Source: Acidimicrobiaceae bacterium
GTDB taxonomy: Bacteria > Actinomycetota > Acidimicrobiia > Acidimicrobiales > RAAP-2
Assembly: GCA_003138855.1 (NCBI GenBank)
Contig: PLHF01000115.1
Span: 1 to 48,288 of the forward strand
Length of the DNA stretch: 48,288 nucleotides
Direction of reading: 5' to 3'
The notes beneath the pieces were generated by a model, which was not told the DNA's origin, ran no database searches, and was given only the letters and a program-made list of their open reading frames with translations. This document shows, piece after piece, positions 1 to 48,288 of this stretch (position 1 is its first letter; each line of letters starts with the position of its first letter). The translations under genes and the position numbers were made by a program.

Positions 1-152
1 CTAGACTCCCGCACGCGCCGGACGCCTGCGCTCGGGCAGGGGCGTGGGACTCGGGCGGGGTGGTCGGACGGGCACGATTGGCAACTCGGGGAAGTTTGGC
101 TCTTGAAAGCGACCGAACGCAGGTTCACTATGACGATAGTGAGGGGCCGAGG

Positions 153-365
153 ATGTGGGCCATCATGCCAGCAGGAGTTGGGGATCGGATCGTGATTTCC
201 GGGCGTTGGAGCGGCCGGCGCGACCGTGCCTGCAAAGTGCTGGACGTCCTGGATGCAAGCGGCGGCCCCCGCTACGTCGTCCGGTGGGACGACACCGGCC
301 AATTGGAGTTCTTCTCCTCGGGGCTCGGTGGCGCCGCCGTGCACTATCGCCACCCGCGGTGTTGA
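153..365 (+). CDS. DUF1918 domain small protein
   Basis: This is a 70-residue protein whose core (GDRIVISG followed by DVLDASGGPRYVVRWDDTGQ) matches the short DUF1918 beta-barrel proteins common in actinomycetes, which look like SH3-type folds and have no established function. The start at 153 is chosen because GAGGGG lies about six bases upstream; the reading frame is open further upstream, and a second ATG at 165 (MPAGVGDR) would give a more typical N-terminus. It is convergent with the secreted lipase-like gene to its right, with 52 bases between the stops. The family call rests on sequence pattern only; nothing here shows a role. Confidence 0.72.
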   Translation: MWAIMPAGVGDRIVISGRWSGRRDRACKVLDVLDASGGPRYVVRWDDTGQLEFFSSGLGGAAVHYRHPRC

Positions 366-417
366 GCGCGGCACTCACCCGGCGTCGCCGCCCTTGCGCC
401 CCAGCAGTCGCCGTTGC

Positions 418-1362
418 TCAGAGTTTGGTGTACTCCGCGACCGCCAACTGACCGATGAACCGGTAGCCCCGGGCATTGGCGTGGATGTTGCCGGCACTGC
501 AGTAGTAGGTCAGCTTGCAGATCTCCCACACCGCGACCGGGACGACGCCGTAGGGCGTGAGTCGGACCGTCGTCGTGAGCGGCGTGGCGTCCCCCGAGGT
601 GGCCAGTTGGTAAGGGGCCGAGGTGACATCGACGAAGGCCCCGCCCTGTACCGAAGTGTAGGCCGTCATCAGGGTCGGGTTGATGAGCGTGTCGAACGCC
701 GTCACCGAGAGGTCGGCCAGAGAGGCAGCGGTCTTCGTCGGTGGCACCGAGGGGTGGACGTAGAGCCCAAGGAGCACGTCGGGATAGGTCAAACCGATGA
801 TCTTGGCCGTGGAGTCGCCCGCCGCGGTCAGCGCCGTCTTGACCCTGGCGACCAGCGTACCGACGTTTGCCGCGACCGTGGACGTTGCCTTGACCACGCA
901 CGCCACCGGGCTGGGGGCAGACGCGCATCTGGTCACGTCGTTGCCGCCGATGGACACGGTGACCAGGCCGACCCTGCCCGGGTTGGCCGCGATGAAGGCG
1001 ACCGCCGCCGCCACCTGGGTCGTGGCCGGATAGTCCACCGGATCGATGGCGGCCCCGGGCCCGTAACCCGATGTCGTGCAGCCCGTGCTGGAAAGGATCG
1101 AGGTGGTCGTCGCCCCGCCGCACCCGAAGTTCTCGAGCCGCATCTTGGTCTGCTTGGCCACATAGGCGGTGTACCCGGCGGTCGCACCCTTGCCGGGCTG
1201 ATAGCCCACCGAGTAGGAGTCACCGAGTGACAGGTAGAAGAGACGCGTTCGGGGCACCCCGGCCGCACCACCCACGCCCGGCAGAGAGACCAGTCCCGCG
1301 GCGGTCACGCTGATGGCCAGCACGGCGCCCACGAGGAGTGCCGCCGTCGATCGTTTGCGCAC
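418..1362 (-). CDS. Secreted SGNH/GDSL-family esterase or lipase
   Basis: The 314-residue product starts with a classical signal peptide (MRKRSTAALLVGAVLA..., residues 1 to about 35) and should be exported. Block I is GDSYS with the nucleophile Ser at about residue 49, block III is IGGND at about 139-142, and the catalytic His is in NIHANARGY at about 294. The usual Asp three residues before that His is absent (Gly), as in esterases using a Ser-His dyad. Paired cysteines suggest disulfides. The GTG start at 1362 is favoured over an upstream in-frame ATG because GAGGGG sits seven bases before it and the signal peptide begins there. The substrate is unknown; lipids or acetylated polysaccharides are typical of the family. 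Confidence 0.85.
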   Translation of the reverse strand: MRKRSTAALLVGAVLAISVTAAGLVSLPGVGGAAGVPRTRLFYLSLGDSYSVGYQPGKGATAGYTAYVAKQTKMRLENFGCGGATTTSILSSTGCTTSGYGPGAAIDPVDYPATTQVAAAVAFIAANPGRVGLVTVSIGGNDVTRCASAPSPVACVVKATSTVAANVGTLVARVKTALTAAGDSTAKIIGLTYPDVLLGLYVHPSVPPTKTAASLADLSVTAFDTLINPTLMTAYTSVQGGAFVDVTSAPYQLATSGDATPLTTTVRLTPYGVVPVAVWEICKLTYYCSAGNIHANARGYRFIGQLAVAEYTKL

Positions 1363-1509
1363 TGCAGATCCCCTCAACGAACTCGAATACACCTTGTTGG
1401 CACAAGGACCCAGATCCCGGACCACGGACGACCGTCCCGGTGGCCACGGGCCGTCAGTCGGCCCTCTGCGTCTACGAAACATGGCTGACAGGTACGGAGA
1501 GTGGTGATT

Positions 1510-1707
1510 CTAGACGTGGTGGATCACCCAGGTGATCCCCTGGAACGCCCGGTAGCCCAGGTAGATGACCGTGGCCACCACCATGAACTTGAAGTACCAC
1601 GGGGAGTTGCGGTGCTCCAACGGCTCCGAGCCGCAGAACGGACACATGCCCTCCTCGGTGAGCTCGTCCGTTCCGAGCCGCTCGTTGCACTGTTCACACC
1701 AGGGCAC
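1510..1707 (-). CDS. Small zinc-ribbon membrane protein
   Basis: A 65-residue protein with two CxxC pairs (CEQC near residue 4 and CPFC near residue 22) that can form a zinc ribbon, followed by one hydrophobic segment (FMVVATVIYLGYRAFQGITWVI) that would anchor it in the membrane. It starts with GTG; GAAGGA lies about ten bases upstream. It lies 60 bases downstream of der on the same strand and is probably cotranscribed with it. No function is known to me for this type of protein. Confidence 0.65.
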   Translation of the reverse strand: MPWCEQCNERLGTDELTEEGMCPFCGSEPLEHRNSPWYFKFMVVATVIYLGYRAFQGITWVIHHV

Positions 1708-1767
1708 GTGGCACCGGTCCTTCGTGGGTACTGCGGCCTCGGCTCGACGCGGCTGGCTTCACCGGCG

Positions 1768-3168
1768 TCACCGTCTGCGCCCCCCACCCCCGTTGGCGCC
1801 CTTGGCCCGAACCCGCAACTTGATCGGCGTCGGCCCCAGTTCGAACCGCTCCCGCAGTCCCCGTTCGACATACCGGAGGTAGGTGGGCTGGAGGCGCCCG
1901 TTGGTGAACAGCGTGAAGGTCGGGGGATCGCTGGCCCCCTGCACCGCGTACTGGATCCTGGCCCCCACCGGGGGATGTGCCACCTGAATCGACTTGAGGG
2001 CCCGGTTGAGCTCTCCGGTCGGGATGCGCGAATGGTAGGCCTGCTCGGCGGCGGCGACGGCCGGGAGGATCTGGTGGACTCCCAGGCCGGACAGTGCGCT
2101 CACCTTCAGGACCGGTGCCTCGCCCAGGAAGGCCAGGCGGTCGCCGACGTCGACCAGGATGTCGGTCCGGTCCTCGGTGGCGATGAGCTCCCACTTGTTG
2201 AGCACCACCACCACCGGGCAGCCGGCGGCGCCGATCCGTTCGGCCAACCGTTGGTCCTGGTGGGTGATGCCGGCGGTGGCGTCGATGACCAACAGGGCGA
2301 TGTCGGCGCGGTCGAGCGCGTCGAGTGCCCGGAGCACGGAGAAGTACTCGGTGCCTCGTTCCGTGCGCGACTTCCTGCGCATGCCCGCGGTGTCGATGAA
2401 GCACACGGTGCCTTCGGGCGTCACGACGACGGTGTCCACCGCGTCCCGGGTGGTGCCGGGCGCGTCGTGGGTGACCGAGCGCTCGTCGCCCACCAGGCGG
2501 TTGAACAGTGTCGACTTGCCCACGTTGGGCCGTCCCACCAGCGCCACTCGGGGGACCGGCGCGCCGCTCCCCTGCCCGTCGGCTGCTTCTGGACCGTCCG
2601 GCTCGGCCTCCTCCTGTGCGTCGTCGGGCCCGGGCCCTGTGGGCAGAAGGAGCACCACATCGTCGAGCAGGTCTCCGGTGCCCCGACCGTGCAGGGCGCT
2701 GATCGGCCAGGGGTCGCCAAGGCCGAGGGAGACGGCGTCCCATGCGTCCGACTCCCGTTGCGACGAGTCGACCTTGTTGACCACCACCCGGACCGGTCGA
2801 CCCGAACGCTTGAGCACCCTCGCCACGGCAAGGTCCTCGTCGGTGAGGCCGACCGTGACGTCGACGACGAACAGGATCACGGCGGCCTCGGCGATGGCCC
2901 GTTCGGCCTGGGCACTGACCTGGACGTCGAGCGGATCGTCACTGGACAGCCATCCACCGGTGTCGACGACGGTGAAGGCGTACCCGCACCACTCCGCATC
3001 CAACTCCTTGCGGTCGCGGGTGACCCCGGGCCGCTCCTCGACAACGGCGGCCCGGCGCCCCACGATGCGGTTGACGAGGGTTGACTTGCCCACATTGGGG
3101 CGGCCGGCGACGACCACCAGGGGCCGTTCGCCCACCGCCGGTCCGAGGTCGGTGCCGGTGGGCGTCAT
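1768..3168 (-). CDS. der: Ribosome assembly GTPase Der (EngA)
   Basis: Der carries two tandem GTPase domains and acts in 50S subunit maturation. Both P-loops read GRPNVGKST (about residues 22-30 and 205-213). Both domains have DTxG switch motifs (DTGGW, DTAGM) and NKxD-type base-recognition motifs (NKVD; NKWE in the second domain, where Glu replaces the usual Asp). The C-terminal KH-like domain follows (IQVAHPPVGARIQYAVQ to the end). At 466 residues it is normal length, with a short acidic linker and a basic GGGGRRR tail. The ATG at 3168 overlaps the stop of the upstream DUF512 gene as ATGA, implying translational coupling. Confidence 0.95.
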   Translation of the reverse strand: MTPTGTDLGPAVGERPLVVVAGRPNVGKSTLVNRIVGRRAAVVEERPGVTRDRKELDAEWCGYAFTVVDTGGWLSSDDPLDVQVSAQAERAIAEAAVILFVVDVTVGLTDEDLAVARVLKRSGRPVRVVVNKVDSSQRESDAWDAVSLGLGDPWPISALHGRGTGDLLDDVVLLLPTGPGPDDAQEEAEPDGPEAADGQGSGAPVPRVALVGRPNVGKSTLFNRLVGDERSVTHDAPGTTRDAVDTVVVTPEGTVCFIDTAGMRRKSRTERGTEYFSVLRALDALDRADIALLVIDATAGITHQDQRLAERIGAAGCPVVVVLNKWELIATEDRTDILVDVGDRLAFLGEAPVLKVSALSGLGVHQILPAVAAAEQAYHSRIPTGELNRALKSIQVAHPPVGARIQYAVQGASDPPTFTLFTNGRLQPTYLRYVERGLRERFELGPTPIKLRVRAKGANGGGGRRR

Positions 3169-4631
3169 CGGGGTGCCCCCAAGGTGACGGGCACCCGCTC
3201 GGGGATGGGCCCTTCCGTCGACGGAGCGCCCCCACTCTCCGGCGGCAGTGCGTCCATGCGCTCCAACGCGCGCCGGAGGGACAGCCCGTCGGTGGGAACC
3301 ACCTCGACCGGGCGGGGCAGGTCGGCGACGGTCAGGTCGTCGAGGAACCTGCCCTCCGAGAGGCATGAGTCGGGCAGCAGATAACGGTGCCCTTCGGGCT
3401 GATGCCGGAGCGCCTCGATCAGGTCGGTGCCGGTCAGGAGGCCCGAGACTCCGATGTTCCCCCCGAAGTAGTGGTTGACGACGGGCACCAGTCGGACGTC
3501 GCGGCGCGGGAGGGATGCCACCAGGGGGGCCAGCACCCTGGCGCCGTACTCCCCGGTCAGGATGGCCACGGGTGCGCCGCGGTGCCAGGAGTGCACTCCG
3601 CCCGGCGCCCGGGGGGCCCGGTAGCCAGAGGCCGGCGCCCCGTCCACGGCGGCGAAGAACCCCGGGCGCACGCCGAGGGCCGCGTGCTCGTCGCCGCCGA
3701 AGGCGGCTTCGAAGGCCCTGGCCATGCCCAGCCCGTTCTCGTGCTGGGGGAATCCCTCGTAGGTGTGGGTCTGAGGGAAGGGCCGCTCGGCCATCAGGTA
3801 GTACTCATCGGCCGCGAACACCATCCGGCGCCCGATGGCGGAGAGGAACGTGTCCTGCCATGCCATAACGGTGTTGCACACGGCGGCGGCCTCGTCCCGG
3901 GTGTGAGGGCGCATGGCCTCCTCGTGGGAGAACCTGCTCACCCCGAGCGGTACGCAGGCCACGGTGGCCAGCGTGGGATAGCGGTCGAGCACGCCGGCGA
4001 GGGTGTCCTCGAGCACTTGCCCGTCGTTGCGCCCCGGACACACCACCACCTGCCCGTGGACCTCGATGCCCCCCTCGAGCAGTGCGCCCAGCCAGCGCAG
4101 GCTGGTGGCGCCCCGCCGGTTCCGCAGCAGGTCGGCCCTCCTGTCCGGATCCGTGGCGTGGATGGACACGAACAGGGGACTGAGGCGCTCGGTGAGCACC
4201 CGTTCGAGGTCCATCTCGGTGAATCGGGTCAGGGTGGTGAAGTTGCCGTAGAGGAAGGACAGGCGGTAGTCGTCGTCCTTCATGGACAGGCTCCGGCGCA
4301 TTCCCTTGGGAAGCTGGTGGATGAAGCAGAACTCGCAGTGGTTGTCACAGGTGCGGACCCGGTCGAAGACGGCCGAGGAGACTTCGATGCCCAGGGGCTC
4401 CCCGGGCTGCTTGCGGACGGACAGCGCCACCGGCTCGGGCAGGCCACGCCGGCGGACCACCAGGTCGAGCTCCGGTTCGTCGGCCAGCAGGCTGTACTCG
4501 ATCACGTCGCGCGGGGACCGCCCGTTGAGGGACAGGAGCTCGTCACCGGATCGGAGCCCGGACCGCGCGGCCGGTGACGATTCGGTGACGGCGACGACCT
4601 TGGGTGCCGTCGTCACTCTGGGCGCCGACAT
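3165..4631 (-). CDS. DUF512 radical-SAM protein with N-terminal PDZ-like domain
   Basis: The 488-residue protein has a PDZ-like N-terminus (ESSPAARSGLRSGDELLSLNG, about residues 17-37). A cysteine cluster CDNHCEFCFIHQLPKGMR at about 95-112 is the CxxxCxxC 4Fe-4S site of a radical SAM domain. The C-terminal DUF512 region contains YFGGNIGVSGLLTGTD and LPDSCLSEGRFLDD. Its biochemical reaction is not known to me. It overlaps der by four bases; linkage of this family to der occurs in other phyla, suggesting a role in ribosome or RNA maturation (inference). Transcription probably starts at or next to its ATG, since TAGCCT lies six bases upstream. Confidence 0.88.
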   Translation of the reverse strand: MSAPRVTTAPKVVAVTESSPAARSGLRSGDELLSLNGRSPRDVIEYSLLADEPELDLVVRRRGLPEPVALSVRKQPGEPLGIEVSSAVFDRVRTCDNHCEFCFIHQLPKGMRRSLSMKDDDYRLSFLYGNFTTLTRFTEMDLERVLTERLSPLFVSIHATDPDRRADLLRNRRGATSLRWLGALLEGGIEVHGQVVVCPGRNDGQVLEDTLAGVLDRYPTLATVACVPLGVSRFSHEEAMRPHTRDEAAAVCNTVMAWQDTFLSAIGRRMVFAADEYYLMAERPFPQTHTYEGFPQHENGLGMARAFEAAFGGDEHAALGVRPGFFAAVDGAPASGYRAPRAPGGVHSWHRGAPVAILTGEYGARVLAPLVASLPRRDVRLVPVVNHYFGGNIGVSGLLTGTDLIEALRHQPEGHRYLLPDSCLSEGRFLDDLTVADLPRPVEVVPTDGLSLRRALERMDALPPESGGAPSTEGPIPERVPVTLGAPR

Positions 4632-4637
4632 GCAGCC

Positions 4638-4643
4638 AGGCTA
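4638..4643 (-). promoter_or_regulatory. -10 element, leaderless promoter of DUF512 gene
   Basis: Read on the minus strand this is TAGCCT, six bases before the ATG at 4631, matching the actinobacterial TANNNT -10 box placed so that transcription begins at the start codon. No Shine-Dalgarno sequence lies in between. Confidence 0.6.
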
Positions 4644-4701
4644 CCTTGTCCCCTGCTCCGCTCCGACGTCGGGTGCGGTCCGGTAAGGCCGAATGCCCCG
4701 G

Positions 4702-4707
4702 TAGCCT
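4702..4707 (+). promoter_or_regulatory. -10 element, leaderless promoter of ispH
   Basis: TAGCCT lies six bases before the GTG start of ispH. The only purine-rich stretch (GGGGAG) directly abuts the GTG and is too close to serve as a ribosome binding site, so a leaderless start is the better reading. The same hexamer drives the divergent DUF512 gene 58 bases away. Confidence 0.6.
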
Positions 4708-4713
4708 GGGGAG

Positions 4714-5844
4714 GTGCCCGTCGATCGAGTGCTCCTGGCCGAGCCCAGGGGGTTCTGTGCCGGGGTGGAGAAGGCGATCAAGGCGTTGGCCTGGATGGTC
4801 AGGGTCTTCGAGCCGCCCGTCTACTGCTACCACGAGATCGTCCATAACCGGCACGTGGTCGACCAGTTCCGCGCCCAGGGCGTCATCTTCGTCGACGACG
4901 TCCGCGAAGTGCCCGCCGGCGCCCCCCTGATGCTCTCCGCCCACGGATCGGCGCCCGAAGTGGTCTCGGCCGCACGCGACGAGGGCCGGGTGGTGGTGGA
5001 CGCCGTCTGCCCCCTCGTCACCAAGGTCCACCATGAGCTCAAGGTCCGTGCCCGGAAGGGCTACACCGTCCTCTACGTGGGCCACCACGGCCACGAGGAG
5101 GCGGTGGGAACGATGGCCGTGGCCCCCGACTCGGTGCAGCTGCTCGAACGGGTCGAGGACGTCGACCGGATCGCGGATCTCGAGGGCAGTGGCGGAGAGG
5201 CCCGCCAGGTGGCACTTCTGGCCCAGACCACCCTCAGCCACGACGAGTGGGCGGGCATCGTCGACCGGGCGCGGGAACGGTTCCCCGATCTGTGGATGCC
5301 CAATCGGAGCGACCTCTGCTTCGCGACCACCAACCGCCAGGCGGCGCTCAAGGCCATTGCCGGGCAGGCGGACGCGGTGGTGGTCATCGGCTCGGAGAAC
5401 TCGTCCAACACGGTGGCCCTCGAACAGGTGGCCGAGGCCTTCGGCTGCCCCCGGGTGATCCGGGTCAACGACGCCTCCGAACTGCCCGACGACCTGTCCG
5501 GCACCGTCGGGGTCACCGCGGGGGCCTCCGCCCCGGAGGCCCTGGTGCGGGCGGTGGTGGAGCGCCTGGCCCCCGTCCACGGGGTGCAGAGCTCGCCGGT
5601 GACCGTCGAGGAGGAGTACTTCCCTCCCCCACCGGAGCTCCGCGAACTGCTCCGAGCGCTGGAGGCGGCGCTGTCGTTGCTCAATGGGGCTCCCGACCCC
5701 CACCCGGACGGGACCGGGCCCCTTGCGGCCGACGCCGAGTCCACGGTGCTGGCCACCGACAGGACCACCGCTGCGGCCGATGTGCTCGAGCGGCTGGGCG
5801 GCTGGTCCGGCGACGTCCCGGACCAGCGATCGGCGCGAGAATGA
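4714..5844 (+). CDS. ispH: 4-hydroxy-3-methylbut-2-enyl diphosphate reductase
   Basis: IspH is the last enzyme of the MEP pathway and reduces HMBPP to IPP and DMAPP with a 4Fe-4S cluster. The three cluster cysteines are visible (GFCAGVEKAI, Cys15; DAVCPLVTKVH, Cys99; DLCFATTNRQA, Cys202), as are the substrate histidines (HNRHVV, SAHGSAP, HHGHEE) and the GSENSSNT motif. At 376 residues it is longer than usual because of a C-terminal extension of about 60 residues after EEEYFPPPPELRELL, low in complexity and without recognisable motifs. The GTG start is supported by the -10 box six bases upstream. The HD-domain gene follows after four bases. Confidence 0.95.
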   Translation: MPVDRVLLAEPRGFCAGVEKAIKALAWMVRVFEPPVYCYHEIVHNRHVVDQFRAQGVIFVDDVREVPAGAPLMLSAHGSAPEVVSAARDEGRVVVDAVCPLVTKVHHELKVRARKGYTVLYVGHHGHEEAVGTMAVAPDSVQLLERVEDVDRIADLEGSGGEARQVALLAQTTLSHDEWAGIVDRARERFPDLWMPNRSDLCFATTNRQAALKAIAGQADAVVVIGSENSSNTVALEQVAEAFGCPRVIRVNDASELPDDLSGTVGVTAGASAPEALVRAVVERLAPVHGVQSSPVTVEEEYFPPPPELRELLRALEAALSLLNGAPDPHPDGTGPLAADAESTVLATDRTTAAADVLERLGGWSGDVPDQRSARE

Positions 5845-5848
5845 GACG

Positions 5849-6400
5849 ATGACGACGACTTCGTTCACCAGCATGGATGTCTCGACAGGCGACGACTGGG
5901 CGCTGATCGGCGCCGAGACCGCCAAGAACCAGGGCCGGGTCGCCGACCGGGTGCTGGTGATGCTCGAGTCACTGTCCGACGTCGTCGACGGCTTCGCCGT
6001 GGACCAGCTGACCCACTGCCTCCAGACGGCCACCAGGGCCGAGCGGGCGGGAGCGGACGACGAACTGGTGGTGGCCTCGCTCTGCCACGACATCGGCAAG
6101 GCGGTGTCGGTGCCCAACCACCCGCGCATCGCCGCGGAGATCCTGCGCCCCTACGTGCGGTCGGAGGTGGTCGCCGCCATCCTCTACCACCAGGACTTCC
6201 AGGGCCGGCACTACTACCACCACTTCCGCATGGACCCCGACCTGCGCGACCACCACCGCGACGAGCCGTGGTACGAGCTGGCCGAGCGGTTCGCCGACGA
6301 GTGGGACCAGACGAGCTTCGACCCCGACTTCCCCACCGAGCCCCTCGCCCATTTCGAACCGAGGGTACGGGCGGTCTTCGCCAGGCCACACACAATCTGA
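5849..6400 (+). CDS. HD-domain hydrolase or oxygenase, PhnZ/MIOX-like
   Basis: The 183-residue protein has the layout of compact HD-fold metalloproteins: an upstream His (LTHCLQTA), the HD pair in SLCHDIGKA (about residues 76-84), then NHPRIAAEIL and ILYHQDFQG, which supply further metal ligands. Small members of this group include PhnZ-like mixed-valent di-iron oxygenases and myo-inositol oxygenase relatives as well as ordinary phosphohydrolases, and the sequence alone does not separate them. It begins four bases after ispH, and its TGA shares one base with the next ATG (TGATG), so the three genes form one operon. Confidence 0.7.
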   Translation: MTTTSFTSMDVSTGDDWALIGAETAKNQGRVADRVLVMLESLSDVVDGFAVDQLTHCLQTATRAERAGADDELVVASLCHDIGKAVSVPNHPRIAAEILRPYVRSEVVAAILYHQDFQGRHYYHHFRMDPDLRDHHRDEPWYELAERFADEWDQTSFDPDFPTEPLAHFEPRVRAVFARPHTI

Positions 6401-7248
6401 TGGCACCGACCCAGCGGCACCGGTGGCTGACCCTGCCGGAAAATCGCGGGCATCGGCGCTACCGGGAACTCCATCGTCTGGCGCTCGACTCGGCACGTTC
6501 CGACTTCGAACAGCGCCATCCCCATGCCCGATTCGGCCCGGTGCTCGCCCTGATCGCCGCCTACGAGGAGGAGCGCAACATCGGCGGCGTCCTCAAGGAC
6601 ATGCCGACCCTCATCGGAGATCTGGAGGTCTCCACCCTGGTGGTGGTGGACGGCGGCGGTGACAACACCGCCCAGGTCGCCATCGACGCCGGTGTGTTCA
6701 CCTGCGTGCTGCCGGTCAACCTGGGCCAGGGTGCCGCCCTCCGGCTCGGGTACGAGCTCGCCGCCGAGCACGGGGCCCGTTTCGTGGTCACCCTCGACGC
6801 CGACGGTCAGAACGATCCCACCGAGATGCCGACCATGCTGGAGCCGCTGCTGGACGGCACCGCCGACTTCGTCATCGCCTCCCGCCGACTGGGTGTGGAT
6901 CGGACAACCGACCGGTTCCGGCAGGCGGGCGTCCAGCTCTACGCCTGGATCCTCAACGCCATCGTGTCCCAGCGGCTCTCCGACTCCTCGAACGGCTACC
7001 GCTCCTTCACGATCGAGCTGCTCGACGACATCCGTCCCCATCTGGTGCAGGACCAGTACCAGACAGCCGAGGTGGTGATCACCGCGGCAAGCCGCGGCTG
7101 GCGTATCACCCAGCAGCCCACGGTGTGGCACCCCCGTGCGTCCGGCCCGTCCAAGAAGGGCGGCAACCTGTTCTTCGGTCTGCAGTACGCCCGGGTCATC
7201 TTCTCCACCTGGCTGCGGGTGACCGTCGGCAACCGGCGGCGTCGCTGA
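6400..7248 (+). CDS. Family 2 glycosyltransferase, dolichyl-phosphate-mannose-synthase-like
   Basis: A GT-A fold enzyme of 282 residues. The nucleotide-sugar part shows ALIAAYEEERNIGGVL, VVVDGGGDNT and the metal-binding DADGQNDPTEM, followed by an acceptor region with SNGYRSFTIELLDD. No membrane helices are evident. Members transfer a sugar from GDP- or UDP-sugar to polyprenyl phosphate or a related acceptor; donor and acceptor cannot be read here. The ATG is coupled to the HD gene by TGATG. It is convergent with plsC, 30 bases away, with a 7-bp inverted repeat in the gap. Confidence 0.82.
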   Translation: MAPTQRHRWLTLPENRGHRRYRELHRLALDSARSDFEQRHPHARFGPVLALIAAYEEERNIGGVLKDMPTLIGDLEVSTLVVVDGGGDNTAQVAIDAGVFTCVLPVNLGQGAALRLGYELAAEHGARFVVTLDADGQNDPTEMPTMLEPLLDGTADFVIASRRLGVDRTTDRFRQAGVQLYAWILNAIVSQRLSDSSNGYRSFTIELLDDIRPHLVQDQYQTAEVVITAASRGWRITQQPTVWHPRASGPSKKGGNLFFGLQYARVIFSTWLRVTVGNRRRR

Positions 7249-7253
7249 TCGCT

Positions 7254-7278
7254 TCCGGGCCTCGACCCGGCGCCCGGA
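7254..7278. terminator. Possible bidirectional terminator between convergent genes
   Basis: TCCGGGC (7254-7260) and GCCCGGA (7272-7278) form a 7-bp stem with an 11-base loop between the stops of the glycosyltransferase and plsC. There is no T tract, so the assignment is weak. Confidence 0.35.
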
Positions 7279-7998
7279 TCAGTACCGTCCGGTGACCGTC
7301 ACCGCACGGTCGTAGAGATCCTGGATCGACCGGGTCAGCTCCTCGGTGAGCTGGTGGATCCTGCTGCGCGGGACCCGGCCGCTTCCGGTGCGCTCCGGGG
7401 CGGAAATGGGCTCTCCCACCACCAGGTGGATGTGCTCGGGACGCGGGATCTTCTTCCCCTTGGGCATCACCGACGCTGACCCGCCGATGCCCACGGGGAT
7501 GACCGTCGCCCCGGTACGGGCAGCGAGGAAGGCCACCCCCTCGTGCAGGTCCCCGACGACCGGGCCCGAGCGGCGCTCGCCTTCGGGGAAGAGGATGAGG
7601 GCCTCTCCGGCTTCGAGTACCTGCTGGGCCCTGCGCATTGCCTCGCGGTCGGCCGACTCGCGGTGGACCGGGAAGACCCCCACCGAGGGGAGGATCTTGG
7701 CCAGCAGGCCGTTCTTCCACAGGGTGTCCTTGGCCATGTAGTGCAGCTTCCGGTGGGTCACCTCCGAGGCCACGAAGAAGTCGATGAACGAGCGGTGCAC
7801 CGGGGCGATGATCACCGGCCCCTCGGCCGGCACCCGGTCCGCCCCCTCGACCGTCGTGCGGAACAGCAGCCGGTTCAGCCCGTGGACCAACAGCCGGAGG
7901 AACCGGTAGATCGGGGTGAACCGAGTGTCCACCCGGAGCTCGATGTCCACCGGGACACCACCGGCCCCGCCCTCCTCCCCGTTCGGACTCACAGCCAT
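7279..7998 (-). CDS. plsC: 1-acyl-sn-glycerol-3-phosphate acyltransferase, PlsC family
   Basis: The 239-residue protein carries the acyltransferase HX4D motif (HRSFID, about residues 68-73), the FPEGERR motif and the later VIPVGIGG block that define PlsC/LPLAT enzymes, which acylate lysophosphatidic acid in phospholipid synthesis. The hydrophobic N-terminal segment (YRFLRLLVHGLNRLLF) suggests membrane association. The ATG at 7998 overlaps the cmk stop by ten bases, placing it last in the scpA operon. Several PlsC paralogues are normal in actinomycetes, so the exact acceptor is uncertain. Confidence 0.85.
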   Translation of the reverse strand: MAVSPNGEEGGAGGVPVDIELRVDTRFTPIYRFLRLLVHGLNRLLFRTTVEGADRVPAEGPVIIAPVHRSFIDFFVASEVTHRKLHYMAKDTLWKNGLLAKILPSVGVFPVHRESADREAMRRAQQVLEAGEALILFPEGERRSGPVVGDLHEGVAFLAARTGATVIPVGIGGSASVMPKGKKIPRPEHIHLVVGEPISAPERTGSGRVPRSRIHQLTEELTRSIQDLYDRAVTVTGRY

Positions 7999-8621
7999 GC
8001 CACGACCTCCTCCACGATGTCCTCCACCGACCGCTCGGTGGTGTCGATTACCCGGGCGCCGTCGGCCACTCCCAGGGGTGACACCGAACGGGTGCTGTCG
8101 AGCCTGTCCCGGCGCGCCACTGCGTCGGCCCCCTCCTCGGGCCGCCTACGGGCCCGCTCGCTCTCGGAAGCGGTGAGGTAGATCTTGAGGTCGGCCTGGG
8201 GGAACACCGCCGAACCGATGTCCCTTCCCTCGACGACGCCCCCTCTCCGTGCCGCCACCCACTGGCGCTGGCACTCGACGAGGACGGCGCGGACAGCTGG
8301 GTTTGCCGCGACGGCCGACACTACCGCGCTGACCTCTGCCCCCCGGATGGCCTCGGTGATGTCGGAACCGTCGGCCACCACCCGCTCGCCCACCGTGATG
8401 ACCAGTGAACGGGCGAGGTCGGCCACTCCTTGGCGGTCGCCCAGATCGATCCCCCGGTCGAGGGCGGCCCACGCCACGGCCCGGTACATGGCGCCAGTGT
8501 CGAGGCGCTCAACGCCGAGACGCTCGCTCAGGGCCCTTGACACGGTCGACTTGCCGGAGCCGGCAGGGCCGTCGATGGCGATTACCGGGTACGGCCGGCT
8601 CTCCGCGTCGACCGCGGTCAT
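7989..8621 (-). CDS. cmk: Cytidylate kinase
   Basis: Cmk phosphorylates CMP and dCMP with ATP. The P-loop is IDGPAGSGKST near residue 15, followed by RLDTGAMYRAVAWAAL, the CMP-binding GGVVEGRDIGSAVFPQADLKIYLTA block and a lid region rich in arginine (ARRRPEEGADAVARRD). At 210 residues it is near the usual size. The ATG at 8621 shares one base with the aroA stop (TGATG). A cmk gene directly after aroA is a widespread arrangement. Confidence 0.93.
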   Translation of the reverse strand: MTAVDAESRPYPVIAIDGPAGSGKSTVSRALSERLGVERLDTGAMYRAVAWAALDRGIDLGDRQGVADLARSLVITVGERVVADGSDITEAIRGAEVSAVVSAVAANPAVRAVLVECQRQWVAARRGGVVEGRDIGSAVFPQADLKIYLTASESERARRRPEEGADAVARRDRLDSTRSVSPLGVADGARVIDTTERSVEDIVEEVVAWL

Positions 8622-9919
8622 CAGCCGCCCTCCCCGTTCGAGCCGAGCCGGTGCAGGTCGGCGGTGAAGCCCGGGTAGCTGGTGGCGACCGACTCCCACC
8701 CGGTGATGACGGTCACGTCGGTGTCCGTGGGGCAGGCAGCGGCCGCGATGGCGGCCGCCATGGCCATGCGGTGGTCCCCACGGGCAGCGACCCGGCCCGG
8801 TTGGAGCGGTCCGCCGGCCCCGGTCACCACCAGGTCGTCACCCTCCACGGCGGCCCGGGCGCCGAACGCCTCGACCAGCTCGGCCGTTCCCGCCAGGCGG
8901 TCCGACTCCTTCACCCGCAGCTCGCCCACGTCCCGGAAGGTGGTCCGCCCCTCGGCCCGTGCGGCGGCCACGGCCAGGATGGGGACCTCGTCGAGCGACG
9001 GGATCTCGGCGGACTCGACCACCGTGCCCACCAACCGTGAGGTGCGGCTGGTCACCGATCCGATCCCCTCGCCGGTCTCCTCGACCTCGATCGCCGCCCC
9101 CATTCGTCGGAGCACGTCCAGGAATCCCATGCGCTCGGCGCCCAGGTGGATGCCGGACACGGTGACCCGGCTGCCGGGGACGATCGTCCCGCCGACAACC
9201 CAGTAGGCAGCCTGGGAGGGATCACCCGGCACGGTGAACGCCCCGGCCCGCAGGGTGCTCCTCCGCACCCGGACCACCCGTCCCGCGCCGGCACCTTCCA
9301 CCGTGATATCGGCCCCGGCGCCAGCAAGCATCTCCTCGGTGTGGGCCCGGGTGGCGACCGGCTCGTGCACGACGGTCTCGCCGTCGGCGTCGATACCGGC
9401 GAGGAGGACGGCCGACTTCACCTGGGCACTCGCCATGGGCGGGGTGTACTCGATGCCGTGCAGGCCCCCGCCGGTCACGGCGATCGGGGGCAGGCAGCGA
9501 AGCCCTCGGCCGGCCACGCGGGCTCCCATCTGCCGCAAGGGCTCGGCCACCCTGTCCATCGGCCTCCCACGCAGCGAGTCGTCGCCGGTGAGGGTGGTCG
9601 TCCCGGGCAATGTGGCAGCGATGCCGGCCAGCAGCCGCATCCCGGTGCCGGAGTTGCCCAGGTCGACCTGCTCGACGGGGGCGCGGAGCAGCGACCGTCC
9701 ACCCTGCACGGTGACCTTCCCCTCGCGGTGCTCGACCACGGCACCGAGGGCCGTGACCGCGGCGGAGGTGCGTGCCACGTCGTCACCGTCCGACAGCCCG
9801 GCGATGGTCGACGTCCCCTCGGCCAGCGCGGCCAGCAGGAGGGCCCTGTGCGAGATGGACTTGTCTCCGGGGACCTCGATCGTCCCCACCAGGGGCCGGC
9901 CGCCGGCGACCTGCTGCAT
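8621..9919 (-). CDS. aroA: 3-phosphoshikimate 1-carboxyvinyltransferase (EPSP synthase)
   Basis: AroA joins shikimate 3-phosphate and PEP in the sixth step of the shikimate pathway. Family landmarks are VPGDKSISHRALLLAALA (about residues 17-34), LGNSGTGMRLLAG, the RGRPM block, and the C-terminal LRVKESDRL and GDHRMAMA motifs. It is 432 residues, normal for the family. The start at 9919 is preceded by a near-perfect AAGGAGGT ribosome binding site, the strongest in this operon, which allows efficient initiation although the gene is internal. The reading frame is open far upstream without meaning. Confidence 0.96.
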   Translation of the reverse strand: MQQVAGGRPLVGTIEVPGDKSISHRALLLAALAEGTSTIAGLSDGDDVARTSAAVTALGAVVEHREGKVTVQGGRSLLRAPVEQVDLGNSGTGMRLLAGIAATLPGTTTLTGDDSLRGRPMDRVAEPLRQMGARVAGRGLRCLPPIAVTGGGLHGIEYTPPMASAQVKSAVLLAGIDADGETVVHEPVATRAHTEEMLAGAGADITVEGAGAGRVVRVRRSTLRAGAFTVPGDPSQAAYWVVGGTIVPGSRVTVSGIHLGAERMGFLDVLRRMGAAIEVEETGEGIGSVTSRTSRLVGTVVESAEIPSLDEVPILAVAAARAEGRTTFRDVGELRVKESDRLAGTAELVEAFGARAAVEGDDLVVTGAGGPLQPGRVAARGDHRMAMAAAIAAAACPTDTDVTVITGWESVATSYPGFTADLHRLGSNGEGG

Positions 9920-9966
9920 GCGACCTCCTTCCTCGGTGCCTGCCGGGTCAGGGGCGCCGCGCCGGC

Positions 9967-11121
9967 TCACCGGGTCGGTCCCATCGGCGTACTGCTGGAA
10001 CGGTAGCCACGCTCGGTCAGGGCGTCCAGGAGGGCGTGCGCTGCCTGTCCGTCCACCACCAGCACCAGCACGCCCCGGTCGCCCTCCACCGAGTGGGCGA
10101 TTTCGATGTCGAAGAGGCTGACGGCCAGTTCGGTGGCCAGGGTGGTGATCTCGGCGATCACCCCGATGCGGTCCGGGACGGGAACCCGCACCTCGACCAG
10201 TCCCTCCGGAGGGGGGGAATCGTCGCTCAGGGAGCGCCGTGCGGTGGCGGCACGGCCCAGGATCTCCAGGAGCGAGGCGTGGTCGTGGTCGGCGACCCTC
10301 CTGCGCATGGCCATCAGGGCATCGATCAGGAGGTCGAGCGTCTCCACGATGGCCTGGGCGTTGTCGTCGCAGATGCCCGGCCAGATGGACGGCTGCCCGG
10401 CCGCGATGCGGGTCATGTCCCGGAACCCGCCGGCGGCCAGCTGCAGGAGGGCGGCGTGCTCCTCGCCGAGGTCGGCGGCCAGGGCCATCAGGGTGGCCGC
10501 TGTCAGGTGGGGCACGTGGGACACCACAGCTACCAGCGAGTCGTGCTGGCCCGGGGCCAGGGCCACCACGTCGGCGCCCAGGTCGGCCAGGACATTGCGG
10601 AGCCGGGTGTATGCGGCCGGATCGGTGGTCGCGGTGGGAGTCAGTACCCAGGTGGCGCCCACGAACAGCTCGCCCGAGGCCCCGTCCAACCCCACCTGCT
10701 CCGACCCGGCCATGGGGTGGCCCCCGATGAACTGGGGATGGTCGATCGACGCCACCAGGGGACCCTTCACGCTCCCCACGTCGGTGATGACCGCCCTGGG
10801 GTTCCACTCGGTCGAGGACAGGATGTCGAAGATCACGTCTGCAGCCACGTGGACCGGTGTGGCCACCACCACCAGGTCGGCCCGGGTGTCGACGCCCTCG
10901 GCGGAGATCGCCCCGAGCTCCACGGCGCGTGCGGCGACGCCCTCGGCCGTGTCCACGCCGCTCACGTGCCAGCCCCGTTGGCGGAGGGCCAGTCCCATCG
11001 AGCCGCCGATCAGGCCGGTGCCGAAGATCATGGCGCGGGCGGCGGGCGAGGACCGGGCCCCGTCGACAGGCCCGGCCCCGGCCCGTTCGGCACCGGCGCC
11101 CTCAGTCGGGGAGGTCGTCAC
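9967..11121 (-). CDS. tyrA: Prephenate dehydrogenase with C-terminal ACT domain
   Basis: TyrA oxidatively decarboxylates prephenate to 4-hydroxyphenylpyruvate for tyrosine. The Rossmann motif is IFGTGLIGGSMG at about residues 32-43. The catalytic region includes TDVGSVKGPL, GGHPMAGSEQVG and VVSHVPHL. The last 70 or so residues (VRVPVPDRIGVIAEITTLATELAVSLFDIEIAHS) form an ACT domain, which usually gives feedback control by tyrosine. The GTG start at 11121 overlaps the aroH stop by 20 bases and has AGGGA just upstream. Confidence 0.92.
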   Translation of the reverse strand: MTTSPTEGAGAERAGAGPVDGARSSPAARAMIFGTGLIGGSMGLALRQRGWHVSGVDTAEGVAARAVELGAISAEGVDTRADLVVVATPVHVAADVIFDILSSTEWNPRAVITDVGSVKGPLVASIDHPQFIGGHPMAGSEQVGLDGASGELFVGATWVLTPTATTDPAAYTRLRNVLADLGADVVALAPGQHDSLVAVVSHVPHLTAATLMALAADLGEEHAALLQLAAGGFRDMTRIAAGQPSIWPGICDDNAQAIVETLDLLIDALMAMRRRVADHDHASLLEILGRAATARRSLSDDSPPPEGLVEVRVPVPDRIGVIAEITTLATELAVSLFDIEIAHSVEGDRGVLVLVVDGQAAHALLDALTERGYRSSSTPMGPTR

Positions 11122-11470
11122 GGAGTCCCTGGGCGCCCTCGAGGTAGACGTGGTGGATGTCCTCCCGCGAGTGATCGGTGGAGGCGTGCATCATGAGCCG
11201 GATGCACCGCGGCACGGAGCCCACGATGGACAGCTCCCGGGCACAGATCAGGGGAACGGCACCCAGGCCCATCGACCGGGCCGCGGTGGCCGGGAAGGCC
11301 GACACGACGTCCTCGGTGGCCGTGAAGAGGATCGAGATGATGTCCTCCTCGACCAGTCCGTTGCGCTCCATGATCCGGGAGAGCAGCGCCACCACGCGTT
11401 CGGTGATGGACTCGGGGGTGTCGTCGTCGATCGTGGTGGCGCCGCGGATGGCTCGAACGGAAAGTGGCAT
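11102..11470 (-). CDS. aroH: Chorismate mutase, AroH type
   Basis: The 122-residue protein matches the trimeric monofunctional AroH class that converts chorismate to prephenate: RAIRGATTI at the N-terminus with the active-site Arg, TATEDVVSAFPATAARSMGLGAVPL in the middle, and PRCIRLMMH and HHVYLEGAQGLRDDL near the end. It overlaps tyrA, which uses its product, so the two steps toward tyrosine are coupled. It starts 12 bases after rluB. Confidence 0.94.
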   Translation of the reverse strand: MPLSVRAIRGATTIDDDTPESITERVVALLSRIMERNGLVEEDIISILFTATEDVVSAFPATAARSMGLGAVPLICARELSIVGSVPRCIRLMMHASTDHSREDIHHVYLEGAQGLRDDLPD

Positions 11471-11482
11471 CAGCCAGGCATG

Positions 11483-12256
11483 TTACTCAGGGGCCGGCTG
11501 CGGTTCCGACGGAGCGGCCTCCGAGGGGATGGCCGCAGTGGCCAGGCTGCGCACCTCGTCGAAGGACAGTGTGCGATAGGAGCCCGGACCCAGCGACGGA
11601 TCGGTGATCGGGCCGATCCGTGTCCGCACCAGCCGGAGCACCGGATGGCCCACCACTTCGCACATCCGGCGGATCTGACGGTTCCGCCCCTCGTGGATCA
11701 CGATCCGGAGGAGCGACGGTGCCACGACCGCGACCCGGGCCGGTGCCGTCGGCCCGTCATCGAGCTCCACCCCGTCGCGCAGGCGCCTCACCGCGCCGGA
11801 GCTGGGTTCGCCCTCGACATGGACCAGATACTCCTTGGGGACCCCGAACGACGGATGGGTGAGCCGGTAGGTCAACTCGCCGTCGTTGGTCAGGACCAGG
11901 AGCCCCTCCGAGTCCATGTCGAGGCGTCCGACCGGATAGACCCGTGGCTCGTCCGGCACCAACGAGATCACCGTGGGCCGGCCGTGGGTGTCCTCGGCGG
12001 TGCTGACCACTCCGGCCGGCTTGTTCAACAGGTAGTGGACCAGGCCCGGCCGCACCGGCAGGGGAACCCCGTCCAGCTCCACCAGGTCGACGGCGCTGTC
12101 CACCCGGCGGCCCAGGACGGGGACCTCGCCGTTGACGGTGACCCGGCCATCGGTGATCAGCTCCTCGCAGACCCGGCGTGAACCGACCCCGGCACGGGCC
12201 AGCACCTTCTGCAGCCGCTCCCCCGTCGACAAGGGAGCCGGGGAGCCCTCAGCCAT
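11483..12256 (-). CDS. rluB: rRNA pseudouridine synthase, RsuA/RluB family
   Basis: The protein has an N-terminal S4 RNA-binding domain (ERLQKVLARAGVGSRRVCEELI, about residues 13-34) and the catalytic motif GRLDMDSEGLLVLTNDG with the nucleophilic Asp, followed by NRQIRRMCEVVGHPVLRLVR. Members modify 23S or 16S rRNA; the position after scpB argues for RluB (23S). It has 257 residues with a short Pro/Glu-rich tail. The ATG at 12256 overlaps the scpB stop by eight bases. Confidence 0.9.
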   Translation of the reverse strand: MAEGSPAPLSTGERLQKVLARAGVGSRRVCEELITDGRVTVNGEVPVLGRRVDSAVDLVELDGVPLPVRPGLVHYLLNKPAGVVSTAEDTHGRPTVISLVPDEPRVYPVGRLDMDSEGLLVLTNDGELTYRLTHPSFGVPKEYLVHVEGEPSSGAVRRLRDGVELDDGPTAPARVAVVAPSLLRIVIHEGRNRQIRRMCEVVGHPVLRLVRTRIGPITDPSLGPGSYRTLSFDEVRSLATAAIPSEAAPSEPQPAPE

Positions 12257-12824
12257 CGCCGGCCGGGCGCATCTGCTCCTCGAGCTCGACCAGGGCTTCC
12301 GGCCCGGGCAACAGGTCCTCGACCGGCGGCAGCTGCTCGATGCGGTCGAGGCCGAGCCGCTCGAGGAAGGCATCGGTGGTGGCGTAGAGCACCGCCTGCC
12401 CCGGGCCGGCGGCCCGCCCGACGGCGGCAATGTACCCCCGGTGCTCCAGCAGGCGCACCACCCCGTCCACGTTCACGCCGCGCAGGGCGGAGATCTGGGC
12501 CCGCGACACGGGTTGCTTGTAGGCGACGATGGCCAGGGTCTCCAACGCCGCGGCCGACAGCCTCGACGAGACACCCACGTTTGCGAAGCGCTCCACGTAG
12601 GGGGCCAAGTCCGGGCTGGTCTGGATCCGGAAGCCCCCGGCGATCCTCACCACGCCGAACCCGCGCCCCTCGAGCCGGCACGACTCCGCCAGCTCGTCGC
12701 AGATCGGATCGATCAGCTCGACCGGCAGCTCGAGGAGCTCGGCCAGCAGGCCGGCGGGGACGGGCTCCACGGCGACGATGAGGACGGCCTCGATGGCCCG
12801 GGCCTCGGGTGAGAGCGCCATCAT
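12249..12824 (-). CDS. scpB: Segregation and condensation protein B
   Basis: ScpB dimers bind the ScpA kleisin and form part of the SMC condensin complex. The winged-helix pair is recognisable, with the family signature LAAALETLAIVAYKQPVSRAQISALRGVNVDGVVRLL-like run from about residue 90. Length is 191 residues. Two adjacent ATG codons lie at 12824 and 12821; the first overlaps the scpA stop by one base (TGATG). Confidence 0.93.
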   Translation of the reverse strand: MMALSPEARAIEAVLIVAVEPVPAGLLAELLELPVELIDPICDELAESCRLEGRGFGVVRIAGGFRIQTSPDLAPYVERFANVGVSSRLSAAALETLAIVAYKQPVSRAQISALRGVNVDGVVRLLEHRGYIAAVGRAAGPGQAVLYATTDAFLERLGLDRIEQLPPVEDLLPGPEALVELEEQMRPAGDG

Positions 12825-13606
12825 CAGCCCTCGTACTCGTCGAACGTGCCGGCGCCGACGGCCACCGCGGTCGGCGCCCCCTCCATCCAGGCGACCTCGA
12901 GGTCGCCGAACGTATGGCCCTGGTCCAGGGAGACCCTCCCCTGCTTGCACAGCTCGAGCAGGGCCAGGAACCGCACGATGATCTCGATCCGGGAGGTGAG
13001 GTGTCCGGTCAACTGGCGGAAGGTTGCCCGCCCCGCGCCCGGGAGGATGCCGGTGAGTTCGGTGACCGCGTCGGACACGGTGACCGTGTCCACCGTGACG
13101 TGGTAGAGGTCGACCGTCGGCACGGGGCGCTCGGCAGTGGCCCGCAGGAAGGCCGCGGCCACCTGGTCCGGTGTCACCCCTTCGAGGAGGTCCGGCGCGT
13201 GGACCACGAAGTCGAGGTCGAGCCCGGCCGTCCGGGGCACCGAGCGTGCCGCCTGCTCGAGGAGCAGGGCAAACCCGTCGGCGGCCGCCGCATAGGCCTG
13301 GCACTCGAGCAGCCGGGCCAGGAGCAGGTCCCGCTCCTCCCAACCGACCAGCTCCTCGTCCTGCTCCACGTCACCGCTGCCGGGGAGCAGGCGCCGCGAC
13401 TTGAGTTCGATGAGCACGGAGGCGATCACCAGGAACTCGGACAGTGTCTGGAGGTCCACGATCTCCCACCCGGCGAGTTCGGCCACGAAGGCGTCCACCA
13501 CCGAGGCCAGGGGGACGTCGAAGATGTCGACCTGATGGCTGTTGACCAGCTGGAGCAGGACGTCGGCAGGACCGTCGAAGACGGGGGTGGAGACGGTGGC
13601 GGTCAC
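12824..13606 (-). CDS. scpA: Segregation and condensation protein A (kleisin)
   Basis: ScpA bridges the SMC heads. The N-terminal motif FDGPADVLLQLVNSHQVDIFDVPLASVV is diagnostic, as are the SEFLVIASVLIELKSRRLLP helix and the C-terminal winged helix (VRFLALLELCKQGRVSLDQ). It has 260 residues and is the first gene of the eight-gene leftward operon. The GTG at 13606 is chosen because the conserved N-terminus begins there and TATGGT lies eight bases upstream. The reading frame stays open for 2 kb further upstream, on the opposite strand from trpS, with no meaning. Confidence 0.94.
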   Translation of the reverse strand: MTATVSTPVFDGPADVLLQLVNSHQVDIFDVPLASVVDAFVAELAGWEIVDLQTLSEFLVIASVLIELKSRRLLPGSGDVEQDEELVGWEERDLLLARLLECQAYAAAADGFALLLEQAARSVPRTAGLDLDFVVHAPDLLEGVTPDQVAAAFLRATAERPVPTVDLYHVTVDTVTVSDAVTELTGILPGAGRATFRQLTGHLTSRIEIIVRFLALLELCKQGRVSLDQGHTFGDLEVAWMEGAPTAVAVGAGTFDEYEG

Positions 13607-13614
13607 GACATCCG

Positions 13615-13620
13615 ACCATA
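13615..13620 (-). promoter_or_regulatory. -10 element of the scpA operon
   Basis: Read on the minus strand this is TATGGT, eight bases before the scpA GTG, so the message would have essentially no leader. It is one of a divergent pair with the trpS promoter. Confidence 0.5.
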
Positions 13621-13662
13621 CCGGTTGGGACGCGCCATTCCGTGCACCCGTGGGTGTCGACC

Positions 13663-13668
13663 TACGAT
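13663..13668 (+). promoter_or_regulatory. -10 element, leaderless promoter of trpS
   Basis: TACGAT ends seven bases before the ATG at 13676. An earlier in-frame ATG at 13667 overlaps this hexamer and so would lie outside the transcript, which favours 13676 as the start. No T-box or other leader is possible with this spacing. Confidence 0.6.
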
Positions 13669-13675
13669 GACCGCC

Positions 13676-14659
13676 ATGTCCCGAGTTCTCTCCGGCCTGC
13701 AGCCGAGTGGCGACCTGCATCTGGGAAACTACCTGGGCGCGATCCGGAACTGGGTTGCCGACCAGGATGCCCACGACGCCTTCTACTGCATCGTCGACCT
13801 GCACGCCCTCACCCTCGACATCGACCCGGCGGAATTGCGCACCCGCACCTACGAGACCGCGCTCGACCTGCTGGCGGCCGGCCTGGATCCCGAGCGGTGC
13901 ACACTCTTCGTCCAGAGCCACGTGACCGAGCACGCCGAGATGGCCTGGCTGCTCGAGTGCACGGCCACGATGGGGGAACTGCGGCGGATGACCCAGTTCA
14001 AGGACAAGAGCGCCGGCAAGGACTCCGTCCGGGTGGGCCTGTTCACCTACCCGGTGCTCCAGGCCGCCGACATCCTGCTCTACGACGCCGAACGGGTGCC
14101 GGTCGGCGAAGACCAGCGCCAGCACCTCGAGCTGGCCCGCGAGCTGGCCATCCGGTTCAACCACCGGTTCGGTCCGACCCTGGTGGTCCCCGAGGCATCG
14201 ATCCCCAAGATGGGCGCCCGGGTCATGGACCTCCAGCATCCCGAGCGCAAGATGTCCAAGTCGGTGGCCTCCCCCCTGGGGACCATCCTGATCCTCGACG
14301 AGCCCGCGGACATCCTCCGGAAGGTCAGAAAGGCCGTGACCGACACCGACGGCGAGGTCCGCTACGACCCCGAGGCCAAGCCGGGACTCTCCAATCTGAT
14401 GGAGCTGCTGGCGGTGGCCACCGAGCGGACGCCGGAGGACGTGGCCGGTTCCTACGCACGCTACGGGGACCTCAAGGACGACGCGGGCGAAGCCCTGGTG
14501 GAGCTGCTGCGCCCGCTGCGCGAGCGGCGGGAGGCCCTGGCCGCAGACCCGGGGGCGGTGGCCACCCTGTTGGCCGTGGGAGCGAAGAAGGCACGGTCGA
14601 CAGCCTCGGCCACCTACCGGCGGGCCGCCGAGGCCATGGGCCTCCTGGCACCGGGCTGA
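13676..14659 (+). CDS. trpS: Tryptophanyl-tRNA synthetase
   Basis: A class I aminoacyl-tRNA synthetase of 327 residues, normal for the bacterial form. The HIGH-type motif is seen in GLQPSGDLHLGNYLGAIRNW (PSGDLHLGN, about residues 10-18), and the KMSKS motif is present exactly (ERKMSKSVASPLG, about 190-203). GEDQRQHLELARELAIRFN is the family block for tRNA and ATP binding. Its last 46 bases overlap the 3' end of the convergent membrane-protein gene. Confidence 0.96.
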   Translation: MSRVLSGLQPSGDLHLGNYLGAIRNWVADQDAHDAFYCIVDLHALTLDIDPAELRTRTYETALDLLAAGLDPERCTLFVQSHVTEHAEMAWLLECTATMGELRRMTQFKDKSAGKDSVRVGLFTYPVLQAADILLYDAERVPVGEDQRQHLELARELAIRFNHRFGPTLVVPEASIPKMGARVMDLQHPERKMSKSVASPLGTILILDEPADILRKVRKAVTDTDGEVRYDPEAKPGLSNLMELLAVATERTPEDVAGSYARYGDLKDDAGEALVELLRPLRERREALAADPGAVATLLAVGAKKARSTASATYRRAAEAMGLLAPG

Positions 14660-17628
14660 TCCCGGCGCCGCCTGCTCCCGAGCAGTTCCCATGCTCCCCA
14701 CAGGACCAGGGCGCTTGCAGCGAGGGCCGACAGGGCGATCCCGGCGCGGGCGACGTTCGGCGAGTAGGTGAACGTCACCAGGTAGTAGCCCGGGGACGGC
14801 AGGGCGACCTGCTGGACGACCCCGTTCTGGTACACCGTGGTGGCGCGAGCAGGGCCGAGGGCGTGCCCGGCGACGCCGGTGCCCGACGGTGGCTCGATGG
14901 GCTGCGCCGTGGCTTGCCACCCCGTGGTCCACGACACGCTCCTCTCGAGGACGAGTGCCGAGGGGGCGTGTACGACGACCTGCTGCCTGCCGTTGGTGCC
15001 CGGCGGGCCGGCTGTCACCTCGGCTCCTGGTGGCGGCGCTCCCCCGCCTGGGGCGCCGGCCCAGGCCCACCCGCGGGTGGCGGTGTTCTCGAACACGCCG
15101 AAGACGCCGAAGGTGCCGGTGAACTTCCAGTGGGGCCAGTGGACCCCGTACTGCAGGACGCCGTTCAACATCACCGCACCGGTCTCGGCGGTGCGGGCGG
15201 TGGGGATGTCGATGACGGTGGGCGTCGTCCCGTCGTTGCGGACGATGAGGCCCCCGGCCCGGACCGGGGTGCCGAAGGACACCTGGACGGAACGGCTGGG
15301 CCCTCGGTGGACGACCGGGGAGCCGCTCGCCCCCAGCCACTCGACGGCGCCGGTGGCCGTCACCATGCCGACCGTCACGCCGCCGATATTCCCGTGCGGC
15401 ACACCGAACGCGGCGCTGTCCAAGGTGAGCGCCCCACCGAAGTACCACCGGTGGGACTGGCCCGGCGCGATGGTCACCGGTCCGGTGCGCGCCGCAGGTG
15501 CCCCGTTGTAGATGTTCGGAGTGGTAGGGAACGGGACCGAACGGGCGGTGCCACTGCTGGCGTTGGCCGTCGCCGGTTGCACCGGGGTCATGAAGTAGCT
15601 GGGCAGGGAGAGCAGGGTCCGGGCATTGAGATCGTCCCACACCGTGCCCGCCAACGAGGCCGGTGCCAGGTCCTCCTGGTAGTGGGCTCCGGTGGCGGCG
15701 TAGTAGCCACCATCGGTCAGGGCCGTGTAGCCCTGGCCGCTGTGGACCTGGTTGAGCACATTGAGGTCGGTCTGCCCCAGGGCGTAGAGCTGCGGGTCGT
15801 CGAGCTCGTCGGGGTCGTAGATGAGGAACCGGGCGTCGCCGACCAGCGTGGCGAACCGGGCCGCCGTCGCCCCCTGGGCCAGGGCCAGTGTCTGGGTGGT
15901 CGGGGTGGCGATGGTGAACAGGTTGAACATGATGAGGTCGGTGGCAAGGACGCCCGCCAGCAGTCGCCGGAGCATCGGCGCGGAGAGACGTCGCTCGGAC
16001 AGCACGACCAAGGTTGCCGCGGCGGCGATGAGAGCGCCGACCGTGGCCAGGCCGGCCGTCTTGTAGCGCGTGGCGCCGTCGACCGTGAACTGGATGCCGA
16101 GGAAGCGCTGGAGACGGGCGCCATCAGCCCAGAAGATGACACAGACCACGGTGATGAACGCCAGTGGTGTGCAGGTGGCGATGAGCTCGGCCCGCCGACC
16201 CGGAGCCCACCAGCGGCGCGCCGGCGCGTCCGGCGCGTCCGGCGCCGGCGTGGACCGAGGCTGCGCGGACCGAAGCTGCGCGGACCCGTGGGGGCGATCG
16301 GCCAACAGGAGGTGGACCCACCAGGCCAGCAGTACTGCCAGCGAGAAGTCGACCATCAGGAGGTTGCGGTTGAGCAGCCGCTCCGTGTTGATGACCGGCA
16401 GGAGGAACAACACGTGTCCGAAGGGTGTCTCCGTTCCCAGGGCAGAGAGCAGCCCCACGATGAGCACGACGTACCAGACCCACCACGATCGGGCCTCGGG
16501 CCGGCGTCGCCACCGCCGGACGATCAGAGAGCAGCCGGCGATCAGGGCCAGGACGCCGACGTAGCTGGTGACCTCCTGCAAGTTGTACGGCCCGGCGTAG
16601 AAGCCAGGCTGGTTGCGGTTGGTGCCAAGCAGGAACGGGGACGCCACAAGGGTCACCAGCCGGCCCGGGAGGGAGCCCGAGGCGAAGAACGAGTAGGAGG
16701 AGCCCGCCCGCTGGGAGTGGGCCTGGAAGGCCAGGCCGGGGATCGACTGGGCGGAGCCGAGGAGGAAGCCGAGGGCCACGCCGCACAGGATGGACAGCGT
16801 CGAACGGACGAGCCGGCCTCGCTCGTCTCGCCTGAACCGGCCCGACGTCACGAGCCGGCCGATCCAGTAGATCGCCACCAGCACGCCGCTGTCGACGGCG
16901 GACTCGGCGCCTCCGGTCAGGAGGGACATGCCCACGGCCACCGCCAGCAGCGCGGTCCAGCCGCGTGCGCGGCGGCGTGCACGGGCCCGCTCCCCCACCG
17001 TGTCCGGCTCGCTCGTCTGCGGGTCCACCGTCTCGTCGAGACGGCCCGCGGCCCCGTCGGTCAGCTCGTGGACGGCCACCAGCATCCACGGCAGCCAGGC
17101 CGCGCCCTGCACGATGTCGATGTGGACGATCTGCGCGGTCATGTAGCCGGCGAAGGCGAAGGTGGCCGCACCGAAAGTGGCGGCGGTGGAGTCGACCGGT
17201 TGGCGTCGCAGGAAGACGTACATGCCGGCCACGGCCACGTCGTAGACCAGGGCCAGGTTGATCGTCCACGCGGTGACCGGGGGCAACACCGCCATGAGCC
17301 AGTTCGTCGGGTAGGCGGCTCCCGCATTGAACCCGCCAAGCAGCGGGGTGCCGCTGAACAGGTACGGATTCCACAGTGGCAGGGCACCGTGCTGGAGGTA
17401 CCGCCCCACCAGTACCCGCAGAGGGAAGTTCTGGAGGAAGTTGTCGCCGTCGAGGAACACCCGCCCGCTGAAGAGCGGCACGGTGAGGACAACCAGTGGC
17501 GCCACCAGCAGGACCACCAGGCCGGGGTGGGTGCGTACCCAGCCCGCGAGCCGGTGCAGAACATCGGTCCGGCCACCGGTGGCCCCGGGAGGGCCGATGG
17601 CCGTCGGCTCCCTGCCGGCCGCCGTCAT
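14614..17628 (-). CDS. YfhO-like large polytopic membrane protein
   Basis: A 1004-residue protein with about a dozen hydrophobic helices in the first 600 residues and a large presumably extracellular C-terminal domain that ends in one last helix (ARAGIALSALAASALVLWGAWELL) and a basic tail. Such proteins resemble YfhO and GT-C-fold glycosyltransferases; the early acidic motif GDNFLQNFPLRVLVGRYLQHGALPLWNPYLFSGTPLLG fits this group. It follows a GT87-like gene with an ATGA overlap, so the pair likely glycosylates envelope polymers (inference). The final codons are antisense to the end of trpS. Confidence 0.75.
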   Translation of the reverse strand: MTAAGREPTAIGPPGATGGRTDVLHRLAGWVRTHPGLVVLLVAPLVVLTVPLFSGRVFLDGDNFLQNFPLRVLVGRYLQHGALPLWNPYLFSGTPLLGGFNAGAAYPTNWLMAVLPPVTAWTINLALVYDVAVAGMYVFLRRQPVDSTAATFGAATFAFAGYMTAQIVHIDIVQGAAWLPWMLVAVHELTDGAAGRLDETVDPQTSEPDTVGERARARRRARGWTALLAVAVGMSLLTGGAESAVDSGVLVAIYWIGRLVTSGRFRRDERGRLVRSTLSILCGVALGFLLGSAQSIPGLAFQAHSQRAGSSYSFFASGSLPGRLVTLVASPFLLGTNRNQPGFYAGPYNLQEVTSYVGVLALIAGCSLIVRRWRRRPEARSWWVWYVVLIVGLLSALGTETPFGHVLFLLPVINTERLLNRNLLMVDFSLAVLLAWWVHLLLADRPHGSAQLRSAQPRSTPAPDAPDAPARRWWAPGRRAELIATCTPLAFITVVCVIFWADGARLQRFLGIQFTVDGATRYKTAGLATVGALIAAAATLVVLSERRLSAPMLRRLLAGVLATDLIMFNLFTIATPTTQTLALAQGATAARFATLVGDARFLIYDPDELDDPQLYALGQTDLNVLNQVHSGQGYTALTDGGYYAATGAHYQEDLAPASLAGTVWDDLNARTLLSLPSYFMTPVQPATANASSGTARSVPFPTTPNIYNGAPAARTGPVTIAPGQSHRWYFGGALTLDSAAFGVPHGNIGGVTVGMVTATGAVEWLGASGSPVVHRGPSRSVQVSFGTPVRAGGLIVRNDGTTPTVIDIPTARTAETGAVMLNGVLQYGVHWPHWKFTGTFGVFGVFENTATRGWAWAGAPGGGAPPPGAEVTAGPPGTNGRQQVVVHAPSALVLERSVSWTTGWQATAQPIEPPSGTGVAGHALGPARATTVYQNGVVQQVALPSPGYYLVTFTYSPNVARAGIALSALAASALVLWGAWELLGSRRRRDQPGARRPMASAARR

Positions 17629-18932
17629 GACCCGGCGGGAGCCGCGGACCCTACCGCCGGGGTGGCCACCGGATTCGGTGCCGTCCGCCGCAGCTGCCGG
17701 ACGCACCAGGCAGCCATCAGGACGAAGATGACGGTGCGGGCGATCGTCGAGCCGAATCCGACCCACGAGTAGGAGTTGGGCTGGTCGGGTAGGCGCAGGA
17801 CGAACTCGAACCAGTAGTCGTATGCCGAGAGGACGCCCAGTGACACCCCGTATCGGGCGGGCATGGCGGCGATGGCCCCGGCGGCGAACACCCACAGCAC
17901 ATACTGCGGATTCCAGATCTTGTTGACCGCCATCCAGGCGATGATGGTCATCGCGGTGGCCAGGGCCACCGCCCGGGCCTGGTCGGCATCGGCGGTCCGC
18001 CAGACCATCCATGCCCCGTAGGCCACGGCCGCCCCCACCACCAGCAGCGAGCCGTCGTTGATGGTGTGATTGCCCACAACGGTGGTGCCCACGACCTTGC
18101 CCAGCATCCCCCAGAGGGAGTCCTTCTCCGGCCGCTCGCTGTTGAAGCGGAAGAACCACAGGGTGTTGGACCGGGCCACCACCAGGAACGGCACCATGAT
18201 CACCGCGCTCAGCGCGGCAAAGGGGATCAGCCATCGGGCCACCAGCCTCCCCGGGGACGGCCCGACGACCGCGCCGGACCCGTCCGGGGTGCCCGTGTCG
18301 GCCGGGAGCGCAGGCGCCGCCGACGACCGCCACCACCGTGCCCCGAGGGCGGCCACGGCCATCGGGGCCACGATCACCGGGAAGAGCTTGAACCACGTCC
18401 CCAGCGCGGCCGAGGCGCCACTGAGCGCGAAACGGCGCTCACCGAACCAGACCACGGCCGCCACCAGGAAGACGATGCCGACGAGGTCCCAGTTGATGGC
18501 GGCGTCGAGGAGCAGCGCCGGCGTGGCGGCGATCCACCAGGCCGACGGTGGGTGCTGCCGGCGGAGGAGGGCGATCGACCCGAAGGTGGCCGCTGCGGTC
18601 AGCACCCCGGCGGCGGCGAACCAGGACGCCGGTCCGCCGGGCAGCCACGACGGGAGCCAGAGCACGAACCCGAGGAGCACCGGGTACTCGATGCGGTCGT
18701 GGACGTAGGGCAGCGGATGGATGACGTGGCCGACCCGGATGTAGTGGTTGAGGCTCAGGTTGAGGATGTCGGAGTACAGCCCGTGGTTGAGCGACCAGAC
18801 CTGGTAGTCGAAGCCGGCCCGCACATGGGACAACCCGCGGGCCATCAGGAGGTAGTCCACGAGCAGCAGGGCGCCGGCCACGACGTAGGGCCCCCACCGG
18901 CTGGTGGAGACGCCAAGGGGGTCCCGGCTCAC
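17625..18932 (-). CDS. GT87-like integral membrane glycosyltransferase
   Basis: The 435-residue protein has around ten hydrophobic helices and a short first loop with acidic residues (GFDYQVWSLNHGLYSDIL...YVHDRIEYPVLLGFVLWLPSWLPGG), typical of GT-C fold mannosyltransferases using polyprenyl-phosphate sugars (GT87 type). A WNPQYVLWVF motif near residue 330 also fits. The GTG start at 18932 overlaps the upstream protease stop as GTGA, and its own stop overlaps the YfhO-like ATG. Donor and acceptor are unknown. Confidence 0.72.
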   Translation of the reverse strand: MSRDPLGVSTSRWGPYVVAGALLLVDYLLMARGLSHVRAGFDYQVWSLNHGLYSDILNLSLNHYIRVGHVIHPLPYVHDRIEYPVLLGFVLWLPSWLPGGPASWFAAAGVLTAAATFGSIALLRRQHPPSAWWIAATPALLLDAAINWDLVGIVFLVAAVVWFGERRFALSGASAALGTWFKLFPVIVAPMAVAALGARWWRSSAAPALPADTGTPDGSGAVVGPSPGRLVARWLIPFAALSAVIMVPFLVVARSNTLWFFRFNSERPEKDSLWGMLGKVVGTTVVGNHTINDGSLLVVGAAVAYGAWMVWRTADADQARAVALATAMTIIAWMAVNKIWNPQYVLWVFAAGAIAAMPARYGVSLGVLSAYDYWFEFVLRLPDQPNSYSWVGFGSTIARTVIFVLMAAWCVRQLRRTAPNPVATPAVGSAAPAGS

Positions 18933-19711
18933 ACCAGCAGACCCGACCACCAGTGGATGACGTGGTCGAGCAGCAGCGTCCACTCGTTGCGGAACACCAG
19001 AATGAGGATGAGCGGGAGGAACATCAAGAATGGCTGGAGCCGGTAGTACTCGGGCAACGAGCGCGCTGGGATGAAGCGCTCGAGCACCGAGGCCCCGTCG
19101 AGCGGCGGGCACGGGATGAGGTTGAACACCCCGAGCACGATGTTGGCGATCCCGGCGAGGAAGATGACCTGACCGAGGAGCGTGGGCGGGTAGTACCCGC
19201 CCGAATAGACGATCTGGCGGATGACCTGGGGCGTGGTGAGCACGAAGAGGAAGCCCATCAGCGCGGCCAACGCGAAGTTGGTGAGCGGGCCTACCAGCGA
19301 CACGATCACCGTGTGGTTGCGCGGGCTCCGGAGGCGGTTGGTGTTGACCGGGACCGGCTTGGCCCAGCCGTAGGCCCCAATCCCCGACAGCGACAGGACG
19401 GCCGGTACCAGCAGTGTCCCCACCGGGTCGACGTGGGCCAGCGGGTTGAGCGTGAGGCGGCCGGCCTTCTTCGCCGTGTCGTCCCCGAAGGCCAGGGCCA
19501 CCACGCCGTGGGAGATCTCGTGGAGGATGATCGACGGGATCAGCACCAGGAAGTAGATGATCTCGAACCGGTTGATCCGGTCGGTGCTGATCAGGAAGAC
19601 GAAGATGGCCGCGGCCACCGTCACGATGATGACGTTCCGCCGGCTCGGCTGAAATCGTCGCTTGGGCCGCCCGGACCCACCACCGGATCCGCCATAGCCC
19701 CCGTAGGCCAT
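18929..19711 (-). CDS. Site-2 protease-like M50 membrane metalloprotease
   Basis: This is a 260-residue multi-pass protein of the M50B group that cleaves substrates within membranes. The zinc motif HEISH is at about residues 64-68, and the third ligand lies in the LIPCPPLDG motif (Asp). The N-terminus is a Gly-rich, basic cytoplasmic tail (YGGYGGSGGG). No PDZ domain is present, so it is of the compact type. It lies 16 bases downstream of the DksA-like gene. Its substrate is unknown. Confidence 0.85.
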   Translation of the reverse strand: MAYGGYGGSGGGSGRPKRRFQPSRRNVIIVTVAAAIFVFLISTDRINRFEIIYFLVLIPSIILHEISHGVVALAFGDDTAKKAGRLTLNPLAHVDPVGTLLVPAVLSLSGIGAYGWAKPVPVNTNRLRSPRNHTVIVSLVGPLTNFALAALMGFLFVLTTPQVIRQIVYSGGYYPPTLLGQVIFLAGIANIVLGVFNLIPCPPLDGASVLERFIPARSLPEYYRLQPFLMFLPLILILVFRNEWTLLLDHVIHWWSGLLV

Positions 19712-19727
19712 CAGGGCCCCGGTCCGA

Positions 19728-20063
19728 TCAGGACCGGTTGGCGTGGTCGATGCAGTACCGGGTGGCCGGCATCGCCTCGAGGCGGGCGGGCTGGACGGCC
19801 ACGCCGCACACCTCGCAGTGGCCGTAGCTGCCGTCCTCCATCCGCCCGAGGGCCTGGGCTACCTCCTCGAGGGACTCCTTGAGCTGCACGGCCAGCACCC
19901 CGGCCTCGCCCCGCTCGGCAGTGACCTGGCTCGTGTCGGCGAAATTGGAGTCGTAGTGGAGGCCCCCGCCCTCGCCGTGGCCGAGCTCGGACAGCTCGGA
20001 CAGAAGCTGCCTCTGCTCGTTCTCGAGGAGTTGGCGGTAGTCAACTGCGGGGGCATCGCTCAT
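19728..20063 (-). CDS. DksA/TraR-family zinc-finger protein
   Basis: The 111-residue protein has a coiled-coil N-terminal half (YRQLLENEQRQLLSELSELG) and a C-terminal zinc-finger (GHCEVCGVAVQPARLEAMPATRYCIDH). The last ligand of the usual C4 site is His, giving CxxC...CxxH. The acidic coiled-coil tip of true DksA is not evident, so direct action on RNA polymerase is uncertain. TAGGAT ends seven bases before a GTG at 20066 that is directly followed by ATG at 20063; a leaderless message would begin at the GTG and add one residue. Confidence 0.8.
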   Translation of the reverse strand: MSDAPAVDYRQLLENEQRQLLSELSELGHGEGGGLHYDSNFADTSQVTAERGEAGVLAVQLKESLEEVAQALGRMEDGSYGHCEVCGVAVQPARLEAMPATRYCIDHANRS

Positions 20064-20073
20064 CACCTGGAGG

Positions 20074-20079
20074 ATCCTA
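20074..20079 (-). promoter_or_regulatory. -10 element upstream of DksA-like gene
   Basis: Read on the minus strand this is TAGGAT, seven bases before GTG (20066). It includes the TAG stop codon of xerD, so the promoter lies inside the 3' end of the preceding gene. Confidence 0.5.
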
Positions 20080-21005
20080 CCTGGCCCGGACCCCTCCAGC
20101 CCGCGGGTGGGCCTGCTCGTAGGCATTGCGGAGGTGCTCCTGGCTGAGCTTTGTATAGATCTGGGTCGTGGCGATCGAGACATGGCCCAGGAGCTCCTGG
20201 ACCACGCGGATATCGGCCCCGTGCGCCAGCATGTGGCTGGCGCAGGAGTGCCGCAGCACGTGGGGGCTGACCACCGTGCCCAGCCCGGCCTGCTCGGCGC
20301 GGTGGCTCACGATGGCCCACGCCCCCTGGCGGCTCAGGCGACCCCCGCGGGTGTTGAGGAAGACCGCCTCGGAGTCGCTCCGCCGCGCCCACCGGGCCGG
20401 GGCGAGGCGGGGCCGCCCGGAGACCGAGAGCCACCGGTCGAGGGCAAAACGGGCAGGGCCGCCCAGAGGGACCAGCCGCTCCTTGGCCCCCTTGCCGAAC
20501 ACCCGGAGGAGGCCATCGTCGCCCTGGACATCGATGAGCGAGAGCCCGACCACCTCGGAGATGCGTGCCCCGGTGCCGTAGAGGAGTTCGAGGAGGGCCC
20601 GGTCCCGCAGGTCGACGGGTTCTGACCCGCCCACCTGCTCGAGGAGCAGCAACACCTGGCGCTCCTCGAGGGCCTTCGGGAGACGTCGGGGCAGGCGGGG
20701 GGACCGCACGTCCACCGTCGGGTCGTCGGCGATGGTCCCTTCCCCCACCAAGAAGCGGTAGAGGCCGCGCAGGGCGGTGGTCGACCGGGCCACCGAGGCC
20801 GGGTTCCGCCCTCCACCCCGGAGCTCGGCCAGGTAGCGCTCGATGGCATCGGGGCCGGCGTCGAGCGGTTCGACCCCGGCGTTCCGGGCCCAGTGCTCCC
20901 AGGCCCCGATGTCCCGCCGGTAGGCGGCCAGGGTGTTGCGCGACCGCCCCTTCTCCACGGCCAACCAGGACAGGTACTCTTCCGCACCGGTCGACAGGGG
21001 CTGGT

Positions 21006-21009
<4 letters not shown>
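20077..21009 (-). CDS. xerD: Site-specific tyrosine recombinase XerD
   Basis: The 310-residue integrase-family protein has an N-terminal SAM-like DNA-binding domain (LSWLAVEKGRSRNTLAAYRRDI) and all catalytic residues: Arg in GARISEVVGL, HxxR in SPHVLRHSCASHML, His in LLGHVSIATTQIYT and the nucleophilic Tyr in QIYT. Length and context beside a Nudix gene and pyrG, and near scpAB, match XerD rather than a phage integrase. The GTG at 21009 overlaps the Nudix stop as GTGA. Its role would be dimer resolution at dif; no dif site was recognised here. Confidence 0.9.
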
Positions 21010-23292
<2,283 letters not shown>

Positions 23293-23341
23293 GCGGAACC
23301 GTCCGGACCAAGGTGCGGACCCTGCGTCGTCGCTGGGTCGG

Positions 23342-24964
23342 TCACTTCCGGACGCCGGCGCCGTGGACGCCGTCGAGCAGCTCCCGGGCGTGGCGCCGGG
23401 CCGAGGCGCTGTCCGGCCTGCCCGACAGCATCCGGCTCAACTCCACCACCCTTCCCTCGTCGTCGAGGGGCACGACGACAGCGTGCGTTCGGCCGGCGCT
23501 CTCGGTCTTCCGCACCTCGAGCTGGTGGTCGGCCTGCGCCGCCACCTGGGCCAGGTGGGTGACGACGAGCACCTGGCTGTGGTGCCCCAGATCGGCGAGG
23601 GCGGCACCAACAGCGATTGCCGCCGTGCCCCCCACCCCGGCATCGACCTCGTCGAACACCATCACCCCGGGAGCATCGGTCAGCGCCAGTCGCAGGGCCA
23701 GCATGGCGCGGGAGAGCTCGCCGCCGGAGGCCGCCTTGGCCAACGGCTGCAGGGGCTCTCCCGTGTTGGCGGCCAGCTCGAACGTGACGTCGTCAGCCGG
23801 CCCGGCTCCTTCCACGGAGATCGAGAAGCGGGCCGAGCCCATGGCCAGTCCGCGCAGCGTCGATTGGACGTCGCGGGCCAGCCGGGGGGCGGCCTCCCTC
23901 CGGGCCGCCGCCACCTTCGATTCGACCTGTGCGAGCGCCGATCGGGCCAGCCCGATCTCTCCGTCCAGGGCCACCGCCCTTCGGTCTTCGTGGTCGATGG
24001 CCGCCAGGCGCCGGTGGGCCTCCCCGGCAAAGGACAGCACGCCGGAGAGCGTGGCGCCGTACTTGCGCTCGAGCTGCCGGAACAGCTGGCGGCGGGTGCG
24101 GATCTCCTCGAGGCGCTGCGGGTCGTCCTCCCACGTCTCCACCACCGTCCGCAACTCGGTGGCCAGGTCGGAGAGCTCGCCCATCGACGATCGCACCCTG
24201 GCGTCGACGGCGGCCAGAGGCTCCCTTCCGGCGAGGGCGGCGGACGCGTCGGCCAGGCGGTCGAGGGCGCCGTCGTCGTCCGACCCGGTGAGGGCGGACA
24301 GGGCACGGGCTGCGGCCTCGCGGTGGGCGCCGGCTGCGGCCAGTCTATCCTCTTCGACCTCGAGCCGGGCGTCCTCGTCGCCGTCCTCGATGCGGGCCCC
24401 TTCGATCTCTTCGATCTGATACCGGAGCATCTCCACTTCGCGGGCCCGTTGCCGGGCATCTCCACCCAGGGCCTCCGACTCGTCGGTCAGTCGGCGGAGG
24501 TGCTGGCGTGCCGTTCCGAGCAGCGGCAGATCGATGCCGGCGAAGAGGTCGAGCGCCCGCCGCTGGGCGTCGGAGTGGACCAGCGACCGGTGCTGGTGCT
24601 GCCCGTGCAGCTCGATGAGATCGCCGGCCACTTCGGCCAGCGCACCGATCGGAACCATCCGCCCGTCGACCCACGCCTTGGACCGTCCCTCGCGGGCCAC
24701 CGACCGGGCCAGCAATGTCTCGCCGGCCGGCTCCCCTGCGGCCGGGTCCACGAACCGGCCCTCGACCAGAGCCTCGGCCGCACCTGCTCGGACCGTCGAC
24801 GGATCGGCCCTGCCCCCGAGCAGCAGGCCCAGCGCTTCGACCAGGAGGGTCTTGCCGGCCCCGGTCTCGCCGGTCAGCGCGGTCATCCCCGATGCCGGGG
24901 TGACCGTGACATCATCGATCACACCGAGGTCACGCACTCGGAGCTCGACCAGGATGCGTCCCAA
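23342..24964 (-). CDS. recN: DNA repair protein RecN
   Basis: RecN is an SMC-like ATPase that acts in double-strand break repair. Walker A is TGETGAGKTLLVEALGLLLGG near residue 30, the ABC signature is ASGGELSRAMLALRLAL, and Walker B is VMVFDEVDAGVGG. The middle is a long Ala/Arg/Glu-rich coiled coil. It has 540 residues. The proposed start is TTG at 24964, with AGGGG nine bases upstream; the conserved N-terminus (VELRVRDLGVIDDV) begins four codons later, so a nearby alternative start is possible. It lies 12 bases after nadK. Confidence 0.93.
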   Translation of the reverse strand: MGRILVELRVRDLGVIDDVTVTPASGMTALTGETGAGKTLLVEALGLLLGGRADPSTVRAGAAEALVEGRFVDPAAGEPAGETLLARSVAREGRSKAWVDGRMVPIGALAEVAGDLIELHGQHQHRSLVHSDAQRRALDLFAGIDLPLLGTARQHLRRLTDESEALGGDARQRAREVEMLRYQIEEIEGARIEDGDEDARLEVEEDRLAAAGAHREAAARALSALTGSDDDGALDRLADASAALAGREPLAAVDARVRSSMGELSDLATELRTVVETWEDDPQRLEEIRTRRQLFRQLERKYGATLSGVLSFAGEAHRRLAAIDHEDRRAVALDGEIGLARSALAQVESKVAAARREAAPRLARDVQSTLRGLAMGSARFSISVEGAGPADDVTFELAANTGEPLQPLAKAASGGELSRAMLALRLALTDAPGVMVFDEVDAGVGGTAAIAVGAALADLGHHSQVLVVTHLAQVAAQADHQLEVRKTESAGRTHAVVVPLDDEGRVVELSRMLSGRPDSASARRHARELLDGVHGAGVRK

Positions 24965-24976
24965 TGGGTCAGGCCC

Positions 24977-25801
24977 CTACCGGTCGGCCAAGTGGAACTT
25001 CGCCTTCAGGATGGCGTGGAAATCACGGGTCCCGAAGGTGACGAGCCGCGCCGGCTGCCTGCCCTCACTGCAGTCCACGGTGGCTCCCGGTTCGAGGAGG
25101 GAGACGCTGATGCCATCGACGACCAGTACCGCCGTCCGGGGCTCGAGAACCTCCAGGCGCAGCCGCTCGGTCGGGTCGAGGACCAGAGGGCGGTCGAAGA
25201 GCATGTGCGGGGAGACCGGCGTCACCACGATGGCCCGCAGCCGTGGCGACAGCACCGGTCCTCGGGCCGAGAGGTTGTAGGCGGTGGAGCCGGTGGGTGT
25301 GGCCACCAGCAGGCCGTCGGCCGCGTAGGTGACGAAGGGCCGCCCGTCGATCGATGTCGCGATCCGGACGGTGTGCCCGGGCACGGTCTTCTCCACCGTC
25401 GCCTCGTTGAGCGCCATCCGCTCGTCGATCAGCGCGCCGTCGGGGCCGTGCACGGTCACCGAGAGGGTCATCCGCTCCTCCACCTGGTACGAACCCTCCA
25501 GAAACCCGGAGAGCGCATCCTCGAGTCCACCCGGTTCCAACTGGGTCAGATAGCCCAGGCGTCCGATGTTGACGCCGAGCACCGGGATGCCGCCTTCCAG
25601 CGCGCTGTCCACGGCACGCAGGAGGGTACCGTCGCCCCCCAGACTGACCAGGAGATCGGCACCATCGATCGCCACCGAGTCGTCGGTCTGGAGTGCCATG
25701 ATGGCCCGGTGGCCGCGTTCGGCCAACCACGCGCTTGCCCGCTCGGCCAGCGCAGCCGCTTCGGGCCGCATGGGATGGGCGTAGAAGGCGATGGTTGCCA
25801 T
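24977..25801 (-). CDS. nadK: NAD kinase
   Basis: NadK phosphorylates NAD to NADP. The ATP/NAD-binding motif LVSLGGDGTLLRAVDSAL (about residues 50-67) and the downstream GRLGYLTQLEPG, LNEATVEK and ADGLLVATPTGSTAYNLSARGP blocks are diagnostic. Length is 274 residues. It sits between tlyA (seven bases) and recN (12 bases), an arrangement shared with many actinomycetes and Firmicutes. Confidence 0.96.
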   Translation of the reverse strand: MATIAFYAHPMRPEAAALAERASAWLAERGHRAIMALQTDDSVAIDGADLLVSLGGDGTLLRAVDSALEGGIPVLGVNIGRLGYLTQLEPGGLEDALSGFLEGSYQVEERMTLSVTVHGPDGALIDERMALNEATVEKTVPGHTVRIATSIDGRPFVTYAADGLLVATPTGSTAYNLSARGPVLSPRLRAIVVTPVSPHMLFDRPLVLDPTERLRLEVLEPRTAVLVVDGISVSLLEPGATVDCSEGRQPARLVTFGTRDFHAILKAKFHLADR

Positions 25802-25808
25802 GGGTCGC

Positions 25809-26609
25809 TTATCCCTTCGGGTTCCGGTGATGTGCCTCGGCCACCGCCGCGTCCAGCATGGCGTCGAGGTTTGGTGCGGTCGGCGCCGACGGTCCGCATG
25901 GCGTGCGGGCGTGGAGGATGAACTCGATGTTGCCGGCCTGCCCGGTGATCGGTGACGGCATGGCCCCCATGATGACTGCTCCGGAGGCGCAGAGGGCGCT
26001 GGCTGCCTCTCCGAGGGTTCGACGGTGGATGACGGGGTCGCGGATGACACCCTTGGCGCGGGAGGCCTCCACCCGGCCGGCCTCGAACTGGGGCTTGACC
26101 AGGAGGAGGGCCGGAGCTCCTGGTACCGCGATGTCCCCCACCAGGACCGGCACCGCCTGGGAGAGCGAGATGAACGAGAGATCGGCCGTGACCAGGTCGA
26201 CCGGAACACCCCCGACGGTGGCCAGCGTCACCTCCCGTATGTCCAGACGCTCGTGGTTGACCACCCGGCTGTCGAGGCGGAGCCGGTGGTGCAGTTGGCC
26301 CCTCCCCACATCGACCGCCACCACCGAGGCCGCGCCCGCCTGGAGCAGGCAGTCGGTGAATCCCCCGGTGGATGCGCCTGCGTCGAGGGCCCGGGTGCCC
26401 GTGGGGTCGATGCCGAACCGGGTCAGCGCGGCAGCCAGCTTCTCTCCTCCCCGGCCCACGTAACGCGCAGGGGCACCGAGGAGTTCGATGGGTTCTGCGG
26501 GTGCCACCAGCCGCGCCGACTTGTCGGCAATCGTCCCGGAGACCAGCACGAGCCCCCGGTCGATCAGTGCCGCAGCCAGAGGCCGGCTCTTGACCAGCCC
26601 CCTGGCCAC
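25809..26609 (-). CDS. tlyA: TlyA-family rRNA 2'-O-methyltransferase (start uncertain)
   Basis: TlyA methylates ribose 2'-OH groups of rRNA. The FtsJ-like methyltransferase core shows LDAGASTGGFTDCLLQAGA as the SAM motif and LVKPQFEAGR downstream. The first ordinary start codon, GTG at 26609, falls inside the S4 RNA-binding domain: the upstream codons read RQRLDRAL, completing the conserved RLDxxLVxRGL motif. The only codon upstream that could initiate is a CTG at 26648 that overlaps the preceding stop as CTGA. The true protein probably starts there with 13 extra residues. Confidence 0.88.
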   Translation of the reverse strand: MARGLVKSRPLAAALIDRGLVLVSGTIADKSARLVAPAEPIELLGAPARYVGRGGEKLAAALTRFGIDPTGTRALDAGASTGGFTDCLLQAGAASVVAVDVGRGQLHHRLRLDSRVVNHERLDIREVTLATVGGVPVDLVTADLSFISLSQAVPVLVGDIAVPGAPALLLVKPQFEAGRVEASRAKGVIRDPVIHRRTLGEAASALCASGAVIMGAMPSPITGQAGNIEFILHARTPCGPSAPTAPNLDAMLDAAVAEAHHRNPKG

Positions 26610-26644
26610 CAGTGCACGGTCGAGGCGCTGTCGAGCCGGCGAGG

Positions 26645-27133
26645 TCAGCCTGCCGACCCGGCGGCCGCGGTCTTCTCGGCCGGGACCTTCTTCGCCGCGG
26701 TCTTCTTGGCCGGAGCCTTCTTGGCCGTGGCCTTCTTCGCTGCGCTCTTCTTGGCCGGAGCCTTCTTCGCTGCGGTCTTCTTGGCCGGAGCCTTCTTGGC
26801 CGGAGCCTTCTTCTGCGCCGTTGTGGACCGTCCGGCCCCAGCTGTCCGCTGGAGCACGGCAGCGACCTGTCTGGCCAGATCCTCGATATTGGTGACGCTG
26901 AGGTTATCCAGCTGGTGGCTCACCTCGCGACGGATCTGCGCCAGCAGTGCCTCACGGCTCTTGCGGCTGCGCTCGAGCAGCTCATCTACCTTGGCTCGCG
27001 CGTCGCTGCGCTGCACCTCACCGTTCTGGACCAGCTGCTGCACGAACTCCTCGGCACGGGCACGGTTCACGTTGGTGAAGTTGATGCCGGCATCGACGTA
27101 TCGCTGCAATCCATCTCTGTTCTTGTTGGCCAT
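26645..27133 (-). CDS. Histone H1-like Lys/Ala-rich protein
   Basis: The 162-residue protein has an acidic-basic helical N-terminal part with coiled-coil character (RARAEEFVQQLVQNGEVQRSDARAKVDELLERSRKSREALLAQI, about residues 24-67) and a C-terminal tail of KKAPAKK/KKTAAKK repeats from about residue 108. This resembles actinobacterial phasin-like or histone-like proteins that bind DNA through a Lys/Ala tail. The ATG at 27133 has TAGAGT seven bases upstream, so the gene has its own leaderless promoter, and tlyA is directly coupled to its stop codon. A nucleoid or polymer-granule role is inference. Confidence 0.72.
   Translation of the reverse strand: MANKNRDGLQRYVDAGINFTNVNRARAEEFVQQLVQNGEVQRSDARAKVDELLERSRKSREALLAQIRREVSHQLDNLSVTNIEDLARQVAAVLQRTAGAGRSTTAQKKAPAKKAPAKKTAAKKAPAKKSAAKKATAKKAPAKKTAAKKVPAEKTAAAGSAG
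26680..26815 (-). repeat. Degenerate short tandem repeat coding the AAKK tail
   Basis: Imperfect 12- to 15-base units (variants of TTCTTGGCCGGAGCC on the plus strand) encode the KKAPAKK/KKTAAKK tail of the histone-like protein. Such runs vary in copy number between strains by slippage and are prone to assembly collapse. Confidence 0.7.
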
Positions 27134-27140
27134 ATTGCCT

Positions 27141-27146
27141 ACTCTA
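27141..27146 (-). promoter_or_regulatory. -10 element, leaderless promoter of histone-like gene
   Basis: Read on the minus strand this is TAGAGT, exactly seven bases before the ATG at 27133, with no ribosome binding site between. It would drive the histone-like gene and probably tlyA-nadK-recN. Confidence 0.6.
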
Positions 27147-27184
27147 CCTGGACCGCCTGCCCGCAGCCAGGACGAATCTCCCGG

Positions 27185-28000
27185 TCAGTGGGCGAGCGCC
27201 TCGCGGACGAGCGTGAAGAAGTCGGACCCGCGCGCGGCGAGCGGCGTGTCGAAGCCGTGACCCCCCGCCGGGGTCACCCCCGAGTCGACCAGTCCGAAGG
27301 GGATCCCGAGACGCTCGGCAAGCCGACCGTCGGTCCGGGGCTGGTCGCCGACCATGACGACGGAGCGGTCTCCGTCATCGAAGGCGAAACGACGCTTCAT
27401 GAGCGCAGCCATCGGTTCGTGCGGCTTTCCGGCGATCTCGGGTGTCAGCCCGGAGGCGGTGGCCACCGCGGCGAGCAGGGCACCGGAGCCGGGCAGCAAC
27501 CCGGCCGGCGTCGGGAAGGTCGGGTCCTCGTTGGTGCCGATGAGCCGACCCGAGGCTCGGGCTGCCGTCGCCGTGGCCGCCAGGGAGTCGAAGTCGAAGG
27601 CATGGCTCCATCCGACGATGGCCGCATCCACCGATCCGCCGTCCACGACCGCCACTCCTCGTTCGTCGAGTGCCTCGAGCACGCCTCCCTCGGCCAGGAC
27701 CTTGACCGACTGGCCCGGCTCCACCAGGGAAGCGACGGCCATCGCCGAGGTCACCAGATCGCCGGGCGCGGCATCGATGCCGATGCGCGCCAGGCGGGCC
27801 AGGAGCGCGCTGGTGGTCGGTGCCGAGTTGTTGGTTGCGAACGCCACCCGGACACCGTGTGCACGGAGTGCGCCGACTGCACCGGCGGCATCGCCGATCG
27901 GCTCGCCGCTCAGCCAGATCACCCCGTCGAGGTCGACGATCCATAGCGAGGCCGTACCGAACGCCGGTTGTGCCGAACGAACCGACTGGGGTGCGGTCAT
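27185..28000 (-). CDS. HAD-family hydrolase, NagD-like phosphatase
   Basis: A HAD superfamily (class IIA) phosphatase of 271 residues with motif I WIVDLDGVIWLSGEPI (nucleophile Asp near residue 23), motif II FATNNSA, motif III around GKPHEPM and motif IV MVGDQPRTDGRLAERLGI, with a C2-type cap between II and III. Substrates of the group include sugar phosphates, nucleotides and 2-phosphoglycolate. The ATG overlaps the desaturase stop as ATGA. Confidence 0.88.
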   Translation of the reverse strand: MTAPQSVRSAQPAFGTASLWIVDLDGVIWLSGEPIGDAAGAVGALRAHGVRVAFATNNSAPTTSALLARLARIGIDAAPGDLVTSAMAVASLVEPGQSVKVLAEGGVLEALDERGVAVVDGGSVDAAIVGWSHAFDFDSLAATATAARASGRLIGTNEDPTFPTPAGLLPGSGALLAAVATASGLTPEIAGKPHEPMAALMKRRFAFDDGDRSVVMVGDQPRTDGRLAERLGIPFGLVDSGVTPAGGHGFDTPLAARGSDFFTLVREALAH

Positions 28001-29172
28001 TCCGCTCGTTGGTCGGTGGCCTCCGACTCGGTCGAGGCCACCACGGAGCCCTTGCGGGTCCGGCGCGTCGATGCAGCCAGCTGATCAGCTGACTCGAGCA
28101 CCCGAGAGATCAGTCCGGAGAGGGTCGAGAGCGGCTCGTTCGGCACGTCGGCCCCGGCATCTTCTGCGGCGGCCGGCTCTATCCGTGGAAGAGCCTCGGC
28201 TGACGGTGCCATCGGCCGGGCACTGAGGTCGGCGATCCGCTCGCCGGTGACCTTCGCCGCCCGTTCCCAGTAGGACCGGAACATCCCGATGTCGAAGGCT
28301 CCGTCGCGTACCCGCGCCTGGTCGAGGAGCCGTGCCGGCGGGTCCTTCAGGTCCCTGACCACGCGGATGGCGGCGAGCCCGCGCAGGACGTACCACGTGG
28401 GGTCGTACTCCCACCAGGTGAACCCCTGCCGGCAGGAGGCCGGCAGGTAGTGATGGTTGTTGTGCCAACCTTCCCCTCCGGTGATCACGGCGATGATCAT
28501 CGAGTTCCGGCTGGTGTCCGGGGTGGCGTAGCGCCGCCGGCCGACGAGGTGGGCCATCGAGTTCACCAGGAACGTCCCGTGCCACAGCAGCACCGTGGAG
28601 AGGAAGAACCCGATCAACAGGCCGCCCCACCCTCCGATCAGCAGGCAGGCGATGGCCAGCATCCACGGACCGACCCACTGGAACCGCTCGAGCAGGCGCA
28701 GCTCCGGAAAGGAGGCGAAGTCCTTGATGGTCGAGAGATCGGTCGACTTGTACTTGGTGGACAGGATCCAGCCCACGTGGCTCCACCAGAACCCGTCACG
28801 CGGCGAGTGGACGTCGTCGTCCTGATCGCTGAAGCGGTGGTGCAGTCGGTGGTGGCCGGCCCACCAGAGGGGGCCCTTCTGCAGGGCGGTGGTCCCGCCG
28901 AACGCCATGAGGAACTGGGCCACCCTGCCCATCCGGTAGCTGCGGTGGGAGAAGTACCGGTGGTATCCGGCGGTGATGCAGAACATCCGGGTGAGGTAGA
29001 GCACGGCGCACAGCACCCAGTCCTGCCAGGTGACCACGACGAAGAACGCGGCCAGAGGGGCGACGTGCACGGCGAAGAACGGGATGGCCGCCACCCAGTC
29101 GGTCCGATCGACGGACCGGTCCGCGCCGGTGGGGTTCGAGGGGTCGGTGGGCTCGGTGAGGGCGGAGTTCAT
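27997..29172 (-). CDS. Membrane fatty-acid (acyl-CoA) delta-9 desaturase
   Basis: The 391-residue protein has the three histidine boxes of di-iron membrane desaturases, HRYFSH (about residue 71), HRLHH (about 108) and HNNHH (about 250), plus two pairs of membrane helices around them. It introduces a cis double bond into saturated acyl chains, most often at C9. The C-terminal 100 residues are a hydrophilic, Ala/Glu-rich extension that is not part of the usual domain. No clear ribosome binding site precedes the ATG; TACTAT at 29209-29214 could give a leader of about 30 bases. Confidence 0.9.
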   Translation of the reverse strand: MNSALTEPTDPSNPTGADRSVDRTDWVAAIPFFAVHVAPLAAFFVVVTWQDWVLCAVLYLTRMFCITAGYHRYFSHRSYRMGRVAQFLMAFGGTTALQKGPLWWAGHHRLHHRFSDQDDDVHSPRDGFWWSHVGWILSTKYKSTDLSTIKDFASFPELRLLERFQWVGPWMLAIACLLIGGWGGLLIGFFLSTVLLWHGTFLVNSMAHLVGRRRYATPDTSRNSMIIAVITGGEGWHNNHHYLPASCRQGFTWWEYDPTWYVLRGLAAIRVVRDLKDPPARLLDQARVRDGAFDIGMFRSYWERAAKVTGERIADLSARPMAPSAEALPRIEPAAAEDAGADVPNEPLSTLSGLISRVLESADQLAASTRRTRKGSVVASTESEATDQRAE

Positions 29173-29208
29173 GGTCGGGGGCCGTCGCCGGTGGGCGAGG
29201 GCTCTCAG

Positions 29209-29214
29209 ATAGTA
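29209..29214 (-). promoter_or_regulatory. Candidate -10 element of desaturase gene
   Basis: Read on the minus strand this is TACTAT, 36 bases before the ATG, in a short A+T-richer stretch. Unlike most promoters in this window it would leave a real leader, where temperature or lipid-dependent control could act. Confidence 0.4.
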
Positions 29215-29272
29215 ACCGAACGGAGTCCGGGACGAGGTGTACGAAGACCGTTGGGTAGCATCCGGCGATCGC

Positions 29273-30412
29273 TCACTTCTGGACGTAGAGGTCCCCGTTC
29301 GAACCCTTAGCCATCTTGATCGGAATCAGGCCCGTGGCCGCCGGTCCGTTGAGGACGTTCCCGGTGGCAGCGTCGAATGTCGAACCGTGGCAGGGGCAGG
29401 CGATGATCTTGGCCGAGGGCACGTAGGCGACCGTGCAACCGGCGTGGGGGCACACCGCGTCGAAGGCCACGAAGTCACCCGCTTTCCCTTGGATGACCAG
29501 GCCCGGATCACCGGTGGACGGGTCGGTGAAACTGGCCGAGCCACCCACCGGCACGCTCGATGCAGGCCCGACCTCGGTACCGGCCGGTGTCGAGCCGGCC
29601 GGCGATGTAGTGGACCCTCCTCCACCGGACGACGCGGCCGTCGTCGGCGGGGAGGTCGTGCCGGTCGGGCCCGAGCCGCCTCCGGCGAGGGAGCGGGTGC
29701 CGGCGCCGTTGGCCGAGCTCGTCGTTCCGCCCACCACCCGTCCGAGCAGGGCGGTCAGTCCGCCTCCCACCACCACCGCGGCGGCAACGATGCCAGTCAG
29801 TGCACCCTTGCTCAGCACTTCCCGGCGCGACACGCCGTGCCCGCCGACCGCATCGGCCTCGTGCGACCGGGCAAGCCAGGTGTCGAGAGCGGGAGCGCCA
29901 GCGGCTCCGGCGAGGGCGAGCGGCGTCCAGGCGAAGAAGAAGACGATGTCCGATCCGGTGAAGTACGGGGAAGCATGGAAGCTCACGGTCAGGAAGAGCC
30001 CGAAGGAGAGGGCCATGCCGGCGATGGCGGCCACCCGGGTCAGGAGGCCGAGCACCACGGCGATGCCGATGGCGACTTCGCCCAGGGCGATGACCAGCCC
30101 GACGGCCGGGGCGATCCCCAGCAGGTGGGAGAGCAGCCCGTGGACCGGGCTCGAACGGGCAGCCCCGGCGAGCTGGGCATGGATCGAGGCCGGGCTCGAG
30201 CTTCGGAAGAAGGCAGGGTTGGCGAGCTTCTGGAGGCCAGCGAAGAGGAAGGTGACCCCGAGGAAGAGCCGCAGGGGCATGAGCACCCATCCGGTGGCCA
30301 CCGTGCCGTCCGAGCGCTGCACCGTCCACATGGACTCCGCCCCGGACGTCGCGGTCGGGGCCTGGGATCGTGCAGCTGCCGAGCGGACCCGTCTCGACGA
30401 GTTGGAGGTCAT
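29273..30412 (-). CDS. DoxX-like membrane domain fused to a Rieske 2Fe-2S domain
   Basis: The 379-residue protein combines a four-helix DoxX/thiosulfate-quinone oxidoreductase-like N-terminal half (LMPLRLFLGVTFLFAGLQKLANPAFF, then three more helices), one more helix preceded by a twin-arginine-like SRREVLSKGALTG, a Gly/Ser/Thr/Pro linker of about 60 residues, and a C-terminal Rieske domain. The cluster motifs are CPHAGC and CPCHGS, including the extra cysteines that form the disulfide of high-potential Rieske proteins. It is probably an exported electron carrier tied to the membrane quinone pool (inference). The start at 30412 is chosen at MTSNSSRR; the longer frame upstream lacks support. 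Confidence 0.82.
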   Translation of the reverse strand: MTSNSSRRVRSAAARSQAPTATSGAESMWTVQRSDGTVATGWVLMPLRLFLGVTFLFAGLQKLANPAFFRSSSPASIHAQLAGAARSSPVHGLLSHLLGIAPAVGLVIALGEVAIGIAVVLGLLTRVAAIAGMALSFGLFLTVSFHASPYFTGSDIVFFFAWTPLALAGAAGAPALDTWLARSHEADAVGGHGVSRREVLSKGALTGIVAAAVVVGGGLTALLGRVVGGTTSSANGAGTRSLAGGGSGPTGTTSPPTTAASSGGGGSTTSPAGSTPAGTEVGPASSVPVGGSASFTDPSTGDPGLVIQGKAGDFVAFDAVCPHAGCTVAYVPSAKIIACPCHGSTFDAATGNVLNGPAATGLIPIKMAKGSNGDLYVQK

Positions 30413-30522
30413 CGTCCCGCGCCCATGATGGTGCACGATACAGGTGGAACCCTTGGAGGAGGCATCGCCCGGGAGGCTCGGAGTGATCCCGCCCCCATGC
30501 CCGGTCATGCCACCATGGATGG

Positions 30523-32709
30523 ATGGAGGGAGTGTCGGTGGCCGCGGCGGGAGCGGCGTCTTCCGGGGACCGTGGCCCAGTCACGGCCGACGCCCTCGGC
30601 ACCGAGTTCAACCTCGAGTCGATCGCGGTGGAAGTGCCGCCCGTCTCCGGCTCCCATCGCTACCTGCCGGCTCTCGACGGCCTGCGGGCCCTGGCGGTGG
30701 CAGGTGTGGTTGCCTACCACTTCGGACTCCACTGGGCAGACGGCGGCTACCTCGGCGTCGACTTCTTCTTCGTGCTCTCCGGGTTCCTGATCACGGGGCT
30801 CCTGGTGGGCGAGTGGAACCAGCGCAGCACCATCGGGCTCCGGTCCTTCTGGTTCCGCCGGGCGAAGCGCCTCCTGCCGGCCGTGATGCTCCTGCTCCTC
30901 GTGCTGTCGCTCTACGCACGCCTCGGTGGGCCGAACATCAATGCGTCGACCTTCGGCGCCGACGCCTTGGCCACGCTCTTCTACTACGCCAACTGGCATC
31001 TGATCTTCACCCACCAGTCCTACTTCGCCCAGTTCCTGATCCCGTCCCCCCTTCGGCACACCTGGTCGCTCGCCATCGAGGAGCAGTTCTACCTGGTGTG
31101 GCCGTTGCTGGTTCTGGCCGGGCTCCGCATCGGCACGCGTCGCTCGACGTCCGGGGACGCGACGCGGGCCACCCGACGCAGCCGGTGGCGCGCGATGCCC
31201 AGGCCGGCGGCCTTCTGGTGCACCGTGGCCCTGGCCACGGCCTCGGCGGTGGAGATGGTGGTCCTGTACGACCGGGGGGCCGATGTTTCGCGCATCTACT
31301 ACGGGACCGATACCCGCGCCTTCGAACTCCTGATCGGCGCCGCGCTGGCCCTCCTGGTCACGGGCAGGCCGGACCACTCGCCGCGGGTCCGTCGCCTGCT
31401 CCACGTGGCGGCACCGCTGGCCGCGGCGGTGCTGGGCGTACTGTGGGTGTCGGCCGGCGACGATGCCGGGAATCCCTCCACCTGGATGTTCCGGGGCGGC
31501 CTCGTGGTGGCCGGCCTGTTGGCTGCCGTGGTGATCGCCGGTGTGGCCCAACCGGATGCCGGGTGGTTGGGCCGGGTGCTCTCGGTCCGCCCACTCCGTT
31601 GGGTGGGGGGGATCTCCTACGGCCTCTATCTCTGGCACTGGCCGGTCTACGTGCTGATGACCGATGTGACCACCGGGCTCGAGGGGACCGCCTTGTTGAT
31701 CGCCCGCCTGAGTGCCACCCTGGCTGCAGCCACCGCCAGCTTCTACCTGGTGGAACGACCCGTCCGCCGATACCAGTGGAAGGGATGGCCGTTCCTGGGT
31801 GTCATGACGGTGGCGGCCGCCGGGACGGCGGTGGCCGTCCTGTTCAGTGCCGTGCCGGCGGTGGCTGTGCCCCCGGTGACCAGCCGCAAGGGTCATGTGG
31901 TGAGGATCGTCTCGCCCACCGCGCGGCCCAACCCGCCGCCGCCGCCGATCCTCCTCCCCGCCGGTCGCACGGTGTCCCCATCGGCACCGCTCCGCATCAT
32001 GACGATCGGGGACAGTGTCATGTGGACCGCAGAGCCCGCCCTGCAGGCGGTCCTGCAGGCCACAGGCGAGGCCCAGGTCAGCACCAGCGCATTCCCGGGC
32101 TGGGGTCTGATCAACGACACGAACTTCCAGACCGACCTGGCCTCCGCCGTCACCCGCGACCACCCGGAGGTGATCGTGGCCATGTGGTCGTGGGACAACG
32201 GCTACGCCTACGAACACCCGGCGGAGTACCTACGGCTCCTCACCGAAGCCATCGACGTCATGCTGGCCCCCGGCGACGGCGTCGACGGGATCGCCATCGT
32301 CCAGTTCCCCAAGGTGGGCCCGCAGGTCCAGATCATCGACCCCGCGCAGCGCCAAGCGGCTCTGGTGGCGGCCGAGCGCAATCGCCAGGCCTTCGATCGC
32401 ATCGTGTCGACGCTGCCGGCCGCCTACCCCGGACGGGTCACCTACCTTCCGGTGGCGTCGTCGCTCGAGGTGGACGGCCGCTATTCGGCCTGGCTGCCCA
32501 CGGTCGCGGGCGGTTGGATCCGGGCCCGCATGACCGACAACACCCACCTCTGCCCTCCGGGTGCGGCAGTGCTCGCCGCCAAGGTGACCTCCGAGCTGTC
32601 CCCGATGTTCGACCTGAGCCCACCTGCCCCCGGATGGACCACCTCCGGCTGGGCCGACAACCCCACCCGCTACAACGATTGTCCCGACGACCAGCCCCCG
32701 GGTACGTGA
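30523..32709 (+). CDS. Acyltransferase 3 (OafA/YrhL type) with C-terminal SGNH domain
   Basis: The 728-residue protein has about ten or eleven membrane helices with acyltransferase-3 motifs (LPALDGLRALAVAGVVAYH, YLGVDFFFVLSGFLITGLL, FWFRRAKRLLPAV, HTWSLAIEEQFYLVWPLL). After a Pro-rich linker (about residues 475-490) follows an extracytoplasmic SGNH domain starting TIGDSVMWTAEPAL. Such proteins O-acetylate surface polysaccharides or peptidoglycan, the SGNH part completing transfer. The start is uncertain among ATG 30523 and GTG 30538; GGAGGG between them favours the latter, which would remove five residues. Confidence 0.87.
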   Translation: MEGVSVAAAGAASSGDRGPVTADALGTEFNLESIAVEVPPVSGSHRYLPALDGLRALAVAGVVAYHFGLHWADGGYLGVDFFFVLSGFLITGLLVGEWNQRSTIGLRSFWFRRAKRLLPAVMLLLLVLSLYARLGGPNINASTFGADALATLFYYANWHLIFTHQSYFAQFLIPSPLRHTWSLAIEEQFYLVWPLLVLAGLRIGTRRSTSGDATRATRRSRWRAMPRPAAFWCTVALATASAVEMVVLYDRGADVSRIYYGTDTRAFELLIGAALALLVTGRPDHSPRVRRLLHVAAPLAAAVLGVLWVSAGDDAGNPSTWMFRGGLVVAGLLAAVVIAGVAQPDAGWLGRVLSVRPLRWVGGISYGLYLWHWPVYVLMTDVTTGLEGTALLIARLSATLAAATASFYLVERPVRRYQWKGWPFLGVMTVAAAGTAVAVLFSAVPAVAVPPVTSRKGHVVRIVSPTARPNPPPPPILLPAGRTVSPSAPLRIMTIGDSVMWTAEPALQAVLQATGEAQVSTSAFPGWGLINDTNFQTDLASAVTRDHPEVIVAMWSWDNGYAYEHPAEYLRLLTEAIDVMLAPGDGVDGIAIVQFPKVGPQVQIIDPAQRQAALVAAERNRQAFDRIVSTLPAAYPGRVTYLPVASSLEVDGRYSAWLPTVAGGWIRARMTDNTHLCPPGAAVLAAKVTSELSPMFDLSPPAPGWTTSGWADNPTRYNDCPDDQPPGT

Positions 32710-32721
32710 GCTGCCCGCGGG

Positions 32722-33132
32722 TCAGGCGTCATCCGCACCGCTCATGTCGACGCCGGACTCGATGAGTTGACGCTCGAGAGCGCTCCAGTCGTAGTAGTCG
32801 CGCCACGCCCGGATCTTCCCGGACTGGTCGAACTCGAGCAGTCCGGCCACCGGCACCACCATCGGCCGCCCGTTGATGATGAAGCGGTCGATGCGCTCCG
32901 TGAAGACAATGCTCCCGAACGTCCCGATGGTGCGGAACTCGAACTCGAACCCGCTCCCGAACCCGACCTGGAGCTCGAGCACCGAGCGGATCTCCTTGTG
33001 CCCCCGGGCCGGTGCCCGGTTGGCCTCGGACCATTCAGCGTCAGGGGCGAAGTACGACACCAGCACGTCGGGGTCGCGGGTGGTCCAGTCAGCGAAGAAC
33101 GCCCGAACGGTTTCCTCCAGGCCACTGGTCAC
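32722..33132 (-). CDS. SnoaL-like / limonene-epoxide-hydrolase-family protein
   Basis: A 136-residue cone-shaped alpha+beta protein of the NTF2-like fold. Features are LEETVRAFFADWTTRDPDVLVSYFAPDAEW at the N-terminus, TERIDRFIINGRPMVVPVAGLLEF, and RAWRDYYDW near the end, where Arg/Asp pairs can form a hydrolase dyad as in limonene-1,2-epoxide hydrolase. The GTG start has GGGGAGGG just upstream. It converges with the acyltransferase, 12 bases between stops. The substrate is unknown. Confidence 0.78.
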   Translation of the reverse strand: MTSGLEETVRAFFADWTTRDPDVLVSYFAPDAEWSEANRAPARGHKEIRSVLELQVGFGSGFEFEFRTIGTFGSIVFTERIDRFIINGRPMVVPVAGLLEFDQSGKIRAWRDYYDWSALERQLIESGVDMSGADDA

Positions 33133-33314
33133 AACGCCCTCCCCTGACTCTCTCGGCTCCTTCGGCCCCTCGGCATCGTCGCCCGGGCCCGCGGAGCGCC
33201 GGCGGGCAGCCTGGTCCGAAGATCGGTCCGCTTCGGAGTGTAGGCCGGTTCGGCTCCCCGTTCGGCTGCCGCCGAGGGGCCTGGGGGTGGCTGGTCGCAG
33301 CCCGGTAGACCGCC

Positions 33315-33320
33315 TACCAT
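33315..33320 (+). promoter_or_regulatory. -10 element, leaderless promoter that sets a GTG start
   Basis: TACCAT ends seven bases before GTG at 33328. The in-frame ATG at 33319 overlaps the end of the hexamer and would not be transcribed, so the GTG is the likely start. Confidence 0.55.
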
Positions 33321-33327
33321 GAGCTCC

Positions 33328-33735
33328 GTGGATCAGGTCTCCGTGGCAGTGCCTCGCACCATCGACCGGCCAACGCGGTCGCGTGCCGACGAGGCCATGC
33401 GGCGCCTCCTGCGCATCCCCGAACAACAAGCGCCCATCGACGAGTCCGAGACCCACCGGATCTTCAGCGCCTCGATCCTCCTCTCGGCGCTGCGGTGCCT
33501 GTTGAGCTACATCGTGTTGCCCATCGTGCTGCCGGCCATCGGATTGGCCCGGGGCGTGGGACCGGTGATCTCCATCCCGATCGGGCTCCTGGCCCTCACC
33601 TTCGACTACCTGGGCATCCGCCGCTTCTGGCTGGCCGACCATCACCAGCGGTGGGTGTTCTCCGCTCTCTACGCCGTGGTCGGAGGGATGGTGCTGGCTC
33701 TGCTGATCGTGGACATCGTCCACGTAGCGGGCTGA
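33328..33735 (+). CDS. Small membrane protein, three hydrophobic segments
   Basis: The 135-residue protein has a hydrophilic 45-residue N-terminus followed by three helices (CLLSYIVLPIVLPAIGLARG, VISIPIGLLALTFDYLGI, SALYAVVGGMVLALLIVDIV) with a basic WLADHHQRW loop. I know no function for it. The start at 33328 follows from the position of the -10 box. It converges on the alkylsulfatase gene. Confidence 0.65.
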   Translation: MDQVSVAVPRTIDRPTRSRADEAMRRLLRIPEQQAPIDESETHRIFSASILLSALRCLLSYIVLPIVLPAIGLARGVGPVISIPIGLLALTFDYLGIRRFWLADHHQRWVFSALYAVVGGMVLALLIVDIVHVAG

Positions 33736-33761
33736 GCGGGCCCCCGGGCGACCGTTCGGGT

Positions 33762-35561
33762 CTAGGGCGTCACGATCGGGAAGTCGCGATCGGGGGTATT
33801 CAGCACCCCGATGAGCCGCCCGATCGCAGCGAGGTCGCCCTCGTGGCCGATCTGGTCGAACCCCTTGCCGGTCAGCATGCCCACCATCTGCAGCTTGGTC
33901 AGTGTCAAGGTGAGGTCGGCACCCTCCTCCCCGTCAGTCACCCTGTGGGTCAGGACGCCATTACGCAGTGTGGTGCGGTAGGTCTGGCCCAGATCCGTGA
34001 ACCGCCAGTCGATGACGATCCGATCGTCCCACGCGCGCGGACCGTGGACCCGGACGGCGACAGCGTCGAACATCTGCTCGACGCTCAGGGCCCGCAGCAT
34101 GTCGGCGGATCCGGTCACCGCGGGGGTGGCCACGATGCCGTTCCGCAGTTCGAACGCACCCATCAGATAGAAGTTACGCCAGGTGCCGTTCTCCGAGCCG
34201 TGACCCAGCCGGTCGTAGACGTCGGCCAGCAGCTCCTTGGCCTTCACATGCTCGGGGTCGGCGAAGACGACCCGGTTGAGGAGCTCTGCGGCGAATCGCA
34301 GATCGCCGCGTTCGGCGTACCCCTCAGCCCTGGCAATCACCTCGGCGGGACCACCCATGCAGTCGACGTAGCGGAACGAGCTCTCTGCCGGCGGATGCTG
34401 CCAGAGGGTGGCCGGGTTGCCGTCGAACCAGCCGATGTACCGCTGGTAGATCGCCTTCACATTGTGACTCACCGATCCGTAGTACCCGTGGGTGTGCCAG
34501 GCCCGCTCGAGTGCCGGGGGCATCACCATCAGCTCGGCGGCCTCGATCCCGGTGTACCCCTCATTGATCATGCGGAGAGTCTGATCGTGGAGGTAGGCGT
34601 AGAGGTCGCGCTGGACAGAGAGGTAGTCCGCCACCCGCTCCGACTCCCACGTGGGCCAGTGGTGGGAGGCAAAGGCCACGTCACACCGGCGTCCGAACAA
34701 GGTGATGGCCTCGTCGAGGTACCTAGCCCACACCCTGGCATCCCGCACCACCGCGCCGCGCAGGGTGACCAGGTTGTGCAGGTTGTGCGTCGCATTCTCC
34801 GCCATGCACAGGGCCCTGCGATCCGGAAAGAGGAAGTTCATCTCGGCCGGACACTCCGTGCCCGGTGTCAGCTGGAACTCCATCCGCACACCGTCGACGG
34901 TCTCCTCCTGACCGGTGTGGGTGACGTCGATGGTGGGTGGAATGAGCCCGATCGAACCGGTGGAAGTGGTCATTCCGAGGCCGCAGCCGATCTGACCAGC
35001 CGGACCCTTCTCGAGGAGCGCTCCGTACATGTATGAGGCCCGTCGGCCCATGGCCACGCCGACGTAGACGTTCTCGGACACCGCCGACTCCATGAACCCG
35101 TGCGGAGCGATGATCGGCACGTCCTCGGTGACCACGCCGTGGACGCCGCCGAAATGGTCGACATGGGCGTGCGTGTACACCACGCCGGTCACCCTGCGGT
35201 CACCCCGGTGCCGGCGGTAGAGGGCCAACGCCGCCGCCGCGGTCTCCTTCGAGATGAGGGGGTCGATCACAAGGACGCCGGTGTCGCCCTCGACCAGGGT
35301 CATGTTGGAGAGGTCCAACCCGCGCACCTGGTAGATGCCGTCGGCAACTTGGTAGAGGCCCTGGCGTGCCACCAGCTGACCCTGGCGCCACAGGCTCGGA
35401 TCGGCGGTGTCGGGGCACTCGCCGGCCAGAAACCCGTAGGCATCGTTGTCCCAGACGATGCGCCCGTCCCCCGCGGTGACGACGGCGGGCTCGAGGGCGC
35501 CGATCCACCCCCGGTCGGCGTCGTCGAAGTCGGAGCGGTCCTCCAAGGGCAGTGCGGTCAT
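33762..35561 (-). CDS. Metallo-beta-lactamase-fold alkylsulfatase, SdsA1-like
   Basis: A class III linear alkyl sulfatase of 599 residues. The dinuclear zinc motif THAHVDH is at about residues 130-136, with further ligands in MAENATHNLHNL and the FASHHWPTWE region. The middle helical dimerisation domain contains EVIARAEGYAERGDLRFAAELLNRVVFADP, and the C-terminal part is the SCP2-like domain. There is no evident signal peptide, so a cytoplasmic enzyme cleaving alkyl sulfate esters (detergents, possibly natural sulfate esters) is expected. GATACT at 35569-35574 may be its -10 box, seven bases before ATG. Confidence 0.92.
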   Translation of the reverse strand: MTALPLEDRSDFDDADRGWIGALEPAVVTAGDGRIVWDNDAYGFLAGECPDTADPSLWRQGQLVARQGLYQVADGIYQVRGLDLSNMTLVEGDTGVLVIDPLISKETAAAALALYRRHRGDRRVTGVVYTHAHVDHFGGVHGVVTEDVPIIAPHGFMESAVSENVYVGVAMGRRASYMYGALLEKGPAGQIGCGLGMTTSTGSIGLIPPTIDVTHTGQEETVDGVRMEFQLTPGTECPAEMNFLFPDRRALCMAENATHNLHNLVTLRGAVVRDARVWARYLDEAITLFGRRCDVAFASHHWPTWESERVADYLSVQRDLYAYLHDQTLRMINEGYTGIEAAELMVMPPALERAWHTHGYYGSVSHNVKAIYQRYIGWFDGNPATLWQHPPAESSFRYVDCMGGPAEVIARAEGYAERGDLRFAAELLNRVVFADPEHVKAKELLADVYDRLGHGSENGTWRNFYLMGAFELRNGIVATPAVTGSADMLRALSVEQMFDAVAVRVHGPRAWDDRIVIDWRFTDLGQTYRTTLRNGVLTHRVTDGEEGADLTLTLTKLQMVGMLTGKGFDQIGHEGDLAAIGRLIGVLNTPDRDFPIVTP

Positions 35562-35568
35562 GGTACGG

Positions 35569-35574
35569 AGTATC
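35569..35574 (-). promoter_or_regulatory. Candidate -10 element of alkylsulfatase gene
   Basis: Read on the minus strand this is GATACT, seven bases before the ATG at 35561. It keeps the A and final T of the TANNNT consensus but not the first T. Confidence 0.4.
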
Positions 35575-35637
35575 CCAGATGGGCTCCCCTCGTGCCCTAC
35601 GCTGCGGACGACCGGCAACCGACGATCGGGGGACCCG

Positions 35638-36115
35638 ATGCTGACCAGCGGCCTGAATCACGTGGCGACCCTGACCAACGACGCCCGGCGCCTGCACGCC
35701 TTCTACGAGGAGGTGTTCGAAGCCGAGGTCATCCGGGACGCGCCCGAGTTGGATGGCGAGGACTCGGTCCGCCTCTCGATCATCAAGATCGGCCCCTGTT
35801 CCGAACTGAACGTGTTCCAGATCGAGGGCAACACCGAGGCCGACCGCCAGGTACCGATGTTCGGACGGGGGCGGCTGGACCACTTCGCCCTCCAGGCCGC
35901 ATCGCTGGACAGCTTCGAGACCATTCGCGAGCGGCTGATGGCCCCGGGGGGCGAGTGACTCCTTCGTGACCGACTTCGGTCCGGTGCTGAGCATCTTCTT
36001 TCGCGATCCCGACGGGCTCGAAGGCGAGGTGTGCGTGGAGAATCCCGATGTCGAGCCCGGGGTGACCCACCCGCCGGGCACCCCGGCACGTCGCTACGTG
36101 CACGACGCCGGTTGA
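35638..36115 (+). pseudogene. VOC-family (glyoxalase-like) protein interrupted by a frameshift
   Basis: The frame from ATG 35638 encodes MLTSGLNHVATLTNDARRLHAFYEEVF...RLDHFALQAASLDSFETIRERLMAPGGE and stops at 35958. The next frame continues the same domain: ASDSFVTDFGPVLSIFFRDPDGLEGEVCVENPD..., ending at 36115. Removing one G from the six-G run at 35946-35951 restores one VOC protein of about 158 residues with its metal-site pairs (His near the start, GRLDHFALQ, and DPDGLEGEV). GGGGGA precedes the ATG. This is either a sequencing or assembly error in the homopolymer or a recent inactivation; both halves keep good codon usage. Confidence 0.85.
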
Positions 36116-36147
36116 GATCGGTAGAAACGAGAGCGATCTGCTGGGCC

Positions 36148-36558
36148 CTACTCCGCCCCCCGCCCGCGCGGGACGGCATGTGCTGGCGATCCCCGTCGCC
36201 ACCAGCGTGGGGCCGGCGCCGAGAGGCGGACGCCCGCCCGCTCGGCACAGGCAACCACCGTCGACGACGCGGGGTTGACGAGCATCGTCCCGGCGACGTC
36301 GACGGTGGGCACTGTCTCGTTCCCGTGCGCGTGCCTGCGCACCAGCGCAGCACCGGTCGGAGATTCCCAGATGTTCACCTCATCGGTCGGGACACCTGCC
36401 CTGCGGAGTCTGTGCCGTAGCGACCGGCAGAACGGACAGCCAGGCCGCCAGTAGACCGTCACCCGCGGTGGATCGACTCCTCCCGGCGTGCTGTCGCCGG
36501 ACGGCGTGGAGCGGTCCCGATCGGCGGGAGTCGTCACCGTCGTCGTCTCGGGCGGCAT
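36148..36558 (-). CDS. Glutaredoxin-like / mycoredoxin-like protein
   Basis: The 136-residue product has a thioredoxin fold with the glutaredoxin active site in VTVYWRPGCPFCRSLRHRL and the cis-Pro motif ETVPTVDVAGTMLVNP. In actinomycetes such proteins use mycothiol (mycoredoxin). The first 35 residues are Thr/Ser/Pro-rich and hydrophilic and may not be translated; a start nearer VTVYWRPG is possible. The C-terminal 35 residues are basic and Trp/Pro-rich. It converges with the broken VOC gene. Confidence 0.78.
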   Translation of the reverse strand: MPPETTTVTTPADRDRSTPSGDSTPGGVDPPRVTVYWRPGCPFCRSLRHRLRRAGVPTDEVNIWESPTGAALVRRHAHGNETVPTVDVAGTMLVNPASSTVVACAERAGVRLSAPAPRWWRRGSPAHAVPRGRGAE

Positions 36559-36659
36559 CGCCGGGAACGGAGGGACGATGGGTGGAGGGCGCGGGGCAAG
36601 GGAAGATCTCCCATCCAGTGGTTCCGCGTCATGCTGCCCGGCCCCGCTGTCGACGGCAG

Positions 36660-36704
36660 CCAGCCCCACCCCCGGCCGCCGTGGCGGGCCGGGGGTGGGG
36701 CTGG
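36660..36704. terminator. Strong 18-bp hairpin, terminator-like
   Basis: A perfect inverted repeat of 18 bp (arms 36660-36677 and 36687-36704, nine-base loop, arm starting CCAGCCCCACCCCCGG) lies between the minus-strand two-membrane-helix copy ending at 36786 and the glutaredoxin-like gene. It probably ends transcription of the former; there is no T tract. Confidence 0.6.
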
Positions 36705-36785
36705 TCGGGACGTCCGTAGTGACCTGTGCACCTGCGCTCGGTCGTCCCGGGCTGCAGCGGTCGTGCGGGCAGATCGAGACGGGTC

Positions 36786-37334
36786 TCAGATCTCTGCTTC
36801 GTCCGGTGTCCTGCGCAAGTGGATGAAGCCGAGGATGGTGAGGATCAGCATGATCGCTGCGAAGACGAAGCAGGTGATTGCCGCGTACAGGGCGATCTGT
36901 CCCATCTTCCAGAAGGCGTAGGCCTCGAGAAGGAGGCCTCGCAGCGTGGTCCCTTGGAACACGGTCTGGACCTTGGCCTCGGCCGCTGTGTACTGAGGGG
37001 AACCCTTGGGGTATGCCATGGCCTCTGCGCTCAGCTGCGAGTAGGTCTTGCCACCGCCGATCTCCTGGAGATGGACGGCGATGAAGTGGTCCGCGTAGGC
37101 CTCGGCCTGCTTGCCGGTGACCAGCGATTGGCCCGCGTACTGCTGCAGGTACGGGAGCATCCCGGGGGTGATCTCGGTGCCGGGCTTGGCAGCAGGCGAG
37201 GGAAGCCGCTGCAGCTGCGTCCGACTGATCTGAGGGACTCCGGTAGGGCTCGGGGATTCCCTACCGGAAATCTTCCGGTCACCATGGACTTGTCTTGTCC
37301 ACACTGCCTCGATGGTGGCCGGTTCCAATCGCAC
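36786..37334 (-). pseudogene. Truncated copy (C-terminal part) of a two-TM family protein
   Basis: From about residue 35 this reading frame matches the intact gene at 39033-39623: GTEITPGMLPYLQQYAG versus GTEITPSMIPSVSMYAG, QAEAYADHFIAVHL versus QAKAWADDFIAVHL, and GTTLRGLLLEAYAF in both, followed by the same C-terminal membrane helix. The first 35 residues here are hydrophilic and unrelated, and the N-terminal membrane helix of the family is missing in all frames. The break in similarity coincides with inverted repeats at 37240-37279. It is probably a 5'-truncated remnant; expression from a later start cannot be excluded. Confidence 0.7.
37240..37279. repeat. Two adjacent inverted repeats at the truncation point
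   Basis: CCGGTAGGG (37240-37248) pairs with CCCTACCGG (37259-37267), and ACCGGAA (37263-37269) pairs with TTCCGGT (37273-37279). The two overlapping palindromes lie exactly where the truncated copy loses similarity to its intact relative. Confidence 0.65.
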
Positions 37335-37441
37335 GGCTGCGTAGGTCCCTTTCGCCTAGCAGCCCTGCGCTGCTCCGTTTACCCCACACACCGTCGAGCA
37401 CATTGAAACCGGCGCAGTTTGATGGGTGTTGCGCCGGTTTC
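37331..37441 (+). repeat. Left copy of ~110-nt direct repeat ending in a hairpin
   Basis: This stretch is similar to 38796-38908. Shared blocks are GCACGG, a CCTTTC...CTA...CAGCCCTGC run, CTGCTCCG, CCCC...CACCGT...GAGC...CAT. It ends in a perfect 12-bp stem (37405-37416 with 37430-37441; arm GAAACCGGCGCA), whose sequence differs from that of the other copy while the pairing is kept. It flanks a short cargo of reading frames together with the right copy. Confidence 0.65.
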
Positions 37442-37474
37442 TTCGTGTCCAAAAGCTACCGTGCCACGGAAGCA

Positions 37475-37570
37475 ATGGCGTGCGCTACGGAAGTGGCGGA
37501 ACGCCGAGACAGCTGGCTGAGCAACCGTGAGTTGATCGCGGGTTTTGTTGCCGGGGCCTTAGAGGAATGA
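37475..37570 (+). CDS. Very small hypothetical protein coupled to next gene
   Basis: The 31-codon frame (MACATEVAERRDSWLSNRELIAGFVAGALEE) ends in TGA that overlaps the following ATG at 37567 as ATGA. That overlap is its only support. In-frame GTG at 37445 would add ten residues. No similarity is recognised, and it may serve only to bring ribosomes to the next gene. Confidence 0.4.
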   Translation: MACATEVAERRDSWLSNRELIAGFVAGALEE

Positions 37571-38105
37571 CCTCGCACCCAGCTGCCTATTGGGTGGGGT
37601 TCGGTCTGACCATTGCCGGTATCCTCACGACCGCGTTGGGCGTCTATCTAACCGTCGGGGATTCACTAAGCGACTTGGGATCTGGGGAATCACCAAGGAT
37701 TGGGCCATACGGGTCGCGGCACGAACTCGATCGATATTGGCAAAGATCCGTGGCAAAAGGGGATCGGTTCAGGTTCATCCAGCAGCAGCTACGGGCACAG
37801 CAACAGCCAGTGCAAGCGCAGAGGCAACCATCATCCCGACCGGAGGCTCAACCGGAGAGAAGGTGGACTGGTTGATGAAGGAGATACTCAAAGTCGAGGA
37901 AAGGCTGGGGCAGACGACGCGCGATCTGAGAACGGAAACCAGCGAGAGAAAGACGAGTGATGCCAACGAGACTCGAACCAGAGAAGCCGAGATTTCTGAT
38001 GTGCGTGACCACATCGAAGGTCTGGCTGGCCACGTTCTCTGGATTAGTGCCATCGGTGTGGGACTGCTAGTCGTCGGCCAGTTCATCACGGCATTCTGGG
38101 GATAG
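37567..38105 (+). pseudogene. Two-TM coiled-coil membrane protein with a probable frameshift
   Basis: The first frame gives a good N-terminal membrane helix (AAYWVGFGLTIAGILTTALGVYLT, residues 5-29) and then turns into low-quality Gln/Pro/Arg-rich sequence ending at 37875. The next frame, open from before that point to 38105, reads GFTKRLGIWGITKDWAIRVAARTRSILAKI, an Ala/Thr linker, a charged coiled coil (KEILKVEERLGQTTRDLRTETSERK) and a second helix (HVLWISAIGVGLLVVGQFITAF). One missing G in the run at about 37659-37662 would join them into a protein of about 180 residues. The family is not recognised. Confidence 0.55.
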
Positions 38106-38173
38106 GGCACGAGCCAACGCTCGGGATCTACGCTGCGGCAACGGTCATCGTGACGGCAGGGAGTGGTGCTCAC

Positions 38174-38698
38174 ATGTTCGGTCGCAAAAAGGCAGCAGCG
38201 GTTCAGGAGCCCTTGAAGGCGCTGGTCCTGAGAGTCGAGCCGGATGACGGATCATTCAGCGGTGACAATGGCACGGAGATCGTGGTGCGCGGGCACAGAG
38301 TATTCACTCCCGACGGTGAGATGCTCAGCCACTCCGAGGACGGCGCAGTCGCCGAGGGCATCTTCTACTTCCGCATCGCGGGGGCAACCCACCATCGAGC
38401 CGCCGACAAACTCGACGGGGACACCTTCTCGCAGGTTCTACTGCGGCACCGACCCGACAACGCCCACGACCCAAACGCCATCGAAATTCTCAATCAGAGC
38501 GGCGGGGAGGTCATCGGCTTCGTCCCAGCGAAGCTCGCCCCCCACATGCTTCCGGCGCTGATCACCGTCACCAGCAATGGCGAGACAACAACTGGCTCCG
38601 TGGGCCTGGTGGCGAAGACGTTCCTACGTGGCGGTCGCGTCATCGGTGGAGAGGTGCTGGTCATCGGGAAGGGTTACGAACTCCAAGTTACGGAGTGA
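38174..38698 (+). CDS. HIRAN-domain protein
   Basis: A 174-residue protein. The central part (FYFRIAGATHHRAADKLDGDTFSQVLLRHRPDNAHDPNAIEIL, then GGEVIGFVPAKLAPHMLPAL) matches the HIRAN domain, a small OB-like fold that binds single-stranded 3' DNA ends and is found in HLTF-type remodellers and stand-alone in bacteria, often near mobile DNA. No helicase or nuclease motif accompanies it. AGGGAG lies about 11 bases before the ATG. An in-frame GTG at 38150 would add eight residues. It is the best-preserved gene between the two ~110-nt repeats. Confidence 0.75.
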   Translation: MFGRKKAAAVQEPLKALVLRVEPDDGSFSGDNGTEIVVRGHRVFTPDGEMLSHSEDGAVAEGIFYFRIAGATHHRAADKLDGDTFSQVLLRHRPDNAHDPNAIEILNQSGGEVIGFVPAKLAPHMLPALITVTSNGETTTGSVGLVAKTFLRGGRVIGGEVLVIGKGYELQVTE

Positions 38699-38733
38699 TG
38701 CTCGCTCCTCGATCCCCCCTGTGCCGTGATCTA

Positions 38734-38788
38734 CCGGTAACCAGGTTCAAGGTGCCCTAGTCATCACCTCTCTTCACCTAGTTACCGG
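38734..38788. repeat. Nested inverted repeat (possible cruciform)
   Basis: CCGGTAAC (38734-38741) pairs with GTTACCGG (38781-38788). After one mismatch AGGT (38743-38746) pairs with ACCT (38776-38779), and inside the loop AGGTG (38750-38754) pairs with CACCT (38765-38769). The outer arms CCGGTA/TACCGG are shared with the inverted repeat at 37240-37267 on the other side of the cargo. Confidence 0.6.
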
Positions 38789-38795
38789 ACCACCC

Positions 38796-38908
38796 GCACG
38801 GTTGTAGGTAGTTACCTCCTTTCCCCCTACAGCCCTGCCCTGCTCCGGTGTGTGCCCCGCACCGTTGAGCGCATAGACCGGCACCAGTTCGCACGGCTGG
38901 TGCCGGTC
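38796..38908 (+). repeat. Right copy of ~110-nt direct repeat ending in a hairpin
   Basis: This is the partner of 37331-37441. Its terminal stem is a perfect 12 bp (38876-38887 with 38897-38908; arm GACCGGCACCAG) with a nine-base loop. Conserved flanks with a changed but still paired stem indicate that the structure is under selection, as RNA or as folded single-stranded DNA. Confidence 0.65.
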
Positions 38909-38916
38909 ACCTTCTG

Positions 38917-38956
38917 AACGAAACATGCCGCCCCCGTAAGGGCGGCATGTTTCGTT
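38917..38956. terminator. Bidirectional Rho-independent terminator
   Basis: A perfect 17-bp stem (arms 38917-38933 and 38940-38956, arm AACGAAACATGCCGCCC, six-base loop) ends in TTT on the plus strand and has AAA on the other side of the arm, so it can work in both directions. It would end the minus-strand two-TM gene (stop at 39033) and rightward transcripts from the cargo. Confidence 0.8.
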
Positions 38957-39032
38957 TGGTGAAGCTGCCGAGCGGAGCAGGGGAGGCAATGGTCCCCATG
39001 CTCGGCGCCCGGCATGGCGCCGTTCTTTTCTG

Positions 39033-39623
39033 CTAGGAAGTTGCGGTTGTGTCGGAAAGCGTACGACTGCTTGGCTCTTCCTTGCGCGCATGGAGGAAGC
39101 CGAGTACGACGAGTATCGCCATCAATCCGGCAAGGATGAATGCTCCGATTGCGGCCCATGTGGCGACCTCACCGAAGACGCTGAATGCGTAGGCTTCCAA
39201 CAGCAGGCCACGAAGTGTCGTTCCCTCAAACGAGGTAGTCACCTCTGCAGCGAGCGCCTTGTTCGTCGGATCGGCTCGCGCCGCTGTTGATACAGCGTCG
39301 TACACGCCACCGTAGGGCATTTCGCTCAGGTGAACGGCAATGAAGTCGTCGGCCCATGCCTTAGCTTGAGGACCAGTCAACAGCTGCTGACCCGCGTACA
39401 TCGACACGGAGGGAATCATGCTTGGAGTGATCTCGGTGCCGGCCTTAGCGTGCGCGAATGCCGATGCAGCTGGGAACGTGATGTCCTGCTTCGCCAGCTG
39501 GCTGTGGACATTGCTGTTTGTGAACGATGCCGCCCACAAACCCAAAGCTCCCGCTGCCAGTAATGCAACGACAACAATTGCGCCAGTGCCAGCGATGAGT
39601 AGGTCTATTGTTCTACGATCCAC
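39033..39623 (-). CDS. Two-TM protein of unknown function (intact family copy)
   Basis: The 196-residue protein has an N-terminal helix (LLIAGTGAIVVVALLAAGALGLWAASF), an extracytoplasmic domain with GTEITPSMIPS, YAGQQLLTGPQAKAWADDFIAVHL and FEGTTLRGLLLEAYAF, and a C-terminal helix (WAAIGAFILAGLMAILVVLGFLHARK). I recognise this as a recurrent actinobacterial type without known function. The GTG start has AGGA eight bases upstream, and TAGAGT at 39653-39658 is a possible -10 box. Partial relatives lie on both sides. Confidence 0.7.
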   Translation of the reverse strand: MDRRTIDLLIAGTGAIVVVALLAAGALGLWAASFTNSNVHSQLAKQDITFPAASAFAHAKAGTEITPSMIPSVSMYAGQQLLTGPQAKAWADDFIAVHLSEMPYGGVYDAVSTAARADPTNKALAAEVTTSFEGTTLRGLLLEAYAFSVFGEVATWAAIGAFILAGLMAILVVLGFLHARKEEPSSRTLSDTTATS

Positions 39624-39760
39624 AGGTATTTCCTTTCGTTTGGAGGCTCAAGACTCTACCGGTCTGGCCGGCTTCACCTTTCGCCCGTGTGCCCACCACT
39701 CTGAACGTCCACCAGACGCCTAGTCCCTGGTCAGACGATTTTTTTAAGAAGGGTCCTTTT

Positions 39761-39880
39761 TCAGACATTTGAGTTGGCGAAGCTGTAGGCCCACATGCCC
39801 AGACATCCAGCCACGATCAGAAAGACCGTCAGTGCGGCTCCGACGGCAGTCAATATTGCATCGAAGGTCTTGCGTTTCAC
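39761..39880 (-). CDS. Single-TM microprotein matching the N-terminus of the two-TM family
   Basis: The 39-codon frame starts at GTG 39880 with AAAGG eight bases upstream and encodes MKRKTFDAILTAVGAALTVFL, IVAGCLGMWAYSFANSNV, then TGA. It aligns with the first 39 residues of the neighbouring intact protein (MDRRTIDLLIAGTGAIVVVAL...GLWAASFTNSNV) and stops exactly where the extracytoplasmic domain would begin; the bases that follow do not encode the rest. It is either a truncated gene or a small membrane protein in its own right. Confidence 0.6.
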   Translation of the reverse strand: MKRKTFDAILTAVGAALTVFLIVAGCLGMWAYSFANSNV

Positions 39881-39953
39881 GATTCACGCCTTTCTTCGTC
39901 TCGTCGTGCCATTCCGGGTGTCCCTGGATGGCACGATGGTAACTTTAGCTATG

Positions 39954-39969
39954 TGTGAACATGTTCACA
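39954..39969. promoter_or_regulatory. 16-bp perfect palindrome, operator-like
   Basis: TGTGAACATGTTCACA is a perfect palindrome in an A+T-richer stretch about 75 bases upstream of the 39-codon gene and overlaps the likely -35 area of a leftward promoter (TAAAGT read on the minus strand just downstream). It looks like the site of a dimeric repressor. The half-sites are spaced differently from actinobacterial LexA boxes. Confidence 0.55.
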
Positions 39970-40121
39970 TAGGGCCAAACGTCCCGAAACGCCTCGTTCG
40001 ATGAGGGCCGTCGACGGGTGTCGATCGAAGCCCTTGGCGCCCTGAAGACGCTGGCCAGCGCGGCCCGGGTCGACCGCAGCCGCGCGATCACGCCGTCGAC
40101 GTCAGGACTGGGAGCCCGGGT

Positions 40122-40733
40122 TCACGACCCCTCGAGCGCTCCGATGAATTCGGCCGAACTCATCGGCCGGGAGAACATCGGGTAGTCGTAGGCGAGGGCG
40201 TTCTCGTGCTCCTCGACGGAGGTCGCAGCGACGCAGTCGTTCAGGGTGATGACCTGGTAGCCGTTCTCGTAGCCCGATCGCATGGTCGATTCGACGCAGC
40301 AGTTGGTCAGGAACCCTCCGAGGGCGATGGTGGTGATGCCCTTGCTCCGAAGGATGAAGTCGAGATTGGTGCTGGCGAAGGTGTCCAGACCTCGCTTGCC
40401 CTCGATGACGATGTCGCCTTCCTGCGGGGTCAGTTCGTCCACGATTGCGGCGCCCCAGGTTCCCTTGACGAACGCGTTGCCGTCCACGACGCCCTTGAGG
40501 ATCCCGTAGGGGTGCGAACTGATCTCGTTGTATCCCTCGTGGAACGTGATGGGAGCGTGCATGACGGTGGCACCGGCCCGGCGTGCCGCATCGACGACGT
40601 CTTGCGTCTTGTCCAACATGCCGGTCTTGGCCATGACTCCCTCGACAGCGCCGTGGAGCACACCGCCGTCAGACGTGAAGTCGTTCTGGTACTCGATGAG
40701 CACCACCGCGGTCGTGGTCGGATCAATCGACAT
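40122..40733 (-). CDS. Isochorismatase-family cysteine hydrolase
   Basis: The 203-residue protein has the fold and motifs of nicotinamidase/isochorismatase hydrolases: LIEYQNDFTSDGG at the N-terminus, the catalytic Lys in IEGKRGLDTFASTNLD, the cis-peptide region GGFLTNCCVESTMRSGYENGY with the nucleophilic Cys, and a typical C-terminus. The catalytic Asp of the DxQNDF motif is replaced by Glu14 here. GAGGGGG lies eight bases before the ATG. It diverges from a GntR regulator that probably controls it. Candidate substrates are amides or ureido compounds; the exact one cannot be read. Confidence 0.85.
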   Translation of the reverse strand: MSIDPTTTAVVLIEYQNDFTSDGGVLHGAVEGVMAKTGMLDKTQDVVDAARRAGATVMHAPITFHEGYNEISSHPYGILKGVVDGNAFVKGTWGAAIVDELTPQEGDIVIEGKRGLDTFASTNLDFILRSKGITTIALGGFLTNCCVESTMRSGYENGYQVITLNDCVAATSVEEHENALAYDYPMFSRPMSSAEFIGALEGS

Positions 40734-40826
40734 CTTCAGAACCCCCTCATCGCACCGGTACTGACTGGCTTCCTCGGCCTGGTCGCAACCGACCCTACTC
40801 ACTTATCAGACAAGCATGCAAGCACC

Positions 40827-40832
40827 TAGGAT
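40827..40832 (+). promoter_or_regulatory. -10 element, leaderless promoter of GntR gene
   Basis: TAGGAT ends six bases before the ATG at 40839. A GCATGC palindrome at 40814-40819 lies just upstream in the shared divergent promoter region and could be part of the regulator's own operator. Confidence 0.55.
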
Positions 40833-40838
40833 GCACGC

Positions 40839-41567
40839 ATGAAAGACGTGAGGCAGTCCTTTCAACCGGTCACCAAAGCCCCCCTCAGCCTCCTGGTGTC
40901 CGGGAAGCTGCGCGAAGCCATCGTCTCCGGCGACCTCCGTGACGGGACCGAGCTCGCGTCCGAAAAGGAGTTGTCCGAGCAGTTCGGTGTCGGTCGATCG
41001 ACGATCCGAGAGGCGCTCCGGGTCCTGCAGGCGCAGGGGTTCCTCAGTGGGGGGGACTCCGTCTCCACCGCTCGACCGCGTGTGTCCATCGAGAGCACCT
41101 TCACCAGCGCTTCCGACGCCCTGGTGAACGCAATGCGCCTTCGTCAGATTCCCTTGGGGGACCTGATCCAGCTCCGACTGCTCCTAGAGGGCGAGGCGGT
41201 GAGGAACGCCGATCCCGCCAGCGGACGCATCGCCGTCGCCCGAGAGGCACTCGACCAGATGCGCGCCGCGGGTGCGGACATCGACGCCTTCCACGACGCA
41301 GACGTGCGCTTCCACATCGCGCTTTCGGGATGCAGCGGCAACTGCGCCTTCTCCCTCGTTATGACCGCACTCCGCGACACCATCGCTGGGCACCTCCGCG
41401 GCGCGCTCGGGGCCCTGCAGAATCCTGCAGGTGCGCTCCAGGTCCTGACCGCAGAGCACGGAGCCATACTCGACGCCCTCGATGACGGGGATCGCGACCT
41501 GGCCAAGAGGCTGCTCGAAGCCCACGTCTGGGGCTTCTACACGAGCGAAGTCCCACCGGATGCCTGA
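40839..41567 (+). CDS. GntR-family (FadR subfamily) transcriptional regulator
   Basis: The 242-residue protein has an N-terminal winged helix-turn-helix (LASEKELSEQFGVGRSTIREALRVLQAQGFL, about residues 40-70) and a C-terminal FCD ligand-binding domain with the metal-binding Asp and His pattern (DADVRFHIALSGCSGN, HGAILDAL). It lies between a divergent hydrolase and a downstream oxidase, whose ATG it overlaps by eight bases, so it likely controls both in response to an acidic metabolite (inference). Confidence 0.9.
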   Translation: MKDVRQSFQPVTKAPLSLLVSGKLREAIVSGDLRDGTELASEKELSEQFGVGRSTIREALRVLQAQGFLSGGDSVSTARPRVSIESTFTSASDALVNAMRLRQIPLGDLIQLRLLLEGEAVRNADPASGRIAVAREALDQMRAAGADIDAFHDADVRFHIALSGCSGNCAFSLVMTALRDTIAGHLRGALGALQNPAGALQVLTAEHGAILDALDDGDRDLAKRLLEAHVWGFYTSEVPPDA

Positions 41568-42936
41568 GCCAGGACGCTCGGCAGCCGTACTCGATCTCCT
41601 GGACCGACTCGGCCCCGAGATCGTCGTCGTCGATGTCGACATCCTCGGTTCGTACCGACGGGACCATTCTGCGTTCGCCGACGCCGGCGAACCGGCAGCA
41701 CTCGTCCGGGCGCAGAAGACCTCCGACGTGGTCGAGGTCCTGTGCATCGCCAACCGCTACGGCATTCCCGTGGTCACCAGGGGTGCCGGGACGGGTCTGT
41801 CGGGAGGGGCCAACGCCATCGAAGGGTGCGTCGTACTGTCCGTGGCCGCGATGGACCGGATACTCGACATCGACGTCCCGCGAAGACTTGCGGCCGTGGA
41901 GTGCGGAGTCCTCAACGGGACGTTGGCACGGGCGGTGGAGGTGCACGGCCTGTGGTATCCCCCTGACCCTGCCAGCCGAGAGATCTCGACCATCGGCGGG
42001 AACATCGCAACGAATGCCGGCGGCGCCTGCTGTCTCAAGTACGGGGTCACCGGCGACCACGTCGCCGGGCTCACCGCGGTGCTCGCCGATGGGAGCATGC
42101 TCGTCACGGGAGCGTCGACGCGCAAGAACGTAGCTGGTTTCGACCTCACCAGCCTGCTTGTCGGGTCCGAGGGAACTCTGGCCGTGATCGTGGAGGCGAG
42201 GGTCCGCCTGCACCCCACCCCCTCCCCCGCCTCGACGCTGGTGGCCTTCTTCGCCTCCCCCGAAGCCGCCGGTCAGGCGGTGGTGGCGATCCTGGAGGTG
42301 GCCCAACCGTCGCTTCTCGAGCTGATGGACCGGACAACGGTCCGTGCGGTCGAGAAGATGACCCACATGGGTCTCGAAACCGAGGCCGGAGCTTTGCTCG
42401 TCGTCCAGTCGAACTCGCCGTCAGCGGCCATCGAGATGGAGGCGGCCTCGTCCGCCTGTGCCGCATCAGGCGCGACCTACCGGGCACACACGACGGATGT
42501 CACCGAAGGCCAGCTGTTCCTGGAGGCTCGGCGTGCCGCGCTACCTGCGCTCGAGCGATTGGGGACGACCCTCCTCGATGATGTCGCGGTACCTGTCCCA
42601 AGCGTTCCGGCGATGCTGGAGGGCATTCGGGGCATCGGCGAGAGGCGTCAGGTCACCATCGGGACATTCGGGCACGCAGGCGACGGGAACCTTCATCCCA
42701 CCCTCGTGTTCGACGCAGCCGACCCAGAATCGGTGGCCGCGGCCCGCCTCGCCTTCGACGACATCGTCCGACTGTCCCTCGACAATGACGGGACGATCAC
42801 CGGCGAACACGGTATCGGGAGCCTGAAGTTGCCCTACATGGAGGAGATGGTGGGTCCGACCGCCCGTTCGTTGATGCACGGGATCAAGCGTGCATTCGAT
42901 CCCAACGGCATCCTCAACCCCGGTCGAGCCATCTGA
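41560..42936 (+). CDS. FAD-linked oxidase, GlcD/D-lactate dehydrogenase type
   Basis: The 458-residue flavoprotein has the PCMH-type FAD-binding domain (VTRGAGTGLSGGANA about residues 70-84, TIGGNIATNAGGACCLKYGVTGDHVAG about 144-170) and the C-terminal oxidase domain with GHAGDGNLHP and GEHGIGSLK. It oxidises a 2-hydroxy acid such as glycolate or D-lactate. The usual GlcE and GlcF partners are not nearby, so it may work alone. Translation starts within the end of the regulator gene (eight-base overlap). Confidence 0.88.
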   Translation: MPEPGRSAAVLDLLDRLGPEIVVVDVDILGSYRRDHSAFADAGEPAALVRAQKTSDVVEVLCIANRYGIPVVTRGAGTGLSGGANAIEGCVVLSVAAMDRILDIDVPRRLAAVECGVLNGTLARAVEVHGLWYPPDPASREISTIGGNIATNAGGACCLKYGVTGDHVAGLTAVLADGSMLVTGASTRKNVAGFDLTSLLVGSEGTLAVIVEARVRLHPTPSPASTLVAFFASPEAAGQAVVAILEVAQPSLLELMDRTTVRAVEKMTHMGLETEAGALLVVQSNSPSAAIEMEAASSACAASGATYRAHTTDVTEGQLFLEARRAALPALERLGTTLLDDVAVPVPSVPAMLEGIRGIGERRQVTIGTFGHAGDGNLHPTLVFDAADPESVAAARLAFDDIVRLSLDNDGTITGEHGIGSLKLPYMEEMVGPTARSLMHGIKRAFDPNGILNPGRAI

Positions 42937-42981
42937 ACCGAGCTCGAGCCCGTTGCATCGGTCGGATACCACACCGCAGAA

Positions 42982-43212
42982 CTAGCAGCTGTTCACCTTG
43001 TGCAGTTCGACGAAGATCCGGTCATCGCCCAGATCTCTTCCGGAGAATTGGCAACCGACGGCCTTCGCCACACGCATGACCATCTCGGCGTTGGACGCGT
43101 GCACCGTGATCTCGCACTCGGGGTCGACCGACAGGCGCTCCCACAACACCCCGATCTCGAATCCCCGAACGAATTCGGGATCATCGGTATCAAAACGGAG
43201 CTCCGATTCCAT
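42982..43212 (-). CDS. Conserved small acidic protein of unknown function
   Basis: A 76-residue acidic protein (MESELRFDTDDPEFVRGFEIG..., then HASNAEMVMRVAKAVG and a DDRIFVELHKV C-terminus). The combination FDTDDPEFVRGFEIGxLWE with VHASNAEMVMR recurs in actinobacterial hypothetical proteins. No function is known to me. The start at 43212 is chosen because the conserved region begins there; no good ribosome binding site is visible. Confidence 0.65.
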   Translation of the reverse strand: MESELRFDTDDPEFVRGFEIGVLWERLSVDPECEITVHASNAEMVMRVAKAVGCQFSGRDLGDDRIFVELHKVNSC

Positions 43213-43413
43213 GTGCTGTGCATCGTCACGCCGTCCTTGCTCCTTGAGCGGAATGGGCGGGTTGTGCCACAGGTGGCGACGGCGGAGTCGCCGGGCTTCC
43301 CGGAAGGTCCCCGTTCGGCATTCCGTCGGCGACTCGAGACCGATCAGCGGGTCGATCACCCGGTCGACGGTTTGTCACCGGAGTTCCTCGGTGCTAGAAA
43401 CGATGTGTTGCAA

Positions 43414-43446
43414 CTCGGCGGAGACTGCAGCTCGGCGGAGACTGCA
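43414..43446. repeat. Two tandem copies of a 17-nt unit
   Basis: CTCGGCGGAGACTGCAG (43414-43430) is repeated at 43431-43446 with only the last base changed (A at 43447). A third weaker echo, CGCGGCGG, follows. Confidence 0.8.
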
Positions 43447-43492
43447 ACGCGGCGGTAGGCGGCGATTCGTTCGTCTCAACCGTTGGTCAGGA

Positions 43493-43533
43493 TCGTCCGA
43501 CCCTCGCCAGCCCCCCTGTTGAGGGTCGGACGA
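43493..43533. repeat. 13-bp perfect inverted repeat (hairpin)
   Basis: TCGTCCGACCCTC (43493-43505) pairs with GAGGGTCGGACGA (43521-43533) across a 15-base loop. There is no T tract, so termination is possible but not shown. Confidence 0.7.
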
Positions 43534-43540
43534 CCAGACC

Positions 43541-43642
43541 ATGACGCTCACCGATCGCGTGACACCCTCGAACGGGATCCCACGTGGGGCCCGCGTCTCT
43601 GCCATGTCGATCCGGGTCCCCCACATTCGGTACTACGAGTGA
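43541..43642 (+). pseudogene. Possible remnant of a MerR-type HTH N-terminus
   Basis: A 33-codon frame ends ...RVSAMSIRVPHIRYYE before TGA. The IRYYE ending is the hallmark of the second wing-helix of MerR regulators, but the preceding helix-turn-helix is degraded and nothing downstream encodes the rest. Chance similarity over so short a run is quite possible. Confidence 0.25.
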
Positions 43643-43648
43643 TAGGAA

Positions 43649-43689
43649 AGCCGGGCCCGGAGCCTGCCAAGTACTCGACGGGCCCGGCT
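43649..43689. repeat. 11-bp perfect inverted repeat (hairpin)
   Basis: AGCCGGGCCCG (43649-43659) pairs with CGGGCCCGGCT (43679-43689) across a 19-base loop. Confidence 0.7.
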
Positions 43690-44353
43690 GACTGACATCG
43701 GCACTCCGATGGACCGACTTGAATTGGAGGACGCCGAGACCTTCGAGTCGAACGCTGCACCGCGATGTCACTCCCCCGCTGAGCCGTGGCCCATGGAGCA
43801 ACGTGACCACCAGGTGATCTCCGTCAGGTCCGAGCCCCGGGGCTTTCCGGCGGATGGTGACCGGCCCGTCTGAGGGCGACCGAGACCCCCGTCCGCTGGC
43901 GCCGGACAGCAGAACCGCCTCCGATCCGTCTCGTGACGGCTGTCGTCAGAAGGGACGCGTGGGGACGGGCTACGGCGGACACATTCGGCTTCAAGTTCGG
44001 CGCCGGTCCGGCCGATAGCTCACTGGATGGCCGTTCACTCCTGCCTCCATGACGGAGTACCGGAGTGACGGCGGATGAACACCGCGGGGATAGCCCCGAG
44101 GCGAGTCCCTCGGCCGAACCAGGCAGCAGAGGAGGCGCAGTGCATCTCAATCCGACGTACACGGCTCGGCCAGGCACTTTGCCGGTGGTGGCAGCAAGCA
44201 CCGTGCGCGCCAGGCCGCCGGCCATCTGCAACTCGATGTCCGCGCCACCCACTTGTCGTCATCCCCAACACGCGTTCGACCGTTCCGGCACGGACGGAGA
44301 CCACGACGAAGGGGCAGGTCGCATGACCTCGCCCCCATCCTGAGGAGGGAACC

Positions 44354-45562
44354 ATGGACCAAGAGAGCAGGCCCCGCAACCACCGGATCGCCAAAGGCGT
44401 CGCCATCGGCCTGGGAGCAGTCGTCCTGCTGGGGACGGCCATCGGCGTCGCCGCGTCGGCCGTTCCGGGCCTGAGCATGATGGGAGGTGACAGCTCTCAT
44501 GTCACCTGCGCCGGCAAGTCGCTGTCCGTGAGCAACAAGGCGGCCAACTCGCTCGACCTGACGTGCAAGGCCGATGCTGCCACCGCGACGACGGTGCCTC
44601 CTTCCACGGTTCCCCCCACTACCGCGCCGACCAAGGCCCCACCCTCCGCGCCCACGCCGACATCGACTCCACCCCCCATTACCACACCGACATCGACTCC
44701 ACCCCCCACGACCACACCGACCACGACTCCACCGTCGAGCACCACCCCGGCCGCAGGTACCTGGTGGACGCCACCGCTGGGCAACGTCCCTTGGCAGTGG
44801 GAGATCGACCACCCGCTGAACCTCAGTAGCGCCAGCGACATGGGAACGGGTGTGACCACGTACACCGGAGCGCCGGCGCCAGACCCGGTGGTCTATGACA
44901 TCGACGGGATCGAGAACCCGGCCAGCACGGTGACCGCGTTGCACGCTGCCGGTGACCACGCCATCTGCTACATCGAGGTGGGGACGGCGGGCAACTACTA
45001 CAGCGCAGCCGACGAGGGGATCGCCACGACGTACTACGCCCAGTTCCAGGCAGCGGGTGTCCTCGGCAACAAGCTGTCGGGGTATCCCGAGTCGTTCCTG
45101 AACATCACGTCGAACACGACCGTGTCCATCGTCGAGTCGATGATCCAGCAGCAGTGCGCGGCCAAGGGCTTTGACGCAGTCGAGACCGACCTGGACGAGA
45201 CCTACAGCGGCAGCGACGGCACGACCGGCTTCATCATCAGCAAGGCAGCGGAAGAGCAGTACATGACCACGCTGGCGACCTTCATGCACGCCCACGGCCT
45301 GGGCTGGATCATCAAGAACCCCGACGACACCGGTGACAGCTACGCGGCCGACATGGAGCCGTTGGCCGATGGGGTGCTGACCGAGCAGTGCAACGAGTAC
45401 CAGACGTGCAGCCTGCTCTCCTCCTACCTGGGCCACAAGGCGGTGTTCAATGCCGAGTACAACCTGGCGACCAGCGCATTCTGCCCAGCGGACAACACTG
45501 TCGGATTCAATGGCGCCCGGTTCAACGTCAACCTGAACGGTGGAAGGCAGCCGTGCCGGTGA
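44354..45562 (+). CDS. Secreted GH114 endo-alpha-1,4-polygalactosaminidase-like protein
   Basis: The 402-residue protein starts with a basic N-terminus and a hydrophobic segment (GVAIGLGAVVLLGTAIGVAASAV) acting as signal or anchor, then a Thr/Pro-rich linker (about residues 78-133). The rest is a GH114 TIM-barrel domain: VVYDIDGIENP with the catalytic Asp, HAAGDHAICYIEVGTAGNYY, GFDAVETDLDETY, GLGWIIKNPDD and DGVLTEQCNEYQTC with the catalytic Glu. GH114 enzymes cleave polymers of alpha-1,4-galactosamine. GAGGAGGGA is an excellent ribosome binding site. It converges with an Agd3-like gene. Confidence 0.85.
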   Translation: MDQESRPRNHRIAKGVAIGLGAVVLLGTAIGVAASAVPGLSMMGGDSSHVTCAGKSLSVSNKAANSLDLTCKADAATATTVPPSTVPPTTAPTKAPPSAPTPTSTPPPITTPTSTPPPTTTPTTTPPSSTTPAAGTWWTPPLGNVPWQWEIDHPLNLSSASDMGTGVTTYTGAPAPDPVVYDIDGIENPASTVTALHAAGDHAICYIEVGTAGNYYSAADEGIATTYYAQFQAAGVLGNKLSGYPESFLNITSNTTVSIVESMIQQQCAAKGFDAVETDLDETYSGSDGTTGFIISKAAEEQYMTTLATFMHAHGLGWIIKNPDDTGDSYAADMEPLADGVLTEQCNEYQTCSLLSSYLGHKAVFNAEYNLATSAFCPADNTVGFNGARFNVNLNGGRQPCR

Positions 45563-45722
45563 CTCGCCCTTGCGACGAGAGGGCGGTCGCGGCTGGGCAA
45601 TGAACCCGCTGCCCGTCAGCCACGGATCCGAGCCGTTGATGGGGTGGTTGCCGCCACCCAACGTCGCATCAGGGACATCGGCGATGATCCAGGTGCATGG
45701 AGGCGTGCGTCGCCACCGCCGC

Positions 45723-48288
45723 CTACCATCCGAATGCGGCGCGGGTCCCATCGGTATCGATGACGGCATACCCCGAGCTACTGGGTGAGGCGATGAGCCC
45801 CACGGCGGTGCGTCCGGAGGCGGCTCCCGAGCCGTGGAACTGGGCATCGCCGAAGGTGAACACCCCGCCGTCGGAGGCGACCATCCAGTAGCCCTGACCG
45901 TCAGGGGTGCCGGCGATGCCGACGATGGGCCGGTTCAGCGGCCTTCCACCCATCGATCCATGGAACTGGGCGTCTCCGAAGCTGAACACCCCGCCGTCGG
46001 AGGCGACCATCCAGTAGCCCTGACCGTCAGGGGTGCTGGCGACGCCGACGATGGGCGAATTCAACTGGTGGCCGGCCATCGAGCCGTAGTTAGCGGCCGT
46101 GCCGTAGGTGGCGAGCGAGCCGGTTGGTCCGACAATCCAATAGCCGTTGCCGTCGGGCGTGGCGGCCAGGCGGTCACCCCCAGCCAGCGCCGGGACGCCG
46201 AGCACGGTGAGGGTGAAGCTCTGGTTGGCGTCCGGGCTGGTCCCGTTGGAGGCGGTCAGGGTGATCGGGTAGCTCCCGGCGGTGCCGACGGCCGGGGTCC
46301 CGGCGATCGTGGCGGTGCCGTTGCCGTTGGCGACGAAGGTGACTCCTGCAGGCAGGGCCGCGGGATCACCCAGAGAAGGCGTGGGGTACCCGGAGGTGGT
46401 CACGGTAAAGGTGAATGCCTTGCCCACCGTGAGCGATACCGAGTTGGCGCTGGTGATGGCCGGGGCCTGATCGATGATCAGGATGAAGCTCTGGCTGGCG
46501 GTGCCGGTCCCGTTGGCGGTGAGGAGAGTGAGCGGGTAGCTCTTCCCCGCGGTCCCCGCAGCCGGGGTCCCCGACAGGGTGGCGGTGCCGTTCCCGTTGT
46601 CGACGAAGGTGATGCCGTCAGGCAGCGTCCCGGACCAGCCCAGGGAGGGAGCGGGAAAGCCGGTCGACGTCACGGTGAAGCTGCCCCGGTCGCCCACCAC
46701 GAACGTGGTCGAGGCGGCGCTGGTGATGTGTGGGCTGTTGCCGACGATGATCGAAAGGGTCTGGGTGGCACTCGGCGTGATCTTGTTGTCGGCGGTGATG
46801 GTCAGGTTGGTCGTGGCGGAGACCGTCGGGGTTCCCGCGAGCAGGGCGGTGCCGTTGCCGTTGTCGGTGAAGGTGAGCCCGGCGGGCAGGGCCCCGGTCT
46901 CGGTGATCGAGGCAGGGGGGGCGCCGGTGGTGGTCACGGCGAAGGACCCGGGCTCGTTCAGGGTGAAGTACGCGGTGGCCCCGCTGGTGATGACCGGAGC
47001 CGCGCTCGAGGCCACGGTGATTGCCAGGTTGAGGGTGGCCATGGAGCCCGACGAGTTGGTGGCCGAGATGGTCACCGGGTAGTTCCCGACGCTGCCGGCG
47101 GCCGGGGTGCCGGCGATGGTGGCGCTGCCGGTGGCCGGGGTGGGGGCGGCGAAGGTCAGCCCTGCGGGCAGGGTCCCGGTCTCGGTGATGGTCGCCGCCG
47201 GATAACCGGTGGTGGTCACGGTGTAGGTGCCCGCCACCCCGGTGTAGAAGCTCGCCGTGGCGGCGCTGGTGATGGTCGGCGCCTCCGAGTTGGTCAAGGT
47301 GAAGGCCTGGGTGGCATTCGGGGTGACCCCGTTGGCTGCCGTGATGGTGATCGGATAGAGCCCACCGCTGCCCTTGGCCGCGGTGCCGGCCAGGGTGGCC
47401 GTCCCGTTGCCGTTGTCGACGAAGGTCATCCCGGCGGGCAGGGCCCCGGTCTCGGTGATGGCCGGTGCCGGCTCACCGGTGGTGTACACCGTGGCACTGA
47501 AGGCCGTCCCCACGATGGAGCTGGCCGAGTTGGCGCTGATGATGGTCGGAGCGACGTGCTCGGTGAGGGTCAGCGACGCACCGGCGGCGATGGTGGTCCA
47601 GGTGGACAGCTCACCGCCGTAGGACTGGCCGAAGGCCGCTCCCCCGACGGTGGTGCCCTGCGGGGTGGTGACCGGGACGCTGACCGGCGAGCCCGAGGCG
47701 TTGGTCACGGTGACCACGCCGTTGGTCTCGCTGGCCTTCACCGATCCGGCCGTCTCGGCGGCGGCCCAGGCGGACTGCTGGCCGAGGACCTGGGCCTCGG
47801 TGGTGTCGGTCATCTGGACCAGCGGTGCCGCGGTGCTCGTCCAGGCGTCGTACTGGGTCAGCATGTTGTTGAGCAGGGTCAACAGGGTGTACCCGTTTGC
47901 CGGATCGCTGCCACCGATCAGGTTGGTCTGGTGCGCGTAGCCCACCCGGGGGTTGTTGGCCAGCACGTGGCTCAACATGATGCGGGACTCCGAGGCCAGG
48001 AGGGAGGACTCGGTGGCCGGGGTGCTGAGGCAGGTGGTGGCCGACGAGGCGTCGCAGTGCCCCGTCTCGGTGGGGTAGGTGGCATCGCCGAGCTTGGTGC
48101 CGGGGGCCACGTAGAGGGTGTTGTACTCGTTGAGCTCGTCGTTCCAGTTGGAGGCGTTGTAGTAGATGTTGGACGGGTAGCGCGGGGCCGAGGTGGCCGT
48201 CGAGGATCCCGAGGTCAGCGAGTACTGGTTGGGCTGGCGGGAGGCGTCGGTGGCGAAGGTGGTGATGCCGGTTGCGGCCAGGGCCGCT
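45723..48288 (-). CDS. Partial Agd3-like exopolysaccharide deacetylase with Ig-like and GYWMVASDGG repeats
   Basis: The frame is open through the right edge of the window, so the N-terminus is missing; at least 854 residues are present. The visible start of the protein (TFATDASRQPNQYS, PRYPSNIYYNASNWNDELNEYNTLY, RVGYAHQTNLIGG and a GSPVSVPVTTPQG C-terminal block) resembles the end of the catalytic and C-terminal regions of Agd3-type (CE18) deacetylases. Five He_PIG-type Ig-like repeats of about 85-90 residues follow (each ITSA...TETGALPAGLTFxDNGNGTATLAGTP), then about three and a half GYWMVASDGGVFxFGDAQFHGS repeats common in Acidimicrobiia. It is presumably extracellular. The deacetylase call is by recalled pattern and needs the missing part. 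Confidence 0.65.
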   Translation of the reverse strand, partial: AALAATGITTFATDASRQPNQYSLTSGSSTATSAPRYPSNIYYNASNWNDELNEYNTLYVAPGTKLGDATYPTETGHCDASSATTCLSTPATESSLLASESRIMLSHVLANNPRVGYAHQTNLIGGSDPANGYTLLTLLNNMLTQYDAWTSTAAPLVQMTDTTEAQVLGQQSAWAAAETAGSVKASETNGVVTVTNASGSPVSVPVTTPQGTTVGGAAFGQSYGGELSTWTTIAAGASLTLTEHVAPTIISANSASSIVGTAFSATVYTTGEPAPAITETGALPAGMTFVDNGNGTATLAGTAAKGSGGLYPITITAANGVTPNATQAFTLTNSEAPTITSAATASFYTGVAGTYTVTTTGYPAATITETGTLPAGLTFAAPTPATGSATIAGTPAAGSVGNYPVTISATNSSGSMATLNLAITVASSAAPVITSGATAYFTLNEPGSFAVTTTGAPPASITETGALPAGLTFTDNGNGTALLAGTPTVSATTNLTITADNKITPSATQTLSIIVGNSPHITSAASTTFVVGDRGSFTVTSTGFPAPSLGWSGTLPDGITFVDNGNGTATLSGTPAAGTAGKSYPLTLLTANGTGTASQSFILIIDQAPAITSANSVSLTVGKAFTFTVTTSGYPTPSLGDPAALPAGVTFVANGNGTATIAGTPAVGTAGSYPITLTASNGTSPDANQSFTLTVLGVPALAGGDRLAATPDGNGYWIVGPTGSLATYGTAANYGSMAGHQLNSPIVGVASTPDGQGYWMVASDGGVFSFGDAQFHGSMGGRPLNRPIVGIAGTPDGQGYWMVASDGGVFTFGDAQFHGSGAASGRTAVGLIASPSSSGYAVIDTDGTRAAFGW
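45834..46085 (-). repeat. Near-identical 126-nt tandem coding repeat
   Basis: Two copies of a 126-nt unit (for example CACCCCGCCGTCGG at 45861 and again at 45987) encode consecutive 42-residue GYWMVASDGGVFxFGDAQFHGS repeats with very few base changes, which suggests recent duplication or gene conversion. Confidence 0.75.

Follow-up and report, generated by a model that had tools for sequence, protein, structure and literature searches.

Organisation of the locus

We analysed a window of 48,288 nucleotides, the whole of the stretch taken from contig PLHF01000115.1 of an Acidimicrobiaceae bacterium (assembly GCA_003138855.1). Within it a host gene, here termed gene M, lies in two pieces on either side of an insert that carries two related structured elements, copies A and B, which had been picked out in a first-pass annotation made from the sequence alone. 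The features of the locus are as follows.

36785-37193, minus strand: gene1, 3′ part of the broken host gene M, placed by DNA matches to intact relatives
37196-39763, no strand assigned: foreign DNA inserted into gene M; its left edge could fall anywhere in about 37190-37205
37240-37267, plus strand: extra inverted repeat beside copy A (37240-37248/37259-37267; CCGGTAGGG/CCCTACCGG), the one named in the first-pass annotation
37275-37322, plus strand: P0 hairpin before copy A, its stem CCGGTCACCAT/ATGGTGGCCGG made of 11 pairs, one of them G-T
37331-37441, plus strand: copy A, structured element (P1 37331-37368, P2 37371-37400, P3 37405-37441 with a perfect 12-bp stem)
37567-37875, plus strand: ORF X, 102 aa, no family; a single membrane helix at the N-terminus is probable (by eye)
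37875-38105, plus strand: ORF Y, 76 aa, no family; a coiled coil and a membrane helix at the C-terminus are probable (by eye)
38150-38698, plus strand: ORF Z, 182 aa (alternative start ATG 38174), HIRAN domain (Pfam HIRAN 6.6e-08, 32.7 bits, cut-off 24.7)
38734-38788, plus strand: P0-like hairpin before copy B, CCGGTAAC.AGGT/ACCT.GTTACCGG
38796-38908, plus strand: copy B, structured element (P1 38796-38838, P2 38841-38871, P3 38876-38908)
38917-38956, no strand assigned: palindromic hairpin between copy B and gene2, perfect 17 bp, terminator-like
39033-39623, minus strand: gene2, intact foreign gene M copy, 196 aa, 84% DNA identity over 39015-39669 to genome G052
39765-39880, minus strand: gene1, 5′ part of the broken host gene M, ending after ...NSNV (matches span 39764-39879; GTG start 39880 by eye)

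A foreign insert splits a conserved gene

Gene M belongs to a membrane-protein family present in 69 of the 100 family genomes examined, this genome included, and is unbroken in the relatives G011, G001, G009 and G024. Because its two pieces in the window match parts of the one-piece gene of these four relatives (77-80% DNA identity over 36785-37193 and 72-83% over 39765-39880), we consider the host gene to be interrupted. The relatives have 52-58 nt (72 in G009, which has a shorter match) without counterpart in the window, where about 2.57 kb stands instead, and comparison with the four intact genes places the boundaries of the insert at about 37.19-37.21 kb and 39.76 kb. Between these boundaries lie gene2, copy B, X-Y-Z and copy A; both copies are thus internal rather than at the ends, with copy A about 130 nt from the left edge. 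The 1.3-kb cassette of the first-pass annotation was therefore drawn too narrowly, the incoming unit of ~2.57 kb being larger than the A-to-B interval. It broke a conserved gene M yet brought an intact gene M copy with it.

The composition of the insert differs from that of its surroundings. The GC content of 37205-39763 is 0.596 vs 0.688 for the window, with a lower value in 4 of 458 stretches of equal length, and the 26 stretch starts listed with a GC content under 0.62 all fall in 36.6-39.1 kb. X, Y, Z and gene2 have GC3 values of 0.59-0.74 and five host genes values of 0.80-0.87. No terminal inverted repeats were seen by eye at the insert junctions, and the insert DNA was found in neither plasmids nor phages. 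The genome G052, whose DNA matches gene2, is labelled a different genus of the family; on its contig 66 (L124 3510-3890) gene M is shortened and apparently decaying, while another of its contigs carries an intact gene M. Elsewhere in the window, a tyrosine recombinase (20080-21369, minus strand; Pfam Phage_integrase 1.5e-43) lies about 16 kb from the insert, and a long repetitive region resembling secreted repeat proteins occupies 45700-48288 (minus strand), with GYW-type repeats similar by eye to those in the L124 ORF 5656-7821.

Genes between the two copies

X and Y overlap by one base, Y starting on the stop codon of X (TGATG). Neither matched a family in Pfam, PHROGs, NCBIfam or PADLOC, and Z was the sole member of the trio above a curated cut-off in these collections; neither HipA nor a nuclease was seen beside it. 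The earlier observation that no transposase or integrase lies among the cargo agrees with our searches, as X, Y and Z gave no match to such an enzyme in the same four collections and X, Y, Z and gene2 gave no recombinase match. The HIRAN part of Z also gave a weak match to PADLOC PDC-M03B (E 2.6e-06); no literature linking PDC-M03 with HIRAN was found. Homologues of X, Y and Z were absent from plasmids, and for Z none was confirmed in viral contigs, found in the 149 other family genomes or matched in the PDB. A single phage under two accessions (Elanor) has a match to Z (31% identity over 63%, E 9e-4), as have 4 of 395 other genomes of the phylum, there within frames of 1230-1340 codons.

Copies A and B share a fold

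The two copies lie in identical orientation, 1465 nt apart from start to start. As the first-pass annotation had it, they are related stretches that each end in a perfect 12-bp stem, the stems differing in sequence (37405-37416/37430-37441, GAAACCGGCGCA, in A and 38876-38887/38897-38908, GACCGGCACCAG, in B; no mismatch in either). Local alignment of 37331-37441 with 38796-38908 gave a score of 38, reached by 0 of 1000 dinucleotide shuffles (mean 10.2, maximum 19.5), and random pairs of window stretches scored at most 18. Most alike is a common block of 30 nt with 83% identity (37348-37377 and 38818-38847). With P3 removed, P1-P2 still scored 30, and their shuffles reached at most 21; P3 alone scored 11, equalled by 1 of 1000 shuffles. 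A BLAST search with copy A in its own genome at E <= 0.001 returned only itself and not B, hence the likeness is real but not strong by sequence alone. Gapped local alignment and a structure model bring it out where plain database search does not: a model built from B alone recovered A in the window with 44.8 bits (E 5.7e-9). The longest stop-free frames over the copies are of 107 codons for A and 115 for B.

Three helices are common to A and B in the same order. The RNAalifold energy of the pair was -40.1, a value as low as which was found in 0 of 300 column shuffles (mean -12.5, minimum -24.6). Each of the 29 shared pairs is standard in A and in B alike: 21 are identical, 3 changed on one side, 5 changed on both and none is broken. 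The five double changes are compensatory changes, counted from two sequences and on a structure taken from them, and in a shuffle control 15 of 500 reached the observed pair conservation, a weak result with n=2 sequences. The first-pass annotation had read the differing stems as selection on the fold. The fold is indeed common to both copies, with double changes in 5 of 29 pairs; selection is less well shown, since the controls use two sequences and a structure derived from them and are better evidence for a common fold than for selection.

Because the structure was derived from the same two plus-strand sequences, both the pair counts and the G-U over A-C excess are biased towards that strand. 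The fold z-scores were -3.46 for A and -6.23 for B on the plus strand and -3.55 and -3.48, respectively, on the minus strand. The plus strand is thus favoured because B folds much better there; A does not discriminate.

Each copy is preceded by a hairpin. Of 1500 random 62-nt stretches taken from the window, 11 had a stem as good as the P0 of A, which makes chance unlikely, whereas the P0-like hairpin of B is weak evidence because an 8-pair stem was found in 216 of 1500. The two hairpins are not alike in sequence, and the sequences immediately 5′ of A and of B align no better than chance (a score equalled or exceeded by 267 of 1000 shuffles). The CCGGTA...TACCGG inverted repeats noted earlier are present beside both copies (at 38734-38741/38781-38788 for B) but belong to flanks that resemble each other only at chance level. 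On the 3′ side P3 is followed by TTCTTCGT in A and by ACCTTCTG in B, with no clear T run after B. A terminator scan listed neither P3, its loop limit of 8 leaving both out, and the 38917-38956 palindrome was absent from its output. No sigma-70-type promoter was found in 36700-40100, although the consensus may not fit this organism.

Search for further copies

We searched for relatives with R1, a model built from both copies, in 120 and then 172 family genomes and in 347 order genomes; these sets overlap, each includes the genome of the window, and stricter filters apply above 40 genomes. Nothing convincing was found beyond A and B. As the B-only model finds A, a relative no further removed than A is from B should have shown up in these sets, filters permitting. 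In its own genome R1 matched A, B and one weak place in an open frame on contig 47. On the minus strand it scored 21-22 bits at both P3 hairpins, as expected because P3 is palindromic.

Beyond A and B there were 12 distinct weak places, in G112, G092, G065, contig 47 of the genome itself, seven order genomes and G148. Eleven of them are covered by a stop-free frame of 330-724 codons on one strand or the other, that of G112 in a phosphoserine transaminase-like gene (by eye). The remaining place, on contig 30 of G148 (L169 1501-1602), scored 25.9 bits (E 0.0028 per genome, about 0.5 over 172) and 17.4 bits with model R2. Its longest frame is of 44 codons. It is located where an ORF judged integrase-like by eye ends, and 3 nt separate it from the end of the locus. 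It is probably a chance match.

Searches by sequence gave a similar picture. BLAST of copy B in 41 genomes (E <= 10) gave, among the matches listed, a best off-site E value of 0.0067 over 22 bases, which is at chance level, and R1 scored none of 19 loci from this search above 9.4 bits. The pattern CAGCCCTGCNCTGCTCCG occurs at 64 GTDB loci, 59 of them in a stop-free frame 150 codons long or more and 5 outside; up to E = 2 R1 gave seven matches there (best 16.7 bits), all in stop-free frames of 188-1101 codons. The same pattern was met in one viral contig, where R1 found nothing up to E = 0.1. The pattern CTGCTCCN{6,26}CCGTYGAGCRCAT occurs in 7 viral contigs and 2 class genomes and CCTTTCNCCNNNCAGCCCTGC in 1 viral contig, with a best R1 score of 12.3 bits at these places. 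All 11 places of these patterns outside GTDB fall in stop-free frames of 406-963 codons. A partial pattern run over 385 class genomes found A, B and two coding coincidences only.

Known RNA families do not account for the copies. No Rfam family reached its gathering score over the window, and no tRNA or tmRNA was found in it. Between 37200 and 39000 six weak Rfam matches were obtained up to E = 10, all under the gathering score; the best, P37, lies over the palindrome (38899-38957, E 0.0036, 29.4 bits vs a gathering score of 50). Among the matches listed, a literature search found nothing on the element. None of the genome sets searched gave a convincing independent occurrence of the A/B element. 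The covariance-model search proposed in the first-pass annotation yielded no convincing further copy in the 172 family and 347 order genomes; of the two outcomes that it named as refuting its reading, a lack of further copies is what these sets gave so far as convincing ones are concerned, while an alignment no better than shuffled sequence is contradicted.

Interpretation of the two copies

Our leading interpretation, to which we give about an even chance, is that A and B are diverged paralogues of one plus-strand structured RNA (P1, P2 and a probably terminating P3) within a foreign insert. Of the alternatives left by the first-pass annotation, the ends or recombination sites of a cassette and two copies of a structured RNA, the latter is the better supported, by the related sequence, the same fold and the compensatory changes. 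P1 and P2 are followed by the strong P3 hairpin, at which the transcript probably ends. We infer that both copies are expressed from the plus strand and came in with the remainder of the insert. Gene2, the first annotated-looking gene after B, lies on the minus strand, so that B is not an obvious leader.

The likeliest, if weakly supported, mechanism is that such RNAs would act in trans, their C-rich single-stranded loops pairing with G-rich translation starts in the manner of 6C/B11. The P1 loop of B holds ACCUCCUUUC, which reads the same as the 16S rRNA anti-Shine-Dalgarno tail, and copy A keeps CCUUUC. The C-rich loops of P1 and P2 together with these letters in B weakly suggest antisense action on ribosome-binding sites. 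Pairing of the four loops with six candidate start regions, including those of X, Y, Z, gene2 and gene1 (24 tests), was not exceptional and lends this no further support; the best, of the P1 loop of B with X and Y, lay at the 6th percentile of random stretches.

The main rival, which we consider somewhat unlikely, is that A and B are elaborate 3′-end modules, each a 3′ UTR with its terminator, B serving X-Y-Z and A a unit that lost its gene at the edge of the insert. The hairpins of B start 35 nt past the Z stop (38698) on the same strand, the terminal hairpins are strong, and the position of A about 130 nt within the left edge would allow its preceding gene to be missing. The sequence likeness of P1 and P2, however, goes well past what a terminator needs, and no convincing plus-strand gene precedes A, the ORF at 36726-37406 lying opposite gene1 and running into A.

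It is unlikely that A is instead a cis-acting attenuator leader of an X-Y-Z operon with B a stray duplicate. The terminator-like end hairpin of A does lie about 125 nt upstream of X, but the fold of B is no weaker (z -6.23) and the gene that comes after B is on the minus strand. No Rfam family reached its gathering score in the window, and the six weak matches between 37200 and 39000 include no leader element. We regard as rather improbable a wider proposal in which A, B and X-Y-Z form one horizontally moved RNA-protein system of the anti-phage or toxin-antitoxin type, where the structured RNA pair would flank and control a HIRAN sensor of DNA ends together with two small membrane proteins.

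That the copies are recombination sites or the ends of a mobile cassette, like integron attC sites or of another kind, is highly improbable. Their direct orientation, the structure kept while the sequence varies and the foreign cargo between them would fit such a role. We nevertheless rejected recombination ends because the insert breakpoints map elsewhere, outside both copies, and no second locus with such ends was found in the sets searched. Barely credible is a chance similarity of two unrelated terminators, for which the low score of P3 alone and the failure of BLAST with A to return B could be cited, against the P1-P2 score above its shuffle and random-pair maxima and the recovery of A by the B-only model.

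If the leading interpretation holds and the copies are expressed, a structured RNA without an Rfam relative at gathering score occurs twice in one foreign insert, and orphan RNAs of this kind would offer a test case for new small RNAs arriving with foreign DNA. If A and B are simply transcript ends, they are ordinary. Nothing from beyond this locus supports a function for them.

Comparison with known systems

Integron attC sites are bounded by seven-base boxes, R″ (RYYYAAC) and R′ (GTTRRRY), which are reverse complements of each other, so that a scan for both covers both strands. No such box was found in 37200-37480, and in 38690-38990 the only one was GTTGAGC at 38864, within P2 of B. The integron integrase model TIGR02249 had no match above 265 bits in the genome (assembly 93.75% complete); below this cut-off its 26 hits were partial ones to tyrosine recombinases, the best at 69.8 bits, and each of the 14 control genomes gave matches as well. 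We therefore rejected an attC identity for A and B. The earlier suggestion of recombination sites is not supported, the insert boundaries also lying outside the copies. attC sites are described as poorly conserved in sequence but kept in structure, 57-142 nt long and with AAC/GTT boundaries (PMC2727003). A and B resemble them in a structure kept over varied sequence and in a length within this range; they differ in having three separate hairpins rather than a single stem-loop, in lacking R″/R′ boxes at their ends and in lying off the insert boundaries.

The HIRAN domain of Z recalls genomic islands of gram-positive bacteria in which HIRAN and HipA genes cluster with diDNases and for which phage defence functions have been predicted (PMC11706625). 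Unlike in those islands, the neighbours X and Y match no family in the collections scanned and no HipA or nuclease is seen there, and a possible link of Z to defence is a lead only.

The 6C RNA has two hairpins whose C-rich loops hold six C residues. The candidate small RNA resembles the 6C/B11 family (RF01066) in the C-rich hairpin loops of P1 and P2 and differs from it in that the C runs are of 3 to 5 rather than six. Between 37200 and 39000 the RF01066 covariance model gave no match up to E = 10; it also had none in the genome itself at E <= 1 and was above its cut-off in 0 of 41 genomes. The 6C search may be insensitive, since as a control the model matched 2 of 14 named genomes (Corynebacterium glutamicum and Caulobacter vibrioides), and in neither did the score reach the cut-off. 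In mycobacteria, extra and somewhat different 6C copies are described on chromosomes and plasmids, in a study suggesting that they were acquired horizontally and leaving the question of duplication open (PMC9569102). In work on B11, repression of a reporter with a G-tract 5′ UTR was kept with either loop mutated and lost with both (PMC10470900).
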